Assembly (NCBI RefSeq): GCF_900143005.1
Contig: NZ_FRCS01000007.1
Location: 62,001 to 126,000 of the forward strand
DNA: 64,000 nt
Source of the DNA: Cryptosporangium aurantiacum
GTDB taxonomy: Bacteria > Actinomycetota > Actinomycetes > Mycobacteriales > Cryptosporangiaceae
Direction: 5' to 3'
Shown: positions 1-64,000 of the stretch, one piece after another
Layout of the letters: every line of letters starts with the position of its first letter
Position numbering within the stretch: position 1 is the first letter of the stretch
Made by a program: the position numbers and the translations under genes
The notes under the pieces: generated by a model
Seen by the model: the letters and a program-made list of their open reading frames with translations, nothing else
Database searches by the model: none
Told to the model about the DNA's origin: nothing

Positions 1-2
1 GC

Positions 3-215
3 CGGTTCCGGACGCGCGAGCACCAGCAGCACCGCGATCAACGTCAGGACGACGCCGGTCGCCGCGGCGGTGAGACCGTGCTGCGGGTGCTGATCGGTGA
101 GGTTCCGCCGCTGACCGTGCGGGCGATGCTCGCCGCGGTGCTGGTCGCGACCGGCGGGCCGGACGGGGGTGTCGTGACCGCGGACCTGCCCCTCGACGTG
201 CTGCCGGACGCGTGA
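3..215 (+). CDS. C-terminal end of an unidentified protein (partial)
   Basis: An open frame enters from the left edge and ends at a TGA at 213-215. The last 45 or so codons have the GC3 bias expected of a real gene and read as a mixed hydrophobic/acidic C-terminus ending LDVLPDA. The first third is rich in Arg, Gln and Asp and looks less convincing. The opposite strand also contains a hydrophobic stretch at about 5-75 that could be a membrane segment, but it has no start codon in frame, so the plus-strand reading is preferred. I do not recognise the family; too little is present to assign a function. Confidence 0.35.
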   Translation, partial: RFRTREHQQHRDQRQDDAGRRGGETVLRVLIGEVPPLTVRAMLAAVLVATGGPDGGVVTADLPLDVLPDA

Positions 216-228
216 CGGTGTTCACTGT

Positions 229-244
229 GCGGACGATTGTCCGC
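229..244. promoter_or_regulatory. Palindromic operator, copy 1 (upstream of IclR gene)
   Basis: GCGGACGATTGTCCGC is a perfect 6-bp inverted repeat with a 4-nt spacer. The same pattern, GYGGAC-N4-GTCCG, recurs at 321-336 and 1207-1222, always near the start of the IclR gene or the catabolic operon. I infer it is the binding site of the IclR-family protein encoded at 349. It lies about 105 bp upstream of that gene's start codon, so it would sit in or near its promoter. Confidence 0.6.
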
Positions 245-320
245 TAGCCGCCGCGCGTGACTGCGGCGGTGCGCGGCGGCAGGTGTGAGACGGTAGGTGT
301 GCGCCGGACACCACGGTCCG

Positions 321-336
321 GTGGACAGGTGTCCGG
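321..336. promoter_or_regulatory. Palindromic operator, copy 2 (next to IclR ribosome binding site)
   Basis: GTGGACAGGTGTCCGG matches the operator pattern at 229 and 1207 and runs directly into the GGAGGA ribosome-binding sequence of the IclR gene. A second inverted repeat, CCGGAC-N6-GTCCGG (304-321), overlaps its left end. Placement over the 5' leader suggests autoregulation of the IclR gene (inference). Confidence 0.55.
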
Positions 337-348
337 AGGAACGACGAG

Positions 349-1167
349 ATGGCGAACCGTGGAACCGGGCCGGACTTCGTCGAGGCCCTCGCCCGAGGGC
401 TGGACGTGCTGGCGTGTTTCGACGCGCGGCGGCCGGTGATGTCGCTGAGCGAGGTGGCGGCCGCGACCGACCTGGCCCGTCCGACCGCGCGCCGGCTGCT
501 GCTGACGCTGGAGGAGATGGGGTACGTCCGCACGGCCGAGGGCGGCGGGTTCGCGCTCACGCCGAAGGTGCTCTCGCTGGGCATGGCGTACGTCAGCTCG
601 CAGGGGCTGTGGGACATCGCCCGGCCGCACCTGGAGCGTCTGGTCGCCGCGACCGGGGAGTCCTCGTCGATGGCGCAGCTCGACGGCTCGGACATCGTCT
701 ACGTCGCCCGGGTGTCGGTGCCGAAGATCATCACGCTGCGGGTGGACATCGGCACCCGGTTCCCGGCGGCGCAGACCTCGCAGGGCAAGGTGCTGCTGGC
801 CGGGCTTCCGCCCGCCGAGGTGGAGCACGTGCTGGCGGAGCCCAGCCGGGCGGGGTTGCCGCCGTACACCGGACGCGACGCCGGGGACTTCGCGGCGGAG
901 CTGACCGAGGTGCGGGCGCGGGGTTGGGCGCTGGCCGACGAGGAGCTGGCGCCGGGGGTGCGGTCGGTGGCCGCGCCGGTACGCGACGGTTCGGGACGGG
1001 TCCGCGCGGCGATGAACGTGACCGTGCACGCGGCCGAGACGCCGCTGGAGACGCTGCTCGACGTGCACCTGCCACGGCTGTTGCGAGCGGCCGGGGACGT
1101 GAGCGCGGAGTGGGCGCTCTGGCAGTCCCGCCCGCACGTCGAGGTTAATCGCTCACAGACGGCGTGA
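349..1167 (+). CDS. IclR-family transcriptional regulator (PcaR/PcaU-like) of aromatic catabolism
   Basis: A 272-residue protein with an N-terminal winged helix-turn-helix (about residues 10-70, with SLSEVAAATDLARPTARRLL as the recognition region) and a C-terminal IclR effector-binding domain (about 85-255). Length is standard for the PcaR/PcaU/PobR group, whose members sense aromatic acids or ring-cleavage products and repress or activate the adjacent catabolic operon. GGAGGA lies 8 nt before the ATG. It is followed in the same direction by the CoA-transferase/lyase/dioxygenase operon, and the shared palindromes at 229, 321 and 1207 make it the likely controller of that operon and of itself. 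The effector is unknown. Confidence 0.9.
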   Translation: MANRGTGPDFVEALARGLDVLACFDARRPVMSLSEVAAATDLARPTARRLLLTLEEMGYVRTAEGGGFALTPKVLSLGMAYVSSQGLWDIARPHLERLVAATGESSSMAQLDGSDIVYVARVSVPKIITLRVDIGTRFPAAQTSQGKVLLAGLPPAEVEHVLAEPSRAGLPPYTGRDAGDFAAELTEVRARGWALADEELAPGVRSVAAPVRDGSGRVRAAMNVTVHAAETPLETLLDVHLPRLLRAAGDVSAEWALWQSRPHVEVNRSQTA

Positions 1168-1176
1168 GCGCCGTTC

Positions 1177-1205
1177 TTGACAGGGCGGAGCGGCGCGCGC
1201 AGAGT
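1177..1205 (+). promoter_or_regulatory. Promoter of the CoA-transferase/ligBA operon
   Basis: A consensus -35 hexamer TTGACA (1177-1182) is followed after 17 nt by CAGAGT (1200-1205), an acceptable actinobacterial -10 element. The operator palindrome begins two bases downstream of the -10, so a bound regulator would cover the transcription start. The arrangement implies repression by the IclR protein (inference). Confidence 0.55.
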
Positions 1206-1206
1206 A

Positions 1207-1222
1207 GCGGACAAGTGTCCGT
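1207..1222. promoter_or_regulatory. Palindromic operator, copy 3 (catabolic operon promoter)
   Basis: GCGGACAAGTGTCCGT is the third copy of the GYGGAC-N4-GTCCG palindrome. It lies between the -10 element and the start codon at 1244, overlapping the expected transcription start of the catabolic operon. Confidence 0.65.
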
Positions 1223-1243
1223 ATAGCGGTTAGGGGTGGTCGA

Positions 1244-2395
1244 GTGGCCGCACAGCAACCGAGTGGGCCCCTCGCGGGCGTCGTCGTCGCGGACTTCTCG
1301 CGGGTGCTGGCCGGGCCGTACGCGACGATGCTGCTCGCGGACCTCGGAGCCGAGGTGATCAAGGTCGAGGGGCCCGGCGGCGACGACACCCGCGGCTGGG
1401 TGCCGCCGACCCGGGGTGACGTCGGCACGTACTTCCTGGCGGTGAACCGCAACAAGCGGTCGATCGCGCTGGACCTGAAGGACCCGTCCGACCGCGAGGT
1501 GGCGCACGCGCTGTCGGCGCGGGCGGACGTGTTCATCCAGAACTTCAAACCGGGCGGGTTGGCGCGCTTCGGGCTGGACTACGACGCGGTCCGCGGCCGT
1601 AATCCCCGGACGATCTACTGCTCGATCAGCGGTTTCGGCGCCGGCGGTGGTGCGGCGCTGCCCGGTTATGACTTGCTGGTGCAGGGGATGTCCGGGTTGA
1701 TGAGCCTGACCGGCGCGCCGGACGGCCCGCCGTTCCGCGCCGGGATCTCGGTGTTCGACGTGATGACCGGCCTGCAGTCGGTGATCGGGATCCTCGCCGC
1801 GCTGCACCACCGGGACCTGACCGGCGAGGGCCAGCACGTCGAAACGAACCTGCTGTCGACCGCGCTGTCCACGTTGGTGAACCAGACCTCGGCGTACGTG
1901 GCCGGGGGAGTGGTGCCGACCCGGATGGGCAACGCGCACCTGAGCCTGTTCCCGTACGAGCCGCTGCCGACCGGCGATGGCGAGCTGATCGTCGTCGCGG
2001 GCAACAACGGGCAGTTCCGGCGGCTGGCCGAGGTGCTCGGGCATCCGGAGTGGGCGGACGACGACCGGTTCGACACGGTCGGCAAGCGCAACGACAACCG
2101 CGAGGAGCTGCGTCCGCTGCTGGTGGCGGCGCTGGCGGCGAAGAGCGCGCAGGACTGGTTCGGGATCCTCACCGAGGCCGGGCTGCCGTGCGGGCCGATC
2201 AACACCGTCCAGGGCGGCGTCGAGCTCGCCGAACGTCTGGGGCTGGAGCCGGTCGTCGAGGTCGAGGGTGTGCCGAGCGTGCGGAACCCGATCGGGCTCT
2301 CGGCCACCCCGCCGAGCTACCGGCTCCCGCCTCCGGCGCTCGACGAACACGGCGACGAGATCCGCCGGTGGCTCGCGGAGGTCCCTCGTGCCTGA
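1244..2395 (+). CDS. CaiB/BaiF (class III) CoA-transferase
   Basis: 383 residues, full length for family III CoA-transferases, which move CoA between carboxylic acids through an aspartyl-CoA intermediate. The N-terminal signature (PLAGVVVADFSRVLAGPYAT and the LADLGAEVIKVE segment) and the later GYD/MSLTG region are typical; the catalytic Asp is expected in the YDLLVQGMSGLMS region at about residue 145. GTG is chosen as start because AGGGG lies at a good distance and the family normally begins this close to the signature. It overlaps the next gene by 8 nt, so the two are translationally coupled. Together with the citryl-CoA-lyase homologue it suggests CoA activation and then thiolytic or lyase cleavage of a tricarboxylic ring-fission product; the substrate is unknown. 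Confidence 0.88.
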   Translation: MAAQQPSGPLAGVVVADFSRVLAGPYATMLLADLGAEVIKVEGPGGDDTRGWVPPTRGDVGTYFLAVNRNKRSIALDLKDPSDREVAHALSARADVFIQNFKPGGLARFGLDYDAVRGRNPRTIYCSISGFGAGGGAALPGYDLLVQGMSGLMSLTGAPDGPPFRAGISVFDVMTGLQSVIGILAALHHRDLTGEGQHVETNLLSTALSTLVNQTSAYVAGGVVPTRMGNAHLSLFPYEPLPTGDGELIVVAGNNGQFRRLAEVLGHPEWADDDRFDTVGKRNDNREELRPLLVAALAAKSAQDWFGILTEAGLPCGPINTVQGGVELAERLGLEPVVEVEGVPSVRNPIGLSATPPSYRLPPPALDEHGDEIRRWLAEVPRA

Positions 2396-3206
2396 ATATC
2401 CCACCGCGCTCGGCGCGTCGAGCAGGCACACGATCACGCTGCTCGGCCAAGACCTCGCCAACGACGTGATGGGCCACGTGGGGTTCGGTGAGCTGGCGTT
2501 CTGGCTGGCCACCCAGCGCCGTCCCACACCCCACGAGACCCGCGTCTTCGAGGCGGTGCTCGCGGCGCTGGCCGACCACGGGTTCACCCCGACCGCGATC
2601 GTCACCCGCCTGACGTACCTGTCGGCGCCGGACTCCGTGCAGGGCGCGCTGGCCGCCGGGCTGCTCGGCGGCGGTTCGCGCTTCCTCGGCGTCACCGAGG
2701 ACTGCGGACGGTTCTTGCACGACGTCGTCGTGAACGCGGAAGCCCTGCCGACGGACGACGAAGGCTGGGACGCCCTCGCGCGGGAAACCGTCACCGCGCA
2801 GCGCGAAGCGAAAAAGCTCATTCCCGGCCTCGGGCACCACGTCCACAAGGACGGCGACCCGCGCACGCCGCGGCTGTTCGCGATCGCGGCCGAGGAGGGC
2901 CTCTACGGCCCGCACCTGAGCCTGTTCGCCGCGATCGGCCGCGTCCACCCGGAGATCCTCGGCAAGAGGCTGCCGCTCAACGGCGCCGGGGTCTGCGGCG
3001 CGGCGCTGGCCGACCTCGGCCTGCCGCTGGAGCTGCTGCGGGGCTTCGCGCTGCTGGCTCGTACCGCGGGACTGATCGGACAGCTAGCCGAGGAACTCCG
3101 GCATCCGGTCGCGAACGACGTCTTTCTCTCGGTAGACCTCAACAACCGGTCCGTCGCTCCCCCCATCGATGAGCTCAAGTCCTACGGAGGCAGCCACCAT
3201 GGCTGA
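2388..3206 (+). CDS. Citryl-CoA lyase / citrate synthase-like protein
   Basis: About 272 residues, much shorter than citrate synthase (about 370-430), with the citrate-synthase-superfamily signature GHHVHKDGDPRTPRL at about residues 148-162. This resembles the citryl-CoA-lyase part of ATP-citrate lyase and the stand-alone citryl-CoA lyases, which split citryl-CoA into acetyl-CoA and oxaloacetate. The start is GTG 2388, inside the end of the CoA-transferase gene; longer in-frame extensions run through that gene and are not credible. It ends 8 nt inside the next gene. The operon context suggests its substrate is a citryl-CoA-like thioester made by the upstream CoA-transferase from an aromatic ring-fission product (inference). 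Confidence 0.8.
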   Translation: MPEYPTALGASSRHTITLLGQDLANDVMGHVGFGELAFWLATQRRPTPHETRVFEAVLAALADHGFTPTAIVTRLTYLSAPDSVQGALAAGLLGGGSRFLGVTEDCGRFLHDVVVNAEALPTDDEGWDALARETVTAQREAKKLIPGLGHHVHKDGDPRTPRLFAIAAEEGLYGPHLSLFAAIGRVHPEILGKRLPLNGAGVCGAALADLGLPLELLRGFALLARTAGLIGQLAEELRHPVANDVFLSVDLNNRSVAPPIDELKSYGGSHHG

Positions 3207-4065
3207 ACTCGTCGCGGTGATCGCGTCCACCCACCATCCGTTCTACTACAAGACGAGCACGCTGCCCGAGGAGGAACGTCCGCCGTTCGCCGCGGAGTGG
3301 ATCAGCAAGATCCAGAACTTCCGCGAGACGCTCACCAGAGCGCGCCCGGACGTCCTGGTGATGGTCGGCTCCGACCACTTCCATCAGCTGTGGCTGGACA
3401 ACATGCCGCAGTTCCTGGTCGGCAAGGCGCCGGTCTACGACGCGAACTGGTACAACGAGGAACGCGAGTTCGGGCTGCCGCGGATGCGCCTGGCCGGCGA
3501 CGAGGCGTTCAGCCAGCACATCCTCCGCGAGGGCCTGGACGCGGGCTTCGACCTGGCGTTCAGCAACGAGCTGCGGATCGACCACAGCATCACGTGCCCG
3601 ATCATCACGCTGCGGCCCGAGGCCGACCTGCCGATCGTCCCGATCTACACGAATATCTTCGCGCCGCCGCTGCCGCAGCCGAAGCGGTTCGTGCAGCTCG
3701 GACGCACGATCCGGGAGCTGGTCGAGTCGATGCCGGGCAACCAGCGGGTCGCGGTGGTCGGCACCGGTCACCTGTCGCTGGAGCTCGGCGGGCCGCGGCA
3801 GTTCGGACCGACCGGGCCGGACCCGGAGTTCGATCGCAAGGCCGTCGAGTGGATCGCGTCCGGCGACATCGAGGGTTGCCTGGCGGAGGTGACGCTCGAC
3901 AGCCTGCACCTGCCGGGTAACGCGACCCACGGGTTCATGGATTTCATGCTGATGATGGGCGTCGCGGGTGAGGGCGCGAAGGCCGACTACGTGGAGACCG
4001 TCGACCTGTTCCACACGATGGAGGCCTACTTCACCTGGTACCCGAAGGGGGTCGAGTCGCTGTGA
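3199..4065 (+). CDS. Class III extradiol ring-cleavage dioxygenase, LigB-type catalytic subunit
   Basis: 288 residues with the LigB fold signature: a His pair near the N-terminus (ASTHHPFYY, His12/13), the GSDHFHQLW motif (His60/His62) and GTGHLSLELGG (His191), which correspond to the metal and acid/base histidines of protocatechuate 4,5-dioxygenase LigB. Such enzymes use Fe(II) to open protocatechuate, gallate or related catechols between C4 and C5. The start ATG 3199 has GGAGG eight bases upstream and overlaps the previous stop; an in-frame ATG 30 nt earlier lacks this. The LigA-type partner follows with a GTGA overlap, so the active form should be a LigAB heteromer. The exact substrate cannot be read from sequence. 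Confidence 0.88.
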   Translation: MAELVAVIASTHHPFYYKTSTLPEEERPPFAAEWISKIQNFRETLTRARPDVLVMVGSDHFHQLWLDNMPQFLVGKAPVYDANWYNEEREFGLPRMRLAGDEAFSQHILREGLDAGFDLAFSNELRIDHSITCPIITLRPEADLPIVPIYTNIFAPPLPQPKRFVQLGRTIRELVESMPGNQRVAVVGTGHLSLELGGPRQFGPTGPDPEFDRKAVEWIASGDIEGCLAEVTLDSLHLPGNATHGFMDFMLMMGVAGEGAKADYVETVDLFHTMEAYFTWYPKGVESL

Positions 4066-4421
4066 GCAAGTACCTGATCAACAAGTTCCTGTTCACGGTC
4101 GACCGCGATCCCGACCTGGTCGCCCGGTACAAGGCCGACCCGGCCGGCACGGTGGCCTGGTGGGAGGCCGAGAAGGCCAACGAACTGCTCAACTGCACCA
4201 CCGCCGAGCGTTCGACCTATCAAGCCTTTGCGGACGACGAGCGCGAGGCGCTCGTCGCCCAGGACCACGTGCGGCTGTTCGAGATGGGTGCCCACCCGTT
4301 CCTCACGCTGACGCTGTTCATCGCGATGTTCGAGCACGACCACGAGCCGCTCGGCTACGTGAAGGCCTACGCCGCGAAGATGGAGCACCTCACGCTGCCC
4401 TATCCGGACATCGCCACGTAG
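4062..4421 (+). CDS. LigA-type alpha subunit of extradiol dioxygenase
   Basis: 119 residues, similar in length and composition to the small helical LigA subunit of protocatechuate 4,5-dioxygenase, which caps the LigB active site. Recognisable features are the RYKADP segment, the LLNCTTAERSTYQAF helix and the MGAHPFLTLTLF region. The GTG start overlaps the LigB stop as GTGA, so the two subunits are made in a coupled way. It is the last gene of the operon; a strong hairpin follows at 4435. In many gallate dioxygenases LigA is fused to LigB, so separate subunits make this closer to LigAB than to GalA. Confidence 0.87.
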   Translation: MSKYLINKFLFTVDRDPDLVARYKADPAGTVAWWEAEKANELLNCTTAERSTYQAFADDEREALVAQDHVRLFEMGAHPFLTLTLFIAMFEHDHEPLGYVKAYAAKMEHLTLPYPDIAT

Positions 4422-4434
4422 ATCCCCGGGGGGA

Positions 4435-4459
4435 CCCGGGCCTCACGCGGAGGCCCGGG
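4435..4459. terminator. Bidirectional hairpin terminator between convergent operons
   Basis: CCCGGGCCT and AGGCCCGGG form a perfect 9-bp GC stem around a 7-nt loop. It separates the plus-strand ligA gene from the minus-strand permease gene, and includes the last codons and stop of the latter. No U-tract follows, as is usual in high-GC actinobacteria. Confidence 0.6.
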
Positions 4460-6557
4460 CCTTCCAGAGCAGCCAGATGAAGTACGGCGCGCCGATCATC
4501 GCGGTGACCAGACCGGCCGCGAGCTGCGACGGCGCGATGATCGTGCGGCCGACCGTGTCGGCCACGCTCACCAGCACCGCACCCAGGCCGATCGCCACCG
4601 GCACCGACCGGGAGTGCCGCGACCCGACCAGCGCCCGCGCCGCGTGCGGCGCGACCAGGCCGACGAACGCCAGCGCTCCCACCGCGCACGCCGCGGCCGC
4701 GGTGAGCACGGCCGCCAGCGTCAGGTACGCCAGCCGGGCCCGGTTCAGCGGGACGCCGAGCACCCGCGGGACGTCCTCGTCGAGCGCGATCAGGTCCAGC
4801 GTCCGGGCGCCGACCAGCGTCAGCGGCAGGGCCACCAGCAGACACAGCGCGACCGGCAACACTTGGCTGATGCTGCGCCCGTAGGTGGAGCCGGCCAGCC
4901 AGGTGAGCGCGAGGTTCGTGTTCCACGGCGAGACGACGACCACGATCAGCGTCGTCAGCGCCAGAGCGCCGGTGCTCATCCCGATGCCGACCAGCACGAT
5001 CCGGTCGGACGACAGACCACGACCGGCGGCGAGCCAGTACACCAGCGCGAACGTGCCGAGCGCGAAGAGCGTCGCCACGCCCATCACCGGCCAGATCCCG
5101 ACGCCGGGCACCAGCAGCACGAGCGAGACCGCGCCGACACCCGCGCCCGGCGTGACGCCGAGCAGGCTCGGTTCGGCCAGCGGGTTGCGGCAGATCGCCT
5201 GGACGATCGATCCGGCCAGAGCCAGCGCGGCACCGCCGAGCAGTCCTGCGAGGATCCGGGGCCAGCGCTGGTCCAGGACGAACGTCACCTCGCGACCGGA
5301 CGCGCCGCGGGCCCAGTTCACGACGTCGCCGAGCAGCACGAGCCGGTCGCCCAGCAGCAGCGCGGCGACGAACGCCCCGACCGCGGCGACCGCCAGCGTC
5401 ACCCCGACCGCGGCGACCCAGCCGCGGGAGCGGACGGTCCCGGAGGCACCCCGCGTCGGGGTCGCGGCCGGTCCGCCGTCCCGCAGCCGCCGCGCCAGCC
5501 AGACCACGAGAGCCGCACCGGCGAGCGACGTGAGGATCCCGGTCGGGACCACGATGCCCCTCGCGGCCGGGACCAGCAGGCGCAGCAGCACGTCCGCGCC
5601 GACGACGACGAGCGCACCGACCAGCCCGGCGAACGGCACCAGGACCAGGTGGTTGCCCAGACCGGGCACGCGGCGTGCGGTCAGGCGCGCGAGCACCGGC
5701 GCGCACAGCCCGACGAACCCGATCGGACCGGCGACGGTCACCGCGATCGCGGCGAGCAGTACCGCGAGCACGACCGCGATCACCCGGGTCCGGCGGACGC
5801 CGACGCCGAGCACGCGCGCGGAGTCGTCGCCGAGGCCCAGGACGTCGAGCCGGTGGACGAGCAGCAGCACGGCGAGCACGCCCAGGACCACCACCGGCGT
5901 CGCCATCGCGACCTGGCGGATCCCCGACTGCACGGTGCTCCCGCTGCCCCAGGCGAACAGGCCGACGGTGTTCTGCTGGAAGAGCATGAGCAGGACGAGC
6001 GTCAGCGCGTTCAGCGCCAGCGCGACCGCCTGCCCGGCGAGGATCAGCCGGGTGGGTCCGGCGGCGCCTCCGCGCGCGACCAGCAGCACGAACGACGAGG
6101 CCGCGAGCCCTCCGATGAACGCGATCAACCCTCGCAGCCCGAACGGGAGCGACACACCGGCGGCCGCGACGGCCACCACCGACACCCAGGCCCCGGCGTT
6201 GACCGCGAGCGTGTCCGGCGACGTCAGCGGGTTGCGCGCCACCGACTGGAGCACCGCACCCGAGATGCCGACGGCGACGCCGACCAGCACGGCCGCCGCG
6301 AGCCGCGGCGCCCGGCTGGCGAGCAGGACCGCGACGGCCTCACCGCGGTCTCCGTGGTCAGAGGCCCAGGGGAGCAGCGCGCGGAAGAGCTCGTCGATGC
6401 CCAGCCGCGCGGTGCCCTGCATCAGGTGGATCGCGGACAGGACCGCGAGCAGCACCAACGCGAGGGCGAACGCGACCGTGACGCGCAGGGGCCTGCCCCC
6501 GGCCGAGAGGTCGGGGGCAGGCGCCGCCTGCGGCGGCGAGACGGCGGTTCGGGTCAC
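4443..6557 (-). CDS. Fused FecCD-type iron-siderophore permease (FhuB-like)
   Basis: 704 residues made of two tandem FecCD permease units (about 25-350 and 375-700), each with about ten hydrophobic segments; the first unit has AVLQSVARNPLTSPDTL and the second AGSIVQAICRNPLAEPSLLG, the paired cytoplasmic loop motif that contacts the ATPase. One polypeptide therefore supplies both transmembrane halves of the importer, as in FhuB of E. coli. The ATG overlaps the stop of the binding-protein gene (ATGA), so translation is coupled. It is the last gene of the iron-uptake operon that starts at 8444 under an iron box. The siderophore carried is unknown. Confidence 0.92.
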   Translation of the reverse strand: MTRTAVSPPQAAPAPDLSAGGRPLRVTVAFALALVLLAVLSAIHLMQGTARLGIDELFRALLPWASDHGDRGEAVAVLLASRAPRLAAAVLVGVAVGISGAVLQSVARNPLTSPDTLAVNAGAWVSVVAVAAAGVSLPFGLRGLIAFIGGLAASSFVLLVARGGAAGPTRLILAGQAVALALNALTLVLLMLFQQNTVGLFAWGSGSTVQSGIRQVAMATPVVVLGVLAVLLLVHRLDVLGLGDDSARVLGVGVRRTRVIAVVLAVLLAAIAVTVAGPIGFVGLCAPVLARLTARRVPGLGNHLVLVPFAGLVGALVVVGADVLLRLLVPAARGIVVPTGILTSLAGAALVVWLARRLRDGGPAATPTRGASGTVRSRGWVAAVGVTLAVAAVGAFVAALLLGDRLVLLGDVVNWARGASGREVTFVLDQRWPRILAGLLGGAALALAGSIVQAICRNPLAEPSLLGVTPGAGVGAVSLVLLVPGVGIWPVMGVATLFALGTFALVYWLAAGRGLSSDRIVLVGIGMSTGALALTTLIVVVVSPWNTNLALTWLAGSTYGRSISQVLPVALCLLVALPLTLVGARTLDLIALDEDVPRVLGVPLNRARLAYLTLAAVLTAAAACAVGALAFVGLVAPHAARALVGSRHSRSVPVAIGLGAVLVSVADTVGRTIIAPSQLAAGLVTAMIGAPYFIWLLWKARASA

Positions 6558-7573
6558 GCCTTCGCGAGCGAGTCGACGATGGCGTCGACGTAGGCGCCCG
6601 CCGACGCCGGACCGCCGAACATCCAGATGCCGTCCGGGATGCGGTGGAGGTTGTCGCCGGACTTGACGAACGGCAACTGCTTCCAGACCGCGTTGGACGA
6701 GAGTGCCTTGATGATCGCGGAGCTGGCGTCACCGTCGTTGGACACGTAGAGGAACGCGGTCTTCGGGTCGGTGATCTTGGTCAGGCCCTCGAGGTCGGTC
6801 TGCGCGAGGCCGTAGTCCTTGTCGCCGCCGGACGGCCACTGGTTCTTCAGCCCGAGGTCCTCGCCGATCGCGCCGAAGAACGAGCCCGGGGTGTACAGGC
6901 GGATCGACACCGTGCCGGAGTCGATCCAGCCGTCGGCCATCACGAACGGCGCACCGGCCTTGCCGGCCTTCTCCAGCGCCGCCTTGCCCTCGGCGATCTT
7001 CTTGTCGTAGCCGGCGAGCAGCTCCTCGCCCTTGTCCTCGGTGCCGGTGATCTGCGCCAGCGTCGTGACCGTGCGGCGCATGTACGCGACCGGGTCGGCG
7101 GCGTCCGAGCCGCGCAGCGCGAGCACCGGCGCGGTCTTCTCGATCTGCGAAAGGACGTTGGCCGGGATGTCGGTCACCGAGACGACCAGGTCCGGCTTGA
7201 GCGCGGCGATAGCGTCCAGGCTCGGCTCACCACGGGTGCCGACGTCCGGCGTGGCCGGGTCGAGCGCGATGCTCTTGTCCCACTGGTTGTAACCCTTGAC
7301 GTCGGCGGCGCCGACCGGCTTCACGCCGAGCGCGAGCAGCGTCTCGGTGAGGCCCCACTCGAGCGACACGACGTTCACGGCGGGCGCGTCCAGGCGAACC
7401 GTGCCGCGCTCGTCCTTCACCTCGACCGGTCCGGACGAGGCCTTCGCGGTCGCGCTGGCGTCGTCGCTCGCGTCCTCGGTGGTGCCGCAAGCCGCCAGGA
7501 GCAGGGCGGTCAGCGCCGCGGCAACCGTCGTCGTGAGCGCTCTGCGCGCGCCGCGGCGGGATGTGGTGAGCAT
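6554..7573 (-). CDS. Iron-siderophore ABC transporter substrate-binding lipoprotein
   Basis: 339 residues. It has an Arg-rich N-region, a hydrophobic stretch and a lipobox LAAC with Cys29, so it should be a lipid-anchored, surface-exposed binding protein. The body is a FepB/FhuD-type (periplasmic binding 2) protein with the usual VVSLEWGLTETLLALGVKPVG opening and the EPSLDAIAALKPDLVV segment. ATG 7573 is preferred because AAGGA precedes it and it gives a normal signal peptide; a longer in-frame reading to 7675 gives a signal peptide buried inside and overlaps the preceding gene. It sits between the ATPase and permease genes of one operon. Confidence 0.92.
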   Translation of the reverse strand: MLTTSRRGARRALTTTVAAALTALLLAACGTTEDASDDASATAKASSGPVEVKDERGTVRLDAPAVNVVSLEWGLTETLLALGVKPVGAADVKGYNQWDKSIALDPATPDVGTRGEPSLDAIAALKPDLVVSVTDIPANVLSQIEKTAPVLALRGSDAADPVAYMRRTVTTLAQITGTEDKGEELLAGYDKKIAEGKAALEKAGKAGAPFVMADGWIDSGTVSIRLYTPGSFFGAIGEDLGLKNQWPSGGDKDYGLAQTDLEGLTKITDPKTAFLYVSNDGDASSAIIKALSSNAVWKQLPFVKSGDNLHRIPDGIWMFGGPASAGAYVDAIVDSLAKA

Positions 7574-7607
7574 GGCTGTCCTTCGGTTTCGAGGGTTCAA
7601 CAGGGGT

Positions 7608-8444
7608 TCAGCGAAGTGCGCGTGAACGCGTGGTGTGCCGGCCGACGGGCCGGGTGCGCACGCGTCCGGACTCATCGACGTCGACGTCGATACGGAGGCC
7701 GTAGACCTCGGTCAGCAGGTCCGCGGTGAGGACCTCGGCCGGCAGGCCGGCCGCCCGGACGGTCCCCTTGTGCAGGAGGACGACGCGGTCGGCGACCGCG
7801 GCGGCCTGGTCCAGGTCGTGCAGGACGACGCCGACCGCCACCTCGTGCTCGTCGGCGAGGTCGCGGACCGTGTCCAGCGTCTCGACCTGGTAGCGCAGGT
7901 CGAGGAACGTCGTCGGTTCGTCGAGCAGGACGACGCCGGTGTCCTGGGCGAGGCAGGTGGCCAGCCAGACGCGCTGGAGCTCGCCACCGGACAGCTCGTC
8001 GACCGGGCGTTCGGCCATCGGGTCGACACCGGTGATCCGCATCGCCCGCTCGATGACGTCCGGGCCCTCGGCGTCACCGCTGCCGAACCGGCCGCGGTAC
8101 GGGTGGCGTCCATACGCGACGACGTCCCGGACCCGCACACCGCCCGGGGTGGGCCGCGACTGCGTGAGCAGCGTCACGCAACGCGCGAACTGCTTGGGAT
8201 GCAGTGCGGCGACGTCGACGTGTTCGTTCCCCTCGCTCAGCGTGACTGTGCCCGCCTTCGGGGAGTGCAGGCGGGCGAGCGACCGCAGCAGCGTCGACTT
8301 GCCGGATCCGTTCGGCCCGACCAGCGCGACCACTTCACCGGCGTGCAGCTCCAGGTTCGCGTCCTCGACGACCGTCCGGCCGTCGTACGCGAGCGTGAGG
8401 TCGGCGCCCGTGAGGGCCGACGGATGGGTTAACGCGGAGTGCAT
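7608..8444 (-). CDS. Iron-siderophore ABC transporter ATP-binding protein (FhuC/FecE-like)
   Basis: 278 residues with all ABC motifs in order: Walker A GPNGSGKST, a Q-loop segment LLTQSRPTP, signature LSGGELQR, Walker B VVLLDEPT and the switch histidine in VVLHDLDQ. It energises siderophore import with the fused permease at 4443 and lipoprotein at 6554. It is the first gene of the operon. Its ATG lies directly next to the iron box at 8445, leaving no room for a Shine-Dalgarno sequence, so the message may be leaderless. The last 20 residues are basic and variable. Confidence 0.92.
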   Translation of the reverse strand: MHSALTHPSALTGADLTLAYDGRTVVEDANLELHAGEVVALVGPNGSGKSTLLRSLARLHSPKAGTVTLSEGNEHVDVAALHPKQFARCVTLLTQSRPTPGGVRVRDVVAYGRHPYRGRFGSGDAEGPDVIERAMRITGVDPMAERPVDELSGGELQRVWLATCLAQDTGVVLLDEPTTFLDLRYQVETLDTVRDLADEHEVAVGVVLHDLDQAAAVADRVVLLHKGTVRAAGLPAEVLTADLLTEVYGLRIDVDVDESGRVRTRPVGRHTTRSRALR

Positions 8445-8463
8445 GAAGGTGAGGCTAACCTAA
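8445..8463 (-). promoter_or_regulatory. DmdR/IdeR-type iron box
   Basis: On the minus strand the 19-mer TTAGGTTAGCCTCACCTTC matches the actinobacterial iron box consensus (TTAGGTTAGSCTCACCTAA) at all but the last two positions. It is bound by Fe(II)-DmdR1/IdeR to repress iron-uptake genes. TAGGTT inside it may serve as the -10 element, with TTAACA (8478-8483) as a -35; the 15-nt spacing is short. The box ends at the base before the ATPase start codon. Confidence 0.85.
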
Positions 8464-8590
8464 AGGTCGGGCGCCAATGTTAACGACCTGGTGACTCTGC
8501 CCCGGCGCGGTCGGCGGCGCCTACGATCTAGGGAGTCACTCTGCTGTCTTCGATCGCGGGAGGGCGCGTGCGGATCAGCAGTGCACAGAC

Positions 8591-10447
8591 GTGGAGGCGG
8601 TAGCGGTTGTCTCGCCACCGTCCTCGGTAGCGCCGGGAAGCCCGGCGCGGGTCACACCGTGGTCGGTGGGTGAGCTCTCCCGCGACGTCGTCGTGGTCTC
8701 CGCCGACCAGTCGTGCGCGGAGCTCGACCAGCTGTTCCGCTCGCAGGACACGCTGCCGGTGGTCGTCGTCCGGGACGCCTCGCGGAGGACCGGGCTGGTC
8801 ATGCGGTCGACGTTCGAGCTGGTCATGTCCGGGCCGTTCGGATATGGACGGTCGCTCTGGGGCCGCCGGCCGGTGGGTTCGATGGCGGACTGGACGCCGC
8901 TCGTGCTGCCCGCCGAAACCCCGGTCACCGACGCCTCCCACCGGGTGCGCACACGCGGCTGGCACAACCGGTACGACGACCTGCTGGTGAGCTGGCCCGG
9001 CGGCCGGATCGGCCGGGTCTCGGCGGCCAGCCTGTTCGACGCGTTGGCACGCCGGCTGGTCGAGCAGGCCACTCAGGACGCGCTGACCGGCCTCGCGAAC
9101 CGGCGCCACTTCCTCGACGAGCTCGGCGCCGCGTGCGCCGGGAACGTCGACGGTTCGGTGGCGGTCGTCTTCGTCGACCTCGACCGGATGAAGCAGGTCA
9201 ACGACTCGCTGGGGCACGGCGTCGGTGACCAGTTGCTGGTCTCGGTGTCCCGGCGGCTGGTGGCCGCGACCGAGCCGGACGACGTCGTCGCGCGGTTGGG
9301 CGGCGACGAGTTCGCGGTGCTCCGCCGGGTGGCGGTCGGCGCGGGCGGGATCGACGCCCCGGCGTTCGGCGAGCGGCTGCGCGCCGCCGTGGCCACCCCG
9401 GACCCGTCGTTGCCGGAGGCGGCGCACAGCACCGCCAGCGTCGGGGTGGCGGTCGCGACCGGCCCGATCGAGCCGGGCGCGCTGCTGCACGACGCGGACG
9501 CGGTGATGTACGAGGCGAAGCGGGCCGGCCGCAACGCGGTGCGCGCGGTCGGCAGCGGTGCCCCGCCGCCGGGGCGGCACGCGGACAGCTCGGCCCCGCT
9601 GCAGCGCGCGCTGGAGGGCCAGCAGCTGGAACTGCACTACCAGCCGATCGTCGAGCTCCCGAGCGGCCGGGCCGTGGGGGTGGAGGCGCTGGTGCGCTGG
9701 CGGCATCCGCGGCACGGGCTGCTGAACCCGGAGAAGTTCCCGGTCCGGAGCGCGGACGACCTGTCGTTGATCGACCAGTGGGTGCTGCGCACCGCCTGTG
9801 CCGATCTCGCGTTCTGGACGAACGTGCTGGGCAAACACGCGCCGGAGCGGGTCAACGTCAACGTCACGGCCGCGCTGCTGCGGGACGGCGGACTCGAGGC
9901 TGCCGTGCTGCGGGCGACCGGCCAGGTCGGCCTGAGCCCCGACCGGCTGCACGTCGAGCTGCCGGAGTCCGCCGACCTGTCGCTGCTCACCGACGCCGTC
10001 GGCAACCTCAACACGCTGCGCAGGCACGGCGTCGGCGTGATCCTGGACGACATGGGCGCCGGCTCCTCGACGCTCCGCCACCTGTCGGTGCTGCCGGTGT
10101 CCGGGCTCAAGATCGACAAGTCCTTCGTCGCCGGGATGCTGGAGAACCCGAACGACCACGCGGTGGTCAAGCTGCTCACCGGGCTCGGCACCAACCTCGG
10201 GCTCCCGGTCATCGCCGAGGGCGTCGAGAGCCGTGAGCAGCTCGACGAACTGCTCGTCCTCGGCGTCGGCTACGCGCAGGGCTACCTGCTCGGGAGGCCG
10301 GGGCCGGCGATCGAGCTGACCCGCAGCCTCGACCCGGCCGCGACCGGCGGCCCGGCGGCCCCACCGGCCGAGCTGCCGGTGCGGGGCGACGGACGATCCG
10401 TCACCCCGCGGCTTCGTTCGGCCCGGGTGTCCCGCCGCCTCGGCTGA
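8591..10447 (+). CDS. CBS-GGDEF-EAL cyclic-di-GMP signalling protein
   Basis: 618 residues without membrane segments. An N-terminal CBS-pair-like sensory region (about 28-150) is followed by a GGDEF domain (160-320, with LGGDEFAV at 236-243) and an EAL domain (335-585). GGDEF is intact, which suggests diguanylate cyclase competence; no RxxD inhibitory site is seen just before it. The EAL domain keeps EALVRW (365-370), the Asn in VNVNV, the paired Asp in LDDMGAG, the Lys in LKIDKSF and the Glu in IAEGVES, so phosphodiesterase activity is also possible. CBS domains often bind adenosyl ligands, hinting at control by energy state or a nucleotide. Start GTG 8591 is the only upstream start in frame; its ribosome binding site is weak. 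It is monocistronic. Confidence 0.88.
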   Translation: MEAVAVVSPPSSVAPGSPARVTPWSVGELSRDVVVVSADQSCAELDQLFRSQDTLPVVVVRDASRRTGLVMRSTFELVMSGPFGYGRSLWGRRPVGSMADWTPLVLPAETPVTDASHRVRTRGWHNRYDDLLVSWPGGRIGRVSAASLFDALARRLVEQATQDALTGLANRRHFLDELGAACAGNVDGSVAVVFVDLDRMKQVNDSLGHGVGDQLLVSVSRRLVAATEPDDVVARLGGDEFAVLRRVAVGAGGIDAPAFGERLRAAVATPDPSLPEAAHSTASVGVAVATGPIEPGALLHDADAVMYEAKRAGRNAVRAVGSGAPPPGRHADSSAPLQRALEGQQLELHYQPIVELPSGRAVGVEALVRWRHPRHGLLNPEKFPVRSADDLSLIDQWVLRTACADLAFWTNVLGKHAPERVNVNVTAALLRDGGLEAAVLRATGQVGLSPDRLHVELPESADLSLLTDAVGNLNTLRRHGVGVILDDMGAGSSTLRHLSVLPVSGLKIDKSFVAGMLENPNDHAVVKLLTGLGTNLGLPVIAEGVESREQLDELLVLGVGYAQGYLLGRPGPAIELTRSLDPAATGGPAAPPAELPVRGDGRSVTPRLRSARVSRRLG

Positions 10448-10480
10448 CCCACCCGGTCTCGGTCAGAGGCCCGGCGAGCG

Positions 10481-12268
10481 TTACGCTCCGCCCTCCGGAT
10501 CGGGCTCGGCGGCCTGGGTGTACTTCGCGGTCACCAGATCCCGCACCCGGTCCCGGGACGCCGCGGCGTCCAGCGACTCGTCCTTCTCCACGGTCTCGAT
10601 CTCGGTGGCGAGCTCGTCGTCGTCGAGCGTGCCGCTGATCCACTTCGAATAGTCGCCGCGCCGCAGGTGGTAGAGCCAGGTGTCCTCGTCGACGCCCTGC
10701 CCGATCTCCAGGAACAGCATGAGGTTGTGGGCGCGCAGGTTGAGCTTCTGCTCGGGGCCGCGGAACCAGAAGCTGGTGTCGGCGGACATCGTGCCGAGCG
10801 CGTACTTGCGGCGGTGCCGCTCCCGGTCGATCGTCCCCGGCTCCAGCTCGACCAGCCGCGCCTCGTCCTCGCCGACCCGCCAGATCAGCAGCTGACCCGG
10901 CTCCAACCCGTCGGCGGGCAACCGCGGCGGGTCGACCTCGAGCGCCTCGGCGACCGGCTCGAACACCGTGTGGCCCTCGGGACCGACCCCGATCACGGTG
11001 TTCAGCAGCCCCACGACCGCGGGGTCGACGCTCTCCGGGTGGACGGTCACCAGCAGCGTCGAGGAGAACCGGCGCAGCAGGGTGGCGTTGTCGGTGGCGG
11101 TGTTCGGCGGCAGCTGGTGGTGCGCCTCGTCGATGACCAGCCAGTGCGGACGGCTGTGCCGCGCCACCGGCTCCAGCAGCCGGGGGAGCAGACCGGTGAA
11201 GTACGCGGGCCGGTCGGCGATCGGCACCGCCAGCAGGTTGAGCACGGTGCTCTGGCCGGGCCGTTCGAGCAGGCCGTGGATCTCCCGCGCGGTCGGCTCC
11301 CGTTGGGGGTCGCCGATCACGACGCTGTCCTTGCCGATGCCGCTGTCGTAGTCACCCTCGGGGTCGACCAGGCAGGCCTGGTACCCGGCGGCCAGCAGGC
11401 GTTCCAGGAACGCCGACGTGACCGTGGACTTCCCGCCGCCGGACGGACCGGCGATCATCGCCCGCACGCCGTACGGCGCGAGCCGGACTTCCCCGTCGTC
11501 GTCGTCCGGCCCAGCCTCGTCCGGCCCGGCCTCCTCCGACCGGCCGAGCAGGATGTGGTGGCGGACCGGACCGGCACCGCCCCAGCCGCCGGGCAGGTCC
11601 TCGAGGTCGTTCTCGATGACCCGGTCGATGATCTCCTCGACCCCGGCGCCGCGTGCGCCCTCGGTCACGACGTCGCAGCGTTCCTTGAGCGAGTCGACGG
11701 CGTTCGCGACCGCGACACCGCACTCACACACGTCCAGGAACGCGTGGTCGTTCTCCGCGTCGCCGACCGCGAGCGCCTCGTGGCCGGACAGCCCCAGCTC
11801 GTCCAGCGCGGCGCGCAGCCCGGACGCCTTGTTCACGCCGGGCGGGAGCACCATCACCGCGCCCTTGTTGTAGATGAGCTGGTACTCCAGGCCGAGGTCG
11901 CGGATCGCGTCCTGGACGACGTCGTCGTGCGGCTGGCGGGTCGCGATGATCACCGCGCCGACGCCGAGCGGTTGGATGTCGGCCGCGCGGAGCCGCTCGA
12001 CCAGCGCTTCCGGCGGCGGATCGCTGAGCGGCTGGTGCTCCCGGGAGTCCGGCCGGTAGAGCAGCCCGCCGTTCTCGGCCACGACCCGGTCGAACAGATC
12101 GAGGTGGTCGAAGACGCGCTGGAGATCGTCGAGCTCGCGGCCGGTGACCAGGATCAGCGCGCGTTTCGAGTCGGCGGCTCTGCGGAGTGCGTCGACCGTG
12201 CTCTCCGGCACCGCACCGTCGTGGGCCAGCGTTCCGTCGTAGTCGAATGCCAACGCTCGATAGCGCAT
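10481..12268 (-). CDS. HAD-IIB phosphatase fused to HerA/DUF87-like ATPase
   Basis: 595 residues in two parts. Residues 1-215 are a HAD-superfamily hydrolase with a cap: motif I FDYDGTLA (Asp9, Asp11), motif II in ILVTGR and motif IV GDAENDHAF at 169-177, as in sucrose-phosphate or phosphoglycolate phosphatases. Residues 262-480 are a P-loop ATPase of the HerA/VirD4 class, with Walker A GPSGGGKST (274-282) and Walker B WLVIDEAHH (about 376-384). Residues 480-595 are a charged tail with a HNLMLFLEIGQG segment. The linker (225-262) is acidic. Fusion of a sugar/metabolite phosphatase to a DNA- or membrane-pump ATPase has no obvious textbook role. It is a single gene, convergent with the GGDEF-EAL gene. 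Confidence 0.85.
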   Translation of the reverse strand: MRYRALAFDYDGTLAHDGAVPESTVDALRRAADSKRALILVTGRELDDLQRVFDHLDLFDRVVAENGGLLYRPDSREHQPLSDPPPEALVERLRAADIQPLGVGAVIIATRQPHDDVVQDAIRDLGLEYQLIYNKGAVMVLPPGVNKASGLRAALDELGLSGHEALAVGDAENDHAFLDVCECGVAVANAVDSLKERCDVVTEGARGAGVEEIIDRVIENDLEDLPGGWGGAGPVRHHILLGRSEEAGPDEAGPDDDDGEVRLAPYGVRAMIAGPSGGGKSTVTSAFLERLLAAGYQACLVDPEGDYDSGIGKDSVVIGDPQREPTAREIHGLLERPGQSTVLNLLAVPIADRPAYFTGLLPRLLEPVARHSRPHWLVIDEAHHQLPPNTATDNATLLRRFSSTLLVTVHPESVDPAVVGLLNTVIGVGPEGHTVFEPVAEALEVDPPRLPADGLEPGQLLIWRVGEDEARLVELEPGTIDRERHRRKYALGTMSADTSFWFRGPEQKLNLRAHNLMLFLEIGQGVDEDTWLYHLRRGDYSKWISGTLDDDELATEIETVEKDESLDAAASRDRVRDLVTAKYTQAAEPDPEGGA

Positions 12269-12322
12269 CGTTCTCCCCTCGTCACCGGCGGCGATGCCCG
12301 CGCGCCGTGAGGGCCAAACGAC

Positions 12323-12356
12323 GGGGAGCCGACGTTCACCTGAACGTCGGCTCCCC
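12323..12356 (-). terminator. Strong hairpin terminator of the pntAB operon
   Basis: A perfect 16-bp inverted repeat (GGGGAGCCGACGTTCA and its complement) with only CC between the arms lies 8 nt beyond the pntB stop and 55 nt before the next minus-strand gene. It is well placed to stop transcription leaving pntB. Confidence 0.75.
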
Positions 12357-12364
12357 GGAACGAA

Positions 12365-13795
12365 TCAGCGCACGGAGACCGGTTCGCGCTCCGCGGTGAC
12401 CGGGGCGAGCGCCCGGAGGATGTCCTCGACGCGCGCCTTCGCGTCGCCGAACAACATCTGGGTGTTCTCCCGGAAGAACAGCGGGTTCTGGACGCCGGCG
12501 TACCCGGCGGCCATCGACCGCTTGAACACGATGACGTTCTCGGCTTCCCAGACGTGCAGGACCGGCATGCCGGCGATCGGGCTGCCGGGGTCCTCGGCCG
12601 CGGCCGGGTTGACGGTGTCGTTGGCGCCGATGACCAGCACGACCGACGTCTCCGGGAAGTCGTCGTTGATCTCGTCCATCTCCAGGACGATGTCGTACGG
12701 GACCTTCGCCTCGGCGAGCAGCACGTTCATGTGGCCGGGCAGGCGTCCGGCGACCGGGTGGATGCCGAACCGGACGTCGACGCCGCGGTCGCGCAGCGTC
12801 CGGGTGAGCTCGGCGACGGGGTACTGCGCCTGCGCGACGGCCATGCCGTAGCCGGGCGTGATGATCACGCTCCGGGCGGACGCGAGGAGCTCGGCCGTGC
12901 CCTCGGCGGTGATCTCGCGGTGCTCGCCGTAGTCGGTGTCGTCTGCGGGGCCAGCGACGATCCCGAACCCACCGGCGATCACCGAGAGGAACGAGCGGTT
13001 CATCGCCTGGCACATGATGTACGACAGGTACGCACCCGAGGACCCGACCAGCGCGCCGGTGACGATCAGCAGGTCGTTCGAGAGCAGGAACCCGGACGCG
13101 GCGGCGGCCCAGCCGGAGTAGCTGTTGAGCATCGAGACGACGACCGGCATGTCGCCACCGCCGATCGAGGCCACCAGGTGCCAGCCGAGCGCGAGCGCCA
13201 GCACGGTCAGCGCGATCAGCAGCCCGAGGCTCGGCGCGGCGACGAACCAGACGGTGAGCGCCACGAACACGACCAGCGCCCCGATGTTCAGCGCGTTCTT
13301 GCCCGGCAGCATCAGCGGCGAGGAGTTGATCCGCGCGGACAGCTTGAGGTACGCGACGATCGACCCGGTCAACGTCACCGCGCCGATGAACACGCCGATC
13401 GCCACCTCGGCGTGGTGAATGCCGAGGAGCGAGCCCTCCAAGTCGGACGAGTGCTCCAGGTAGCCGTTCCAGCCGACGAGCACCGCGGCGGCGCCGACGA
13501 AGCTGTGCAGGAGCGCGATCAGCTCCGGCATGCCGGTCATCTCGACGACCCGGGCGCGCCACAGGCCGATCGCGGCACCGAGCGCCACCGCGGCGACGAG
13601 CAGCACGATGCCGAGCGTGTTGATGTCGCCGTCGATCGCCAGCACGATCGTCGCGACCAGCGCGATGACCATGCCGACGATGCCGGACGACGCACCGGCG
13701 CGGGACGTCTCGTGCTTGGACAGTCCGGCGAGGCTGAGGATGAACAACAGGGCAGCGAGCAGGTAGGCGGCCTGGGCCGCCGAGGAGATAGTCAT
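12365..13795 (-). CDS. pntB: NAD(P) transhydrogenase, beta subunit
   Basis: 476 residues. The first 265 carry about eight to nine hydrophobic helices (domain II, proton channel); the rest is the soluble NADP(H)-binding domain III with the [10 protein letters not shown] dinucleotide motif, [20 protein letters not shown], and the ...NDTVNPAA segment that binds NADP. With PntA it couples proton re-entry to hydride transfer from NADH to NADP+. It starts 19 nt after the pntA stop and ends at the strong hairpin at 12323, so pntA-pntB is an operon. Confidence 0.95.
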
Positions 13796-13814
13796 CGAGG
13801 TCAGCGCCCAATCA

Positions 13815-15377
13815 TCAGCTGCGGGAGAACATGCCGAGCATGCGACGGGTGACGGCGAAGCCGCCGAAGATGTTGATCGACGCCAGCAGGATCGCGATCG
13901 AGGCCAGCACGGTGACGCTCACGTGGTCGTGACCGATCTGCAGCAGCGCGCCGACGACGATGATCCCGGAGATCGCGTTCGTCACCGACATCAGCGGCGT
14001 GTGCAGCGCGTGGTGGACGTTCCCGATCACGTAGTAGCCGATCACGATCGCCAGGACGAACACCGTGAAGTGGGCGGTCAGCGCGGCGGGTGCGAACCCG
14101 ACGATCGCGAACAGGGCCACGGCCGCGAGCGCGGCGGGGATCAGGCGGCGGGCCGGGTGCTTGGGTTTGGCCTCGGCCGCCTGCGGTGGTTCGACCTGCT
14201 TCGGTGGTGCTGCGGGGGTCGCGCTGACCGAGACCGGGGGCGGCGGCCACAGCTTCTCGCCGTTGTGCACCACGGTCATCGTGCGCTGGACGACGTCCGC
14301 GAGGTCCAGCGTCAGCACGCCGTCCTTGTTCGGCGTGAGCAGCTTGAGCAGGTTGACGACGTTCGTGCCGTACAGCTGGGAGGCCTGGGCGGGCAGGCGT
14401 CCGGCCAGGTCGGTGTAGCCGATGATCGTCACGCCGTTGTCGGTGACGACCGACCGTCCGGCGACGCTCCCGGCCACGTTCCCGCCCTGCGTGGTGGCCA
14501 TGTCCACGACGACGCTTCCCGGCTTCATCGCCGCGACGTGCTCGGCGGTCAGCAGCGTCGGCGCGGGGCGCCCGGGGATCAGCGCGGTGGTGATCACGAT
14601 GTCGACGTCGGCGGCCTGCGCGGCGTACAGCGCGGCGGCGGCGCGGTCGTAGTCCTCCGAGGTCGCCTTCGCGTACCCGTCGGTGCTGGCTTCCTGCTCG
14701 ACCTCGACGGCGAGGAACTCACCGCCCAGCGAGCGGACCTGCTCGGCCACCTCGGGCCGCGGGTCCGTCGCCCGCACCACCGCACCGAGGCTGTTCGCGG
14801 CCGCGATCGCGGCCAGTCCCGCCACCCCGGCGCCGGCGACCAGCACCTTGGCGGGCGGCACCTTCCCGGCGGCGGTGACCTGACCGCCGAACAGCCGGCC
14901 GAACGCGTGCGCGGCCTCGATCACTGCCCGGTAGCCGGCGATGTTGGCCATCGACGACAGCACGTCCATCGACTGCGCGCGGGAGATGCGCGGGACGGCG
15001 TCCATCGCCAGGACCGTGATCGGGCGTTTGGTGAGCGACTCCACCAGCGCCGGGTTCGACGCCGGGCTGATCAGCGAGATCAGCGTGGCGCCGTCGGACA
15101 ACGCACCGATCTCCTGCGGCGACGGCGGATTCACTTTCAGTACGGCGTCGGACCGCCACGTCGTGGCCGTATCCGCGATCCGGGCGCCCGCGGTGGCGTA
15201 GGCGTCGTCCGAAAAACTCGCTTTTCCGCCCGCCCCGGATTCGACGACCACGTCGTAACCGAGTTTGACCAGTTGACCTACGGTGGTCGGAGTGGCGGCC
15301 ACCCGGGTTTCCCCCGGGGACGATTCGGCCACCACCCCCAGCATTTGCCCCGGCGGCGACTGCTCAGTTCCATCCAT
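13815..15377 (-). CDS. pntA: NAD(P) transhydrogenase, alpha subunit
   Basis: 520 residues, with the NAD(H)-binding domain I (1-375; includes the dinucleotide loop [20 protein letters not shown]) fused to the short membrane domain (about 410-515, three to four helices, ending in [16 protein letters not shown]). The undivided form resembles the E. coli arrangement; many actinobacteria carry PntAA and PntAB separately. ATG 15377 is chosen because GGAGGG lies 8 nt upstream and the protein then starts just before the domain I strand; upstream in-frame extension is Cys/Arg-rich and not conserved-looking. A long leader (15378-15500) with a tiny ORF precedes it. Confidence 0.93.
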
Positions 15378-15459
15378 CGGGTGTCCCTCCTCAGGCGCGA
15401 TGCGGTGGCCGGATAGCAGCCATCCGCACGCGGCGGCAGCTGATTTCCGGGGGCACCGA

Positions 15460-15495
15460 TCAGCGCGGCAACCACGACGTGCGTGATGTTGACAT
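15460..15495 (-). CDS. Possible 11-residue leader peptide upstream of pntA
   Basis: ATG at 15495 with CCGGAGAATCC before it opens an 11-codon frame, [11 protein letters not shown], ending at TGA 15460-15462, 82 nt before pntA. The strong Shine-Dalgarno-like GGAG and position in the leader make translation plausible. A small hairpin (CGGAT-N7-ATCCG) lies between it and pntA. It may be chance; codon order shows no repeated regulatory codon. Confidence 0.3.
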
Positions 15496-15603
15496 GGATT
15501 CTCCGGTTCCGAATACCGATGTAACGAACACCTCACGCCGGACGGTTCGATCCGAGGTCACTCAATCAATACAGTTGAACTCCGGTGACAAAAACACGAA
15601 CGA

Positions 15604-15828
15604 TTAAGATTCCGGGTCGTGTTCCGTGCTACGGATCCAGAGGTCTTCGGCGACGAAGAATTCGATCAGCGACGCGATTTCCTCCGGGGAGTCACCCTCC
15701 ACCACGATCGTGTCGTTGATCCGGATCGTGACGTCGTCCAGCAGCTCCAGCGTGCGGATCTCCGGTGCGACCCGGACTAAGACGTCGATCACCTGGGACA
15801 GGGTGGCGTCGTCGAAGGCGTGCTCCAT
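15604..15828 (-). CDS. Small acidic protein of unknown function
   Basis: 74 residues, rich in Asp, Glu, Ile and Val, predicted compact and soluble, with no cysteine or membrane segment. It has a clear alternation of hydrophobic and charged residues (IDVLVRVAPEIRTLELLDDV) that suggests a small alpha/beta or DNA-independent dimer domain. A GGAGGAC ribosome-binding sequence precedes the ATG at 15828. I do not recognise the family. It precedes the pntA leader in the same direction but with about 225 nt between, so co-transcription is uncertain. Confidence 0.6.
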   Translation of the reverse strand: MEHAFDDATLSQVIDVLVRVAPEIRTLELLDDVTIRINDTIVVEGDSPEEIASLIEFFVAEDLWIRSTEHDPES

Positions 15829-15891
15829 GGTGTCCTCCCGGACGAGACGAGTACTCAGGAGGACAGAGCGGGACAGTAGCCCGGTGATACC

Positions 15892-16545
15892 TCAGGTTGT
15901 GAGGTGGGTGCTGAACCAGTCGGCGGCGTGGTCGGCGACCTGCTCCAGCGCTCCGGGTTCGCCGAACAGGTGGGTGGCGCCGGGAATCAGCAGCAGCTCG
16001 TTCGGCGCGGTCATCGCGGTGCGCGCCTGCTGGTTGAGCTCGATCACGGTCTCGTCGTGGCTGCCGACGATCAGCAGCGTCGGCGCCTGCACCGCGGTCA
16101 GCGCCGAGTCGGCGAGGTCGGGCCGGCCGCCCCGGGAGACGACCGCGCCGACCAGGTCCGGGCGTGCGGCGGCGCTGACCAGGGCGGCCGCCGCGCCGGT
16201 GCTGGCGCCGAACAGGCCCAGCGGCGTGTGCTGGGTGTCCGGGCGGGCGTGCAGCCAGTCGAGGATGCCGGTCAGCCGGACCGCCAGCAGGCCGATGTCG
16301 AAGCGCAGCTCGCGGCTCATCGCGTCGATCCGCTCCTCGTCCTCGGTGAGCAGGTCGACGAGGACCGTCCCGAACCCCCGGTCGTGCAGGACGTCGGCGA
16401 CCGCCCGGTTACGCGGGCTGCGCCGCGAGCTGCCGCTGCCGTGGGCGAACAGCACCGCGCCGCGAGGATCGTCGGGAAGGTGGACGTCGGCCTCCAGGTC
16501 GACACCCGCGGTCGGTATCCGATGTGCGGTCAGCTGGGTGCTCAT
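15892..16545 (-). CDS. Alpha/beta hydrolase, dienelactone-hydrolase-like
   Basis: 217 residues with the alpha/beta hydrolase core: oxyanion region [15 protein letters not shown], nucleophile elbow GASTG (Ser in LGLFGASTGAAA at about residue 110), catalytic Asp candidate in IVGSHDETV and His in PGATHLF. Small, soluble and without a signal peptide, it resembles the DLH/phosphoribosyltransferase-neighbour hydrolase family common in actinobacteria; the natural substrate is unknown. It shares its direction with the winged-helix gene just upstream (33 nt apart), so it may be co-transcribed with it. Confidence 0.82.
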   Translation of the reverse strand: MSTQLTAHRIPTAGVDLEADVHLPDDPRGAVLFAHGSGSSRRSPRNRAVADVLHDRGFGTVLVDLLTEDEERIDAMSRELRFDIGLLAVRLTGILDWLHARPDTQHTPLGLFGASTGAAAALVSAAARPDLVGAVVSRGGRPDLADSALTAVQAPTLLIVGSHDETVIELNQQARTAMTAPNELLLIPGATHLFGEPGALEQVADHAADWFSTHLTT

Positions 16546-16578
16546 GCCCGGTCGAGTACCCCGTCTACCTGCGGTTAC

Positions 16579-17265
16579 TCAGTCGACGCCCGGCAGGACG
16601 GCGACGCGGTCGGCGTGGTCCAGGCGGTAGCCGACGCCACGCACGGTGACGATCTGCGGGCCGGTGTCGGCGAGCTTCACCCGCAGCCGCCGCACGTGGA
16701 CGTCGATCGTCCGCTCGCTGTAGCGGAACCGGGCGCCCCAGACCGCGTCGATGAGCTGGGTGCGGCTGAAGACCTGCCGCGGGTGCCTGGCGAGGAACGC
16801 GAGCAGGTCGAACTCGCGGCGGGTGAGCGAGAGTTCGCTGCCCGCGAGCGTCGCGACCCGGCGACCGGCCAGGATCCGCAGCGGCGGCGTGCCCGCGTCG
16901 CTGCGACGCGCCGCCACGGCGGCACCCCGCGTGGCGGCCCCCGGCCTGGCGTCCACCGTGGCGTCCGGCACCGGCGTGCCGTCGTCGCGGGCGGAGAAGA
17001 CCGGCGCCGACGGCGGCCGCGCCGCGTCGTCGCCGAAACCGAGGGAGACCAGCGCGGAGACGGTCGTGTCACCCGCGCGGGCGTGCCCGGCGAGCAGGTC
17101 GCTGATCTCCGCGCACAGCGCGGACGCGATCCCGGGCGCCCCACCGCCGGTCAGGTCGACCTCCACCAGGACTCGCGCGGTCCGGGTCGGGCCGTTCGCG
17201 GCGGTGAGCCGCCGGACGGTGGCGCCGTGCACCTGCGGGACGCGCTGGTCGGCCTGCGCTGTCAT
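16579..17265 (-). CDS. Winged-helix (OmpR/PhoB-type DNA-binding) regulator lacking a receiver domain
   Basis: 228 residues. The C-terminal part (about 125-218) is a Trans_reg_C winged helix (LSLTRREFDLLAFLARHPRQ, then SERTIDVHVRRLRVKL and VRGVGYRL). The N-terminal half has no receiver domain or phospho-acceptor Asp; instead it has an about 90-residue alpha/beta segment (VRRLTAANGPTRTARVLVEV) and a Pro/Ala-rich linker, so it is not a normal two-component response regulator. GAGGAGG precedes the ATG. A 42-nt near-perfect palindrome lies 16 to 57 nt upstream of the start codon, pointing to autoregulation. What it senses is unknown. Confidence 0.8.
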   Translation of the reverse strand: MTAQADQRVPQVHGATVRRLTAANGPTRTARVLVEVDLTGGGAPGIASALCAEISDLLAGHARAGDTTVSALVSLGFGDDAARPPSAPVFSARDDGTPVPDATVDARPGAATRGAAVAARRSDAGTPPLRILAGRRVATLAGSELSLTRREFDLLAFLARHPRQVFSRTQLIDAVWGARFRYSERTIDVHVRRLRVKLADTGPQIVTVRGVGYRLDHADRVAVLPGVD

Positions 17266-17280
17266 CGGGTCGGTCCTCCT

Positions 17281-17322
17281 CGAGCTTCAACTAGTTAGGT
17301 AACCCTAACTAGTTGAAGCTCG
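17281..17322. promoter_or_regulatory. 42-nt palindrome upstream of the winged-helix regulator
   Basis: Two 19-nt arms (CGAGCTTCAACTAGTTAGG and its exact complement) flank a 4-nt centre TAAC. Each arm contains the self-complementary AACTAGTT, so the site has two nested palindromes about 20 nt apart. Its low G+C content stands out from the surroundings. It is probably a high-affinity operator for the downstream regulator; it could alternatively act as a terminator for the phosphatase gene, which ends 30 nt upstream of it. Confidence 0.6.
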
Positions 17323-17351
17323 GCGTGGGGTGTGGCATGCGCCCCACTACG

Positions 17352-18971
17352 TCACGCCGGGACGAGCCCCGGCCGCCCGGCCACCGTCACCCAGGACGCG
17401 CTGGTGGACACCGGCGACGTCCGGACCGCGATGCTGGCGACCGTGCGGGCCTCCGCGAGCCAACGCTCCTTGGTGACGTCGAACCGCAGGTAACCGCGGA
17501 GTGAACCGTCGAAGTACCGGACGTGCGGGTTCAACGAGGGGTTGGCGGCGGTGACCGGTGCGATGAACGGGGCGGGGAAGTCCGAGCTCACGCTCGTCGC
17601 GGTGAACTCCACCGCGACCGGCGCCGCGGCCAGGTCGTCCCGGTCGATCCGCAGGTCGCTGAACCAGGAGGAGTGGATGTCCCCGGCCAGCACGACCGGG
17701 TTCGCGATCTTGCGCTCGGCCAAGAACCGCAGCAGCCGGGTCCGGGCCGGGTGGTAGCCGTCCCACTGGTCGAGGTTCACGATCGGCGGCAGCGGGTTGG
17801 CCGGGTCCAGCAGGTTCGGGAACCGGATCTGGCTCACCATCACCTGCTGGGCGATGACGTTCCAGCGGGCGCGGGAACCGGCCAGCCCGGCGTGGAGCCA
17901 CTGCTCCTGGGCGCCGCCGGTGAGCGTGCCCGCGGTGTTGTCCAGGCCCGGCTGCGCCGGTCCGAAGTCCAGCGCGATGCCCGGCGGCTGATCGGTGCGG
18001 TGCTGCCGGGTGTCCAGGACGTTGATCCGGGCCAGCCGCCCGAAGTCGAACCGGCGGAAGAGCCGGTAGTTCGGCGAGCCGGGCGTGATCGGCCGGCGGA
18101 GCGGCAGGTGCTCGAAGTACGCCTGGTACGCGGCCGCGCGCTGAGCGGCCATCGCGGCCGGGGACTGGAACTTCGGGCTGTTCGCGTCCTCTGCCTCGTC
18201 GATCAGGTTCGCGTAGTTGTTCTCGACCTCGTGGTCGTCCCAGGTGACGATCCACGGGAACGCCGCGTGCGCGGCCTGCAGGGACGGGTCGGTCTTGTAG
18301 AGCGCGTGGCGGGCTCGGTAGTCGACGAGCGTCCGCAGCTGGTCGAGGCCCGCGGTCTGCGGCTGGGTGTGCATCCGGTCGGGGTAGGCGCTGCGCGGGT
18401 CGTACTCGTAGATGTAGTCGCCGAGGTGCAGGACGACGTCGAGGTCCTCGGCGGCCAGCCCGTCGTAGGCCGGCCAGTAGCCGTTCTGCCAGTCCTGGCA
18501 GTTCACGACGCCGATCCGTAACCGGGAGACGTCGGCCGACGGCGCCGGAGCGGTCCGGGTGCGGCCGGTCTCGCTCACGTGGCCGCCCGCCCGGAAGCGG
18601 TACCAGTACTCGCGGCCGGGACGCAGGCCGCGGGCGTCGACGTGGACGGAGTGCGCCCGGCCGGGGTGCGCGGTCGCGGTGCCCCGCCGCACCACCCGGG
18701 AGAATCGCGCGTCGGTGGCGACCTGCCACTCCACCGGGATCGGCTGCCCCGGCAGCGACCCCGCGTTGAACGGGTCGTTGACCAGCCGGGTCCAGAGCAC
18801 GACCGCGTCCGGGAGCGGATCACCGCTGGCGATGCCCAGCCGGAACGGATCGGTCCGGAGCGGAGCCGCGTGGGCGGTCCGGACGCCGACCGGGAGCGCG
18901 CTCGCGGTGAGCGCACCGGCGGCGCCGGCAGCGGCACCGATCAGGAACTGTCTTCTGTCGACCACGGCCAT
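17352..18971 (-). CDS. phoD: Secreted alkaline phosphatase D (PhoD) family protein
   Basis: 539 residues with a twin-arginine signal (DRRQFLIGAAAG, cleavage near AHAAP) and the PhoD architecture: an N-terminal Ig-like/fibronectin-type domain (40-140) and a metallophosphatase domain. Metal-site motifs seen are GVVNCQDWQNG (the Cys-Gln-Asp-Trp segment around residue 155), LHLGDYIYEYD, TWDDHEVENNY and AGDIHSSWFSD. PhoD enzymes are Fe/Ca-dependent phosphomonoesterase/diesterases that release phosphate outside the cell and are exported folded by Tat. Clear Tat signal and single-gene context; no convincing PHO box was recognised in the short upstream region. Confidence 0.93.
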   Translation of the reverse strand: MAVVDRRQFLIGAAAGAAGALTASALPVGVRTAHAAPLRTDPFRLGIASGDPLPDAVVLWTRLVNDPFNAGSLPGQPIPVEWQVATDARFSRVVRRGTATAHPGRAHSVHVDARGLRPGREYWYRFRAGGHVSETGRTRTAPAPSADVSRLRIGVVNCQDWQNGYWPAYDGLAAEDLDVVLHLGDYIYEYDPRSAYPDRMHTQPQTAGLDQLRTLVDYRARHALYKTDPSLQAAHAAFPWIVTWDDHEVENNYANLIDEAEDANSPKFQSPAAMAAQRAAAYQAYFEHLPLRRPITPGSPNYRLFRRFDFGRLARINVLDTRQHRTDQPPGIALDFGPAQPGLDNTAGTLTGGAQEQWLHAGLAGSRARWNVIAQQVMVSQIRFPNLLDPANPLPPIVNLDQWDGYHPARTRLLRFLAERKIANPVVLAGDIHSSWFSDLRIDRDDLAAAPVAVEFTATSVSSDFPAPFIAPVTAANPSLNPHVRYFDGSLRGYLRFDVTKERWLAEARTVASIAVRTSPVSTSASWVTVAGRPGLVPA

Positions 18972-19019
18972 CGGGACCTCCCTGTACCGGATGCAGCGAC
19001 CTGGCGTCCATGATCCGCG

Positions 19020-19037
19020 TGAACGCGCGAGTGTTCA
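19020..19037. promoter_or_regulatory. Inverted repeat in the phoD / DUF5995 divergent region
   Basis: TGAAC-N8-GTTCA lies between the divergent starts of the phoD gene (18971) and the DUF5995 gene (19102). It contains GTTCAC on the minus strand, which is half of an actinobacterial PHO-box unit, but the second 11-nt repeat is missing, so a PhoP site is not supported. A shared operator is possible. Confidence 0.25.
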
Positions 19038-19101
19038 TGCAGTTCGCCGTACGCTCGGGAAGTCGTTGTTTTCCGGACGCTCGCCGAGCCAGGGGGGACG
19101 G

Positions 19102-19821
19102 ATGGCCGGTGGGATCCAGGACGTGCTGGCGCGGATGCGATCGCTCCGCGACACGCTCGATCCGGCGGACGGCGTCCGGCAGTTCAACCGCGTCTACTTA
19201 CGGGTCACCGAGGAGCTGCAACCCCGGCTGAGCGCCGGGTTCTTCCGCGACCCCGAGTTCGTCGAGCGGTTCGCGGTGCTCTTCGCCGGCCGCTACTTCG
19301 CCGCGGTCGACGCCGGGGCGGCGGACGTGCGGCGGGTGAGCCCGGCGTGGCGGCCGCTGTTCGCCCAGCGCACCGATCCGCGGATCCACCCCGTCCAGTT
19401 CGCGGTGGCCGGCATGAACGCCCACATCAACCACGACCTCGCGCTGGCCACCGTCGACGCCTGCCTGGCGCACGGCACCCACCCCGGCGACGAGCGGGTC
19501 GGCGTCGACTACCTGCGGATCAACGCGATCTTCGAGGAGGTCGAGGCGGAGATCCGGTTGGCGTTGCTGTCCGGTCCGGAGGAGCTCGGCGAACCGTTCG
19601 AGCCGATCGTCCACCTGATCAGCACGTGGAGCGTCGTCCAGGCCCGCGACGCGGCGTGGGTGCGCGCGCAGGTGCGCTGGGCGCTGCGGCAGCAGGACTG
19701 GCTGCTCGACCGCACCGAGGAGGCGTCCGCGCGGGCGACCGGGATGACCGGCCGTCACCTGCTGACTCCGCTGCTCCCGGCCCGTCGGCGGCGCGCGTTC
19801 CCCGACGTTCTGCCGGATTGA
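19102..19821 (+). CDS. DUF5995 family protein
   Basis: 239 residues, helical, soluble, resembling the actinobacterial DUF5995 family: conserved-looking FNRVYLRVTEEL, FFRDPEFVERFAVLFAGRYF, PRIHPVQFAVAGMNAHINHDL and VDYLRINAIF segments. The invariant His in AHINHDL could bind metal, but no reaction is known. ATG 19102 is chosen because AGGGGGGAC sits directly upstream; longer in-frame readings pass through the phoD promoter region. It is followed 43 nt later by the MMPL exporter gene in the same direction. Confidence 0.75.
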   Translation: MAGGIQDVLARMRSLRDTLDPADGVRQFNRVYLRVTEELQPRLSAGFFRDPEFVERFAVLFAGRYFAAVDAGAADVRRVSPAWRPLFAQRTDPRIHPVQFAVAGMNAHINHDLALATVDACLAHGTHPGDERVGVDYLRINAIFEEVEAEIRLALLSGPEELGEPFEPIVHLISTWSVVQARDAAWVRAQVRWALRQQDWLLDRTEEASARATGMTGRHLLTPLLPARRRRAFPDVLPD

Positions 19822-19864
19822 CCCATTCAAGAGTAAAAATCCCATTTGGGGGCAAAACCTCGGC

Positions 19865-22045
19865 GTGGCAGCGTTGCTGTATCGCCTCGGAGCGGGTGCG
19901 TTCCGCTTCCGCGTCCAGGTGTGCGTCGCGTGGGTGCTGGTTCTTCTCGCCGTGGGCGTCGGTGCGGTGACACTCTCCGGCAAGACCGTGAGCAGTTTCA
20001 GCATCCCCGGGCAGGAGTCGACGACCGCGCTCGAACTGATCGCCGAGAAGTTCGAGGTCGGGGCAACCGGCGCGACCGCGCAAGTCGTCCTGGAGGCGCC
20101 CGGCGGCGGCACGATCACCGCGGCCGAGCCCGCGGCGAAGGTCGCCACGCTGGTGACCGCGCTCCGCGAGCTGCCCGGTGTACTCAGCGCGACGGACCCG
20201 CTGGACCCGGCGTCACCCGTCGTGTCGGCGGATCAGCGCGCCGCGTACAGCACCGTGACCTACCAGGCGCAGGCCGCCGAGATCACCGAGGAGCAGCGCG
20301 ACGCGCTGCTCGCGGCGGTCGCGACCGCCCGCTTCGACGGGCTCACCGCCGAGGTCACCGGCGAGGCGGCGGAGGCCCAGGGTGCCGGTGTCGGCGGCGC
20401 GGGGGAGGCGGCCGGTGTCGTGGTCGCGCTGATCGTCCTCGCGATCACCTACGGGTCGCTGGTGGCCGCCGGGATGAACCTGCTCACCGCGCTGGTCGGC
20501 GTCGGCATCGGAGCGCTGGGGATCACGCTGCTGACCGGCTTCATCGACCTGCAGGCGACGACGTCGGTGCTCGCGGTCATGCTCGGGCTCGCGGTCGGTA
20601 TCGACTACGCGCTGTTCATCTTCACCCGCTTCCGGCAGGAACTGCTCAGCGGCCGGACGATCGGCGAGGCGGCGCCGATGGCGGTGGGCACCGCCGGATC
20701 CGCGGTGGTCACCGCGGGCATCACCGTGGTCATCGCGCTGTCCGGGCTGGCCGTCGCCGGCATCCCGTTCCTCACCGAGATGGGGCTGGCCGCCGCGGGC
20801 ACGGTGGTGGTCGCGGTGCTCGTCGCGGTGACGCTGGTGCCCGCGGTCCTCGCCCTGATCGGCCTGCGCGCGCTGCCCCCCAAGGTCCGGCCGACGCTCC
20901 GCAGCGGCAACCCGCTGCCGCCGCACCCGGATCGGGGTTTCGTCGCGGGCTGGGCCAGGACCGTCACCGAACGACGCTGGCTGAGCCTGCTCGGCGCGGT
21001 CGTGGTGCTTGCCGTGATCGCGGTGCCGGTGTTCTCGATGCGGACGTCGCTGAACCAGGAGCCGGCGCCGGATACCACCCAGGCGAAGGCGACCGCGATC
21101 CTGTCCGAGCGGTTCGGTGCGGGCGTCACCGGCCCGCTGTTGATCCTGGTCGAGGGAGAGGACGCGACCGGCGTGGCGCGGTCCGCGGTCCCGGCGGCCG
21201 AGGCGCTCGACGACGTCGCGCTGGTGTCCGCGCCGCGGGAGTCCCCGTACGGTGGTGCGGCGCTGATCACCGTGATCCCGGAGTCCGGGCCGGACAGCGA
21301 GGAGACCGTCGACCTCGTGCACGCGCTGCGGGACGCGCTCGCCGGCCTCGGCGGGAGTGCTCGGTCGTACGTCACCGGGACGACCGCGGTCAGCGTCGAC
21401 GTCTCGCAGAAGCTGAACGAGGCGCTCCCGGAGTACCTGGTACTCGTCGTCGGGCTCGCGCTCGTGCTGCTGATCCTGGTGTTCCGGTCGCTGCTGGTGC
21501 CGATCGCCGGCGTGCTGGGATTCCTGCTGACGATCGGCGCCGCGCTCGGGGCGACGGTCGCGGTGTTCCAGTGGGGCTGGCTGAAAGTACTGGTGAACGC
21601 CGAGACGACCGGGCCGCTGCTGAGCCTGGCGCCGATCATCGTCGTCGGCATCCTGTTCGGCCTGGCGATGGACTACCAGGTCTTCCTCGTCTCCCGGATG
21701 CACGAGGCGCACGCGCACGGCGCCGCGCCCCGGGCCGCGATCGTCACCGGCTTCCGGCAGGCCGCGCCGGTCGTCGTCGCGGCCGCGTCGATCATGTTCG
21801 CGGTGTTCGCGGGCTTCATCCCGGAGGGCGACGCGACGATCAAGCCGATCGCGTTCGCGTTGGCGACCGGCATCCTGTTCGACGCGATCGTGGTGCGGAT
21901 GGTCGCGATGCCCGCGGCGATGTCGCTGCTGGGCGCGTCCGCCTGGTGGCTGCCGCGAGGGCTGCGCTGGCTCCCGACGCTCGACGTCGAGGGGGCAGCG
22001 CTCGAACGTCGTCCGGACGAGACGCGCGAGTTCGCCCCGCACTGA
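19865..22045 (+). CDS. MMPL/RND-family membrane exporter
   Basis: 726 residues with two repeats of an extracytoplasmic loop flanked by membrane helices (about twelve in total: one near residues 15-35, five at 180-345, one at 375-395 and five at 520-690). Conserved MMPL motifs include GLAVGIDYALFIFTRFR in the first half and LFGLAMDYQVFLVSRMHE in the second, the Asp-Tyr pairs of the proton relay. MMPL proteins export lipids, glycolipids or drugs. GTG 19865 is the start at the first hydrophobic block. No lipid-synthesis genes are nearby, so the cargo is unknown. Confidence 0.9.
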   Translation: MAALLYRLGAGAFRFRVQVCVAWVLVLLAVGVGAVTLSGKTVSSFSIPGQESTTALELIAEKFEVGATGATAQVVLEAPGGGTITAAEPAAKVATLVTALRELPGVLSATDPLDPASPVVSADQRAAYSTVTYQAQAAEITEEQRDALLAAVATARFDGLTAEVTGEAAEAQGAGVGGAGEAAGVVVALIVLAITYGSLVAAGMNLLTALVGVGIGALGITLLTGFIDLQATTSVLAVMLGLAVGIDYALFIFTRFRQELLSGRTIGEAAPMAVGTAGSAVVTAGITVVIALSGLAVAGIPFLTEMGLAAAGTVVVAVLVAVTLVPAVLALIGLRALPPKVRPTLRSGNPLPPHPDRGFVAGWARTVTERRWLSLLGAVVVLAVIAVPVFSMRTSLNQEPAPDTTQAKATAILSERFGAGVTGPLLILVEGEDATGVARSAVPAAEALDDVALVSAPRESPYGGAALITVIPESGPDSEETVDLVHALRDALAGLGGSARSYVTGTTAVSVDVSQKLNEALPEYLVLVVGLALVLLILVFRSLLVPIAGVLGFLLTIGAALGATVAVFQWGWLKVLVNAETTGPLLSLAPIIVVGILFGLAMDYQVFLVSRMHEAHAHGAAPRAAIVTGFRQAAPVVVAAASIMFAVFAGFIPEGDATIKPIAFALATGILFDAIVVRMVAMPAAMSLLGASAWWLPRGLRWLPTLDVEGAALERRPDETREFAPH

Positions 22046-22070
22046 CCCCGAGTGTCCTACCGTGCTGACT

Positions 22071-22089
22071 GAAACATAGTTCTGGTTTC
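22071..22089. promoter_or_regulatory. Inverted repeat upstream of the ferredoxin gene
   Basis: GAAAC-N9-GTTTC lies 33 nt before the ferredoxin start. CATAGT inside it can act as a -10 element. It resembles TetR-family operators in layout only; no regulator gene is adjacent. Confidence 0.3.
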
Positions 22090-22121
22090 TGTGGGCGGTC
22101 GCCTCATCGGGGAGGAACGTC

Positions 22122-22316
22122 GTGAAGGTACTGGTCGACAACCAGCGGTGCGAAGCGCACGGACAGTGCTGGATGGTGGACGAGGAATTCTTCCCGCTGG
22201 ATGACGACGGGTACAGCGCGCTCCCGGCGGGCGGTGTCGACGTCGCACCGGAGATGGAGGACACGGCTCGGCGGGGCGTCGACGCGTGCCCGCTGCAGGC
22301 GCTGCGGATCGAGTGA
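22122..22316 (+). CDS. Ferredoxin, [3Fe-4S] type
   Basis: 64 residues with Cys at C-x5-C (NQRCEAHGQCW, Cys10 and Cys16) and the distal Cys-Pro (DACPLQAL), the three-ligand pattern of the [3Fe-4S] ferredoxins that serve cytochromes P450; a fourth cysteine is absent. GGAGGAACGTC precedes the start. It normally passes electrons from a ferredoxin reductase to a P450, yet no P450 or reductase gene is in this window, so it is an orphan. A strong hairpin follows at 22325. Confidence 0.88.
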   Translation: MKVLVDNQRCEAHGQCWMVDEEFFPLDDDGYSALPAGGVDVAPEMEDTARRGVDACPLQALRIE

Positions 22317-22324
22317 CGAACGAC

Positions 22325-22348
22325 GGCCGGGGCCGAATGGCCCCGGCC
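22325..22348. terminator. Bidirectional hairpin terminator
   Basis: GGCCGGGGCC and GGCCCCGGCC form a 10-bp stem with a GAAT loop, extended imperfectly by flanking CGACGG/CCGTCG. It lies in the 45-nt gap between the convergent ferredoxin and DUF3618 genes and probably stops both. Confidence 0.7.
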
Positions 22349-22361
22349 GCCGTCGTGGTGG

Positions 22362-23057
22362 TTACTGCCGGGCGGTGTCCTGGACGTTCCCGGCCCGGTC
22401 CTTCGCCTCGCCCTTCAGCTCCTCGGCGTGACCGGTCGCGGTCTGCTTGACGTCCTGCGCCGCGCCGACCGCGGTCTCCTTCACCTGTTGGGCGGCGTCC
22501 TTCGCAGGTTCCTTGAGGTTGTCGGCGACCTCCTTGGCCTTCTCGCCGACCGCCTGACCGGCCTGCCGGACCGGCTCCTCGGCGCGCTCGCGGAGAGCGG
22601 CGCCCGCCCGCCGCTCGGGAGCGGAGGCCGGGATGAGGCTGGACGCCAGCCAGCCGATGCCGAACGCGATCAGCCCGGCGGCCAGCGGGTTGCCCTCGGT
22701 GTGACGCCGGGCGGCGTCCGCGGTGCCGCTCGCCGCGTCGGCCGCGGAGTCCTTCGCGCTCGCCACCGAGTCCTTGGCGCTCGCCGCGCGGTCGGCGAGG
22801 CCGTGGCCGGCCTCGGACGCCCGGTCGTGCGTGCCGTGCGCGAGGTCGGCAGCCTTCTCCTTGGCCGTGTCGGTGACGTCGGATGCCGTCCCCATGATCC
22901 GCTCCTTCGCCGTTGACGCCGCGTGGGTGACCCGTCCGACCTGCCGCCGGGCGGCCTGTCGCGGGCTGACCTTCTCGACCAGCGCGTCGACGTCGTCGCC
23001 GAGCCGCATCCGCTGGCGCATGATGTCCCGCTCTATGCGTTCCTGTTCTGCACCCAC
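22362..23057 (-). CDS. DUF3618-domain protein with Ala/Lys-rich repeats
   Basis: 231 residues. The first 35 match the DUF3618 module (RIERDIMRQRMRLGDDVDALVEKV), which occurs in actinobacterial envelope-stress operons. After that are many Ala/Lys/Asp repeats (for example SAKDSVASAKDSAADAAS and VKETAVGAAQDVKQTA), likely a long amphipathic coiled coil, interrupted by one hydrophobic segment near 124-142 (PLAAGLIAFGIGWLASSLIP). It probably sits at the membrane. GTG 23057 overlaps the end of the holin-like gene by 25 nt. Third gene of an operon with the proteins at 23033 and 23449. Function unknown. Confidence 0.75.
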   Translation of the reverse strand: MGAEQERIERDIMRQRMRLGDDVDALVEKVSPRQAARRQVGRVTHAASTAKERIMGTASDVTDTAKEKAADLAHGTHDRASEAGHGLADRAASAKDSVASAKDSAADAASGTADAARRHTEGNPLAAGLIAFGIGWLASSLIPASAPERRAGAALRERAEEPVRQAGQAVGEKAKEVADNLKEPAKDAAQQVKETAVGAAQDVKQTATGHAEELKGEAKDRAGNVQDTARQ

Positions 23058-23452
23058 CGCACGTCCTCCTTCACGGTCTCGACCGTCCGCTTCGGAACCG
23101 GGTTCACGGCGCGGATCTTCTTCCGGCCGTACGCCGCGAGTGCGGCCGCACCGGCGGCCCAGAGCACTCCGACGATCAGCGCTGCCCAGCCCACCGGGAT
23201 GACCGCCCCGAGGCCGTACATCACCGCGAGCGAGACGAACAGCAGTGCCAGCCAGCCGGCCACGCCGGCGCCGCCGAACGCGCCGCCCGCCTTTCCGGCT
23301 TTCGTGACCTCGGCCTTGGTCTCCGACTTGGCCAGCGCGATCTCCTGGCGGATCAGCGTGGTGAGGTCGTCGGCGACGTTGCGGACCAGGTCACCGACCG
23401 AGGCGTCCGATACCGTCCTGGGCGGCTCGCCCGGGACGTCGGCGGCGGTCAC
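23033..23452 (-). CDS. Actinobacterial holin-X (phage-holin-like) membrane protein
   Basis: 139 residues of the actinobacterial Holin-X group: a helical N-terminal part (DLTTLIRQEIALAKSETKAEVTKAG) and two membrane helices at about 57-78 and 83-107, ending in a basic tail. In spite of the name, chromosomal members are ordinary membrane proteins in envelope operons and not phage remnants. It overlaps the upstream gene by four bases (ATGA) and the downstream gene by 25 nt, so the three are a tightly coupled unit. Confidence 0.85.
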   Translation of the reverse strand: MTAADVPGEPPRTVSDASVGDLVRNVADDLTTLIRQEIALAKSETKAEVTKAGKAGGAFGGAGVAGWLALLFVSLAVMYGLGAVIPVGWAALIVGVLWAAGAAALAAYGRKKIRAVNPVPKRTVETVKEDVRWVQNRNA

Positions 23453-24534
23453 GGTCGGTCCCCGCGGTGCGACGGGTCGGGGTAGGCGCCGCCCTGGCCA
23501 TCCGGGTCACGCACCGGCTCGGGGTGTACCGGGTCGGAGGCCAGCGGGTCGGGCTGGACCGGGCCGGTGTGCGCCGAGCCCGGCTGCACCGGGTCGGAGA
23601 AACGCGGGTCGGTGACCGGCGCGGCGGGCGGAGGCGGCGGATAGCCGGTCTCCCCGTAGCCGGGCTCCCCATAACCGGGCTCCGCAGAGCTTTCGCGGTA
23701 CGCGGTGTCGCCGGAGACGTATCCGGCGTCACCGGGGGCGCCGGGAGCCGGACGACCCGGCGTCGGTCCGCCCGGTGCGTGCCGTCCGGGCGGATACGGG
23801 TCGGAGCCGGGCGTGTACCCGGATGCGTAGTCGGTCGTGGCCCGGGTGCCCGGCGCCTGCGGTACGACCGGGGGCACAGGCTGGGCAGGCGGTACTTCGG
23901 CGACGCCGATCGCGGTGTCGTCCAGGTCCCGCGCGGGCGCAGCCGGGATCGTCTCGGTGGTCCCGACCCCGAGGCCGGAGTAGGTGGTCGACGTGCCGGT
24001 ATCCGCGATCGAGGCCCGGTATTCACCGGAGTCGGACGCGCCCTCGCCGGACGCCGCGGAGACGCTGCGGAACACCCGGCCGGCCACCACGCCCGCCGCA
24101 CCGGCGAGCAGCAGGAACGTGCCTGGCCGACGGCGGGCGAACGACCGGACGTCCTCCAGGATCGCGTCCGGGCCCTTCGCGTCGAGGTAGTCGGCGAACC
24201 GGCGCGTGTAGTCACCGGCCCGTTGGGTGAGTTCGGCGGTCAGCGCCGAGTGCTGATCGCGGCCGGACCCCAGCTCGTCGCCGGTGGTCCGGAGCGCGCT
24301 GACGAGACGCTGCCGCTGCGCGTCGACCTGACCGCTCACCTCGTCCTTCGTCGTGCGGAGGAGGTCGGCGGCCTGCGCCTTGGCTTCGCCGGCCACCTGG
24401 GACGCTTGGTCGCTCGCGGTGCGGGCGACGTCCGAACCGGCGTCCTTGGCGCTGGACGCCAGCGCGGTTCCTTCCTGCTGTGCGGTGCCCGCCGTCTCAC
24501 GGGCCCGATCGGTCGTGCTGGGCGTGCTCGTCAT
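23449..24534 (-). CDS. Unknown membrane-associated protein of the holin/DUF3618 operon
   Basis: 361 residues. An Ala/Gln-rich helical region (about 20-140, with the RDQHSALTAELTQRAGDYTRRF segment) leads to one hydrophobic stretch (RRPGTFLLLAGAAGVVAGRVF, near 138-158) and a long disordered C-terminus rich in Pro, Gly, Tyr and Asp, including repeated EPGYGEPGYGETGY. I do not recognise a family name; such proteins typically open Holin-X/DUF3618 operons in actinobacteria. ATG 24534 is preferred because CAGGGG precedes it; an ATG 18 nt earlier lacks one. Confidence 0.65.
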   Translation of the reverse strand: MTSTPSTTDRARETAGTAQQEGTALASSAKDAGSDVARTASDQASQVAGEAKAQAADLLRTTKDEVSGQVDAQRQRLVSALRTTGDELGSGRDQHSALTAELTQRAGDYTRRFADYLDAKGPDAILEDVRSFARRRPGTFLLLAGAAGVVAGRVFRSVSAASGEGASDSGEYRASIADTGTSTTYSGLGVGTTETIPAAPARDLDDTAIGVAEVPPAQPVPPVVPQAPGTRATTDYASGYTPGSDPYPPGRHAPGGPTPGRPAPGAPGDAGYVSGDTAYRESSAEPGYGEPGYGETGYPPPPPAAPVTDPRFSDPVQPGSAHTGPVQPDPLASDPVHPEPVRDPDGQGGAYPDPSHRGDRP

Positions 24535-24608
24535 GGCAACCCCTGGGGGCAATCGGGGATCGGTCCCCGGGAGAGTGTCCGGGCCGAGACGTGGGAAACC
24601 TGTCGCTC

Positions 24609-25100
24609 TCAGTTAGACGTCCACAACGCGAAGTTGAGCGCGGCGGCGTACCCGACCCAGGCGAGGTACGGGACCAGGAGCAGGCCCGCCGGTCGGCTGC
24701 GCCGGGCGAACAGCACCGCGGTCGCCAGGATCACCAGCCACAGCACGGTGATCTCGGCGAACGCCGCTCCCGGCTGCTCACCGGCGAAGAACAGCCAGGT
24801 CCACGCCGCGTTAAGCACCAGCTGGCCGGCGTAGAGCGCGAACGCGGCCGGCGCCGCCCGGAAGCCGCCCCGCCGCCAGGCGAGCCAACCGGCGATCCCG
24901 ATCAGCGTGTAGAGCACCGTCCATACCGGTCCGAACAGGCCGCTCGGCGGCGCCCACGCCGGCCGGTCCAGCCCGTTGTAGTACGTGCCGGCATCGACGC
25001 TGGCCAGGCCGCCGACCGCCGCGGTGGCGAACGCGGCCGCGAGGAACCCGATTAGGGCGACCCCGTCGTGGCGGGTCATCGACAGTCCGTGTGATGCCAT
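24609..25100 (-). CDS. tspO: TspO/MBR-family (tryptophan-rich) membrane protein
   Basis: 163 residues with five membrane helices and typical TspO residues: the WAPPSGLFGPVW tryptophan/proline loop after helix 1, NAAWTWLFF in helix 3 and the NFALW end of helix 5. TspO binds porphyrins and sterol-like ligands and is linked to stress and tetrapyrrole handling. GGAGGGGACC gives a strong ribosome binding site for ATG 25100. It shares an upstream region with the divergent alditol oxidase gene (start 25179). Confidence 0.9.
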   Translation of the reverse strand: MASHGLSMTRHDGVALIGFLAAAFATAAVGGLASVDAGTYYNGLDRPAWAPPSGLFGPVWTVLYTLIGIAGWLAWRRGGFRAAPAAFALYAGQLVLNAAWTWLFFAGEQPGAAFAEITVLWLVILATAVLFARRSRPAGLLLVPYLAWVGYAAALNFALWTSN

Positions 25101-25178
25101 TTCGGTCCCCTCCTACCGGTGGTGACCCCGTGATGCCCGCCGGGGTGGCGTTAATGCGAGGCATGGAAGGCTGATGCC

Positions 25179-26435
25179 ATGGCCACCGCACAACCCCTCA
25201 CCAACTGGGCAGGCAACGTCGCGTTCTCCACCGCGACACTGCACCGGCCGACCAGCGTCGACGAGGTGCAGGAGGTGGTCGCCGCGGGCGAGCGCCTCCG
25301 CGTCCTGGGCACCGGGCACTCGTTCAGCACGGTCGCCGACACCCCCGGCGCGCTGCTCACGGTGGCCGACCTGCCGCGCCGGATCGAGATCGACGCCGAC
25401 CGGCGCTCGGTCACGGTGAGCGCCGGGACCCGGTTCGGGGAGCTGACGCAGGTGCTCGACCCGGCGGGCTGGGCGCTGCACAACCTCGGCTCGCTGCCGC
25501 ACATCAGCGTCGGCGGCGCGGTGGCGACCGGGACGCACGGCTCCGGCATCACCAACGGCGCGCTCGCCGCGGCGGTCAACGCGCTCGAGATCGTGGTGCC
25601 GAGCGGCGATCTGAAGCGCCTGGAACGCGGCGACGCGGACTTCGAGGGGTCGGTGGTCACGCTCGGCTCGATCGGCGTGGTGACCGCGCTCGGCCTCGAC
25701 ATCCAGCCGCGCTACGAGATCGAGCAGCGGGTCTACGACCGGATGTTCCTGTCCGCGCTGCGGGTGAACCTGCACGAGGTCCTGACGTCCGCGTACAGCG
25801 TCAGCGTGTTTCTGACCTGGCGGCGACCGTTCGCCGAGCAGGTGTGGGTCAAGCACCGCACGGACGGTGGTGCGTGGCCGCACGGACGGGACTGGCTGGG
25901 CGCGACGCTGGCGCCGAGCCAACGCAACCCGGTGCCCGGCCAGGACCCCGGCTTCGCCACCCAGCAGGGCGGCGTCCCCGGGCCGTGGAACGCGCGGCTG
26001 CCGCACTTCCGGCTGGAGTTCACGCCGAGCGCGGGGGACGAGTTGCAGACCGAGTACCTGCTGCCGATCGAGAACGCGGTGCCCGCGCTGGACGTGCTGA
26101 CCGGCCTCGCCGACCGGCTCGGGCCGGTGCTGCACGTCAGCGAGATCCGGACGGTCGCGGCCGACGAGCTCTGGCTGTCCGAGGCGTACCGGCAGGACAG
26201 CGTCGCGCTGCACTTCACCTGGCTGCCGGACCCGGCGGCGGTCGACCCGGTCCTCCGCGCGCTGGAGGCCGGGCTGGCGCCGCTCGGCGCGCGCCCGCAC
26301 TGGGGAAAGGTGTTCGCGATGGAACCGGCGGCGGTCGCGGCGCGCTACCCGCGTTTCGCCGACGCCCAGCAGCTGATCCGCGGGTACGACCCGGACGGCA
26401 AGTTCCGCAACGCGTTCACCGAACGCTACCTGTGA
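25179..26435 (+). CDS. FAD-linked alditol/xylitol oxidase (AldO-like)
   Basis: 418 residues, the length of Streptomyces AldO. The FAD-binding PCMH domain has RVLGTGHSFST, where His47 matches the residue that carries FAD covalently in AldO, and ISVGGAVATGTHGSG; the C-terminal domain has the substrate loop HFRLEFTPSAG and ends LIRGYDPDGKFRNAFTERYL. Family enzymes oxidise terminal hydroxyls of polyols such as xylitol or sorbitol with O2, giving H2O2. A related family is L-gulono-lactone oxidase, but length and signatures favour AldO. The last 20 nt overlap the 3' end of the convergent antiporter gene. Confidence 0.9.
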   Translation: MATAQPLTNWAGNVAFSTATLHRPTSVDEVQEVVAAGERLRVLGTGHSFSTVADTPGALLTVADLPRRIEIDADRRSVTVSAGTRFGELTQVLDPAGWALHNLGSLPHISVGGAVATGTHGSGITNGALAAAVNALEIVVPSGDLKRLERGDADFEGSVVTLGSIGVVTALGLDIQPRYEIEQRVYDRMFLSALRVNLHEVLTSAYSVSVFLTWRRPFAEQVWVKHRTDGGAWPHGRDWLGATLAPSQRNPVPGQDPGFATQQGGVPGPWNARLPHFRLEFTPSAGDELQTEYLLPIENAVPALDVLTGLADRLGPVLHVSEIRTVAADELWLSEAYRQDSVALHFTWLPDPAAVDPVLRALEAGLAPLGARPHWGKVFAMEPAAVAARYPRFADAQQLIRGYDPDGKFRNAFTERYL

Positions 26436-28059
26436 CGGGCTCGGCCGCGGCCTGGCGACGGTCGATTCGTTCGAGGACGATCTGCGCCGCCTCGTCGTCC
26501 AAATCGCGCTGTACGACGGCCAGCGCCAGCGCGTCCCGCTGCCGGTCGAAGTAAGCGTCGGTCCCCTCGTCGTTGCCGGACCCTGCGGCCAGGGCCGCCA
26601 CCGCCGTCGCGCGCGCGAGCGCGTCGGCGGCCTCGCGGTCCTCCTCGGTGGTGTCGATCCGCAGCCACCGGGCGAGCAGCGGCAGCGTCGGGCCCTGGAT
26701 CAGCAGCGTGCCGATCACGACGACGTACGCCAGGAACTGCAGCAGCGTGCGGTGCGGGAACGGCTCACCCGCCTCGGTGACCAGCGGGATGCCACCGGCG
26801 GCGCCGAGCGTGACGATGCCGCGCATCCCGGTCCAGGACACCAGCGCCTGCTCGCCCCAGCTGAGCACCGCCGGGAGGCGCCGGCTGCGCATCGGACCGC
26901 GGGGACGTGCCGAGGGTCCCTGGCCGCGCAGACGGCCCGGACGACCCCGACGCCGCTGCCGGCGCTGGAGGCGCTCCAGCGCGCGTTGCCTGCGGCGCAC
27001 CATCAGCTCCCGCCAGCGCGGATCCTCCAGCCGGCGGTAAAACGCCTGCATCGCGAGCAGCCGGCGGCCGAACACCACCGACACCCAGAGGTACCGCACC
27101 GCGATCACGACCAGCAGCAGGACGACGCCCGCGAGAACGGCCCGTCCGAACGGCTCCCCGGACTCCCGCAGCTCCTCGATGACGAACCGCAGCTGCAGCC
27201 CGGTGTAGGCGAACACGAACGCCTCCAGCAGCGACCCGAGCACCGGCCAGACCTCGCGCTCGGTCATCCGGGTGCGGTAGTCCAGCCGCTGCCGCCGGCG
27301 GTTGCCGAACGCCGAGTCGACGCTGACCGAGAACCCGGCCATCACGACCGCGAGGACGCCGGACGCGTGCACCTCCTCGGCTGCCAGGTAGGCACCGAAC
27401 GGCAGGATCAGGCCGACCGCGGTGGCCAGCGTCGGGTCGAGGTAGTGGCGCAGCAGCGTGGCCAGGTTGCCGAGCAGCGTCCCGATCAGGATCCCGGCGG
27501 CCGCGGAGTAGAGGAACAGCAGGACCGGCTGGTCGATGAACGACGCCTCACCGGACGTCCACCCGACCGTGATCGTGAACAGCGTCAGCGCGGCGGCGTC
27601 GTTCACCAGGCTCTCACCGGTGAGGATCGCGCTGACCCGGCGGGGGAGGCCGATCTCGTCCCCGTGGCTGGTGATCGTCACGGTGTCCGGCGGCGCGACG
27701 ATCGAGGCCAGCACGAACGCGACGCTCACACCGACGGCGGGCAGCAGCCACGCGGTCGTGTACCCGACGGCCAGCGCGGTGAGCAGCACCAGCCAGACTC
27801 CGAGCCCGATGATCGATCGCAGGTTCCGGACGAAGCTGAAGAACGAGAACTCCAGCGCGGCCGCGTACAGCAGCGGCGGCACGACCAGGCCGAGGATCAG
27901 CTCCGGGTGCAGCTCCAGGCGCGGTAGGCCGGGCAGGAACGACACGGCTGCTGCGGCGACCAGGATGAGCAGGCCCGGCTGGGCGTTGATCCGGCGTCCG
28001 AACTCCGAGATCGCGATCGCGCCCAAGGCGAGGAGTACCAGCAGGATCCCGGCGTTCAC
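26416..28059 (-). CDS. Na+/H+ antiporter, CPA1 family
   Basis: 547 residues with about twelve hydrophobic helices (1-400) and a charged cytoplasmic tail. CPA1 features are the ion-binding LASIVAPPDTVTITS and GESLVNDAAALTLF motifs, which carry the conserved Asp/Asn-Asp. It exchanges external protons for cytosolic Na+ or K+. The insert of Arg-rich sequence around 345-390 (RRRQRALERLQRRQRRRGRP) is unusual. GTG 28059 is chosen because GGAGG is nine bases upstream; GTG 28068 would be flush with it. It converges with the oxidase gene and overlaps its 3' end by 20 nt. Confidence 0.88.
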   Translation of the reverse strand: MNAGILLVLLALGAIAISEFGRRINAQPGLLILVAAAAVSFLPGLPRLELHPELILGLVVPPLLYAAALEFSFFSFVRNLRSIIGLGVWLVLLTALAVGYTTAWLLPAVGVSVAFVLASIVAPPDTVTITSHGDEIGLPRRVSAILTGESLVNDAAALTLFTITVGWTSGEASFIDQPVLLFLYSAAAGILIGTLLGNLATLLRHYLDPTLATAVGLILPFGAYLAAEEVHASGVLAVVMAGFSVSVDSAFGNRRRQRLDYRTRMTEREVWPVLGSLLEAFVFAYTGLQLRFVIEELRESGEPFGRAVLAGVVLLLVVIAVRYLWVSVVFGRRLLAMQAFYRRLEDPRWRELMVRRRQRALERLQRRQRRRGRPGRLRGQGPSARPRGPMRSRRLPAVLSWGEQALVSWTGMRGIVTLGAAGGIPLVTEAGEPFPHRTLLQFLAYVVVIGTLLIQGPTLPLLARWLRIDTTEEDREAADALARATAVAALAAGSGNDEGTDAYFDRQRDALALAVVQRDLDDEAAQIVLERIDRRQAAAEPVTGSVR

Positions 28060-28136
28060 CCGACGCACCCTCCGTTCTCAGCCGTCCGCTCGTTACAGTG
28101 GCGGATCGGAATCCCCGGAAGACGGAGCGACACGGC

Positions 28137-28472
28137 GTGGCGGAGAACAAGGCGGCGACGAACCCGCGGCGCGGGCGGCTGATGCTGGTCGTGCTGCTCG
28201 CCGTCGGGATGTTCGCCGCGGTCGGGTCGCTGGCCGCGGCCTACGTCAGCGGGGACGACCGGCAGCCCGCCGCCACGGCCACGGCGACGGCGAGCGCGTC
28301 ACCGACCGCCTCCCCGATGACGAGCGAGGAGGCCCGCGCCGAGTTCTACCGGCAGCATCCCCGAGCGACCGGCTGGTGGCAGTGGGTGCTGATCGGTGGG
28401 CTGGTGGCGCTACTCGCGGTGATTGGGTGGCTCCTGTTCACCCGGCCCCGCCCGGAGAACCGGAAGACGTAA
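28137..28472 (+). CDS. Small membrane protein of unknown function
   Basis: 111 residues with two hydrophobic helices (about 15-38 and 79-102) separated by a Thr/Ala/Ser/Pro-rich extracytoplasmic stretch (ATATATASASPTASP). The N-terminus is basic. GTG 28137 follows a GGAG 8 nt upstream; a GTG 39 nt earlier has no such site. It is divergent from the antiporter gene. No family recognised. Confidence 0.6.
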   Translation: MAENKAATNPRRGRLMLVVLLAVGMFAAVGSLAAAYVSGDDRQPAATATATASASPTASPMTSEEARAEFYRQHPRATGWWQWVLIGGLVALLAVIGWLLFTRPRPENRKT

Positions 28473-28635
28473 GTCGACCGACTGAGGCCGGTGCGCGCGG
28501 TCGGTGACAAACTTGCCACCGTGACCCGCCTCTTCCCCTCAGCGGTGTGCTCATGACTGAGTGCCCCGGGCGCCTCCGCCGCTCCGCTCCTCGCGCGCTA
28601 GGGCTCGCTTCGATGCTCACTTCGGAGACGCCCTC

Positions 28636-30531
28636 ATGACCCCACCCGCAAAGTCCGGCCCACCCAAGGATCGCCCGCCGGCGCCTGCCCCCCCGCCTCC
28701 GCCGGGCTGGCGACGGTTTCTCATCCCGATCGGCATCGCGCTCACGCTCATCCTGCTGTTCTTCCCGTTCGGCGGGATGGGCGTGAAGAGCGTCGACTAC
28801 GGGACGCTGACCGAGCAGATCAACGCCAAGCACGTCGAGAGCCTGGAGTTACGCGCCGACGGCACGATCACCGGCACGTACCGGAAGAGCTTCGAGGACG
28901 GCGCCGAGTTCGAGTCGCACTATCCGACCGGCCTCAACGGCCCGGACCAGGCGTTCCTCACCGCGGTGCGCGACCCGGAGATCGTCCCGCACTTCACCGC
29001 CACCGGCGCCCGCAGCTCGTTCCTGAGCATCCTGCTGTCGTTCGCGCCGCTGCTGCTGTTCATCGGCTACTTCTGGTGGATCGGACGCCAGGCCAAGCGC
29101 GGCGCCCAGCTCGGCGGCTTCGGCGGCATGCTCGGCGTCGGCAAGTCACCGGCGAAGGTCATCGACGCGGAGCGTCCGGAGACGACGTTTGCGGAGGTGG
29201 CCGGGTACGAGGGCGTCAAGCGGGACGTCACCGAGGTCGTCGACTTCCTGAAGAACTCCGAGAAGTACGCGGCGGCCGGTGCGGTCGGCCCGAAGGGCAT
29301 CCTGATGTCCGGGCCGCCCGGTACGGGTAAGACGCTGCTCGCCCGCGCGGTGGCGGGGGAGGCGGCGGTGCCGTTCTTCGCGGTCACCGGCTCGTCGTTC
29401 GTCGAACTGTTCGTGGGTGTCGGGGCGTCCCGGGTGCGGGACCTGTTCGCCGACGCGCGGAAGCGCGCGCCGTCGATCATCTTCATCGACGAGATCGACG
29501 CGATCGGCCAGCGCCGGAACACCGGCGGATTCGCCAGCAACGACGAGCGTGAGCAGACGCTCAACCAACTCCTGGCCGAGATGGACGGATTCGACCCGTC
29601 CACCGGCGTCGTGGTGATCGCCGCGACGAACCGGCCGGAAACGCTCGACCCGGCGCTGCTGCGTCCCGGGCGGTTCGACCGGCAGGTGACGGTGCCGCTG
29701 CCGAACCAGGCCGAGCGCGAGGCGATCCTCGGCGTCCACGCCCGGGGCAAGCACCTGGCGTCCGACGTCGACCTGAACGCGACCGCGCGGGCAACGCCCG
29801 GATTCTCCGGCGCGGACCTCGCGAACCTGCTCAACGAGGCGGCGATCGTCGCGGTGCGTGACGGGCGGGCCGAGGTCAGCGCGGCGGACCTGTCGCAGGC
29901 CAGGGACCGGGTGCTGCTCGGGCAGCGGCTCGGGTCGAACTTCCTGCTGCCGAACGAGAAGCAGAGCGTGGCGGTGCACGAGTCCGGGCACGCGCTGGTG
30001 GCCGCGTTCTCGCCGGCCGCCGACCCGGTCGACAAGGTGACGATCCTGCCCAGCGGGATGGCGCTCGGCGTCACCGAGCAGCTGCCCGAGGCCGAGCGTC
30101 ACCTGTACTCGGCCGAGCAGCTCACGACGACGCTCTCGGTGCAGCTCGGCGGGCGGGCGGCGGAGCTGGTGGTGTTCGGTCAGGGCTCCACCGGTGCCTC
30201 GAACGACCTGGCGAAGGCCACCGACCTGGCGACCCGGATGGTGCGGGAGTTCGGGCTGTCGCCGAAGCTCGGCCCGGTCGGGTACGGCAACGACCAGCCG
30301 CAGTACCTGGGCGTCGGCGGCCACGACCGGGAGTACAGCGAGGCGACCCAGCGGGTGGTGGACGAGGAGGTCGCGCGCCTGCTCCGGGAGGCGGAGGCGC
30401 GGGCCATCGACCTGCTCACCCAGCACCGCGCGGCGCTCGACGAGCTCTCCGCGCAGCTCCTGGAGCACGAGACGGTCGATGGACGCACCGTGCACGCGAT
30501 CGCCGACCGGGCGCTCGCCGCGACTGCCTGA
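28636..30531 (+). CDS. ftsH: ATP-dependent zinc metalloprotease FtsH
   Basis: 631 residues. N-terminal Pro-rich cytoplasmic leader (to residue 25), two membrane helices (27-46 and 129-149) with a short periplasmic domain, an AAA+ module with Walker A GPPGTGKT (226-233), Walker B IFIDEID (282-288) and a second-region-of-homology arginine segment [19 protein letters not shown], then an M41 protease with the zinc motif HESGH (448-452). It degrades misfolded membrane and some soluble proteins. ATG 28636 has GGAG upstream; longer in-frame reading is not supported. It is shorter at the C-terminus than many actinobacterial FtsHs, so it may be a second copy. Confidence 0.93.
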
Positions 30532-30547
30532 CCGTCGCCCGTGAAAC

Positions 30548-30581
30548 GCGGATCGGTCCAGCCCTGGCTGGACCGATCCGC
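30548..30581. terminator. Strong bidirectional terminator hairpin
   Basis: GCGGATCGGTCCAGCC and its complement form a perfect 16-bp stem with only CT between them. It fills the 53-nt gap between the ftsH and SRPBCC genes, which converge, and is likely to stop both. Confidence 0.8.
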
Positions 30582-30584
30582 ATC

Positions 30585-31079
30585 TCATTCGGCGGCCTTC
30601 GGGGCGTAGTCGTCCCAGGGTGGGAGGGGCTCGCCGGCGACGGTGGCCACGAGGCGGTCGAGGTACCAGCGCCAGCCCGCTTCCACGTCGGTGGCGTCGA
30701 AGCCGGCGGCCAGGCGCTGGGTGAACTCCAGCGTGGTGCCGTCCGCGTGGGGCGCCAGCGTCACCGCGATGTGCCACGCACCACCGTCCTCGGACGGGAA
30801 GTCGACGACCAGCCGGGTCGGCGGTGAGCAGTCGAGGATCTGCACGGTGACCGGCTGCGCCTCCTCGCCGCCGGCGTCCATCTCGCCGGTGACCGTGAAC
30901 TCGACGGTTCCGCCGGTCCCGCCGGTGCCCTCGTAGTGGCCGATCCAGCGCGCCAGCCGGTCCGATTCGGTCACCGCCGCCCACACGTCCTCGATCGGAT
31001 CGGGGAACACACGACGGAGTACCAGCGTCTCGGTCCCGTCGTTGTTCGGATGTACCTCACCCAGCGGACCGGTTGTCAT
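30585..31079 (-). CDS. SRPBCC (AHSA1/START-like) ligand-binding protein
   Basis: 164 residues of the AHSA1-type SRPBCC fold: opening strand ETLVLRRVFPDPIEDVWAAVTE, then WIGHYEG and the C-terminal helix WRWYLDRLVATVAG. Proteins of this kind are commonly paired with an ArsR-type regulator, and here the ArsR gene precedes it with a 23-nt overlap in one operon. The bound ligand is unknown. Confidence 0.88.
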   Translation of the reverse strand: MTTGPLGEVHPNNDGTETLVLRRVFPDPIEDVWAAVTESDRLARWIGHYEGTGGTGGTVEFTVTGEMDAGGEEAQPVTVQILDCSPPTRLVVDFPSEDGGAWHIAVTLAPHADGTTLEFTQRLAAGFDATDVEAGWRWYLDRLVATVAGEPLPPWDDYAPKAAE

Positions 31080-31422
31080 CCGCCATCTCCTTCGCTCGGG
31101 TCTTTCGTCCTCGGCGCAACTCGGTGCTCAGCGCGTCCAGCCGCGACGCCGGGCCGGGCAGCGACCGCGGTACCGGCGTCACGTTCCGTAGCCAGGCGTC
31201 CACTTCGGCGAGTGGGGCAGCATGCAGGCGGTAGACCCGCTCCTGCCCGTGCACTTCGGAGCGGACCAGCCCAGCCTCCCGCAACACCCGCAGGTGGCGG
31301 CTGACCGCCGGGCGGCTGATCGGGAACCGCGCCGCCAGCGTGCCGACCGTGGCCTCGCCGCCGCCCAGCACGGCCAGGATCTCCCGGCGCACGGGGTCAC
31401 CCAACGCTTCCCAGACGGACAC
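31057..31422 (-). CDS. ArsR-family winged-helix repressor
   Basis: 121 residues, the size of ArsR/SmtB-type regulators: VWEALGDPVRREILAVL, then LAARFPISRPAVSRHLRVLREAGLVRS as helix-turn-helix. There are no metal-binding cysteines, so it belongs to the non-metal group linked to SRPBCC partners. GTG 31422 is the start nearest the family start (VWEALGDP); no clear Shine-Dalgarno is present, which fits a short or leaderless transcript from the AT-rich palindrome at 31444. It shares the promoter region with the topoisomerase gene. Confidence 0.85.
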   Translation of the reverse strand: MSVWEALGDPVRREILAVLGGGEATVGTLAARFPISRPAVSRHLRVLREAGLVRSEVHGQERVYRLHAAPLAEVDAWLRNVTPVPRSLPGPASRLDALSTELRRGRKTRAKEMADDNRSAG

Positions 31423-31443
31423 GCGGAGAAGCGTAACAGAACA

Positions 31444-31453
31444 CTTATATAAG
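31444..31453. promoter_or_regulatory. TTATATAA-containing palindrome, probable ArsR operator
   Basis: CTTATATAAG is a perfect 10-bp palindrome in an AT-rich patch between the divergent ArsR (start 31422) and topoisomerase (start 31496) genes. Its TATAAG halves also resemble -10 elements in both directions. An ArsR repressor site that overlaps both promoters is likely (inference). Confidence 0.55.
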
Positions 31454-31495
31454 GTTGGTAGATAGGACGGTGCGTTTCCGGGTATCCGGGCGCCC

Positions 31496-32515
31496 ATGGC
31501 ACGCGTTCGGCTGCGGCGCAGCGACCTCTCCCGGCCCGGCTACACGCGCCGGCGCTCCGGCAAGGGCTGGCGCTACTTCGACACCGACGGCACGCGGCTG
31601 ACCGACCCCGAGGAGATCGCGCGGATCAAGGCGCTGGTGATCCCGCCCGCCTGGCGCGATGTCTGGATCGCACCGCGCCCCAACGGGCACATCCAGGCGG
31701 TGGGAACCGACGACGCCGGTCGCCGGCAGTACCGCTACCACGACGTCTGGCGCGAGAAGCGGGACGCCGAGAAGCACGACCGGGTGCTGGAGGTCGCCCG
31801 CAGGCTGCCGAAGCTGCGCAAGACCGTCGCCCGGCACCTCGAGCACCGCGCGCTCGACCGGGAGCGGGTGCTGGCGGCGGGCGTCCGGCTGCTCGAACTC
31901 GGGCTGTTCCGAATCGGCGGCGAGGAGTACACGGAGGAGAACGGAAGCTTTGGGCTGGCGACGATCCGCAAGAAGCACGTCTCGCTGCACCGGGGCGCGG
32001 TGCTGTTCTGCTATCCGGCCAAGAGCGGCATCGAGCGGACGATCGAGGTGCACGACGACGCGGTCCGCAAGGTCGTGCTCGCGCTCCGGCGTCACCAGGA
32101 CGAGGAGGACGATCTGCTCGCCTACCGCAGCGGCGGGCGCTGGTACGACGTCAAGAGCGCGGACATCAACGACTACCTGCGCGATAACGCCGGGGTCACG
32201 ATCACCGCGAAGGACTTCCGGACCTGGCACGCGACCGTGCTGATGGCGGTGCAGTTAGCGCTGGCCGGCGAGCCACCGGACGCCGAGCGGGCGCGGCGCA
32301 AGGTCGTGCGGGCGGCACTGGAGGAGGTAGCCGAGTACCTCGGCAACACGCCCGCGGTCGCGAAGGCGTCCTACGTCGATCCGCGGGTCGTCACGGCCTA
32401 CGAGGACGGCCGGTCGATCCGGCCGACGCTCGACCGCCTCGCCACCCAGGACGCAAGTGCGCTGACCGCCCAACCGATGGTCGAATCCGCCGTGCTCCGG
32501 CTGCTCGCGCGCTGA
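31496..32515 (+). CDS. DNA topoisomerase IB (eukaryal/poxviral type)
   Basis: 339 residues, the compact bacterial/viral size. Catalytic features are the KGWRYFDTDGTRL and YHDVWREKRDAEKHD segments, the TIRKKHV region with catalytic Arg/Lys, KDFRTWHATVLM and the active-site tyrosine in AKASYVDPRV (Tyr293). It nicks one DNA strand by a 3'-phosphotyrosyl link to relax supercoils without ATP. GCGC-rich start region with ATG 31496, no strong ribosome-binding site. It shares a promoter region with the divergent ArsR gene. Confidence 0.93.
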   Translation: MARVRLRRSDLSRPGYTRRRSGKGWRYFDTDGTRLTDPEEIARIKALVIPPAWRDVWIAPRPNGHIQAVGTDDAGRRQYRYHDVWREKRDAEKHDRVLEVARRLPKLRKTVARHLEHRALDRERVLAAGVRLLELGLFRIGGEEYTEENGSFGLATIRKKHVSLHRGAVLFCYPAKSGIERTIEVHDDAVRKVVLALRRHQDEEDDLLAYRSGGRWYDVKSADINDYLRDNAGVTITAKDFRTWHATVLMAVQLALAGEPPDAERARRKVVRAALEEVAEYLGNTPAVAKASYVDPRVVTAYEDGRSIRPTLDRLATQDASALTAQPMVESAVLRLLAR

Positions 32516-32553
32516 CCGCGGGGCCGAAACCGCCGTGCTTCGGCTGCTGGCCG
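32461..32553 (+). repeat. Imperfect tandem duplication at the 3' end of the topoisomerase IB gene
   Basis: A 50-bp unit beginning GCTGACCGCC (32461-32510) is followed at once by a copy beginning GCTGACCGCG (32511-32553) that is 7 nt shorter. The most similar 30 nt (32479-32508 and 32522-32551) differ at four positions. The first copy encodes the end of the protein; the second lies just after the stop. Confidence 0.7.
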
Positions 32554-32570
32554 ATACATAGACTGCCGGG

Positions 32571-33224
32571 GTGAGCGACGTCGAACGGGTGCTGCCGCTG
32601 GTCGTCCGGGTCGAGCGGGCCGAGCCGCCCACCCGCACCGACGCGCTGGAGGCCGCCGCGCGCGCCGTGCTGGTGATGGTCACGACCGCGGAGCCGGACT
32701 GGCGGGACGCCGTCGACGCCTGGCAGGGCAACCGGATCCGCAAGGTGGTGCGCCGGGCGCGGGGCTCGGAGTGGCGCCGCGCCGCCGAGCTGCCCGGCGT
32801 CACCGTGCAGTCCGGTACGGCGGAGGTGCGCGTGTACCCGCCGATCCCGGTCGACGAGTGGCCGCGGGACCTGGCGCGGCTCCAGGTGAGCGGCACCGAG
32901 CTGGACGATCCGGCCGCGCCAGGCGTGCCGGACCCTGGCACGCCCCTCGTCCTGCTCTCGCCGGACGTCGAGATGACCGCGGGCAAGGCGATGGCGCAGG
33001 CCGGGCACGCCGCTCAGCTGGGGCTTTGGTCGCTGGACCCCGCGGTGGCGGCGCGCTGGGCCGCCGACGGTTTCCCGCTCGCGGTGCGGACGGCGTCCGG
33101 GGCACAGTGGGCCGCCGCGCGGCGATCGGGCGCCCCGGTCGTGCGCGACGCCGGGTTCACCGAGGTGACGCCCGGCAGCGCCACCGCTGCGTTCGTGTTC
33201 GCTCCGGCGCCGGTGGCGCGCTAG
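32571..33224 (+). CDS. Peptidyl-tRNA hydrolase Pth2-like protein
   Basis: 217 residues. The C-terminal part (about 120-215) matches the Pth2 fold, with MTAGKAMAQAGHAAQLG as the conserved Lys-containing motif, LAVRTASGAQW and VVRDAGFTEVTPGS. The N-terminal 110 residues are an extra domain not found in archaeal/eukaryal Pth2. Enzymatic activity on peptidyl-tRNA is inferred, not shown. The final 4 bases overlap the convergent deformylase gene. GTG 32571 is the only good start. Confidence 0.78.
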   Translation: MSDVERVLPLVVRVERAEPPTRTDALEAAARAVLVMVTTAEPDWRDAVDAWQGNRIRKVVRRARGSEWRRAAELPGVTVQSGTAEVRVYPPIPVDEWPRDLARLQVSGTELDDPAAPGVPDPGTPLVLLSPDVEMTAGKAMAQAGHAAQLGLWSLDPAVAARWAADGFPLAVRTASGAQWAAARRSGAPVVRDAGFTEVTPGSATAAFVFAPAPVAR

Positions 33225-33829
33225 GCCTCGCGGGGTTTGCCCTCCGACCACGGCGGCATGGTCCCGGCGGCGATCCGCTCGGCATTCGCGCTCAGCACCG
33301 CCTCGCGCTCGTCCGGCCCGAGCTTGTCGACGTAGAGCAGCCCGTCGAGGTGATCGGTCTCGTGCTGGAGGCACCGCGCCAGCAGCCCGGTGCCGTCCAC
33401 CCGGATCGGTCGTCCCTCCAGGTCCTGGCCGGTCACCGACGCCCGGGCGGGCCGGGCGAGCGGCGCGAACTCCAGCGGCAGCGACAGGCAGCCCTCGTCG
33501 TCCTTGTCCAGGTCGACGCCCGGTTCCGGCGGGACCACGACCGGGTTCACGATCGCCCCGACGTGGTAGAAACCGGTCTCGTCCGGGCAGTCGTAGACGA
33601 AGACGCGAGCGTCCACGCCGATCTGGTTGGCGGCGAGCCCGACGCCCTCGGCGGCGTCCATGCTCTCGAGCATGTCGGCGACGAGCTGCTTGAGCCGGTC
33701 GTCGAATTCCGTCACGTCCTGGCAGCGTCGGTGCAGGACCGGGCTGCCGTGCACGGTGATCCGGTGCGGTCGGCCCTCGGGCAGGCCGACCGCGGCCGCC
33801 CATTCGTCGATGTCGAGTTCTTTCGGCAC
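33221..33829 (-). CDS. def: Peptide deformylase
   Basis: 202 residues with the three peptide-deformylase motifs: GVGLAANQIG (62-71), EGCLSLP (112-118, metal Cys) and QHETDHLDG (155-163, the two metal His and catalytic Glu). It removes the formyl group from the N-terminus of new proteins. The GTG start at 33829 follows GAGG closely. A neighbouring formyltransferase gene is not present, so this is probably an additional copy. Confidence 0.93.
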   Translation of the reverse strand: MPKELDIDEWAAAVGLPEGRPHRITVHGSPVLHRRCQDVTEFDDRLKQLVADMLESMDAAEGVGLAANQIGVDARVFVYDCPDETGFYHVGAIVNPVVVPPEPGVDLDKDDEGCLSLPLEFAPLARPARASVTGQDLEGRPIRVDGTGLLARCLQHETDHLDGLLYVDKLGPDEREAVLSANAERIAAGTMPPWSEGKPREA

Positions 33830-33871
33830 CCTCGCATTATCCCGGCCGAGTCATGAGCAGCCGGATTCACC

Positions 33872-34471
33872 TCACCGGCGCTCACGTTCGGAAAATTCCA
33901 GGTCGAGGGCGTCGAGGATCTCCGGATCGGCCAGGATTTCGACCGCGTGGACGCGCCGGCCGATGACCGTGATGTCGAACACCTCGCGCGGAGGACCGGA
34001 CACCGCCCCCGGCCGCCCGTCCACCAGCGCCGGAACCGCGGACCCCGCCCGGTCGAGGAGCACCTCGGCGACGTCCCCGGCGCCCCGCACGAGCCCGCCG
34101 ACGTCCCCCCGCGGGACGGCGTCGGCGCGCAGGACGACGTCCGGGTCGAGCACGGCGAGCAGGCCCGCGTAGTCGCCGTTCCGGGCCGCGGCGAGGAGCG
34201 CGTCGACCACGGCGGGATCCGCGGACGCGCGCGTACCCCGCATCTGCCGCCGCGCCCGCGCGGCCAGCAGGCGAACGGTCGCGGGGGAGCGGCGCATCAG
34301 CGGCGCGATCGCGTCGAACGGCACCGCGAACAGGTCGTGCAGCACGAACGCGAGCCGCTCGGCCGGTTCGAGCTGCTCCAGCGCGACGAGCAACGCGGGC
34401 CGGACGGCGTCAGCCACCTCACGGATGTCTTCCATCTCCCCTAGACGGCCGGGCCCGGCGGGATGTGACAC
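33872..34471 (-). pseudogene. 5'-truncated ECF41-type sigma factor (region 4 + SnoaL-like domain)
   Basis: The frame starts inside the linker of an ECF41 (SigJ-like) sigma factor: EVADAVRPALLVALEQLEPAERLAFVLHDLFAVPF followed by region 4 (FDAIAPLMRRSPATVRLLAARARRQMR) and a C-terminal SnoaL-like domain (about 100-195). Region 2, needed for promoter opening and core binding, is missing. Sequence upstream in the same frame is unrelated, and the glutamine-synthetase-type gene starts 85 nt away, so the 5' half was lost, probably by deletion. It may be non-functional or a residual regulatory fragment. A GTG at 34471 or ATG at 34435 could still start translation. Confidence 0.75.
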
Positions 34472-34487
34472 GTTACCGCCGCGAAAC
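34472..34487 (+). promoter_or_regulatory. GlnR-like box upstream of the glnT-type gene
   Basis: GTTAC-N6-GAAAC matches the a-b half of the Streptomyces GlnR consensus (gTnAC-n6-GaAAc) exactly. It lies about 69 nt before the glnT-type start codon and about 27 nt upstream of a TACGTT candidate -10 (34514-34519), a position suitable for an activator. The second a-b pair is not clear. Confidence 0.5.
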
Positions 34488-34555
34488 CCACCGCGCGTCT
34501 CACAGCGGGAGACTACGTTTCACGCTAGGACACAGCGAACCCCTCGGGAGCCTCC

Positions 34556-35899
34556 ATGACGCTCGACGTGCCCGCCCCGCCGACCGCCCCCGCCCCCGCG
34601 CCCGCGCCCGCGCCCGCGCAGGGCCTGACGGCCCGTGCCACCCACGACGGCGTGAAGTTCCTGCTGGCGCTGTTCGTCGACCTCACCGGCAAACCCTGCG
34701 CGAAGCTCGTCCCGGTCGAGGCCGCAGACATCCTGCAGCACGAGGGCGTCGGGTTCGCCGGGTACGCGGTGGGCGCGCTGGGCCAGCAACCGTCCGACCC
34801 GGACGTTATGGCGATTCCGGACCTGACCAGCTACACCCCGCTCCCGTGGGTGCGGGAGGACCTCGCGCTCGTCCACTGCGACCCGTACGTCGAGGGCACA
34901 CCCTGGCCGTTCGCGCCGCGCAACATCCTCAAGGCGGTCCTCGGCTCGACCGAACTCGAGCTGTTCGCCGGCGCCGAGGTGGAGTACTTCCTGGTCCACC
35001 GGGACGACACCGGCCGCCTGACGCCGGCGGACGCCCGCGACACCGACGCGCAGCCCTGTTACGGCGCCCGCGGCCTGACCCGGATGTACGACCACCTCAC
35101 CGACGTCTCGACCGCGATGAACACGCTCGGCTGGGGCAATTATGCGAACGACCACGAGGACGGCAACGGCCAGTTCGAGCAGAACTTCGCCTACGCCGAC
35201 GCGCTGACCACCGCCGACCGAGTGATCACCGCCCGCTATTTGATCTCGGTGCTCGCCGAGCGGCGCGGGATGACCGCCACGTTCATGCCGAAGCCGTTCG
35301 CCGACCGCACCGGCTCGGGCCTGCACCTGCACCTCTCGCTCTGGCGCGGTGGCGACCCGCTGTTCCCCGGCGAACGCGACCACGGGCTGTCCGGGCTGGC
35401 CCACCAGTTCCTGGCCGGGGTGCTCGAGCACGCCCACGCGCTGCAGGCCGTGCTCGCCCCCACGGTGAACTCGTACAAGCGCACCGGCGCGGTCTCCACC
35501 CGCTCCGGCGCGACCTGGTCACCGCGGCAGCCCAGCTACGGCGGCAACGACCGCACGCACTACGTCCGGATCCCCGAGGGCAACCGGATCGAGCTGCGCG
35601 GCGCCGACGGCTCGGCCAACCCGTACCTGGCGCTGGCCGCCACGCTCGCCGCCGGGCTGGACGGCGTCACCCGCGACCTCGACCCCGGCGCGACCGGCGC
35701 CAGGACCCGCCCCGACCTCCCGCCGACGCTCCTGCACGCGGTCGACGCGCTGGCCGCGGATCCGGTGGTCAGCGGCGCGCTCGACGCCGCCGGCCCGGGC
35801 GTTGCGGCGTACTTCGGCGAGCTGAAGCGGGCCGAGTTCTTCGACTGGCACGGCACGGTCGGCTCCTGGGAGCACGACCGGTACCTGACCGCGTTCTGA
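34556..35899 (+). CDS. glnT: Glutamine synthetase-like ligase of the GlnT / gamma-glutamylmethylamide synthetase type
   Basis: 447 residues with a Pro-Ala repeat leader (9-21) and a full glutamine-synthetase catalytic domain: FAGAEVEYFLVH (metal Glu), QFEQNF (GxxEQN-like), TFMPKPFADRTGSGLHLHLSL and NRIELRGADGSANPYLALA. It belongs to the GlnT/GmaS branch, which joins ammonia or methylamine to glutamate with ATP. The next three genes are glutamate-synthase-like pieces, as in the glnT-glxBCD (or gmaS-mgsABC) arrangement. GGGAG precedes ATG 34556. Substrate (ammonia, methylamine or another amine) cannot be told from sequence; the mgdABCD N-methylglutamate dehydrogenase genes are not here. Confidence 0.88.
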   Translation: MTLDVPAPPTAPAPAPAPAPAQGLTARATHDGVKFLLALFVDLTGKPCAKLVPVEAADILQHEGVGFAGYAVGALGQQPSDPDVMAIPDLTSYTPLPWVREDLALVHCDPYVEGTPWPFAPRNILKAVLGSTELELFAGAEVEYFLVHRDDTGRLTPADARDTDAQPCYGARGLTRMYDHLTDVSTAMNTLGWGNYANDHEDGNGQFEQNFAYADALTTADRVITARYLISVLAERRGMTATFMPKPFADRTGSGLHLHLSLWRGGDPLFPGERDHGLSGLAHQFLAGVLEHAHALQAVLAPTVNSYKRTGAVSTRSGATWSPRQPSYGGNDRTHYVRIPEGNRIELRGADGSANPYLALAATLAAGLDGVTRDLDPGATGARTRPDLPPTLLHAVDALAADPVVSGALDAAGPGVAAYFGELKRAEFFDWHGTVGSWEHDRYLTAF

Positions 35900-35923
35900 A
35901 GGGCTGTGTTCGAAGGAGTATGT

Positions 35924-36796
35924 ATGTGCGGAATCGTCGGACTCCACCTGCGCGACCCCGGGCTGTATCCCCGGCTCGGCGCGCTGCTGGAGGGCATGCT
36001 CTGCCAGGTCGCCGAGCGCGGGCCCGACTCGGCGGGCGTCGCGATCTACGGTGACCGTCGCCGCTGCCCTGCCGGGTTCGCCGCGGTGTCGCTCCTGGGC
36101 GCCGGACCGTCGGTCCGGTCGGTCCACCCCGAGGCGGTGGTGACGGTCGCGGGTGACACGACCGTGGTCGCGGCCCCCCTCACGACCACTGCCTTGGCGG
36201 ACGCTGTGCGCGCGGCCGATTCGGGGGTGCGGATCGTCGGGGTCGGCACCGACTTGACCGTCTACAAGGGAACCGGCTCCCCACAGGACTTGGCGCGTAC
36301 CTACGATCTGGTCAACGCGTCCGGCTGGCAGGGGCTGGCGCACACCCGGATGGCCACCGAGTCGGCGGTCACCCCGGAGGGCTGCCACCCGTTCTCGGTG
36401 GGCGCGGACCAGTGCCTGGTGCACAACGGGTCGTTCGCGAACCACGCGACGATCCGCCGTGACCTGCAGCGCGACAGCGTGGTGTTCGACTCCGACAACG
36501 ACTCCGAGGTCGGGGCCCGGTTCGTGGCCCGGCAACTCGAGCAGGGTGTCGACCTGGAGAAGGCGCTCACGCTCCTCTGCGAGCGGTTCGACGGGTTCTA
36601 CACGTTGCTGGTGACCAGCGCGGACGGCTTTGCGGTGGTGCGCGACGCGATCGCCTGCAAGCCCGCGATCATCGCCGAGACCGCGGCGTGGGTCGCGATG
36701 GCGTCGGAGTTCCGGGCGCTGGCGACGCTCCCCGGCATCGAGTCCGCGCGGATCTACGAACCCGAGCCGGAGAGGGTCTACGCATGGCAGCGCTGA
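35924..36796 (+). CDS. glxB: Class II glutamine amidotransferase subunit (GlxB/MgsA-like)
   Basis: 290 residues beginning MCGIVGLHL, so Cys2 is the N-terminal nucleophile; this fixes the start at 35924, where GAAGGAG stands at the proper distance. AERGPDSAGVAIYG, LAHTRMATES and the HNGSFANH loop are the class II glutaminase signatures. Domain alone, without a synthase, it would release ammonia (or methylamine) from glutamine or gamma-glutamylmethylamide and hand it to partner subunits. It overlaps the GXGXG gene by 13 nt, consistent with a fixed complex. Confidence 0.88.
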   Translation: MCGIVGLHLRDPGLYPRLGALLEGMLCQVAERGPDSAGVAIYGDRRRCPAGFAAVSLLGAGPSVRSVHPEAVVTVAGDTTVVAAPLTTTALADAVRAADSGVRIVGVGTDLTVYKGTGSPQDLARTYDLVNASGWQGLAHTRMATESAVTPEGCHPFSVGADQCLVHNGSFANHATIRRDLQRDSVVFDSDNDSEVGARFVARQLEQGVDLEKALTLLCERFDGFYTLLVTSADGFAVVRDAIACKPAIIAETAAWVAMASEFRALATLPGIESARIYEPEPERVYAWQR

Positions 36797-37515
36797 ACAC
36801 GGACGCGCGACCGACGGCCGAGCCGGATGGTGCCAGCGCGGCGGGCGGTGTGCGCACGATCGATCTGCGCGCGTCGAGCGTCCGCCACGTGAACGCGGAG
36901 CTCCACGACCCGCAGACGCAGGCCTACGAGGTGTTGCACCCGCAGGGGGCGCACGCCCTGGCCGCCGGGGTGCGGCACCCGATCAGCGTGGACATCCGCG
37001 GGCACGCCGGGTACTACGCGGCCGGCATGAACGACGGCGGGACGATCACCGTGCACGGCAGCGCGGGCACCGGGGTCGCGGAGAACATGATGTGCGGCAC
37101 TGTGCGGGTGCACGGCGACGCGTCGCAGTCCGCGGGCGCGACCGGGCACGGCGGGCTGCTCGTGATCGACGGTTCGGCGTCGATGCGCTGCGGGATCTCG
37201 ATGAAGGGCATCAACATCGTCGTCGGCGGCGACGTCGGGCCGATGAGCGCGTTCATGGCGCAGGCCGGGCGGCTGGTGGTCTGCGGCGACGCCGGGGACG
37301 CGCTGGGCGACTCGATCTACGAGGCGCGGCTCTACGTCCGGGGCGCCGTGGGGTCGCTGGGCGCGGACTGCGTCGAGAAGCCCGTGCGCGCCGAACACCT
37401 GGCCGAGCTGGCCGATCTGCTGAAAGCCGCCGGGCTCGACCACGATCCGGCGTCGTTCCGGCGGTACGGCTCCGCCCGGACGCTGTACCACTTCGCGTCC
37501 TCCAACACGTACTAG
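36784..37515 (+). CDS. glxC: GXGXG-domain subunit (GlxC/MgsB-like)
   Basis: 243 residues dominated by repeated short beta coils with glycine-rich turns (IRGHAGYYAAGMNDGGTITV, ATGHGGLLVIDG, IVVGGDVGPMSAFMAQAGRL), the right-handed beta helix of the glutamate synthase C-terminal GXGXG domain. Its role is structural in a split glutamate synthase. The start, ATG 36784, overlaps the amidotransferase gene by 13 nt. The synthase-like gene follows 10 nt later. Confidence 0.88.
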   Translation: MAALNTDARPTAEPDGASAAGGVRTIDLRASSVRHVNAELHDPQTQAYEVLHPQGAHALAAGVRHPISVDIRGHAGYYAAGMNDGGTITVHGSAGTGVAENMMCGTVRVHGDASQSAGATGHGGLLVIDGSASMRCGISMKGINIVVGGDVGPMSAFMAQAGRLVVCGDAGDALGDSIYEARLYVRGAVGSLGADCVEKPVRAEHLAELADLLKAAGLDHDPASFRRYGSARTLYHFASSNTY

Positions 37516-37525
37516 GAGCGTCGGC

Positions 37526-38833
37526 ATGATCGATCCGTCGTTGCGGGAGTCCGCGACGTTCGACCGGGCCACGATCGCGGCGATCCAGCGCGCCGCGGAG
37601 ACCGGGGTCTACGACATCCGTGGCTGGGGCGCCAAGCGTCCGCTGCCGCACTTCGACGACCTGGTGTTCCTCGGCGCGTCGATGTCGCGCTACCCGCTGG
37701 AGGGGTATCGGGAGCGCTGCGACACCGACGTGGTGCTCGGCGACCGCAACGCGAAGTACCCGCTGCACCTGGACATCCCGATCACGATCGCCGGGATGAG
37801 CTTCGGCGCGCTGTCGGCGCAGGCGAAGGAGGCGCTGGGACGGGGGGCCTCGGCGGTTGGTACGTCGACGACGACCGGCGACGGGGGCATGACCCCCGAG
37901 GAGCGGGGCCAGTCCAAGCACCTCGTCTACCAGTACCTGCCGTCGCGCTACGGGATGAACCCCGCCGACCTGCGCAAGGCCGACGCGATCGAGGTCGTGC
38001 TCGGGCAGGGCGCCAAACCCGGCGGCGGCGGCATGCTGCTCGGCCAGAAGATCTCCGACCGCGTCGCGGCGATGCGCACGCTGCCGGCCGGCATCGACCA
38101 GCGGTCAGCGTCCCGGCACCCGGACTGGACCGGCCCCGACGACCTCGCGATCAAGATCCTCGAGCTGCGCGAGATCACCGACTGGGAGAAGCCGATCTAC
38201 GTCAAGGTCGGCGCGTCCCGCACCTACTACGACGTGAAGCTCGCGGTCGCGGCGGGCGCCGACGTCGTCGTGGTCGATGGCATGCAGGGCGGCACCGCCG
38301 CTACCCAGGACGTCTTCATCGAACACGTCGGCATCCCGACGCTGGCCGCGCTGCCGGAGGCGGTGCAGGCCCTGCAGGAACTCGGGATGCACCGTCGTGT
38401 CCAGCTGATCGTGTCGGGCGGGATCCGGACCGGCGCGGATGTGGCGAAGGCGCTGGCGCTGGGCGCCGACGCGGTGGCGATCGGGACCGCGGCGTTGATC
38501 GCGCTCGGTGACAACTCCCCGCGCTACGCCGCCGAGTACCAGGCGCTCGGGTCGGCGGCCGGGTTCTACGACGACTTCCAGGACGGGCGCGACCCGGCCG
38601 GGATCAGCACCCAGGATCCGGAGCTGGCCGCGCGGCTGGATCCGGTGGCGGGCGGGCAGCGGCTGGCCAACTACCTCCGGGTCCTGACGATGGAGGCGCA
38701 GACGCTGGCCCGGGCGTGCGGCAAGTCGCACGTGCAGCACCTGGAGCCCGAAGACCTGGTCGCGCTGACGATCGAGGCGGCGGCGATGGCGCGGGTGCCG
38801 CTGGCGGGCACGTCCTGGGTCCCGGGACGCTGA
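37526..38833 (+). CDS. glxD: FMN-binding glutamate synthase-like subunit (GlxD/MgsC-like)
   Basis: 435 residues matching the synthase barrel of glutamate synthase, with ITIAGMSFGALSAQAKEALG, TGDGGMTPEE, AKPGGGGMLLGQKIS, VDGMQGGTAATQ and ELIVSGGIRTGADVAKALALGADAVAIGTAAL-like phosphate/FMN contacts. The usual Cys triad of the [3Fe-4S] cluster is not evident: only two Cys occur and neither in the standard spacing. It should pass ammonia or methylamine to 2-oxoglutarate, making glutamate or N-methylglutamate. An electron-donor subunit (GltD) is absent from the neighbourhood. It ends 14 nt before the regulator gene. Confidence 0.88.
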   Translation: MIDPSLRESATFDRATIAAIQRAAETGVYDIRGWGAKRPLPHFDDLVFLGASMSRYPLEGYRERCDTDVVLGDRNAKYPLHLDIPITIAGMSFGALSAQAKEALGRGASAVGTSTTTGDGGMTPEERGQSKHLVYQYLPSRYGMNPADLRKADAIEVVLGQGAKPGGGGMLLGQKISDRVAAMRTLPAGIDQRSASRHPDWTGPDDLAIKILELREITDWEKPIYVKVGASRTYYDVKLAVAAGADVVVVDGMQGGTAATQDVFIEHVGIPTLAALPEAVQALQELGMHRRVQLIVSGGIRTGADVAKALALGADAVAIGTAALIALGDNSPRYAAEYQALGSAAGFYDDFQDGRDPAGISTQDPELAARLDPVAGGQRLANYLRVLTMEAQTLARACGKSHVQHLEPEDLVALTIEAAAMARVPLAGTSWVPGR

Positions 38834-38847
38834 GTAGTGTGACGGGT

Positions 38848-39483
38848 ATGGGTGACGAGCCGCACGGACCGGCGGCGCGGGAGGTCGATGAGCCGGCCGG
38901 TGAGGAGGGCCGGCTCGAGCGGGCGATCGGCGCGCAGCTCCGGCGCATCCGGCTGGCGTCCGGGCAGACGCTCGCCGAGATGGCGGTGCGCACCGGCATC
39001 TCCAAGGCGATGCTCTCGAAGATCGAGAACGCCCAGACCAGCTGCAGCCTGACCACGCTGGCCCGGCTCGCCGACGCGCTCGACGTGCCGGTGACCTCGC
39101 TGTTCCGTGGTGCGGACGCCGAGCGCGAGGCGGTGTTCACCCCGGCCGGGAGCGGGGCGCGGATCGTCCAGCGCGGCACCCGGGTCGGTCACGACTACAC
39201 GCTGCTCGGCGCGCTGCGCGGTCCGCACAAGCGGATGGAGGCGCACCTGGTGACGCTCACCGAGCGCAGCGAGAAGTTCCCGCTGTTCCAGCATCCCGGC
39301 ACCGAGCTGCTCTTCATGCTCGAGGGCGAGATGGTGTACGGCCACGGCGAGTCGAGCTACACGATGCGGCCGGGCGACGCGTTGCAGCTCGACGGCGAGG
39401 GCACGCACGGGCCGCAGGAACTCGTCGAGCTGCCGATCCGCTTCCTCTCGGTCGTCGCCTACGGCGAGATCGGCGGCGAGTGA
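38848..39483 (+). CDS. XRE-family regulator with C-terminal cupin
   Basis: 211 residues: a helix-turn-helix (about 27-85, LASGQTLAEMAVRTGISKAM then LSKIENAQTS) and a cupin ligand-binding domain (130-205, PGTELLFMLEGEMVYGHGE and MRPGDALQLDGEGTHGPQEL). This family often acts on the operon next door, sensing polyamines, amino acids or amines. Its position as the fifth gene of the glnT-glx operon, 14 nt downstream, suggests control of that operon. ATG 38848 is used; GTG 38839 is also possible. Confidence 0.85.
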   Translation: MGDEPHGPAAREVDEPAGEEGRLERAIGAQLRRIRLASGQTLAEMAVRTGISKAMLSKIENAQTSCSLTTLARLADALDVPVTSLFRGADAEREAVFTPAGSGARIVQRGTRVGHDYTLLGALRGPHKRMEAHLVTLTERSEKFPLFQHPGTELLFMLEGEMVYGHGESSYTMRPGDALQLDGEGTHGPQELVELPIRFLSVVAYGEIGGE

Positions 39484-39564
39484 TCGCGATAGGACGCCGC
39501 CGGTCTGGGTACGGACTCCGCGAGGCGCTTCCCGGGCGGGAGGCGCCGGGAGAGGAGCCTGGCG

Positions 39565-39834
39565 ATGAGCGAGACGCCGCAGGACCCGGCAGCGCACGAG
39601 CGCAGCGGCCCGGACGTCGCTTCCGCGATCGGTGCCGCCGAGAACGACAGCGCCCTGCACGAGACCCACACCCATCCCGAGCGGACGAAGAGCGGCGAGG
39701 CGCACGTCGAGCAGTCCGCGGGTGACCCGGAGATGACCGGGGCGCCGACGGAGGCCGAGCCGGTGCCGCGCTCGGCCGCGGAGGCCCAGTCCGTGCGCGG
39801 CGCCCGCGTCTCCGACCAGGTCGCCGGCGACTAG
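39565..39834 (+). CDS. Small hydrophilic protein, unknown
   Basis: 89 residues, rich in Glu, Ala, Ser, Pro and His (ALHETHTHPERTKSGEAHVE) with no hydrophobic core, so probably intrinsically disordered. GAGAGGAGCC precedes ATG 39565. It has no recognised family and may be lineage-specific. It converges with the response-regulator gene, whose stop lies 12 nt further on. Confidence 0.5.
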   Translation: MSETPQDPAAHERSGPDVASAIGAAENDSALHETHTHPERTKSGEAHVEQSAGDPEMTGAPTEAEPVPRSAAEAQSVRGARVSDQVAGD

Positions 39835-39846
39835 GCCGGCCGACGC

Positions 39847-40551
39847 TCACTCGGGGCGGGGGCTGCCGTCGCGGAGGAACGTGAGCACGGCCGCGACTCG
39901 GCGGTGCACCTGCTGCTCGGAGGAGAGCCCGAGCTTGCCGAAGATCGCGTTGATGTACTTCTCCACCGACGACTCGGACACCGAGAGCCGCTGGGCGATG
40001 CGGGCGTTGCCGTGCCCCTGCGCCATTTCTCGCAGGACGTCCAGCTCCCGCGGGGAGAGGCGCGCCAGCGGTGACTCCCGCAGCCGAGCCCGGCGGGCGA
40101 CCAGCGCGTCGACGACCTGCGGGTCGACCACCGAGCCTCCGCTGGTGACTTCACGCAGCGCGGCCAGGAGTTGTCGCAGATCGCCGACGCGGTCTTTGAG
40201 CAGGTACGCGAGCCCGGCGGTGCCGTTGCGGAACAGCTCGAACGCGTAGGCCTCGTCGGCGTACTGCGACAGGATGACCACGCCGACCCGCGGCGCCGAC
40301 GCGCGGATCGCGTGCGCGGCGTCGATGCCCTCCATCGCGCGTCCGGAGTCGGTGTCGCGGCCGGGCGACGGCATCCGGATGTCGGTCAGCACCGCGTCGG
40401 GGCGGGTGCGCCGGACGGCGTCCAGAAGGTCGGTGGCGGAACCCACCGCGGCGAGCACGCGCACCGCGTCGGACTCCTCGAGCAAGCGCCGGGTGCCCTC
40501 GCGCACCAGGTAGTTGTCGTCGGCGAGGACGATCCCCAGCTGCTCAGTCAT
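39847..40551 (-). CDS. NarL/LuxR-type response regulator
   Basis: 234 residues: receiver domain (residues 5-125; acidic pair in LADDNYLV, phospho-acceptor Asp57 in VLTDIRMP, Lys in AYLLKDRV) with a short insert (PSPGRDTDSGRAME) after the phospho-acceptor, and a LuxR helix-turn-helix (170-225; LSPRELDVLREMAQGHGN and VSESSVEKYINAIFGKLGL). ATG 40551 is preferred to longer readings that overlap the kinase gene. It overlaps the kinase gene by 8 nt, so the two form a two-component pair. Confidence 0.9.
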   Translation of the reverse strand: MTEQLGIVLADDNYLVREGTRRLLEESDAVRVLAAVGSATDLLDAVRRTRPDAVLTDIRMPSPGRDTDSGRAMEGIDAAHAIRASAPRVGVVILSQYADEAYAFELFRNGTAGLAYLLKDRVGDLRQLLAALREVTSGGSVVDPQVVDALVARRARLRESPLARLSPRELDVLREMAQGHGNARIAQRLSVSESSVEKYINAIFGKLGLSSEQQVHRRVAAVLTFLRDGSPRPE

Positions 40552-42667
40552 CGGGCGCCTCGACCGGGATCTCCGCGTGCAGCACGGTGCCGTGGCCGGG
40601 CGTGCTGTCCACCCGGAGCACACCGCGGACGATCGAGATGCGATCGGCGAGGCCGGTCAGCCCCAGGCCGCGCGGGCTCGCCGGGTCGAAGCCGTGGCCG
40701 TCGTCGCGCACCTCGACCGTGAGCCGCCCGTCGGGTTGGTCGAGCGCGACCCGCACCCGGCAGGCGTCGGCGTGTTTGACGACGTTCGTCAGCGCCTCGG
40801 ACAGCACGTACCAGGCCGTGGCCTCGACGTGCTCGGGGTAGCGGACGCCGCGGAGGCAGGCGTCCGCCTCGATCACGGTCTCCAGCGGCAACCGGGTGGC
40901 CTGCGCCTCGATCGCCTCCAGCAGCCCCTGGTCGGCCAGCACCGGGGGGTGGATCGCGTGCGCGAACTCCCGCACCTCGTGCAGCAGCGCGGCCAGCTCG
41001 TCCTGCAGGGAGGCGAGCAGGACGTCGGCGGACGGGTCACCGCGGCGCAGCCGTTCCCGGGCCATCGCAAGCGTGGTGGTCAGCACGACGATGTCCTGCT
41101 GGACGCCGTCGTGGAGGTTCCGCTGGATCCGGCGGCGCTCGGCGTCCTGCGCGGTGACCAGCCGTAACCGGGACGCGGTCAGGTCGGCGGCCTGGCGCCG
41201 GATCACCTCCACCCGCGCGGTCAGTTCCGCGGTGAGGTAGAGGTTGCGCACGGCCGGCGCGGCCTGCGTCGCGAGGTGCCGCAGCAACCGGCGGTCCTCG
41301 TCGAGAAGGTGGCCGTCGCGCCGGGGTCCGCATTCGATCCAGCCGAGCGGCGCTCCTCCCTCCGCGAGCGGGACGACGAGCTCGGGATCCTCGGTGCGGT
41401 CGCCGGCGAGCCCCTGGGTCGGCAGCGCGGCGGGGCGGTCCGGGAGGTCCAGGCGGACGCGGACCCAGCGGAGCCCGAGGCCGGTGCGGACCGCTTCGGC
41501 GAGTCCGGTGAGCAGGTCCGCGGACCGGGGCGCGGAGTCCAGCGCGGCGCCGAACGTCGTGAGCACGCGATACCCGTCCAGCCGGGGGCCGAACACCCAG
41601 CGTGCCGCCATCCGCTCGACCCGCCGCTGCGCCGGTTGGAACAGCAGCCCGGCGGCGGCCACGAGCACGACGACGGCGCCCAGCGGGAGGAACTCCGCGG
41701 CGAACGCGCCCAGCGTCGCGGCGGCGGCCACGTAGGACGTGGCGATCAGCGTCCAGAGGAGCCGGTAGCCCATCGACCGGCGCAGCGGCTGGTCCGGCAC
41801 GAACAGACGCCAGTCGGCGTCCAATCCGGCGACCAGCGCACCCAGCGAGAGCGTGAGCGCGATCGGCCAGAGGACGATCAGCGCGAGATCCGCCGCGCGG
41901 CCGTCGATCGCGAAGGCGACCGCGATGACTCCGCCCCACACCACCAGCGCGGCGCCCGCGCCGAAGAGCAGCAGGAGCCGGATCCCGCGCCGCTCCTCGG
42001 AGGACGTCCGGCGGTACCGCAGCGCGAGCAGGACGAAGCCGATCAGCGAGCCGAACACGCAGAGGTACCGGAGCCACTCGGTCACCGCCGCCGCCGGTGC
42101 GGTGGCCGCGACGTACAGCGGACTCGCCAGAACCGGAACCCCCGGCGTCGGGAACATCGGCGACGCCATCGTCGGGTGCGTGACCGCGTACAGCATCGGC
42201 AGCACCGCCGCGAGGACCACCGCGATCCGGAGGACCCACCGCTCGTACGCGCGTTGCGGCCTGCCGGTCGGGAAGAGCCCGATCAGGCCGAGTGCGCTGA
42301 CCGCGGTGGCGTTGTCGACCCAGTCGCGGGCCAGCGCGAGCGTCCAGGCGTACGAGCGGTCGCCGAACGCGGGAAGGAGCGAGTCGCCGACGCAGACCGA
42401 AAGCTCGAACATGGCGCCGCTGGCCAGCAGCCACTTCCACCCGGCGCCGTCGGGATGGCGGACCGCGCCGACGAGGCCGGCGACCAGGAACGGCGTCGGT
42501 CCGACGATGACCCAGCCCGCGTGCGCACTGTCCCCGACCGACAGATCGACGACCAGCGCGACGACGAACGCGGCGCCGCCGATCCCGGCCAGCACCAGGA
42601 TCCACCGCGGGAGTGACGGGACGCGCCGCATCCCGTCAGTGTGGGCGGGTTCGCGTTGGGTGACCAT
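40544..42667 (-). CDS. NarX/DesK-type sensor histidine kinase
   Basis: About 707 residues: eight to ten N-terminal membrane helices (15-340), a GAF-like region (about 370-470), the HisKA_3 phosphoacceptor segment RRRIQRNLHDGVQQDIVVL (His in LHDG) and an HATPase_c domain (N box LSEALTNVVKHA, G box GLGLTGLADRI). It should autophosphorylate and pass phosphate to the response regulator at 39847. Start choice is uncertain: ATG 42667 has a GGGGG sequence upstream, ATG 42631 also fits and gives a shorter N-terminus. The signal detected is unknown. Confidence 0.88.
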   Translation of the reverse strand: MVTQREPAHTDGMRRVPSLPRWILVLAGIGGAAFVVALVVDLSVGDSAHAGWVIVGPTPFLVAGLVGAVRHPDGAGWKWLLASGAMFELSVCVGDSLLPAFGDRSYAWTLALARDWVDNATAVSALGLIGLFPTGRPQRAYERWVLRIAVVLAAVLPMLYAVTHPTMASPMFPTPGVPVLASPLYVAATAPAAAVTEWLRYLCVFGSLIGFVLLALRYRRTSSEERRGIRLLLLFGAGAALVVWGGVIAVAFAIDGRAADLALIVLWPIALTLSLGALVAGLDADWRLFVPDQPLRRSMGYRLLWTLIATSYVAAAATLGAFAAEFLPLGAVVVLVAAAGLLFQPAQRRVERMAARWVFGPRLDGYRVLTTFGAALDSAPRSADLLTGLAEAVRTGLGLRWVRVRLDLPDRPAALPTQGLAGDRTEDPELVVPLAEGGAPLGWIECGPRRDGHLLDEDRRLLRHLATQAAPAVRNLYLTAELTARVEVIRRQAADLTASRLRLVTAQDAERRRIQRNLHDGVQQDIVVLTTTLAMARERLRRGDPSADVLLASLQDELAALLHEVREFAHAIHPPVLADQGLLEAIEAQATRLPLETVIEADACLRGVRYPEHVEATAWYVLSEALTNVVKHADACRVRVALDQPDGRLTVEVRDDGHGFDPASPRGLGLTGLADRISIVRGVLRVDSTPGHGTVLHAEIPVEAPDD

Positions 42668-42739
42668 CCGGTAGGCCCCCAACCGAGTCTGCGGCCTACC
42701 GGGCAGCCGCTGGCCGGCCGGATTCCTACCGTCGACGGC

Positions 42740-43102
42740 ATGACTACTGACAACCTTCAGCGGGGCTCGGCGGCGCTGGCCGCCGCCGGCGCCCTCAACG
42801 TGTGCACGGTGTTCTCACTGGTAGATCCGGACGACGCCCCGATCGGGGTCGTCCTGGCGGTCGTCGGACTCGGGGTGGTGACGCTCGCCGGTGCCTACGC
42901 CGCGTGGCGGGGCAGCAGAACCGGCCTGCTGATCGCGATCGTCGCGGCGCTGGTGAACGCGTTCGCGTTCGGACTGCCGGGGTGGTTCCTCGACGCTCCA
43001 CCCTGGATCCTCGCGTTGGTGACGACCGCGTTCGTCCTGACGATCGTCGGCATCGTGCTCGCGGGTCCCACCCTGCGCCGCACGCGGCAGCCCCTGGCCT
43101 AG
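42740..43102 (+). CDS. Small multi-helix membrane protein, unknown
   Basis: 120 residues with about four hydrophobic helices (13-32, 36-58, 62-79 and 85-107) and a basic C-terminus. No family recognised. ATG 42740 is preferred. It is divergent from the kinase gene with 72 nt between. The 58-bp palindromic repeat follows it. Confidence 0.6.
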   Translation: MTTDNLQRGSAALAAAGALNVCTVFSLVDPDDAPIGVVLAVVGLGVVTLAGAYAAWRGSRTGLLIAIVAALVNAFAFGLPGWFLDAPPWILALVTTAFVLTIVGIVLAGPTLRRTRQPLA

Positions 43103-43110
43103 TGGCGCCA

Positions 43111-43168
43111 GCCGTCCGGGCAGATTGCATGTGGAAGGGCTCTGACCCTCCTTAATGCAATCTGCTTC
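43111..43168 (+). repeat. 58-bp dispersed palindromic element, copy 1
   Basis: Begins GCCGTCCGGG and contains an 11-bp inverted repeat, GCAGATTGCAT (43120-43130) and ATGCAATCTGC (43155-43165), with an inner stem AGGG/CCCT. It lies between convergent genes. The copy at 60559-60616, on the other strand, differs at only three of 58 positions. It may be a REP/MITE-like element or a mobile bidirectional terminator. Confidence 0.75.
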
Positions 43169-43203
43169 CACGGCGCGGCCGCGGCGGCCCGGTGCGCCAC
43201 GCG

Positions 43204-44211
43204 CTACGGGCGCATCGCTCGGGTCATCGGGACCAGCTTGTAGTTCTCCCGTTTGACCGTCGTCCCGTCGAGGTTGTAGCCGTCGTGGCAGATCAGCGCC
43301 CCGTCCGGGAAGCGCGGGCCGAGCCTGCGGCTGGTCGCCTCGATGCCGACCGTGTCCTGGCATCCGTCCACGTCGTCGCTGTTCGCGACCCGGAACCGGC
43401 CGAGGTAGGCGTTGCTCACCCGGTGGTACACCGCGAAGTCCGAGCTTCCCTGGGACGACACGTAGAGCCGGTCACCGGCGATCGCCAGCCCTTCGGCGTT
43501 CGCGGTGACCTTGCCGTCCGCGCCGCTCCAGCGCGTCTTCGCCCAGTCGACCCGGGTGCGCCCGAGGCCGGCGTCGGGCTCGGCCCGGTACCGCCAGATC
43601 GCGTACCGCTGCTCGCTGACGTACAGCGCGCCGTTGGAGTCGTCGGCGACACACGCGTCCAGCCGGGTGCCGATCTTCCAGGTCCGCAGCGACCGCGCGG
43701 TCACCCGGGTGCCGCGGAGCGTGAGGTGCCACTGCTCGACCCGCCCGCCGACCGTGGTCGCGAACGCGTAGAGCCGGTCGGTGCGGTACGAGCGGTAGAG
43801 GCAGACGCCGAACGGCGTGACCCCCGTGGGCACCACCGCACGCTGGGTCAGCCGCCGCGTCGACGGCTCGACCGTGTAGACGCGAAGCGCCCGGCCGGAG
43901 GTGGCGACCACGACGTCGTCCCGCACGTCGACGCCGGTCGGGTAGACACCGTTGATCCGCTGGAGCCGCCGGCCGGACAGGTCGTACGTCTCCAGCGGAC
44001 CCTTCTGGTCGGTGCCCACCACCATCGCCCGGCGGCGCCGGTTCGGGTCCTGCCAGAGTGCGACGTCGAGCGCGGCGGTGGCGGAATGCCCGACCGGCTC
44101 GGTCTCCACCGTGGCCTCCGCGGTCGGGGCGGCAGCGTGGGTGGCCGGTGCGGTGGAGGCCTGCGGCGCGAGCGCTGTGACCAGAGCGACCAGTGCGGCG
44201 AGAAAACGCAT
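43204..44211 (-). CDS. Secreted beta-propeller phytase-like protein
   Basis: 335 residues with a signal peptide (MRFLAALVALVTALA, cleavage near THAAAP) and a sequence that fits a six-bladed beta-propeller phytase: LDVALWQDPNRRRRAMVVGT, LYVSEQRYAIWRY, AEGLAIAGDRLYVSSQG and a C-terminal DGCQDTVGIEATSRRLGPRF, PDGALICHDGYN. Such enzymes are Ca-dependent and free phosphate from phytate. The presence of four Cys is unusual for the family. ATG 44211 has only a weak GGTGA ribosome-binding site. Phosphate scavenging would match the phoD gene in this window. Confidence 0.75.
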   Translation of the reverse strand: MRFLAALVALVTALAPQASTAPATHAAAPTAEATVETEPVGHSATAALDVALWQDPNRRRRAMVVGTDQKGPLETYDLSGRRLQRINGVYPTGVDVRDDVVVATSGRALRVYTVEPSTRRLTQRAVVPTGVTPFGVCLYRSYRTDRLYAFATTVGGRVEQWHLTLRGTRVTARSLRTWKIGTRLDACVADDSNGALYVSEQRYAIWRYRAEPDAGLGRTRVDWAKTRWSGADGKVTANAEGLAIAGDRLYVSSQGSSDFAVYHRVSNAYLGRFRVANSDDVDGCQDTVGIEATSRRLGPRFPDGALICHDGYNLDGTTVKRENYKLVPMTRAMRP

Positions 44212-44315
44212 CACGTCACCGTAGCGTCGCTCTGTGCACACCGAGGTGCACCCGGCGACGGTGAGCACCGCGCACGTACGCCGCCGCCGTTTCCGACCGG
44301 ACGTTCGACGCGACG

Positions 44316-44516
44316 TCAGCGTCCGCGGAGACGGGTGGTTTCCCGGATGTAGGTGGCCACGGCCTCGTCGTGCGGGCTCCGCCACGCGAACAGCGCCGGG
44401 CCGGCGCCCGCCACGACGAGGAGCGCGACCGGCTGCAGCGAGCCGGTCAGCCAGTACCCGAGCAGATCCCACGCCCCCGGGGGCGGGCCCGCCGGGTCGT
44501 GAGTGGCGGAGGGCAC
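44316..44516 (-). CDS. Small single-helix membrane protein, tentative
   Basis: 66 residues with a membrane helix (about 20-44, WLTGSLQPVALLVVAGAGPALFAW) and a polar C-terminus. GTG 44516 begins 9 nt beyond the stop of the aldo/keto reductase gene, so it may be its last cistron. No homologue is recognised; the case rests on codon bias and context. Confidence 0.4.
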   Translation of the reverse strand: MPSATHDPAGPPPGAWDLLGYWLTGSLQPVALLVVAGAGPALFAWRSPHDEAVATYIRETTRLRGR

Positions 44517-44525
44517 CCGAGACCC

Positions 44526-45587
44526 TTACAGGTACGGATCCAGCAGCACGCGGTCGGCGGCGCCGAGGCGGTCGCGCGCCGTCGCTGCCTGGTGCCAGTA
44601 CGGGTACAGCAGCGGCGGCCGGCTCACCCGCTCCAGCTCCGCGATCTCGTCCGCGCTCAGGGTCAGCTCGGCCGCCCCGAGGTTGTCGGCGAGCTGCGAC
44701 TCGGTCCGCGCACCGACGATCAGCGACGTCACCGCGGGCCGGGTGAGCAGCCACGCCAGCGCCACCTGCGCCGCCGACACACCGTGCCCGTCCGCCACCG
44801 AACGCAGCGTGTCGATCGTCGCGAACAGCCGGTCCGGTGCGTCGATCGGCGGTTCGCTCCACTCGGTGAGCTGCCGCGCCCCGGCCGGTCCCTGCAACTG
44901 GCCGTCGGAACCCCGGGAGTACTTGCCGGACAGCAGCCCACCGGCGAGCGGGCTCCAGACCAGCACGCCCAAGCCCTGGTCGACCGCGGCGGGCAGCAGT
45001 TCGTTCTCCGCGTCCCGGCCCTGCAGCGAGTAGTAGATCTGCTCGCTGGCGAACCGGGGCAGCCGGTCGCGCTCGGCCACGCCGAGGGCCTTGAGCAGCT
45101 GCCACCCGGCGTAGTTGCTCACCCCGACGTACCGCACCTTGCCCTGCCGCACGAGTGTGTCGAGCGCGCCCAGCGTCTCCTCGAGCCGGGTCTGCCCGTC
45201 CCACTCGTGCAGCTGGTAGAGGTCGATGTGGTCGGTCTGCAGCCGCCGCAGGCTGGCCTCGGCTCCGGCCAGGACGTGGTGCCGCGAGAGGCCCGCGTCG
45301 TTCGGTCCGTCCCCCATCGGGAACCGCACCTTCGTCGCGACCAGCCAGTCGTCCCGGCGGCCTTTCAGCGCCTCGCCGACGATCTCCTCGGACGCGCCGC
45401 CCGAGTAGACGTCGGCGGTGTCGACGAGGTTGACGCCGTGATCGCGGCACAGGTCGAGCTGGCGCCGGGCGGTGTCGACATCGGTGTCGCCGACGTTCGC
45501 GAAGTTCCCCGACCCGCCGAAGGTCATCGTGCCCATCGTCAGCGTCGAGACCCGCAGGCCGGACGTCCCGAGTTGGCGATATTCCAT
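44526..45587 (-). CDS. Aldo/keto reductase
   Basis: 353 residues with AKR signatures: MEYRQLGTSGLRVSTLTMGT, NLVDTADVYSGGASEEIVG (catalytic Asp and Tyr), VATKVRFPMGD (Lys), DHIDLYQLHEWDGQT and QVALAWLLTRPAVTSLIVGART with the NADPH-binding segment. These enzymes reduce carbonyl compounds with NADPH. ATG 45587 starts at the conserved first strand. It is 10 nt from the TerC gene stop, so it may be in an operon with TerC upstream. Confidence 0.9.
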   Translation of the reverse strand: MEYRQLGTSGLRVSTLTMGTMTFGGSGNFANVGDTDVDTARRQLDLCRDHGVNLVDTADVYSGGASEEIVGEALKGRRDDWLVATKVRFPMGDGPNDAGLSRHHVLAGAEASLRRLQTDHIDLYQLHEWDGQTRLEETLGALDTLVRQGKVRYVGVSNYAGWQLLKALGVAERDRLPRFASEQIYYSLQGRDAENELLPAAVDQGLGVLVWSPLAGGLLSGKYSRGSDGQLQGPAGARQLTEWSEPPIDAPDRLFATIDTLRSVADGHGVSAAQVALAWLLTRPAVTSLIVGARTESQLADNLGAAELTLSADEIAELERVSRPPLLYPYWHQAATARDRLGAADRVLLDPYL

Positions 45588-45597
45588 TCCGTTAACG

Positions 45598-46596
45598 CTA
45601 CTCGTGCTCCGGCGGGTGGGACGGCGAGCCCAGGACAACGCCCGCGTGCGCCTTCGCGGTCGGGTCACGCCGCGTCTTGAGCAGGCTCGCCACGGTGGTG
45701 ATCAGCAGGATCCCGAGGATGACGACGAGGGAGAGCGGCGTCGGGATCACCGGAACCGCGTCGCTCAGGTCGTGCGCCCAGTGCAGGACCAGCTTCACGC
45801 CGATGAACGCGAGGATCAGCGCCAGCCCGGCCGACAGGTACACCAACCGGTCCAGCAGGCCGGTGACCAGAAAGAACAACGCCCGCAGCCCGAGCAGCGC
45901 GAACGCGTTGGCGACGAAGACGATGTACGCCTCGCTGGTGACGCCGAAGACGGCCGGGATCGAGTCCAGCGCGAACAGGATGTCGGTGCCGCCGATCGCG
46001 ATCAGCACGACGAACAGCGGGGTGACGACCCGGCGCCCGTCGACCCGGGCGAGCAGGCGTCCCCCCAGGTACTCGTCGGTCACCGGAAGCACGCGGCGCG
46101 CGGTCCGCACCAGCGCGTTGTTCTCGATGTCCGGGTCCTCGTCCCGGTGCCGGAACAGCTGCACGGCGGTCCAGAGCAGGATCAGCCCGAAGATCAGGAA
46201 CATGAACGAGAACAGCTCCAGCAAGGCCGCGCCGACCGCGATGAAGATCGCGCGCAGCACCAGCGCGGCGATGATCCCGAACGTCAGCACCTTGTGCTGG
46301 TGCTCCCGGGGCACCGCGAACGTCGACATGATGATGACGAACACGAACAGGTTGTCGACCGACAGGCTCTTCTCGACGATGTAGCCGGCGAAGTACTCGG
46401 TGCCGTAGTCCCACCCGTACTGCCCGGCGAGTACGAACCCGAACACCACCGCGACCAGGATGTAGAACACCGACCACGCGGTGGCCTCGCGGAACCCGAC
46501 CGCGTGCGGCCGGATCGTGCCGAGTATCAGGTCGAGCGCGAGCAGCACGAGGATCACGGCGACGGTCAGGGCCCAGCCCGTGGTCGTCACGCCCAT
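45598..46596 (-). CDS. TerC-family membrane protein (Alx-like)
   Basis: 332 residues with about nine membrane helices. TerC features are VEKSLSVDNLFVFVIIMS and DILFALDSIPAVFGVT, the paired Asp-containing motifs that bind metal. Family members handle Mn2+ efflux or tellurite resistance. GGGGAGG precedes the ATG at 46596. The 60-nt leader is too short to contain a yybP-ykoY (Mn2+) riboswitch. Confidence 0.9.
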   Translation of the reverse strand: MGVTTTGWALTVAVILVLLALDLILGTIRPHAVGFREATAWSVFYILVAVVFGFVLAGQYGWDYGTEYFAGYIVEKSLSVDNLFVFVIIMSTFAVPREHQHKVLTFGIIAALVLRAIFIAVGAALLELFSFMFLIFGLILLWTAVQLFRHRDEDPDIENNALVRTARRVLPVTDEYLGGRLLARVDGRRVVTPLFVVLIAIGGTDILFALDSIPAVFGVTSEAYIVFVANAFALLGLRALFFLVTGLLDRLVYLSAGLALILAFIGVKLVLHWAHDLSDAVPVIPTPLSLVVILGILLITTVASLLKTRRDPTAKAHAGVVLGSPSHPPEHE

Positions 46597-46655
46597 TGCG
46601 ACCTCCCCGGTACGGATCGAAATACACCGTAACCTGACAGAACAGCCATTTTGAC

Positions 46656-47885
46656 CTAGGCTGCGGTGGCGAGCAGGCGATTCGTCCAGCGGAACGCGCC
46701 GAGCTGGGCCTCGATCAGCTGCCGCGGACCGAGCGCCCCGGGCAGCCGCTCCACCCTGCCCTCGCTGTACCGGACCGCGGTACGGAGTGTCGCGCCCAGC
46801 GGACCGTCGCCGTCGACCAGCGCGGCGACCAGCGCATCCGCGAGCGGAAGCGCCACGATCAGCTCAGCGGCCGGCACCCCGAGGACGTCCGCGAGGCCGG
46901 ACAGCAGGCCGACGGTGAACGCCGCATCCGGGGGCGCGTCGTGCATCGGGGCGAGGTTGCGGCAGAACCGGGCGCGGCCGAGCACCACCGAGGCTCGGTA
47001 CGCGTCGAGCGTCGCGCCGTCGCTGAGCAGCATCAGCGTCACCCAGCCCTGGATCCGGTCGAGACCGAGCAGCACGACCGCCTCGCGCAGCGAGGCCACC
47101 TTGCTGATCTGCCCGGACGCCGCGGCACCGGCGGCGTGCAGCAGGCGGTAGCTGACCGCGGGATCCTCCGCCACCGCGTCGGTGACCTCGTCGATCCCGA
47201 CGTCGTCGCCGCTGAGCAGCGCGATCAGCTGCAGCCGGGACGCCGCCGCCGGAGAGAGCGCGGGCCGGGACGCGGTGCGGACCCGGCCGACGGCCGGGCC
47301 CTCGAACAGCTCGAACCCCAGTTCGAGCGCCAGGTCGAACTGCTCCGCCGTTTCCAGGTGACCCGCGATCATCCGGACGCCGGGCGCGGCGCTCAGTCGG
47401 CGGCGGGCGTCGTCCGCTGCGGCCCGATCGGCGCCGCGCAGGTCGAGCGTCACGTAGCCGGCGAACGGCAGCAGACGCTCCTGCGGAGTTCCCCAGGTGA
47501 ACGCGTCGACCGCGAGCGGGAAGCCGCGACCGGCCAGCGCGGCCCCGCCGGCCACGGCCTCGTCGTCCAGCGGAAACGGCTCGTCGACCGCGAGCACGAC
47601 CTGCCCGGGGGCGAACGGCAGCGGGACGGCGCCGGTGAGGAAGTCGCGGTTCACGGTGACCAGGCAGGTCAGCGACCCGGCCAGCTCGGAGATCCCGAAC
47701 TCGGTGAACGCGGTGACGATCAGCTGGGTGAGCGCGGTCGTGCGCGCGGACGACGCGACGGCCCCCGGCGCGGTGTCCCGGAACAGCAGCCGGTACGCGA
47801 CGACCGCGCCGCTCCGGTCGTGGACGGGCCGGCGCCCCACGTGCACGAGCGGCGGCGCCGAGCCGTCCGGGAACGGCTTGAACAT
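46656..47885 (-). CDS. EAL-HDOD signalling protein (YuxH-like), probably enzymatically degenerate
   Basis: 409 residues: an EAL-like domain (about 10-190; VGRRPVHDRSGAVVAYRLLF) followed by an HDOD domain (about 205-395; SRLQLIALLSGDDVGIDEVT, EDPAVSYRLLHAAGAA). The EAL motif itself is replaced (AYRLLF), so c-di-GMP hydrolysis is unlikely; such proteins act as scaffolds or c-di-GMP receptors. RBS GGGGG lies 8 nt upstream of ATG 47885. Upstream on the other strand lies an unusual 0.5-kb non-coding stretch. Confidence 0.87.
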   Translation of the reverse strand: MFKPFPDGSAPPLVHVGRRPVHDRSGAVVAYRLLFRDTAPGAVASSARTTALTQLIVTAFTEFGISELAGSLTCLVTVNRDFLTGAVPLPFAPGQVVLAVDEPFPLDDEAVAGGAALAGRGFPLAVDAFTWGTPQERLLPFAGYVTLDLRGADRAAADDARRRLSAAPGVRMIAGHLETAEQFDLALELGFELFEGPAVGRVRTASRPALSPAAASRLQLIALLSGDDVGIDEVTDAVAEDPAVSYRLLHAAGAAASGQISKVASLREAVVLLGLDRIQGWVTLMLLSDGATLDAYRASVVLGRARFCRNLAPMHDAPPDAAFTVGLLSGLADVLGVPAAELIVALPLADALVAALVDGDGPLGATLRTAVRYSEGRVERLPGALGPRQLIEAQLGAFRWTNRLLATAA

Positions 47886-48398
47886 GCTCGGCCCCCGTTC
47901 CGAATCATGTGTTTAGCCCCGGATGGGATAGTATGCGAAGGGCCTCGGCGAAAGGCGCAAAGCCTCCAATGTGCCGCAGGAGACCCAGCGGTTCACAGAA
48001 TTCGCTTCGGCGCCGTTCTGGCGCGGAAGCACCAGGGCTCGACACCCTCCCGGCCTTACGGAAGGTAGCGGACAACCTCGCCCGCCCCGATCCGGCTCAT
48101 TACGGGTGCATGACCTGAATCAGCGCTGTGCCGCGTCTACGCGGTCTGCGCCGTTCTGGCCTGACAACAACCAGGTCCTACCCCGAGTGGGAATACCAAA
48201 AGTGACCCTCGAATGACCCCCTGCAACGGGTGCGTCGGGCCCCGGTAACCGCCAGGGTTACCTCAGCGCCACTCAGGACGGAGCTGTTGCGGACTGGCGT
48301 CTTCCCCGCCCCCAGGTACCAGAAGCACCATCGTCGTCGGGCCCGCCGCGTCGCCCGTGGGCGTCCGGCTGCCCGGCGACTCGCGACGGAGGCTGCGT
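47886..48398. other. 513-nt non-coding region between EAL-HDOD and acyl-CoA dehydrogenase genes
   Basis: No convincing gene is present on either strand: frames are short or have poor GC3 use. It contains the RNA-like motif at 47925-48000 and two imperfect copies of a GCGCCGTTCTGGC segment (48011-48023 and 48148-48160). The two genes flanking it diverge, so promoters for both should also be here. Confidence 0.5.
47925..48000 (+). ncRNA. Candidate structured RNA, c-di-GMP-I-riboswitch-like
   Basis: The stretch GAAGGGCCTCGGCGAAAGG then CGCAAAGCCTCC (to 47967) shares with GEMM-I RNAs a GGGC strand, a GAAA-capped hairpin and the CGCAAAGCCTCC strand that pairs back to GGC. It is followed by GTGCCGC-N10-GCGGTTCAC, a second stem. 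The AAACC strand of classic aptamers is missing, so this would be a variant or a look-alike. The nearest plus-strand gene, the acyl-CoA dehydrogenase homologue, starts 400 nt away. Confidence 0.3.
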
Positions 48399-49664
48399 AT
48401 GGACGGCTATTTCACCACCGCACGTCACGACCGGATCCGACAGGAGGTGCGGACCTTCGCCGAGGACGAGGTCCGCCCCAGGGTCGCGGAGATGGAGGAG
48501 GACCGCGGCGTCGCGTACGAGCTGTCCAGACTCATCGCCCGCCAGAGGTGGATCGGCGCCACGATCGGCGCCGAGTACGGCGGCATGGACGCCGGCCACG
48601 TCGCGAAGACGATCATCATCGAGGAGCTGTCCCGGGTCAGCGGCGCGATGGGCGCGATGGTGCAGGCATCGCAGCTGGGCACCGCGAAGATCCTCCACTT
48701 CGGCACGCCCGAGCAGAAGGAGCGATGGCTGCCCGCGGTCGCGTCCGGCGACTGCCTGCCGACGATCGCGGTGACCGAGAAGACGTCGGGCAGCCACGTG
48801 CTCGGCATGTCGACCACGGCCCGGCGCGAGGGCGACCACTACGTCCTCAACGGACGCAAGGCGTTCGTGGGCAACAGCCACGTCGGTGACCTGCACGGGG
48901 TGGTGGCCCGCACGGGCAGCGGCAGCCGGGGGCTCTCCGCGTTCCTGGTCGAGGCCGATCGCCCCGGCTTCTCGCTCGCACCGCACCGCCCGGCCGTCGG
49001 CCTGCCCGGGTTCAGCTTCGGCGAGCTGATCTTCACCGACTGCCGGGTGCCGGTCGCGAACCTGCTGGGCGGCGAGGGCGACGGGCTGGACGTCGCGTAC
49101 TCGTCCAGCATCCTGGTCGGCAGGCCGAACCTCACCGCTGTGTCGCTCGGCATCCACGAGGCGATCGTCGCCGAGACCGTCCGCTTCGCGACCTGGCAGC
49201 GGCGCTACGGCAAGCCGCTCGCCGAGCTGCCGACCGTCCGCGACCAGATCGGGCGGATGCAGTCGGCGCTGATGACCGCCCGGCTCGCCGCGTACCACGC
49301 TGCGTACTTGCTCGATCAGGGGCTTCCCTGCGACGCCGAGTTGCAGAACGCGAAGCTGATCAACGCCGAGTACTCGCTGGACTCCGCGAGGCTCGCGGTC
49401 GAGATCCACGGCGCGCACGGGCTGTTCCCGGACGACTCGCCGATCGCCCGCTACCAGCGCGACGCGTTCCACATCCTGCCGCCGGCCGGTACGTCGGCGG
49501 TGCAGCGGCTCCGGCTGGCCGAAGCCGCGCTCGGCGCGGACAAGGGCGCGCCCTGGTCCACCCGGTTCGCGCCGCCGGTGGAACCCCCGGCGGAGCTCGT
49601 CCCGCTGGCTGACCGGATCCCGGCGCCGCGCGCCGAGGCGTTCGCCGACGCCGAAGCGGTCTGA
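48399..49664 (+). CDS. Acyl-CoA dehydrogenase-like flavoprotein without the catalytic glutamate
   Basis: 421 residues of the acyl-CoA dehydrogenase fold (N-terminal helices, middle beta barrel with the TIAVTEKTSGSHVLGM flavin loop, C-terminal helices). The usual YEGTxxIQR motif is PPAGTSAVQR, so the catalytic Glu is Ala363; the alternative position used by isovaleryl-CoA dehydrogenase (before the helix-G Arg in SILVGRPNLTAVSLG) is Gly. It may therefore be an FkbI-like or other non-classical enzyme, or bind but not dehydrogenate thioesters. GGAGG lies 8 nt before ATG 48399. A terminator hairpin follows. No CoA genes adjoin it. Confidence 0.85.
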   Translation: MDGYFTTARHDRIRQEVRTFAEDEVRPRVAEMEEDRGVAYELSRLIARQRWIGATIGAEYGGMDAGHVAKTIIIEELSRVSGAMGAMVQASQLGTAKILHFGTPEQKERWLPAVASGDCLPTIAVTEKTSGSHVLGMSTTARREGDHYVLNGRKAFVGNSHVGDLHGVVARTGSGSRGLSAFLVEADRPGFSLAPHRPAVGLPGFSFGELIFTDCRVPVANLLGGEGDGLDVAYSSSILVGRPNLTAVSLGIHEAIVAETVRFATWQRRYGKPLAELPTVRDQIGRMQSALMTARLAAYHAAYLLDQGLPCDAELQNAKLINAEYSLDSARLAVEIHGAHGLFPDDSPIARYQRDAFHILPPAGTSAVQRLRLAEAALGADKGAPWSTRFAPPVEPPAELVPLADRIPAPRAEAFADAEAV

Positions 49665-49696
49665 CCCCGGCCGCACCCCCGTGCCGCCCCCGTGCC

Positions 49697-49720
49697 CCGG
49701 GCCTCAACGGCGAGGCCCGG
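49697..49720 (+). terminator. Hairpin terminator after the acyl-CoA dehydrogenase gene
   Basis: CCGGGCCTC and GAGGCCCGG form a 9-bp stem around a 6-nt loop, 33 nt past the stop codon and before the convergent GAF gene. It can serve either strand. Confidence 0.6.
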
Positions 49721-49818
49721 CCCTTCCCTCACGCGGTCTGACGCGTAACCGGGCCGTAAGGCGCGCTTAGACCCCGGTTTCGCGTGAACGCGCGCCCAGG
49801 GCGGCGCGCGGACACCGC

Positions 49819-50385
49819 CTAGCGGTCGAGTTCGGCGATGCGCTGCTCGATCTGGGCGACGGTGTCCTTGATCAGCTTCAGGCCGGCGCGCCCCCAGGCC
49901 CGCCGCTCGGTGTCGACGATGCACGCGGTGCCGAGCACGATCCCGGTTCGCGGGTCGTGGACGACGTCCCCGAGGTAGCTGCGGATCCCGATCAGGTCGA
50001 CGACCTCGTTGCTCTCGAAGCGGGGGTGCGCGCAGACGTCGTCCAGCACCAGCGCCCGGCCGCGGCCGACGACCTCCGGGCAGTAGCCGTGCTGCAGGTC
50101 CATCACCCGGGAGACACCGTCGGCGTCGGCGCTGGGCTGGGACTCGGACGGCACGTGCAGCCCGGCGAAGAACTGGTGCCGGTCGGTCCGGAAGTTCACC
50201 ATCGCGTAGGGCGCGTAGTCGATCCCGGCCAGCGTCGCCCCGTCCTGGGCGAGCTTCGCGGCCAGCGCGTCGAACTGCTCGTCCGGGGTGTCGTAGAGGC
50301 CCAGCTCGCGCAGGCGGGCGACACGCTGCGGCGCGTGCAGGTCGGGCAGCGGCAGATCCAGCCCGGTCTCGTCGTCGAAAGGCAT
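49819..50385 (-). CDS. GAF-domain protein at the end of the conservon
   Basis: 188 residues, mostly one GAF domain (about 25-180), with RVARLRELGLYDTPDEQFDALA, GHGYCPEVVGRGRALVLDDV-like strand region and LIGIRSYLGDVV. The CP residue pair at about 105 could be a ligand or redox site, as in GAF proteins of redox or cofactor sensors. GGGAG precedes the ATG. It lies 3 nt after the CvnD stop and is thus the last member of a cvn operon. The ligand is unknown. Confidence 0.82.
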   Translation of the reverse strand: MPFDDETGLDLPLPDLHAPQRVARLRELGLYDTPDEQFDALAAKLAQDGATLAGIDYAPYAMVNFRTDRHQFFAGLHVPSESQPSADADGVSRVMDLQHGYCPEVVGRGRALVLDDVCAHPRFESNEVVDLIGIRSYLGDVVHDPRTGIVLGTACIVDTERRAWGRAGLKLIKDTVAQIEQRIAELDR

Positions 50386-50388
50386 GAC

Positions 50389-51003
50389 TCAGCTCCCGTT
50401 TCGGATGGAAGAGGCGGAGGACGCGGCGCGCAGCGAGTGGCGCACGACCGCGATCAGGACGTCGGTCACCGAACGCGCCAGCCGTGCGTCGCAGTGCACG
50501 ACCGGTACGTCCGGCCGGAGCGCGAGCGCTTCGCTGACTTCGTCGGCGGTGTAGCGGTAGGCGTCGTCGAACTCGTTGACCGCGACGACGAACGGCAGGG
50601 CACGGTCCAGGAAGTACTCGACGGCCGGGAAGCTGTCCGCGAGCCGCCGCGTGTCGATCAGGACGACCGCGCCGACCGCGCCCAGCGACAGCTCGTCCCA
50701 CATGAACCAGAAGCGGTCCTGGCCGGGAGTCCCCCAGAGGTAGAGCTTGAGCTTCTGGGCGGGGAACGAGATCCGGCCGAAGTCCATCGCGACGGTCGTG
50801 GTCGTCTTCGCCTCGACGCCGTCCAGCCGGTCGAGACGCGCGCTGGCCGTGGTGATCAGCGCTTCGGTGGTCACCGGCGTGATCTCGCTGACCGCGCGGA
50901 CCAGCGTCGTCTTGCCGACGCCGAACCCGCCGGCGACCAGGATCTTCAGCGGGACGAACGGAAACGATTCGTCCGGGTCGCTGTCAGAGGTTCTCGAGTC
51001 CAT
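50389..51003 (-). CDS. cvnD: Conservon small GTPase (CvnD)
   Basis: 204 residues with GTPase motifs G1 GGFGVGKTT, switch-II WGTPGQDRFWFMWDEL in place of DxxG, and NEFD as the G4 motif. It belongs to the multi-glutamine-binding CvnD/MglA-like group that works with a roadblock protein (CvnB) and a histidine-kinase-like CvnA at the membrane. It overlaps the CvnC gene by 20 nt. Confidence 0.93.
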   Translation of the reverse strand: MDSRTSDSDPDESFPFVPLKILVAGGFGVGKTTLVRAVSEITPVTTEALITTASARLDRLDGVEAKTTTTVAMDFGRISFPAQKLKLYLWGTPGQDRFWFMWDELSLGAVGAVVLIDTRRLADSFPAVEYFLDRALPFVVAVNEFDDAYRYTADEVSEALALRPDVPVVHCDARLARSVTDVLIAVVRHSLRAASSASSIRNGS

Positions 51004-51382
51004 CGAGCAGCTTCTCCAAGAGGCGTTCGCGGGTCGGTCCGATCGCGGCCGCGGGGGTTCGCAGCCGTACGGCGCCCAGCCCGATGAGGTCGGAGATCAA
51101 GATCTTCGTCACCTGGACCGGTCGCCGCAGCGCCGCCGCGATCTCGGCCACCGTGCGCGGCTCCGCCGCGCACGCGTGGACCGCGTACAGCTGTTCCGGT
51201 TCCAGGTGGTGGTCCGGGACCGCGCCGGTGGCGCGGACCAGAGCCATCAGATCGACGGGGACGCTCGGCGCGGTCCGTCCGCCGGTCACGGCATAGGGAC
51301 GCACGGCCTCGGTGTCGTCGTCCTCGACCCACGGTCTGGTCACGGGCCACGCCCCGGCGCCCGAATCACCCGGCGAAGTCAT
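50984..51382 (-). CDS. cvnC: Conservon DUF742 protein (CvnC)
   Basis: 132 residues of the DUF742 family: VRPYAVTGGRTAPS, LEPEQLYAVHACAAEPRTVA and RPVQVTKILISDLIGLGAVRL, a winged-helix-like fold. ATG 51382 is chosen, overlapping the CvnB gene by 17 nt; a GTG 45 nt upstream is also in frame. In Streptomyces CvnC is thought to modulate CvnD and possibly bind DNA. Confidence 0.9.
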   Translation of the reverse strand: MTSPGDSGAGAWPVTRPWVEDDDTEAVRPYAVTGGRTAPSVPVDLMALVRATGAVPDHHLEPEQLYAVHACAAEPRTVAEIAAALRRPVQVTKILISDLIGLGAVRLRTPAAAIGPTRERLLEKLLDGLENL

Positions 51383-51800
51383 CGATGCGGTGGCTGCCCA
51401 CCCGGCTCGCGGTCGCGAAGTAGTCACCGACGCGGCGCGCGAGCAGGGTCATCTCGTAACCGACGATGCCGGCGTCGGCGTGCGGTGCGGCGAGCACCGC
51501 GAGCAGCGTGTTGCGTCCGGCCGCGGCGACGAAGAACAGCAGGTTGTCCAGTTCGGCCACCACCTGCCGCACCACGCCGCCCGCGAAGTGGGCACCGATA
51601 CCCTGCGCCAGGCTGTGGAACCCGGAGGTGATCGCGGCCAGCCGCTCGTTGTCGGCGAGCGGGAGGCCGGTGTTGGCGTACGTGGAGATGCCGTCGATGC
51701 TGACGGCGATCACCGTATGGACGTCGGGCGTGTCGCGTTTGAACTCGTCGAGCACCCAGGTCAGGTTGGGCGTCGAGGGGGTCGGGTAGATCTCGGTCAT
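51366..51800 (-). CDS. cvnB: Conservon roadblock/LC7 protein (CvnB)
   Basis: 144 residues with the roadblock/LC7 fold: LTWVLDEFKRDTPDVHTVIA, ISTYANTGLP, DNLLFFVAAAGRNTLLAVLA and VGYEMTLLARRVGDYF. It would act as a guanine-exchange or GTPase-activating partner of CvnD. AGGAGAGAG precedes the ATG. Confidence 0.92.
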   Translation of the reverse strand: MTEIYPTPSTPNLTWVLDEFKRDTPDVHTVIAVSIDGISTYANTGLPLADNERLAAITSGFHSLAQGIGAHFAGGVVRQVVAELDNLLFFVAAAGRNTLLAVLAAPHADAGIVGYEMTLLARRVGDYFATASRVGSHRIDDFAG

Positions 51801-51839
51801 CGACTGGAACTCTCTCCTGGACGAGCCGGCCGCGCCGGG

Positions 51840-53537
51840 TCAGGTGGTGGGCGGCGCCGCCGGGGGTTCTTGCGCGTCGGCCCGCTCGCGTCCCCGCTGG
51901 TAGGACGCGAACAATCCGGGGTTGTGCGCGCCCGGCTCGGAATCCTCGGCCCGGATCGGGTTTCGGAGCTCGGGCGCCATGTGCTGGCCGTCCCGCCGGG
52001 GCAGTGGCGGCCGCGCGGAGTCGGCCTTCCGGTCGGCGTCGACCTCGCCGAGCGCCGCACCTTCCGTCCCGGTCGTGTTGTGGGTCGGCGGCCGGGTACG
52101 GCTGGCGTTGGCCATCGCGTCCCGGCTGATCTCGGCCAGCCGCTCCCGGTCGAGCGTGGAGAGCACACCGGGCTCGGCGGCGTGGGCGGGTGGGGCGATC
52201 GCGGCGGCTACCGGGACCGGCGCCGCGGGCAGCGCGGACGGACCCAGATCCGAGCGGCGCAGCGGCTCGTCGCTGAGCAGCTTCGCCGGGAGCACGACCA
52301 GCGCGCGGTTGCCCCCGCGCTCGTTGCGCTCCAGCCGGACCCGGATCTGGTAGCGGCGGGCGATCGCCGCGACCACGATCAGACCGATCCGGCCGTCCTT
52401 GAGCTGCTCACCGACGTCCAACCGCTCCGGGGTGGTGAGCAGTTGGTTCATCCGCTGCCGCAGCTCGGCCGACATGACCAGGCCGAGGTCGTCGATCTCG
52501 ATCGACAACCCGTCCGGCACCAGGTCGACCTGGATCTGCACTCGCGACTCCGGCGGCGAGAACACGGTGGCGTTCTCCACCAGCTCGGCGATCAGGTGGA
52601 TGACCTCGGTGACCGCGGGACCGATGATCGTGCCCTGCACCGGCCGCAGCACCTTGACCCGGCCGTAGTGCTCGATCTCCGCGATCGCCTGCCGGAGCAC
52701 CGTGTAGACCGGCACCGGCTTGCGGATCTGGCGCGCGGTCGCGCCGCCGAGCACCGCGATGCTCTCGGCCTGCCTGCGGGCGCGGGTCACCAGGTGGTCG
52801 AGCTGGAACAGCGCGTTGAGCAGGTCGGGGTCCTCCACCTGGCTCTCCAGCGCGTCGAGCTCCTTGATCGCACGGTGGATCAGCGGCTGCAGCCGCCGGG
52901 CGAGCGTGATCAGGACGCCGACCGGCTGGTGCGACGCGGTCAGCGACGCGACGCCGAACGACGCCTGGAGCAACTGCTGGACGCCGCCGTGCAACTCGAT
53001 CAGCGGCGCCGGCCAGCCCTCGGCGGACAGCGCGGGTGGCCGGACGTCGGGGCTGTCACCGCCGCGGATCTCCTCGGCGACCCGGGCCAGTTCTCGGACC
53101 GAATCGGCGAGCGCGGCGTTGACCTGCGCGACCGCGACCGCGATGCCGCGCTGCTGCTCCTCCAGCGCGGCCCGGTTGGAGTTGTCCCGCCACTGCGCTT
53201 CCCACGCGGCCCGCTCGGCCTTCGTTCTCGCCGCGCGTTCGGCGGCGAGCTCCGTACCGATCGGACGCACCGCGGCGTTCACCGCGAGCAGCGCGCCGAG
53301 CAGGACGAGCAGCCACCCGGCGGCGGCTCCCACGGCGTGCCAGATCGTCGGTTCGAACGCGGCCGTGAGCACCGCGGCGGCGGCGCCGATCAGCGCGACC
53401 AGGACCAGCGCGAGGACGACGATCCACCACAGCCGGGCCCGGACCGCCGGCGGCTGGTCGGCTCCCGGCGGTGGTTCCTGTTGCTGCGACGGCGCCGCCG
53501 TTTCCCGAGGGGTGCTCGCCGCGGAGATGTCAGTCAT
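51840..53537 (-). CDS. cvnA: Conservon sensor histidine-kinase-like protein (CvnA)
   Basis: 565 residues: a Pro/Gln-rich cytoplasmic leader, two membrane helices (about 33-60 and 67-90), a coiled-coil, and a kinase-like core with LFQLDHLVTRARRQ (His candidate), an ATPase N box AELVENATVFSPPESRVQ and a glycine-rich loop. The last 130 residues are variable and Pro/Arg/Ala-rich. CvnA proteins assemble the conservon signalling complex at the membrane. Its start overlaps the upstream regulator by 8 nt. Confidence 0.92.
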   Translation of the reverse strand: MTDISAASTPRETAAPSQQQEPPPGADQPPAVRARLWWIVVLALVLVALIGAAAAVLTAAFEPTIWHAVGAAAGWLLVLLGALLAVNAAVRPIGTELAAERAARTKAERAAWEAQWRDNSNRAALEEQQRGIAVAVAQVNAALADSVRELARVAEEIRGGDSPDVRPPALSAEGWPAPLIELHGGVQQLLQASFGVASLTASHQPVGVLITLARRLQPLIHRAIKELDALESQVEDPDLLNALFQLDHLVTRARRQAESIAVLGGATARQIRKPVPVYTVLRQAIAEIEHYGRVKVLRPVQGTIIGPAVTEVIHLIAELVENATVFSPPESRVQIQVDLVPDGLSIEIDDLGLVMSAELRQRMNQLLTTPERLDVGEQLKDGRIGLIVVAAIARRYQIRVRLERNERGGNRALVVLPAKLLSDEPLRRSDLGPSALPAAPVPVAAAIAPPAHAAEPGVLSTLDRERLAEISRDAMANASRTRPPTHNTTGTEGAALGEVDADRKADSARPPLPRRDGQHMAPELRNPIRAEDSEPGAHNPGLFASYQRGRERADAQEPPAAPPTT

Positions 53538-55023
53538 CGGCGTCCAGCTTTCCGAGGAAGGCCAGGACGGAGTCGGCCTGGCTCAGCGTCAGGAGGCGGC
53601 TGCGGGGGCGCAGCATGTCGACGAGTCCGTACTCGCTCAGCTCCCGGCAGCGCCGGGTCACCCAGGACCAGTCCAGTTCGAGGTGGTCGGCCAGCGCCCG
53701 CAGCCGGGCGGCGGGCGTGTCTCCGGCGGCGACGGTGTGTGCGCGGGCGTGGCCGACGGCGTCCGCGTAGTCGCGCAGCTGGGCCTTGCGGTCGGTGACG
53801 TCGACCTGGCAGACGTCGGGCGTCCGCAGCCAGTTGGTGACGACCGCGCGCTGCCCCGGCACCAGCAGGAAGCCGTCGACCTGGGCGTACTCCGGCTCGG
53901 CGCAGACCCAGGCCGGAACACCGCAGGACTCGAGCCAGGCGATCGCGAGGAACAGCAGGATCCGCTCGAACGCCGGGCTGTCCTTCACCGCGGCGGCCGG
54001 CACGCAGAACGCGCTGCCGAGCGGAGTCCGGCCGTCCGCGAGGTGGTCGAGCACGGTGCGGACGACGTCGTGCTGGTGACGGAAGAACAGCCAGGCCGCC
54101 GCCTCCTCGCCGCGGCAGTCCCGGTGCCAGAGCGCCCAGGTGTCCACCGGCCTGCGCAGCCGCCGGATCGTGTGCCGGGCGCAGTGGCGGGAACCCAGCC
54201 AGAGCGCGCCCACCGCCGAGAGGCCGGGGAACGCGGCCCTGGCGACCGCCGAGAGTGGACGGGCCAGCTGGGTGTCGAGATCGGCGGCCCCGCTGCGCAG
54301 CGCGGCGTCGTCGGCCGACAAGCCGTCGTCGAGGTTGGTGAACGCCCAGATCAGCCCGTAGGTGAGGTCGTCGAGCCGGTACGCGGCCGGGATCGGCAGC
54401 ACGTCGACCGGCCGCTCGGCGACCAGCTGACGCCGCACGTGCGCGGCGTCCACCGCGAACAGCCCGGTGCCCTGACCGGCGCCGAGCGACCCGAGGACCA
54501 GGGCCCGGCGCAGCGGCTGGACGAACGCCCGCAGATGCGGGTAGTCGTCCGGTCCGATGCCGACCAGGTCGTCCGGCAGCGCGATCGCCTCGTAGGCCTG
54601 CACCGCGACCGAGGTGCCGTCGAACAGCCCGAGGCCCTCCATCCGCCAGGAACCGTCCACTCCGGCGGCCGGGGAGGACGGGAACAGCAGCGAGTTCCCC
54701 CATCGGGCGTCGAGTGCCAGCGCCGCGGCCCTGGACGTGATCCCGAGCGGTCGTGGCAGCACCACGTCGTGGCTGGGCGCCGGGCGGAAGAGCAGTTCGG
54801 TCTCGACGCCGAGCATCTCCTCCAGGACGACGCCGGCCAGGCTGCGCGGGTCGCGCTCGCCGGACAGCCAGCGTTTGAACGTCGCCTGGGAAATGCTCAT
54901 CGGCACCGCGGCGGTGCGCTCGGCGACGCGGCGGGCGGCGTCCGAGAAGTGCATCTCGAACACCGGCCAGCTGGCCCAGCCGCGTTGCTCGAGCACGGCA
55001 CGGAGCAGGGTGCGCTCAGCCAT
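53530..55023 (-). CDS. Helix-turn-helix regulator-like protein heading the conservon operon
   Basis: 497 residues with an N-terminal lambda-type helix-turn-helix (about 40-65, SQATFKRWLSGERDPRSLAG) and a large uncharacterised C-terminal part (80-497) rich in aromatic and His residues, including RHCARHTIRRL and FFRHQHDVVRTVLDHLADGR; the end (about 420-490) looks like a second winged helix (LRALADHLELDWSWVTRRCRELSEYGL). It overlaps cvnA by 8 nt and is the first gene of the operon, so it is a candidate output or input partner for the Cvn complex. I do not recognise a named family for the middle region. Confidence 0.72.
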   Translation of the reverse strand: MAERTLLRAVLEQRGWASWPVFEMHFSDAARRVAERTAAVPMSISQATFKRWLSGERDPRSLAGVVLEEMLGVETELLFRPAPSHDVVLPRPLGITSRAAALALDARWGNSLLFPSSPAAGVDGSWRMEGLGLFDGTSVAVQAYEAIALPDDLVGIGPDDYPHLRAFVQPLRRALVLGSLGAGQGTGLFAVDAAHVRRQLVAERPVDVLPIPAAYRLDDLTYGLIWAFTNLDDGLSADDAALRSGAADLDTQLARPLSAVARAAFPGLSAVGALWLGSRHCARHTIRRLRRPVDTWALWHRDCRGEEAAAWLFFRHQHDVVRTVLDHLADGRTPLGSAFCVPAAAVKDSPAFERILLFLAIAWLESCGVPAWVCAEPEYAQVDGFLLVPGQRAVVTNWLRTPDVCQVDVTDRKAQLRDYADAVGHARAHTVAAGDTPAARLRALADHLELDWSWVTRRCRELSEYGLVDMLRPRSRLLTLSQADSVLAFLGKLDADD

Positions 55024-55388
55024 CGCCTGCCTCCCGCCCGGGCGCGGCAGCGATCGACCGCGCGCAGGGCACGGCCGTGGCGCGTCGTCGACTCATGGGC
55101 CCCTTCGAGGTCGCGACGGTCAGGGAACGGGCACGCGTAGGGCGGGGCATGCTCGTGGAGCTCGGGACGCACAGCGTCGGCACCTGTTCGTGCCAACAAC
55201 CACAGTGGAATATACGGAAGACGCACCGGGACGCGTACGTACTGTCAGGTAGCTCTGGTCACACCGTACGGATGAGGTAACACAGAGCGATCGGGCCACT
55301 GCGCATCGCACAGATCCCGGATTTCAGACCGAACGACGCAGCCCCCGCGCGAAACGCGCGGGGGCTGCATCGGGGTGTGTCGGGCGGG
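55024..55388. other. 365-nt intergenic region upstream of the conservon operon
   Basis: No gene is supported on either strand. It contains a TATATT candidate -10 (55209-55214, minus strand) for the conservon operon about 185 nt before its start, and the hairpin terminator at 55338-55368 belonging to the gene on its right. Otherwise nothing striking. Confidence 0.5.
55338..55368 (-). terminator. Strong GC hairpin terminator
   Basis: GCAGCCCCCGCGCG and its complement form a 14-bp stem with AAA between them, 20 nt past the stop of the small membrane-protein gene at 55389. Confidence 0.8.
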
Positions 55389-55700
55389 TCAGTGCGTGCC
55401 GGCCACCCGGCGCTGTGCGGCGGCGCGCCAGGCCTGCGCGTCCGGGTCGGGGCGCTCCGGACCGCCGGACCAGGCCGCCGCGCGCTCCGGTTGCTGCGGC
55501 GCGTCCGCACCCCGGACGCGGGGGCGTTCGCCCTGCGGTGGGGCGACGTCGTGGCTGTCCAGCGCGATCGCCATGCACGCGAAGACGACACCGGCCAGCA
55601 CGACGGCGGTCGGGACCGCGAGGTTCTCGGTCACCCCGTAAACGCCGTACGCCACGACCAGGCTGATGCCGATCAGAAGCCCTGCCTTCACCCATCGCAT
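55389..55700 (-). CDS. Small membrane protein, unknown
   Basis: 103 residues: two membrane helices at about 4-22 and 28-48 and a disordered tail rich in Pro, Arg, Ala and Asp (APPQGERPRVRGADAPQQPE). ATG 55700 starts at the first helix; an earlier GTG gives an unlikely N-terminus. No family recognised. Confidence 0.5.
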   Translation of the reverse strand: MRWVKAGLLIGISLVVAYGVYGVTENLAVPTAVVLAGVVFACMAIALDSHDVAPPQGERPRVRGADAPQQPERAAAWSGGPERPDPDAQAWRAAAQRRVAGTH

Positions 55701-55889
55701 ACCCGTAAGGTGCCCGGTACCGCGTGCTCGGGAAACGATCCTGAGCGGACCTGGAGTCAACGCGTAAGTCGCGTTCACGACACTCCCAGGAATCGTGACC
55801 CACAGGGGCCGATCCGTCACTCACGTTGCCCGGACACCTGAGTAGAACCACTCGGGACAGCGGTGACCGGAACGCCTAGCCTCCCGGCC

Positions 55890-56261
55890 ATGGACACCGT
55901 CCCGCGCACCCGGCTCCGGCTGACCCCCAGCGCCGTGCACGTCGCCTGGCAGGCGCTACCGATCGTCGTGTTCCTCGTGGTGCTGGCGCTGCTACCGGCC
56001 GCGAAGTCCGACGACACCTGCGACGGCATCGGCTTCGGCTGTGACCTGAACCCGCGCGACACCGTTCTGGTGATCGGGATCGCGGTCGGTGGACCGGCGC
56101 TCGGCATCGCCGTGCTGATCGGCGAGGTGACGCTGCTGCTCCTGCGCCGCGGCGGCGGCGCGTCCACGCCGGTCACCGCCGGGTCGATCGCGGCGGTCAC
56201 CGGCTGGGCGGTGGCCGGTGTCCCGGTGTTCGCCCTGGTCGCGTGCTCGTCCCTCAGCTGA
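55890..56261 (+). CDS. Small membrane protein, unknown
   Basis: 123 residues with three hydrophobic helices (about 19-38, 59-87 and 99-119) and a Cys pair in the first loop (DTCDGIGFGCDLNP) that may form an extracytoplasmic disulfide. ATG 55890 is preferred to GTG 55863; neither has a clear ribosome-binding site. It converges with the dioxygenase gene 9 nt further on. Confidence 0.55.
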   Translation: MDTVPRTRLRLTPSAVHVAWQALPIVVFLVVLALLPAAKSDDTCDGIGFGCDLNPRDTVLVIGIAVGGPALGIAVLIGEVTLLLLRRGGGASTPVTAGSIAAVTGWAVAGVPVFALVACSSLS

Positions 56262-56270
56262 CGGGCATTC

Positions 56271-57212
56271 CTAGCTGACGGGGGGCGTGCCGTGGGTGTG
56301 GAACGTCTCGATCGTCTTGAGTCCCCAGGCCTGGCCCTTCGCGCGCTCGGCCTGGGTCCACGAGATCAGCTCCCAGTCCGGCGCCAGCACCAGCCGCGCA
56401 CCGGCGTTGCACAGCTCGATCCGGTTGCCGCCCGGCTCCCAGACGTAGAGGAAGAACGTCTGCTGGATCGCGTGTTTGTGCGGGCCGGTCTCGATGTGGA
56501 TCCCGTTCTCCAGCATCACGTCCGCGGCCCGCAGGATGTCTTCCCGGGTGTCGGTGGCGAACGCGACGTGGTGCAGCCGCCCGTGGGTGCCGGTCCAGTC
56601 GTTGGTGTAGACGAGGTCGTAGGACTTGTCGGAGACCGTGTACCAGATCGCGGAGACGTCGCCGGAGTCGAGCACGATCTGCTCGGTCGGCCGGGCCCGC
56701 AGGCTCTCGGTGAGGAACCGCCCGCACGCCGGGGTGTCGACCGACAGGTAGTTGACGTGGTCGAGCCGCCGCACGTTCGCGCCGCGCCCCGGGAACCGAT
56801 CGGCCTGGTTCTTCAGCGCCGGCCCCTTGCCCGGCGACGGTGTGAACCGCTCGGTCTCCCAGTACAGCCCGACCTCGTGGCCGTCCGGGTCGGTACAGAG
56901 GTAGATCCTGCCGATCCCCAGCTCGTCCTCGACCCAGGAGCCGGTACCGATCTGGGCCGCCCGCCGCTCCAGGGCCTGCGGCGACGCGGCCCGGACGTAC
57001 GTGCGGCCGATTCCCGACGTCGAACTGGCCGTGAGTTTGACCGTGAATCGCTCGTAGTCGTCCCACGCGTGCAGGTAGACCGAATCGCCCTGCCGGCCGG
57101 ACTCGCTCATCCCCAGCAGATCGACGAAGAACGCGCGGCTCTCCTCCGGGGTCGGGGTGAACAGCTCGACCGAGCCGACGTGGGCGAGGTCGCGGACGCG
57201 CTCGGTGAACAT
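56271..57212 (-). CDS. Type I (VOC-fold) extradiol dioxygenase, XylE/DmpB-like
   Basis: 313 residues, the size of catechol 2,3-dioxygenases, with two VOC repeats in each half. The Fe(II) facial triad of XylE is present: His152 (RRLDHVNYL), His215 or 216 (GRLHHVAFAT) and Glu266 (GGNRIELCN); the His and Tyr active-site residues of the C-terminal domain are also visible. ATG 57212 is chosen because GGGAG precedes it. Last gene of the galB-galC-galD operon, 20 nt after galD. It probably cleaves the catecholic substrate that enters that pathway, perhaps gallate or a related triphenol; this differs from the GalA enzyme, which is of the LigAB type. Confidence 0.87.
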   Translation of the reverse strand: MFTERVRDLAHVGSVELFTPTPEESRAFFVDLLGMSESGRQGDSVYLHAWDDYERFTVKLTASSTSGIGRTYVRAASPQALERRAAQIGTGSWVEDELGIGRIYLCTDPDGHEVGLYWETERFTPSPGKGPALKNQADRFPGRGANVRRLDHVNYLSVDTPACGRFLTESLRARPTEQIVLDSGDVSAIWYTVSDKSYDLVYTNDWTGTHGRLHHVAFATDTREDILRAADVMLENGIHIETGPHKHAIQQTFFLYVWEPGGNRIELCNAGARLVLAPDWELISWTQAERAKGQAWGLKTIETFHTHGTPPVS

Positions 57213-57232
57213 GAGGTCTCCCTGGTCGGTGG

Positions 57233-58300
57233 TCACGGTCGGGGCCAGGCCACGCCGTCGAAGAGCTTGCGAGCCGTGCTCAGGACGCTGATTCGCGCGT
57301 CCTCCGGGGCGGCGTCCGGGTCGTTCGCGGTGTCGAAGTGGCCGGTCGGGTGCTCGATCCGGATCCGGCTTCCGGCGTGCGCCGCCGAGCCGACGACGTC
57401 GGCGGCGACCGAGCCGGGCAGCGCGACCGCGGTCGCGACGCTGATCCCGGCCAGCACCCCGATCGCGGGGTGGCAGCGGTGCGGGATGAACGTGCGCGTC
57501 GTCAGCGTGCCGCCGTTCCGCGGCGGCGCCACCAGCGTCATCTTGGGCACGGTGGCGCCGGAGACGTCACCGAGGCCCATCAGCGTTCCGGCCCGGAGCC
57601 GTAGCGCTTCCAGCCGGGCCCGCAGCAGGTCGTTCGCCTCCAGCTCGGTCGTGGTCTCGTACCCGCTGACGCCGAGCGAGGCGGCGTTCACGAGCACCAC
57701 CGGCATCCCGTTGTCCACACAGGTCACCGGCGTGCCGTCGAGGTCGTCGCGGACCGAGCCGGTGGGCAGCAAGCCGCCGCAGATCGCGCCGGCGGTGTCG
57801 GCGAACCGGATCGACACCGGCGCGGCCGGGAACGGCGCTCCGGCGATCACCGTGTTCCCGTCGTACCGCACCCGGCCGCCGGACGTCCGGATCGTCGCGA
57901 TCGCCAGGCCGCCGGTGTTGACCATCCGGATCCGCACGGTCGTGATCTCCGGCCCGGCCTCGACCAGCCCGCGTTCCACCGCGAACGGCGCGATCCCGGC
58001 CAGGATGTTGCCGCACGGCTGGCCGGTCGAGACCGTGGCGCGGTCCGGGACGATCTGCAGGAACAGGTAGTCCACGTCGGCGTCCGGGTCGTTCTCGCTG
58101 CGGCTCACCACGGCGGCCTTGCTGGTCAGCGGATGGCCGCCGCCGATACCGTCGACCTGCCGCTCGTCCGGGGAACCGAACAGCCGCAGCAGCAGGTCGT
58201 CGCGGGCCGCGGCCTCGGCCGGTAAGTCCTCGGCGAGGAAGTACACCCCCTTCGACGTGCCACCGCGCATCAGCAGGCAGCGGACCCCGTCAAACGCCAT
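57233..58300 (-). CDS. galD: 4-Oxalomesaconate tautomerase-like (GalD, PrpF family)
   Basis: 355 residues of the PrpF/AcnD-accessory family that includes Pseudomonas GalD, which isomerises the keto/enol and double-bond forms of 4-oxalomesaconate. Motifs: LMRGGTSKGVYF near the N-terminus (catalytic base region), PCGNILAGIAPFA (Cys at about 95) and RCHPAIGVLAG. It overlaps the upstream galC gene by 11 nt. PrpF-like isomerases of methylaconitate are related, but the galB/galC neighbours favour oxalomesaconate. Confidence 0.85.
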   Translation of the reverse strand: MAFDGVRCLLMRGGTSKGVYFLAEDLPAEAAARDDLLLRLFGSPDERQVDGIGGGHPLTSKAAVVSRSENDPDADVDYLFLQIVPDRATVSTGQPCGNILAGIAPFAVERGLVEAGPEITTVRIRMVNTGGLAIATIRTSGGRVRYDGNTVIAGAPFPAAPVSIRFADTAGAICGGLLPTGSVRDDLDGTPVTCVDNGMPVVLVNAASLGVSGYETTTELEANDLLRARLEALRLRAGTLMGLGDVSGATVPKMTLVAPPRNGGTLTTRTFIPHRCHPAIGVLAGISVATAVALPGSVAADVVGSAAHAGSRIRIEHPTGHFDTANDPDAAPEDARISVLSTARKLFDGVAWPRP

Positions 58301-58976
58301 GCTTCACGTACTCCACGCCGAGTCGCTCCAGCAGCGGCCGCAGCCGGTACCGGTCCAGGCCCAGCTCCCCGGCGGCCAGCGCCGCACGGGTGGCGTCTTC
58401 CGCGGTCTCGCGCGCCCGGGAGGCCTCGACCACGGCGTCCACCTCTGCCCGGGGCACCACGACGACGCCGTCGTCGTCCGCGACCAGCGCGTCCCCGGGG
58501 TGCACCAGCACCCCACCGACCGCGATCGGGACGTTGACCGCGCCCGCGGTGGCCTTGACGGTCCCCTGGGCGCTCACCGCCGCCGACCAGACCGGGAACG
58601 GAAGCTCTCGCAGTTCGGCGACGTCCCGGACGCCGGTGGTCAGTACCGCGCCCCGTACGCCGCGGCTGCGCAGCGATGTCGCGAGCAGTTCGCCGAACAG
58701 GCCGTCGCGGCACGGTGAGGTCGTGGTGACGAGCAGTACGTCGCCGGGCGCGCACTGCTCGACCGCCGCGTGGATCATCAGGTTGTCACCCGGCCAGCAA
58801 ACCGCCGTGACCACCGCACCGGCGATGCAAGCCCCGGGCACCCGCGCGACCAGGTCGGGGCCGAGGTACCCGGTGCGGCCCTGCGCCTCGTGCACGGTGG
58901 CCACGCCGAACCCGCGCAGCGCGTCCAGGCTCGCCGCCGCCGGGCGGGGGACGTCGGTGACGATGACCGTCCTCAT
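58290..58976 (-). CDS. galC: 4-Carboxy-4-hydroxy-2-oxoadipate aldolase (GalC/LigK, RraA fold)
   Basis: 228 residues of the RraA/HMG-aldolase family: DALRGFGVATVHEAQGRTGY, WPGDNLMIHAAVEQCAPGDV, RGVRGAVLTTGVRDVAEL (Arg-Asp metal/phosphate site) and GDALVADDDGVVVVP. LigK/GalC splits 4-carboxy-4-hydroxy-2-oxoadipate to pyruvate and oxaloacetate with a divalent metal. Its start overlaps the galB stop as ATGA; it overlaps galD by 11 nt. Confidence 0.87.
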   Translation of the reverse strand: MRTVIVTDVPRPAAASLDALRGFGVATVHEAQGRTGYLGPDLVARVPGACIAGAVVTAVCWPGDNLMIHAAVEQCAPGDVLLVTTTSPCRDGLFGELLATSLRSRGVRGAVLTTGVRDVAELRELPFPVWSAAVSAQGTVKATAGAVNVPIAVGGVLVHPGDALVADDDGVVVVPRAEVDAVVEASRARETAEDATRAALAAGELGLDRYRLRPLLERLGVEYVKHGV

Positions 58977-59698
58977 GCGAGCTCCGTCGTCACCTGCGGG
59001 TAGTACCGCATGTAGGCCTCGGCCTTGGTGTCGCTGGTCAGCCCCAGGTTTGGTCCGGCATTGCGCTTGAGCTGGACGCCCCGGCGGGTCGCCAGGTCGG
59101 TGTAGTACGACCACATGTGTTGCTGGGCGGGTAAGCAGCCCATCGCCTTCTGCTTGGTCTCGAACACCGGCGTGACGTCGAGCAGCACCTGCGGGACGAA
59201 GCCGCACTGCTCGGGCTGGTGCGGTTCGAAGAAGAACACCGGCGGGGCGCCGAGCGGGTCGCCGGGCGCGGGGTACCCGATGGCCTGCGCCAGCACCCGC
59301 GCTTCCAGCGCGATCCGGGCGGCGACCGGGTGGTCGCCGTTGTACGGGTCCTCCAGCGGATGCGTGAGGACCACGGTCGGCTGCAACTCGCGGTAGAGGT
59401 GGACGAGCCGGTCGGTGATCGTCTCGCTCGGGCGGAGCGGGTAGTCACCGGCGTCGAGGAACTCGATCCGGGCGCCCAGAGCGTCGGCCGCGCTCTCCGC
59501 CTCCGACCGGCGGATCGCCTTGATCTCCTCCAGCGTGTGGCCCTCGCGCCAGGCCCGCGCGGACTCGCCACGCTCGCCGTAGGTGAGGCAGACGACGGTC
59601 GCGGTGCCGCCGCGAGACGTGGTCAGCGCGACCGCACCGCCGGCGCGCCAGACGAAGTCGCCGGCGTGTGCGCTGACGACCAACAAAGACTCCGACAC
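58973..59698 (-). CDS. galB: 4-Oxalomesaconate hydratase-like (GalB, PIG-L fold)
   Basis: 241 residues of the PIG-L/LmbE-like zinc hydrolase superfamily in which Pseudomonas GalB hydrates 4-oxalomesaconate. The zinc motif is SAHAGDFVW, varying from the usual AHPDD, with a second His in DPYNGDHPVA; the C-terminal QQHMWSYYTDLATRRGVQ is typical of GalB-like proteins. GTG 59698 is chosen because GGAGG sits four bases ahead. First gene of the operon; the GntR regulator diverges from it at 59849. Its PIG-L family also includes sugar deacetylases, but neighbours support the hydratase. Confidence 0.85.
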   Translation of the reverse strand: MSESLLVVSAHAGDFVWRAGGAVALTTSRGGTATVVCLTYGERGESARAWREGHTLEEIKAIRRSEAESAADALGARIEFLDAGDYPLRPSETITDRLVHLYRELQPTVVLTHPLEDPYNGDHPVAARIALEARVLAQAIGYPAPGDPLGAPPVFFFEPHQPEQCGFVPQVLLDVTPVFETKQKAMGCLPAQQHMWSYYTDLATRRGVQLKRNAGPNLGLTSDTKAEAYMRYYPQVTTELA

Positions 59699-59749
59699 GG
59701 GTCCTCCGATTTCGGGCGGTCTCGCGGCTCCCCGGGTTGTGCACGATAC

Positions 59750-59757
59750 TGTTAACA
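59750..59757. promoter_or_regulatory. Palindrome in the galB/GntR divergent region
   Basis: TGTTAACA is a perfect 8-bp palindrome midway between the divergent galB (59698) and GntR (59849) start codons, with a second palindromic GTGCAC 11 nt to its left. GntR/FCD regulators often bind short AT-centred palindromes, so it may be their operator; it is short and could be chance. Confidence 0.4.
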
Positions 59758-59848
59758 ATCTGGCGGGTGGGCAGTGTTGTCAAGCGGAGGACGAGAAGCC
59801 GGTGACTAGCATGATGCGGACACTTCTCGAACCGGCGGAGACCGACAC

Positions 59849-60544
59849 GTGACGTCGCCTGAATCGGACCCGGTGCCGCTCGCGCCGGTCACAGCCGACC
59901 GCACCCACGCCCCCGCGGACGCCGACCGGGTCGCCGACGGGATCCGGTCCGCGATCCTCGCCGGGGAACTCGTCGCCGATCAGCGGCTGGTGGAGGCGGA
60001 ACTCTCCGAGCGGTACCGAGCGAGCCGCGGCGCGGTCCGCACCGCGCTGCTCGTGCTCGCGCACGAGGGACTGGTCGAGCGGATCGCGAACCGGGGTGCG
60101 CGGGTCCGGGCGGTCAGCATCGAGGAGGCCATCAACATCACCGAGGTGCGGATGGTCGTCGAGGGGCTGTGCGCCGCGAAGGCCGCCGAGCGGGTCACCG
60201 ACGCCCAGATCGCCGAGCTGCGCGGCCTCGCCGACGCGATGCGCACCGCGGTCGCGACCGGCGAGGTGCTGACGTACTCGCAGCTCAACGAGCAGCTCCA
60301 CGGTCTGATCCGGGAGATCGCCGCGCAGCCCGTCGCCGCCGAGGTGCTGGCTCGGCTGCGGGCGCAGAACGTACGCCACCAGTTCCGGCTGGCGTTGCGT
60401 CCGGGGCGGCCGCAGGTGTCGCTGCCCGAGCACCTCGCGATCATCGACGAGATCTGCGCCCGCAGCCCCGGTGGCGCCGAGCGGGCGATCCGACGGCACA
60501 TCCAGAGCGTCATCGACGCCCTCCGCGCCAGCGGCCCGCAGTAA
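59849..60544 (+). CDS. GntR-family (FCD/FadR-type) regulator
   Basis: 231 residues: a winged helix-turn-helix (about 25-90, RSAILAGELVADQRLVEAEL, then SRGAVRTALLVLAHEGLVER) and an FCD all-helical effector domain (100-225, with metal-ligand candidates in the AHEG... and NEQLHGLIREIA and PEHLAIID regions). Divergent from galB, it probably controls the gal operon and itself. GGCGGAG precedes GTG 59849. The effector is probably a ring-cleavage intermediate (inference). Confidence 0.88.
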   Translation: MTSPESDPVPLAPVTADRTHAPADADRVADGIRSAILAGELVADQRLVEAELSERYRASRGAVRTALLVLAHEGLVERIANRGARVRAVSIEEAINITEVRMVVEGLCAAKAAERVTDAQIAELRGLADAMRTAVATGEVLTYSQLNEQLHGLIREIAAQPVAAEVLARLRAQNVRHQFRLALRPGRPQVSLPEHLAIIDEICARSPGGAERAIRRHIQSVIDALRASGPQ

Positions 60545-60558
60545 CGCGCCGCGCCGTT

Positions 60559-60616
60559 GAAGCAGATTGCGTTGAGGAGGGTCAGAGCCCTTCCAAATGC
60601 AATCTGCCCGGACGGC
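60559..60616 (-). repeat. 58-bp dispersed palindromic element, copy 2
   Basis: Read on the minus strand this matches the element at 43111-43168 at 55 of 58 positions, from GCCGTCCGGG to AATCTGCTTC. One arm of its inverted repeat here carries a mismatch. As before, it lies between convergent genes, here the GntR and IclR genes. Confidence 0.75.
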
Positions 60617-60633
60617 GGGAGGCGTCGGCCGCG

Positions 60634-61380
60634 TCAGGGGCGGTGTCCGCAGTCGCGGGAGGCGTCGGCGGCGGCGGCCACCAGGGACGGGACGAGTTCC
60701 AGCACACCCTCGTACGGCAGCAGGACGTCCGGGACGGACACCGACACCGCGGCCAGCGTCCGCCCGTCGGCGCCCCGGATCGGCGCGGCGACGCAGTTGA
60801 TGAACGTCTCGTTCTCGGCATGGTCGGTCGCCCAGCCGCGCTCGGCCACCCGCGCCACCTCGGCCAGCAGCTCGGCCGGGCCGCTCGGCGTCCGCTCGGT
60901 GAAGCGTTCGTACTCCAGGCGCGCGACGAGCTCGTCCCGTTCGGCCGGGTCGAGCCCGGCGAGCAGGACCTTGCCGACCGCGGTGCTGTGCAGCGCCGCC
61001 GACGCGCCGATCCGGGACGCCATCCGCACCGGCATCTCCCGCGGCTCCAGCTTGTCCACGTAGGTCGCCACCGCGCCGTCCAGCACCGCGAGATGCACGG
61101 TCTGGCTGATCTCGTCGCGGAGCCGCCGGAGCCGGGGAGCGGCCACGACCCGCACCTCGAACGAGTCCAGCGCCTGCTGGGCCAGCCGGAACAAGTGGGG
61201 GCCCAGCACGTAGCGGTGCGCGCCGTCGTGGTGGACAAAACCCTCCTCCTCCAGGACGCGCAGCAGCCGCAACACCGTGCTCTTGTGGACGCCCTCGGCC
61301 TCGGCCAGCTCGCCGAGCGTGCCGGTACCGTTCGCCACCCGGTCGAGCAGCGACAACGCCCGTGCCACGGACTGGCTCAT
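60634..61380 (-). CDS. IclR-family regulator (KdgR-like) of the D-amino-acid/KDG cluster
   Basis: 248 residues with an N-terminal winged helix-turn-helix (about 5-60, SVARALSLLDRVANGTGTLG then EGVHKSTVLRLLRVLEEE) and a C-terminal IclR effector domain. The start, ATG 61380, overlaps the stop of the kinase gene (ATGA), so both are one operon. The three TGCAAC/GTTGCA half-sites in the promoter at 62338 fit IclR-family sites. The effector is not known. Confidence 0.9.
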   Translation of the reverse strand: MSQSVARALSLLDRVANGTGTLGELAEAEGVHKSTVLRLLRVLEEEGFVHHDGAHRYVLGPHLFRLAQQALDSFEVRVVAAPRLRRLRDEISQTVHLAVLDGAVATYVDKLEPREMPVRMASRIGASAALHSTAVGKVLLAGLDPAERDELVARLEYERFTERTPSGPAELLAEVARVAERGWATDHAENETFINCVAAPIRGADGRTLAAVSVSVPDVLLPYEGVLELVPSLVAAAADASRDCGHRP

Positions 61381-62306
61381 ACCGCGAGATCCCCCCAGGC
61401 GGGCAGCTCGAGCGGCCGGTCCTCCCGGACCACCAGCGCGGCCGCGGCACACCGGTGCCCGAGCCGGACGGCGTCCTCGACGTCCAGGTCGCGCCACCGC
61501 CCGGCGAGGTACCCGGCGGCGAACGCGTCACCGGCCCCGACCGGCTCCACGACGTCGACCTCCAGCGCGGGCACGTGCCACGGCGGCCGGTCTCCGTCGA
61601 GCACCAGCACGCCGCGTTCCTCCTGTTTGAGCAGGATCCGCTCGGCCCGGGGGAGCGCGCGGCGCAGCGCGTCCGGGGTCGCGGCGCCGAACACGGCAGC
61701 GGCCTCGTCGGCGCCGAGCAGCACCTCGTCCGCGCGGGCCAGCAGGCGGCGCAGCGGCGCGTCGTCGCGGTCGCGCCAGAGCGCGGGCCGGTAGTTGAGG
61801 TCGACGCAGAGCCGGATCGTCGCCGGCAGCGCGTCACAGAACGCCGCCGCGCTGTCGGAGAGGCCGGGCGTGATGCCGCTGACGTGCACGAGCGCGGCCC
61901 CGGCGAGGACCGCGGCGACGTCCGGCCGGGCCAGGTAGCCGGGGGAGAGCGCGGAGGCGGCCGAACCACGGCGGTAGTAGAGCATCGCCGAGCGCCGGGA
62001 GCCGTCGTGTGCGGTGCCCGGCGACTTGACGTAGAGGCCGGTCGGGCGCGCCGGGTCGAACTCCAGGCCGGACACGTCGACCCCCGCGGCCCGCGCGGTG
62101 GCCGCGATGTGGTGCCCGAACCCGTCGTCGCCGAGCCGCGACAGCCAGGCGGTGGGGACGCCGAGCCCGACCAGCGTCAGCGCGACGTTGAGCTCGGCGC
62201 CCCCGACCGTGCGGATGAACGTCGACGCGTCGGCGAGCGGGACGTCGTCCGCGGGGGTCAGCACGACCATCGCTTCGCCGACGCAGACGACCTTTGACCC
62301 GGACAT
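61377..62306 (-). CDS. kdgK: PfkB-family carbohydrate kinase, 2-keto-3-deoxygluconate kinase-like
   Basis: 309 residues with ribokinase/PfkB signatures: VGGAELNVALTLVGLGV (sugar-binding) and DVVEPVGAGDAFAAGYLAG (the anion hole and catalytic Asp). KDG kinases phosphorylate 2-keto-3-deoxygluconate for the Entner-Doudoroff route. Here no KDG aldolase or uronate genes are present, so the assignment is by family resemblance and shared operon with an IclR regulator. It is divergent from the dehydratase gene and both share the operator at 62338. Confidence 0.82.
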   Translation of the reverse strand: MSGSKVVCVGEAMVVLTPADDVPLADASTFIRTVGGAELNVALTLVGLGVPTAWLSRLGDDGFGHHIAATARAAGVDVSGLEFDPARPTGLYVKSPGTAHDGSRRSAMLYYRRGSAASALSPGYLARPDVAAVLAGAALVHVSGITPGLSDSAAAFCDALPATIRLCVDLNYRPALWRDRDDAPLRRLLARADEVLLGADEAAAVFGAATPDALRRALPRAERILLKQEERGVLVLDGDRPPWHVPALEVDVVEPVGAGDAFAAGYLAGRWRDLDVEDAVRLGHRCAAAALVVREDRPLELPAWGDLAV

Positions 62307-62337
62307 GCGCCGATGCTAGAACGGGCAGAAGCATTCT

Positions 62338-62364
62338 TGCAACGGACGTTGCACAGTATGCAAC
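62338..62364. promoter_or_regulatory. Triple half-site operator between kdgK and dehydratase genes
   Basis: TGCAAC (62338-62343), GTTGCA (62348-62353) and TGCAAC (62359-62364) make two overlapping inverted repeats with 4- and 5-nt spacers. It lies between the two divergent start codons (62306 and 62376) and is the probable site for the IclR regulator. The last half-site touches the ribosome-binding region of the dehydratase gene. Confidence 0.6.
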
Positions 62365-62375
62365 GGAGGTGGATC

Positions 62376-63629
62376 GTGCGATACGACGCGGAGACGCTGG
62401 GACTGCTCGGGCCGGAACGGAAGGCCGTACCGGTCGCGGCGTGGGGCCGGACCGCGGCCGCGTTCGTCGCCGGGAAACCTGGCCTCGCCGACCTGCCGAC
62501 GCCGGTGGTGACGCTCGACGACGGCGCGGTCACCGACAACCTCGCCGCGATGGCGGCCTGGGCCCGGGCGGCCGGCGTCGACCTGGCGCCGCACGGTAAG
62601 ACGACGATGGCGCCGACGCTCTGGCGCGCCCAGCTGGACGCCGGTGCCTGGGCCGTGACCGTCGCGACGCCCTGGCAGCTGGGGGTCGCGCTCACCGAGC
62701 GCGTACCGCGCATCCTCGCCGCGTACGCCGTGCTCGACCTGGGCGTGCTCGGCCTGCTGTCCCGGCCGCGGACGTCCCGGGTGCTGGTCTGGGCCGACGG
62801 AGTGGACGTCGTCGAGGCGATGGCGCCGCACGTGGCCGACGCGGCGCAGCCGATCGACGTCCTGATCGACCTCGGCGCACCGGGCGGACGCACCGGGGCG
62901 CGGTCGGTGGAGGAGGCGGTCGCCGTCGCCCGTGCGGTGGTGCGTACTCCGGGCGTGCGGCTCGCCGGGGTCGCCGGGTACGAGGGGTCGCTGGCCCACG
63001 ACGCCTCGCCGGACAGCCTCGAACGGGTACGAACCTACTTGGCGCAGTTGGCCACACTCCACACCGCACTCCGCGACCTCTACGACGGCGAGGCGATCGT
63101 CACCGCCGGCGGCAGCGCCTACTTCGACCTGGTCGCCGACGCGCTCGCACCCCTCCACGACCCGCCGGCCACCCGCGTCGTCGTCCGCGCCGGCGCCTAC
63201 CTGGCGCACGACGACGGCTTCTACCGCGGGATCTCGCCGGCCAATCGCGACGCCGGCCCGAGATTCCGCTCCGCGTTGCACGGCTGGGTGCGGGTGATCT
63301 CGCGTCCCGAACCCGGCCTCGCGCTCGCCGACGGCGGCAAGCGTGACCTGCCGTTCGACGAGGGCCTCCCGGAGGTGCAGGCGGTCCGCCGGGGCGCGAC
63401 CGGCGCCACCGAACCGCTGGACGGCGCCGAGGTCACCGCGCTCGCCGACCAGCACACGTTCCTGCGGCTGTCCGGCGACGCCGAGTCGCTCGCGGTCGGC
63501 GACGTGGTGCGGCTCGGCCTGTCCCACCCGTGCACGACGTTCGACAAGTGGAGCCTGCTACCGGTCCTGGACGACGCTCATCGCGACCAACCGGTCGTCG
63601 TCGACGTCGTCCGGACGGTGTTCGGATGA
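62376..63629 (+). CDS. D-serine/D-threonine dehydratase-like PLP enzyme (fold III)
   Basis: 417 residues of the alanine-racemase-type barrel: PLP lysine in LAPHGKTTMAP (Lys75), and the C-terminal SHPCTTFDKW that supplies the zinc His and Cys of the D-serine dehydratase/D-threonine aldolase family. Such enzymes deaminate D-amino acids or split D-threonine. GTG 62376 is chosen because GGAGGTGG precedes it and the longer frame runs into the operator. Next comes an N-acyl-D-amino-acid deacylase with a 4-nt overlap, so the pair should degrade N-acylated D-amino acids. Confidence 0.85.
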   Translation: MRYDAETLGLLGPERKAVPVAAWGRTAAAFVAGKPGLADLPTPVVTLDDGAVTDNLAAMAAWARAAGVDLAPHGKTTMAPTLWRAQLDAGAWAVTVATPWQLGVALTERVPRILAAYAVLDLGVLGLLSRPRTSRVLVWADGVDVVEAMAPHVADAAQPIDVLIDLGAPGGRTGARSVEEAVAVARAVVRTPGVRLAGVAGYEGSLAHDASPDSLERVRTYLAQLATLHTALRDLYDGEAIVTAGGSAYFDLVADALAPLHDPPATRVVVRAGAYLAHDDGFYRGISPANRDAGPRFRSALHGWVRVISRPEPGLALADGGKRDLPFDEGLPEVQAVRRGATGATEPLDGAEVTALADQHTFLRLSGDAESLAVGDVVRLGLSHPCTTFDKWSLLPVLDDAHRDQPVVVDVVRTVFG

Positions 63630-64000
63630 ACACGCTGATCCGCGGCGCCACGGTGATCGACGGCACCGGTACCCCCGGCTACCGCAGCGACGCGCTGATC
63701 GTCGACGGGCGGATCGCGGCCCTCGGCACGGTGCCCGCGGACGGCCGCGTCCTCGACGCCGACGGTCTGGTGCTCGCCCCCGGGTTCATCGACATGCACG
63801 CCCACTCCGACCTGGCCGTGGTCACCGACCCGCAGCACCTCGCGAAGACCACCCAGGGCATCACCACCGAGGTCGTCGGCCAGGATGGCCTGAGCTACGC
63901 GCCGGTCGACGACGTCACGCTGCCGATCCTGCGCGAGCAACTCGCGGGCTGGAACGGCGTTCCCGCCGACATCCCCTGGCGGAGCGTCGGCGAGTACCTC
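63626..64000 (+). CDS. N-acyl-D-amino-acid deacylase / D-aminoacylase (amidohydrolase), 5' part
   Basis: 125 residues are visible before the window ends. The first metal motif DMHAHSDL (His58, His60) and the TTQGITTEVVGQDGLSYAPV loop are those of D-aminoacylase-type amidohydrolases, where a residue in this loop holds the metal. The ATG overlaps the dehydratase stop. It would release free D-amino acids, which the upstream enzyme could then process. The rest of the gene lies beyond 64000. Confidence 0.85.
   Translation, partial: MNTLIRGATVIDGTGTPGYRSDALIVDGRIAALGTVPADGRVLDADGLVLAPGFIDMHAHSDLAVVTDPQHLAKTTQGITTEVVGQDGLSYAPVDDVTLPILREQLAGWNGVPADIPWRSVGEYL

Follow-up and report, generated by a model that had tools for sequence, protein, structure and literature searches.

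A four-gene operon beside an IclR-family regulator

The 64-kb stretch of Cryptosporangium aurantiacum DNA analysed here (the window) carries a regulator gene, two copies of a palindrome and a compact operon, laid out as follows.

230..243, no strand: palindrome CGGACGATTGTCCG, 5' of the IclR gene; candidate operator
349..1167, + strand: IclR-family regulator, PcaR/PcaU/PobR type (PF01614, 120.5 bits; TIGR02431, 265.6 bits)
1208..1221, no strand: palindrome CGGACAAGTGTCCG, 5' of the operon; candidate operator
1244..2395, + strand: family III (CaiB/BaiF) CoA-transferase (CoAT); GTG start, 383 aa; PF02515
2388..3206, + strand: citrate-synthase-fold, citryl-CoA-lyase-like enzyme (CCL); GTG start, 272 aa; NF004868, PF00285, 6hxp
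3199..4065, + strand: LigB-like subunit, putatively ring-opening, its active site altered; ATG start, 288 aa; PF02900 and fold
4062..4421, + strand: LigA-like small subunit; GTG start, 119 aa; named from position and alignment

All genes lie on the + strand, and the CoAT/CCL/LigB/LigA junctions overlap by 8, 8 and 4 nt; the four genes are real, and their coordinates hold. Profile searches matched CoAT to PF02515 at 388.8 bits (cut-off 23.3), its best solved relatives being CaiB/BaiF proteins, CCL to PF00285 at 65.1 bits (cut-off 27) and to the citryl-CoA lyase subfamily model NF004868 at 274.5 bits (cut-off 193), and LigB to PF02900 at 82.6 bits (cut-off 26.3). The small subunit scored 15.9 bits against PF07746 (LigA), under the cut-off of 25.3, as did related small subunits (22.8 and 21.5 bits), and it is called LigA-like because its gene sits after LigB and it aligns with other small subunits. 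For the IclR protein TIGR02431 is the best NCBIfam match, under its cut-off of 284.75.

The AlphaFold model of LigB (pLDDT 84.2) has a fold nearest to LigAB and DesB, with LigAB chain 1bou_B as the best match (TM 0.82). In the alignment LigB keeps H12, H60, D128 and H129; H12, H60 and H129 are invariant across the 29 aligned rows, and H12 and H60 occupy the positions of His12 and His61 in SYK-6 LigB. We take His12, His61 and Glu242 to be the iron ligands of LigB and His195 to be its catalytic histidine, Glu242 and His195 presumably being essential in the family. The window protein has Gly245 in the Glu242 column and Leu194 in the His195 column, and the canonical His195 motif occurs in 0 of 89 called LigB orthologues (all orthologue motif counts here cover members called by a crude ORF caller). 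H191 is a new invariant residue of the variant LigB. In a tree of the 29 rows the variant clade of 26 is split from three canonical rows with support of 98/97; since long branches meet at this split, the tree supports the alignment and no more.

Sequence comparison of CCL with 6hxp gave an E value of 5.9e-30. CCL keeps H64 and H150 of the DHG and GxGH motifs, which we take to be the two catalytic histidines of citryl-CoA lyase. The aspartate of LNVDG, presumably also catalytic, is replaced by A200 (LNGAG); it is missing in 16 of 16 aligned lyase members, and an N.DG motif was found in 0 of 70 called orthologues. The family model and both histidines agree with a citryl-CoA lyase, but that function is doubtful because this aspartate is gone.

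Conservation of the gene set and its palindrome

The order CoAT-CCL-LigB-LigA is kept on one strand in all 80 named loci, which are the best 80 of at least 519 LigB relatives and biased towards close relatives. Within the same best 80, an IclR gene is present in 78 and an amidohydrolase gene (AmH) in 76. Carriers of the module include Pseudonocardia dioxanivorans CB1190 (L081), and Nonomuraea has an orthologue of LigB-LigA. The AmH gene of C. aurantiacum lies on a different contig from the operon, so the initial annotation could not have taken it into account. Loci L001-L005 and L092 were omitted from the locus censuses, and the crude ORF caller missed genes (92 loci yielded 70 CCL clusters and 32 LigA clusters, with more by tblastn). 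Among 394 genomes of the class, drawn evenly, 25 have LigB and 44 have the lyase, and the two co-occur in 24 against 2.8 expected, a figure that ignores genome relatedness; weaker matches were dropped from these sets (14 of 39 LigB, 6 of 50 CCL, 2 of 37 AmH and 36 of 45 genomes with the hydroxyquinol-dioxygenase relative HQD, described below). Because the order is kept in every one of the best 80 loci and co-occurrence is this far above expectation, the arrangement is not due to chance, and the comparison supports the view that the four products belong together.

Other observations run against reading these genes as one module. Six genomes of the 394 have AmH without the lyase and 13 have the lyase without the other parts, one genome (G352) has LigB, AmH and IclR and gave no lyase match at threshold, and two rhizobial loci (L134, L135) carry LigB-LigA, with neither CoAT nor the lyase in the stretches covered. 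In favour of the module, a LigB relative encoded in the C. aurantiacum genome is grouped with an FAD monooxygenase and with an FAA hydrolase.

The palindrome CGGACN4GTCCG occurs at just the two listed sites in the window, and in 81 of 81 related loci an IclR, AmH or CoAT match has a copy no more than 350 bp upstream. Two copies precede the unlinked AmH gene of C. aurantiacum, in favour of the module. Genome-wide there are 26 sites against 8 for a reversed control, and four of the 26 are at the module. One of four further sites, at L222, is near CoA-ligase-like and CoA-transferase-like genes, as judged from skimmed reading frames. Against the module, a pair of sites lies between pobA-like and pca genes, the palindrome stands before no quinone-oxidoreductase gene in C. 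aurantiacum, and neither L123 nor any of the six rhizobial loci examined has it. The PcaR-type IclR protein probably controls the module through CGGACN4GTCCG sites.

Proposed ring opening and CoA-dependent steps, with alternative readings

The main finding is that LigAB is replaceable: in some relatives an unrelated enzyme of the hydroxyquinol 1,2-dioxygenase group (HQD, intradiol type; 1tmx, E 1.3e-72) takes its place. Among the 29 class genomes that have both AmH and the lyase, LigAB is found in 23, HQD in 7, both in 1 and neither in 0; the genome with both ring openers, LigB and HQD (G291), counts against the module. Of two matching Rhodococcus clusters, L007 carries LigB-LigA and L168 has HQD in the corresponding position, and HQD also takes the place of LigAB at L170-L175 and L180. 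The window operon has LigAB and no hydroxyquinol 1,2-dioxygenase. If LigAB and HQD form one and the same product, the simplest explanation would be a vicinal polyol substrate, for example 1,2,3,5-tetrahydroxybenzene, and the swap would fit neither protocatechuate nor gallate; an in-place exchange of unrelated ring openers leaves few candidate substrates. In five other loci the lyase adjoins an AMP-forming CoA ligase (family confirmed for one) rather than CoAT, and because the ligase replaces CoAT there, the lyase probably acts on the CoA thioester of a free acid.

The neighbours also fit a supply of polyphenols. Genes for an FAD hydroxylase and for a relative of 2,6-dihydroxypseudooxynicotine hydrolase lie upstream in L007, L168, L123 and L180, and at L203 a gamma-resorcylate-decarboxylase relative adjoins HQD and CoAT. 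However, in most loci of the census no hydroxylase adjoins the core genes, which tells against the module. For this reason, and because the C. aurantiacum protein closest to the Rhodococcus hydroxylase is 31% identical to it, a direct equation with flavonoid A-ring pathways, as far as these are covered by the part of PMC11069340 considered, was set aside.

We propose that the operon belongs to a conserved module that degrades an electron-rich polyhydroxybenzene rather than protocatechuate or gallate, and in which CoA-dependent steps follow ring opening; we are evenly divided between accepting and doubting this. The LigAB-like enzyme would cut the ring between two hydroxylated carbons, and hydroxyquinol-1,2-dioxygenase-type enzymes would perform the same ring opening in relatives. 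AmH may act on the ring-fission acid before CoA transfer, the family III CoAT would turn the acid into a CoA thioester, and the citrate-synthase-fold enzyme that lacks the aspartate would split this into acetyl-CoA and a C4 acid. In the preferred version, 1,2,3,5-tetrahydroxybenzene (hydroxylated phloroglucinol) would be opened interchangeably by the metal-site-variant LigAB or the HQD-type enzyme to 2,4-dioxoadipate, this would become 2,4-dioxoadipyl-6-CoA, and a retro-Claisen reaction with water on the Asp-less fold would give acetyl-CoA and oxaloacetate. Such a bacterial central pathway is tentative and, taken in all its particulars, rather unlikely. The loss of Glu242 and His195 from LigB weighs against the module, as does the missing lyase aspartate.

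The initial annotation had instead started from protocatechuate, gallate or a methoxylated relative, opened to a CHA-type acid, with the citryl-CoA-lyase-like enzyme then splitting the CoA ester of that acid. The family names of the four proteins and the nearness of the LigB fold to LigAB and DesB agree with that route, but profile searches place the 4-oxalomesaconate and CHA enzymes outside the operon, with a 4-oxalomesaconate tautomerase (480.7 bits, cut-off 440) and a CHA aldolase (NF006731, 297.2 bits, cut-off 179) encoded separately within 57233-58967 of the window. The genome also encodes a protocatechuate 3,4-dioxygenase beta subunit (361.6 bits, cut-off 296.4) and PcaD (277.0 bits, cut-off 255.85). 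Since there are separate genes for those routes and LigAB is exchanged with an HQD-type enzyme, we set gallate, protocatechuate and CHA aside as substrates; with the lyase aspartate lost as well, the route as first drawn is very unlikely. What remains sensible of its output is acetyl-CoA plus an oxo-acid.

Alternatively, 1,2,4-trihydroxybenzene could be opened by HQD or LigAB to maleylacetate, converted by CoAT to maleylacetyl-CoA and hydrolysed by the lyase-like enzyme to acetyl-CoA and maleate, from which a LeuCD-type hydratase would form malate. The HQD group is named for hydroxyquinol, LeuCD relatives include maleate hydratases, and in L007 and L168 the gene after the ring opener is LeuD-like, while L009 and L183 have LeuC/LeuD-type genes close to related lyases. 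Most loci are without LeuD-like genes, however, and the variant requires intradiol cleavage of hydroxyquinol by LigAB, a reaction without a precedent known to us in its class; we consider this variant improbable. It is distinctly unlikely that the LigB-like protein is a metal-dependent hydrolase or lyase on a LigB fold, with ring opening left to AmH or another protein. In favour of that idea, the Glu242 and His195 positions are changed throughout the LigB clade, and the glutamate of the deaminase motif HxxE (after TTH) is present in 0 of 85 called AmH members, which also weakens the case for AmH as a deaminase. KpiC, an amidohydrolase-fold ring-opening dioxygenase according to the part of PMC7356986 considered, offers a precedent, although its nearest relatives reported there belong to another subfamily than AmH; a KpiC-like role for AmH was retained solely within this alternative. 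Against it, H12, H60 and H129 do not vary in the aligned rows, and it is LigAB that gives way, in a nearly one-to-one exchange, to an intradiol ring-cleavage enzyme, whereas AmH is retained.

Significance and relation to known pathways

If the proposed module is real, it would be a widespread route of aromatic degradation, its LigAB form being present in 25 of 394 class genomes; a description of the route or of the CoAT/CCL/LigB/LigA gene set was not found in the open-licence PMC literature. The database names of the pathway enzymes would then probably be misleading, and two questions of mechanism would arise: how the LigB fold can function when the canonical Glu and His are missing, and what role a citrate-synthase fold plays without its Asp. 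Carbon from plant polyphenols would gain a CoA-dependent exit in soil actinomycetes, with a rearranged form in rhizobia.

Among known systems, the class III extradiol enzymes LigAB and DesB share with the operon LigB the fold, PF02900 and the H12 and H60 positions, and in both cases the small subunit gene comes directly after LigB. In contrast, the operon LigB lacks the Glu at 242 and the His at 195, and its partners are a CoA-transferase and a lyase-like enzyme rather than 4-oxalomesaconate and CHA enzymes. Citryl-CoA lyase of the Aquifex/Hydrogenobacter type (6hxp) and the corresponding part of ATP-citrate lyase resemble CCL in fold (by sequence), both His motifs and NF004868, whereas the LNVDG Asp is replaced in all aligned members of the operon type, whose genes sit with a CoA-transferase or CoA ligase. 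The hydroxyquinol pathway (HQD, maleylacetate reductase, 3-oxoadipate) is linked to the operon relatives in which an HQD-type enzyme replaces LigAB; there the CoA-transferase and the lyase-like enzyme come directly after it, and maleylacetate reductase was not noticed among recurring neighbours in a neighbour listing made without a model search. The isoflavone A-ring catabolism (ifc) of Variovorax, in the part of PMC11069340 considered, has an FAD hydroxylase and a 2,6-dihydroxypseudooxynicotine-hydrolase relative like the Rhodococcus clusters L007 and L168, but its ring opener is of glyoxalase type and a CoA-transferase/lyase pair is not described in that part. Finally, the fungal central pathway through 1,2,3,5-tetrahydroxybenzene, described in the parts considered of PMC12388069 and PMC13094099 as using a DUF3500-type ring opener (PMC12388069) and as currently restricted to fungi (PMC13094099), would have the same central intermediate as the one proposed here for bacteria.

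The operon and its conserved neighbours

The initial annotation had described four overlapping genes at 1244-4421, and these reading frames were confirmed, with successive overlaps of 8, 8 and 4 nt. They are listed here with the regulator gene that precedes them:

349-1167, IclR gene, 5' of the operon; among NCBIfam models it matches PcaR/PcaU/PobR best (265.6 bits, under the cut-off of 284.75)
1244-2395, reading frame, CoA-transferase III (CoAT)
2388-3206, reading frame, citrate-synthase-fold, lyase-like protein (CCL)
3199-4065, reading frame, LigB
4062-4421, reading frame, LigA-like protein

Downstream of the operon, from 4443, the genes on the opposite strand look like an ABC system for iron siderophores.

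Named genomes were scanned with an alignment of three LigB members, which gave at least 519 relatives; the best 80 were analyzed. CoAT, CCL, LigB and LigA lay on one strand and in this order in 80 of these 80 loci. Among the same best 80 of at least 519, an IclR gene was present in 78 loci, an amidohydrolase (AmH) gene in 76 and an MDR-type oxidoreductase (top NCBIfam match PIG3 quinone oxidoreductase, 78.1 bits, under the cut-off of 296.8) in 51; AmH was not found in L012, L031, L049 and L050, and IclR was absent as well from L012 and L050, both short contigs. In this genome AmH (contig 13, 76% identity) and the MDR oxidoreductase (contig 9, 67% and 62% identity over two pieces) are unlinked to the operon. 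Clustering of called neighbour proteins from 92 loci recovered the same gene set, and an example of the sole further cluster in more than 10 loci (29 loci) resembles a wrong-strand call over LigA. A MetE/URO-D-like protein lies near the module in 7 of the 92 loci (including L013:11246-12322 and L131:8842-9984), with PF01717 in both searched examples, and possibly serves in demethylation.

Five rhizobial plasmid loci carry CCL, LigB and LigA. CoAT went undetected in L167 and was found in the other four; all except L133 have a flavodoxin-type FMN-reductase relative, and L132 and L133 have an AmH-type protein of 37-39% identity. Two more rhizobial loci, L134 and L135, have LigB-LigA, but CoAT and CCL were not seen in the stretch read.

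Exchange of the ring opener and the upstream palindrome

In L168, L170-L175 and L180 a member of the hydroxyquinol 1,2-dioxygenase group (HQD) sits at the LigAB position. PF00775 and PF04444 were above cut-off for the HQD of L171-L174, L180 and L168, the L173 protein matched PnpC (E 6.6e-73) and 1tmx (E 1.3e-72), and the alignment keeps two Tyr and two His, which we take to be the iron ligands. HQD was absent from the loci searched among L006-L121, and the seven class genomes with HQD inside the module had no LigB at E <= 1e-30. The clearest exchange is a Rhodococcus pair, L007 (strain NBC_00297) and L168 (R. opacus G13), which share IclR, FAD hydroxylase (85% identity), hydrolase (81%), amidohydrolase (89%), CoAT, CCL, LeuD-like (61%) and PucR-type (60%) genes, collinear in both, and differ in the ring opener, LigB-LigA in L007 versus the intradiol enzyme in L168. 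A second locus of genome G291 has a related content:

8155-14932 of L203, HQD, CoAT, gamma-resorcylate-decarboxylase relative and FAD hydroxylase

Here the HQD copy (70%) and the adjoining CoAT (64%) accompany an FAD hydroxylase matching NF004829 (583.8 bits, cut-off 390) and the decarboxylase relative, which matches 2dvt (E 1.8e-83) and no NCBIfam model. CCL was not seen at L203. The locus appears to be a branch of this system that handles (tri)hydroxybenzoates.

Co-occurrence was counted across 394 genomes drawn evenly from the class. The thresholds were E <= 1e-150 for LigB (25 genomes), an identity of about 60% or higher for CCL (43 genomes and one partial match at 72%), 65% or higher for AmH (35 genomes, one partial) and 60% or higher for HQD (9 genomes). 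Uncorrected for kinship, LigB occurred together with CCL in 24 genomes versus 2.8 expected, and with AmH in 24 versus 2.2 expected. Every one of the 29 genomes with both AmH and CCL had a ring opener, LigB in 23 and HQD in 7, with both in G291. At these thresholds G352 had LigB without a CCL match, G353 had HQD without CCL, six AmH genomes lacked a CCL match, and 13 CCL genomes lacked LigB, AmH and HQD. In G209, LigB is accompanied by a second AmH type that falls under threshold, and G051 carries another AmH-IclR-CoAT-CCL copy at the end of a contig, where no ring opener is visible. In L184-L188, from AmH genomes without a CCL match, AmH is not accompanied by CoAT, CCL or a ring opener over the stretches read and may have a separate role there.

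The palindrome CGGACN4GTCCG occurs twice in the window, 5' of IclR and 5' of the operon; 30 simulated 64-kb sequences gave a mean of 0.9 and a maximum of 3. In 81 of 81 loci, which are related and not independent, the palindrome sits no more than 350 bp upstream of a match to IclR, AmH or CoAT, and 152 of the 161 sites in 1.6 Mb fall within those upstream stretches. The HQD loci, L007 and L168 have it; it is absent from L123, L203 and the six rhizobial loci examined. In this genome two copies precede the unlinked AmH and none the MDR oxidoreductase. Two further copies are found on contig 5:

8322-8448 of L221, two palindrome copies between pobA-like and pca genes

The motif may therefore belong to PcaR-type regulators generally.

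Altered residues in LigB and CCL

Relative to SYK-6 LigB, the window protein keeps H12, H60, D128 and H129, and has Gly245 at the Glu242 position and Leu194 at the His195 position. All 89 called orthologues have the pattern GHLSLELGGPRQF and 87 have ATHGFMD; none has the canonical motif. The same Glu and His replacements were seen in L134, L135, L117-L121, L137, L140 and the own-genome paralogue L002; L136, L138, L139 and L004 retain both canonical residues, and L001, a distant own-genome match, retains the His and has a Glu one column off. The AlphaFold model (pLDDT 84.2, pTM 0.89) matched LigAB best (TM 0.82), with confidence below 50 at residues 196-200, adjoining the altered motif. Another variant pair lies on contig 3 of this genome:

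6726-10113 of L141, variant LigB-LigA paralogue beside an FAD monooxygenase and an FAA hydrolase

A sister LigB group, L142-L148, has an SGHMAT motif and lacks the canonical Glu and His. A CoA-transferase III gene is present in the loci read; the two that were family-searched, L142 and L144, also encode an Amidohydro_2 protein, an OsmC-like protein and an MDR alcohol dehydrogenase, and CCL was not found in them. This group is possibly a second CoA-linked ring-opening system.

Compared with the citryl-CoA lyase structure 6hxp, CCL keeps the two His motifs, and the Asp of LNVDG is replaced. The Asp is missing in 16 of 16 aligned members from actinobacteria and proteobacteria, so the NF004868 name 'citryl-CoA lyase' is probably misleading; LNGAG was found in 67 of 70 called orthologues and N.DG in none. 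Asp-less NF004868-family loci are L008-L011, L131-L133, L167, L171, L172, L176, L183 and L189. Given the presumed catalytic or ligand roles of the residues compared, neither LigB nor CCL can be filed as a standard family member, though both have the fold.

Outside the module, CCL relatives adjoin an AMP-forming CoA ligase-like protein in L176, L177, L179, L181 and L189 (by family search for L189, by similarity to it for the other four) and lie near LeuC/LeuD-type genes in L009 and L183; L178 and L182 showed neither neighbour. In R. rhodochrous, locus L008 has CoAT and CCL but no LigAB, and encodes a VOC protein and an FAD oxidoreductase nearby. These settings support the view that the substrate is a CoA thioester formed from a free acid.

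Proposed substrate and known aromatic routes

The coupling of ring opening to CoA chemistry proposed in the initial annotation is well supported by sequence comparison; its protocatechuate, gallate or 4-carboxy-4-hydroxy-2-oxoadipate (CHA) interpretation is unsupported. Since two unrelated ring openers appear to feed the same CoAT and CCL, we infer that both should yield one acid. An extradiol (gallate-type) and an intradiol (hydroxyquinol-type) cut would coincide on a substrate with the hydroxyl pattern of a vicinal triol as well as that of a 1,2,4-triol, such as 1,2,3,5-tetrahydroxybenzene. The ring-opened product would be 2,4-dihydroxymuconate, that is, 2,4-dioxoadipate, whose 6-CoA ester could react with water by C4-C5 cleavage to give acetyl-CoA and oxaloacetate. 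If hydroxyquinol were the substrate instead, the product would be maleylacetate and LigAB would have to make an intradiol cut. A polyhydroxybenzene is the probable substrate. The upstream genes of the Rhodococcus-type clusters, a relative of 2,6-dihydroxypseudooxynicotine hydrolase (2jbw, E 1.7e-31) and an FAD hydroxylase (NF004829, 427.9 bits, cut-off 390), would fit its supply from acyl-polyphenols. As a guess, the MDR oxidoreductase and the rhizobial FMN-reductase relative might hold an easily oxidized polyphenol in the reduced state, and AmH, by loose analogy to LigI, might be a lactonase acting on a pyrone form of the ring-opening product.

We found no paper describing the module's gene set in the open-licence literature. 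Known routes are also encoded in this genome. Contig 5 carries protocatechuate 3,4-dioxygenase beta, PcaD and 4-hydroxybenzoate 3-monooxygenase, each scoring above a cut-off, and a PcaF-like thiolase that falls short of its own. The window holds a second aromatic cluster:

56271-59758, - strand, VOC protein, tautomerase, aldolase and PIG-L protein
59849-60544, + strand, GntR gene beside the cluster

Its products are a catechol-2,3-dioxygenase-like VOC protein (281.2 bits, below 320.2), a 4-oxalomesaconate tautomerase (480.7 bits, cut-off 440), a CHA aldolase (NF006731, 297.2, cut-off 179; TIGR02798, 275.4, below 304.5) and a protein of the PIG-L family, which we take to be that of GalB. This second cluster reads as a lower pathway that uses no CoA and opens the ring with a VOC-type enzyme.
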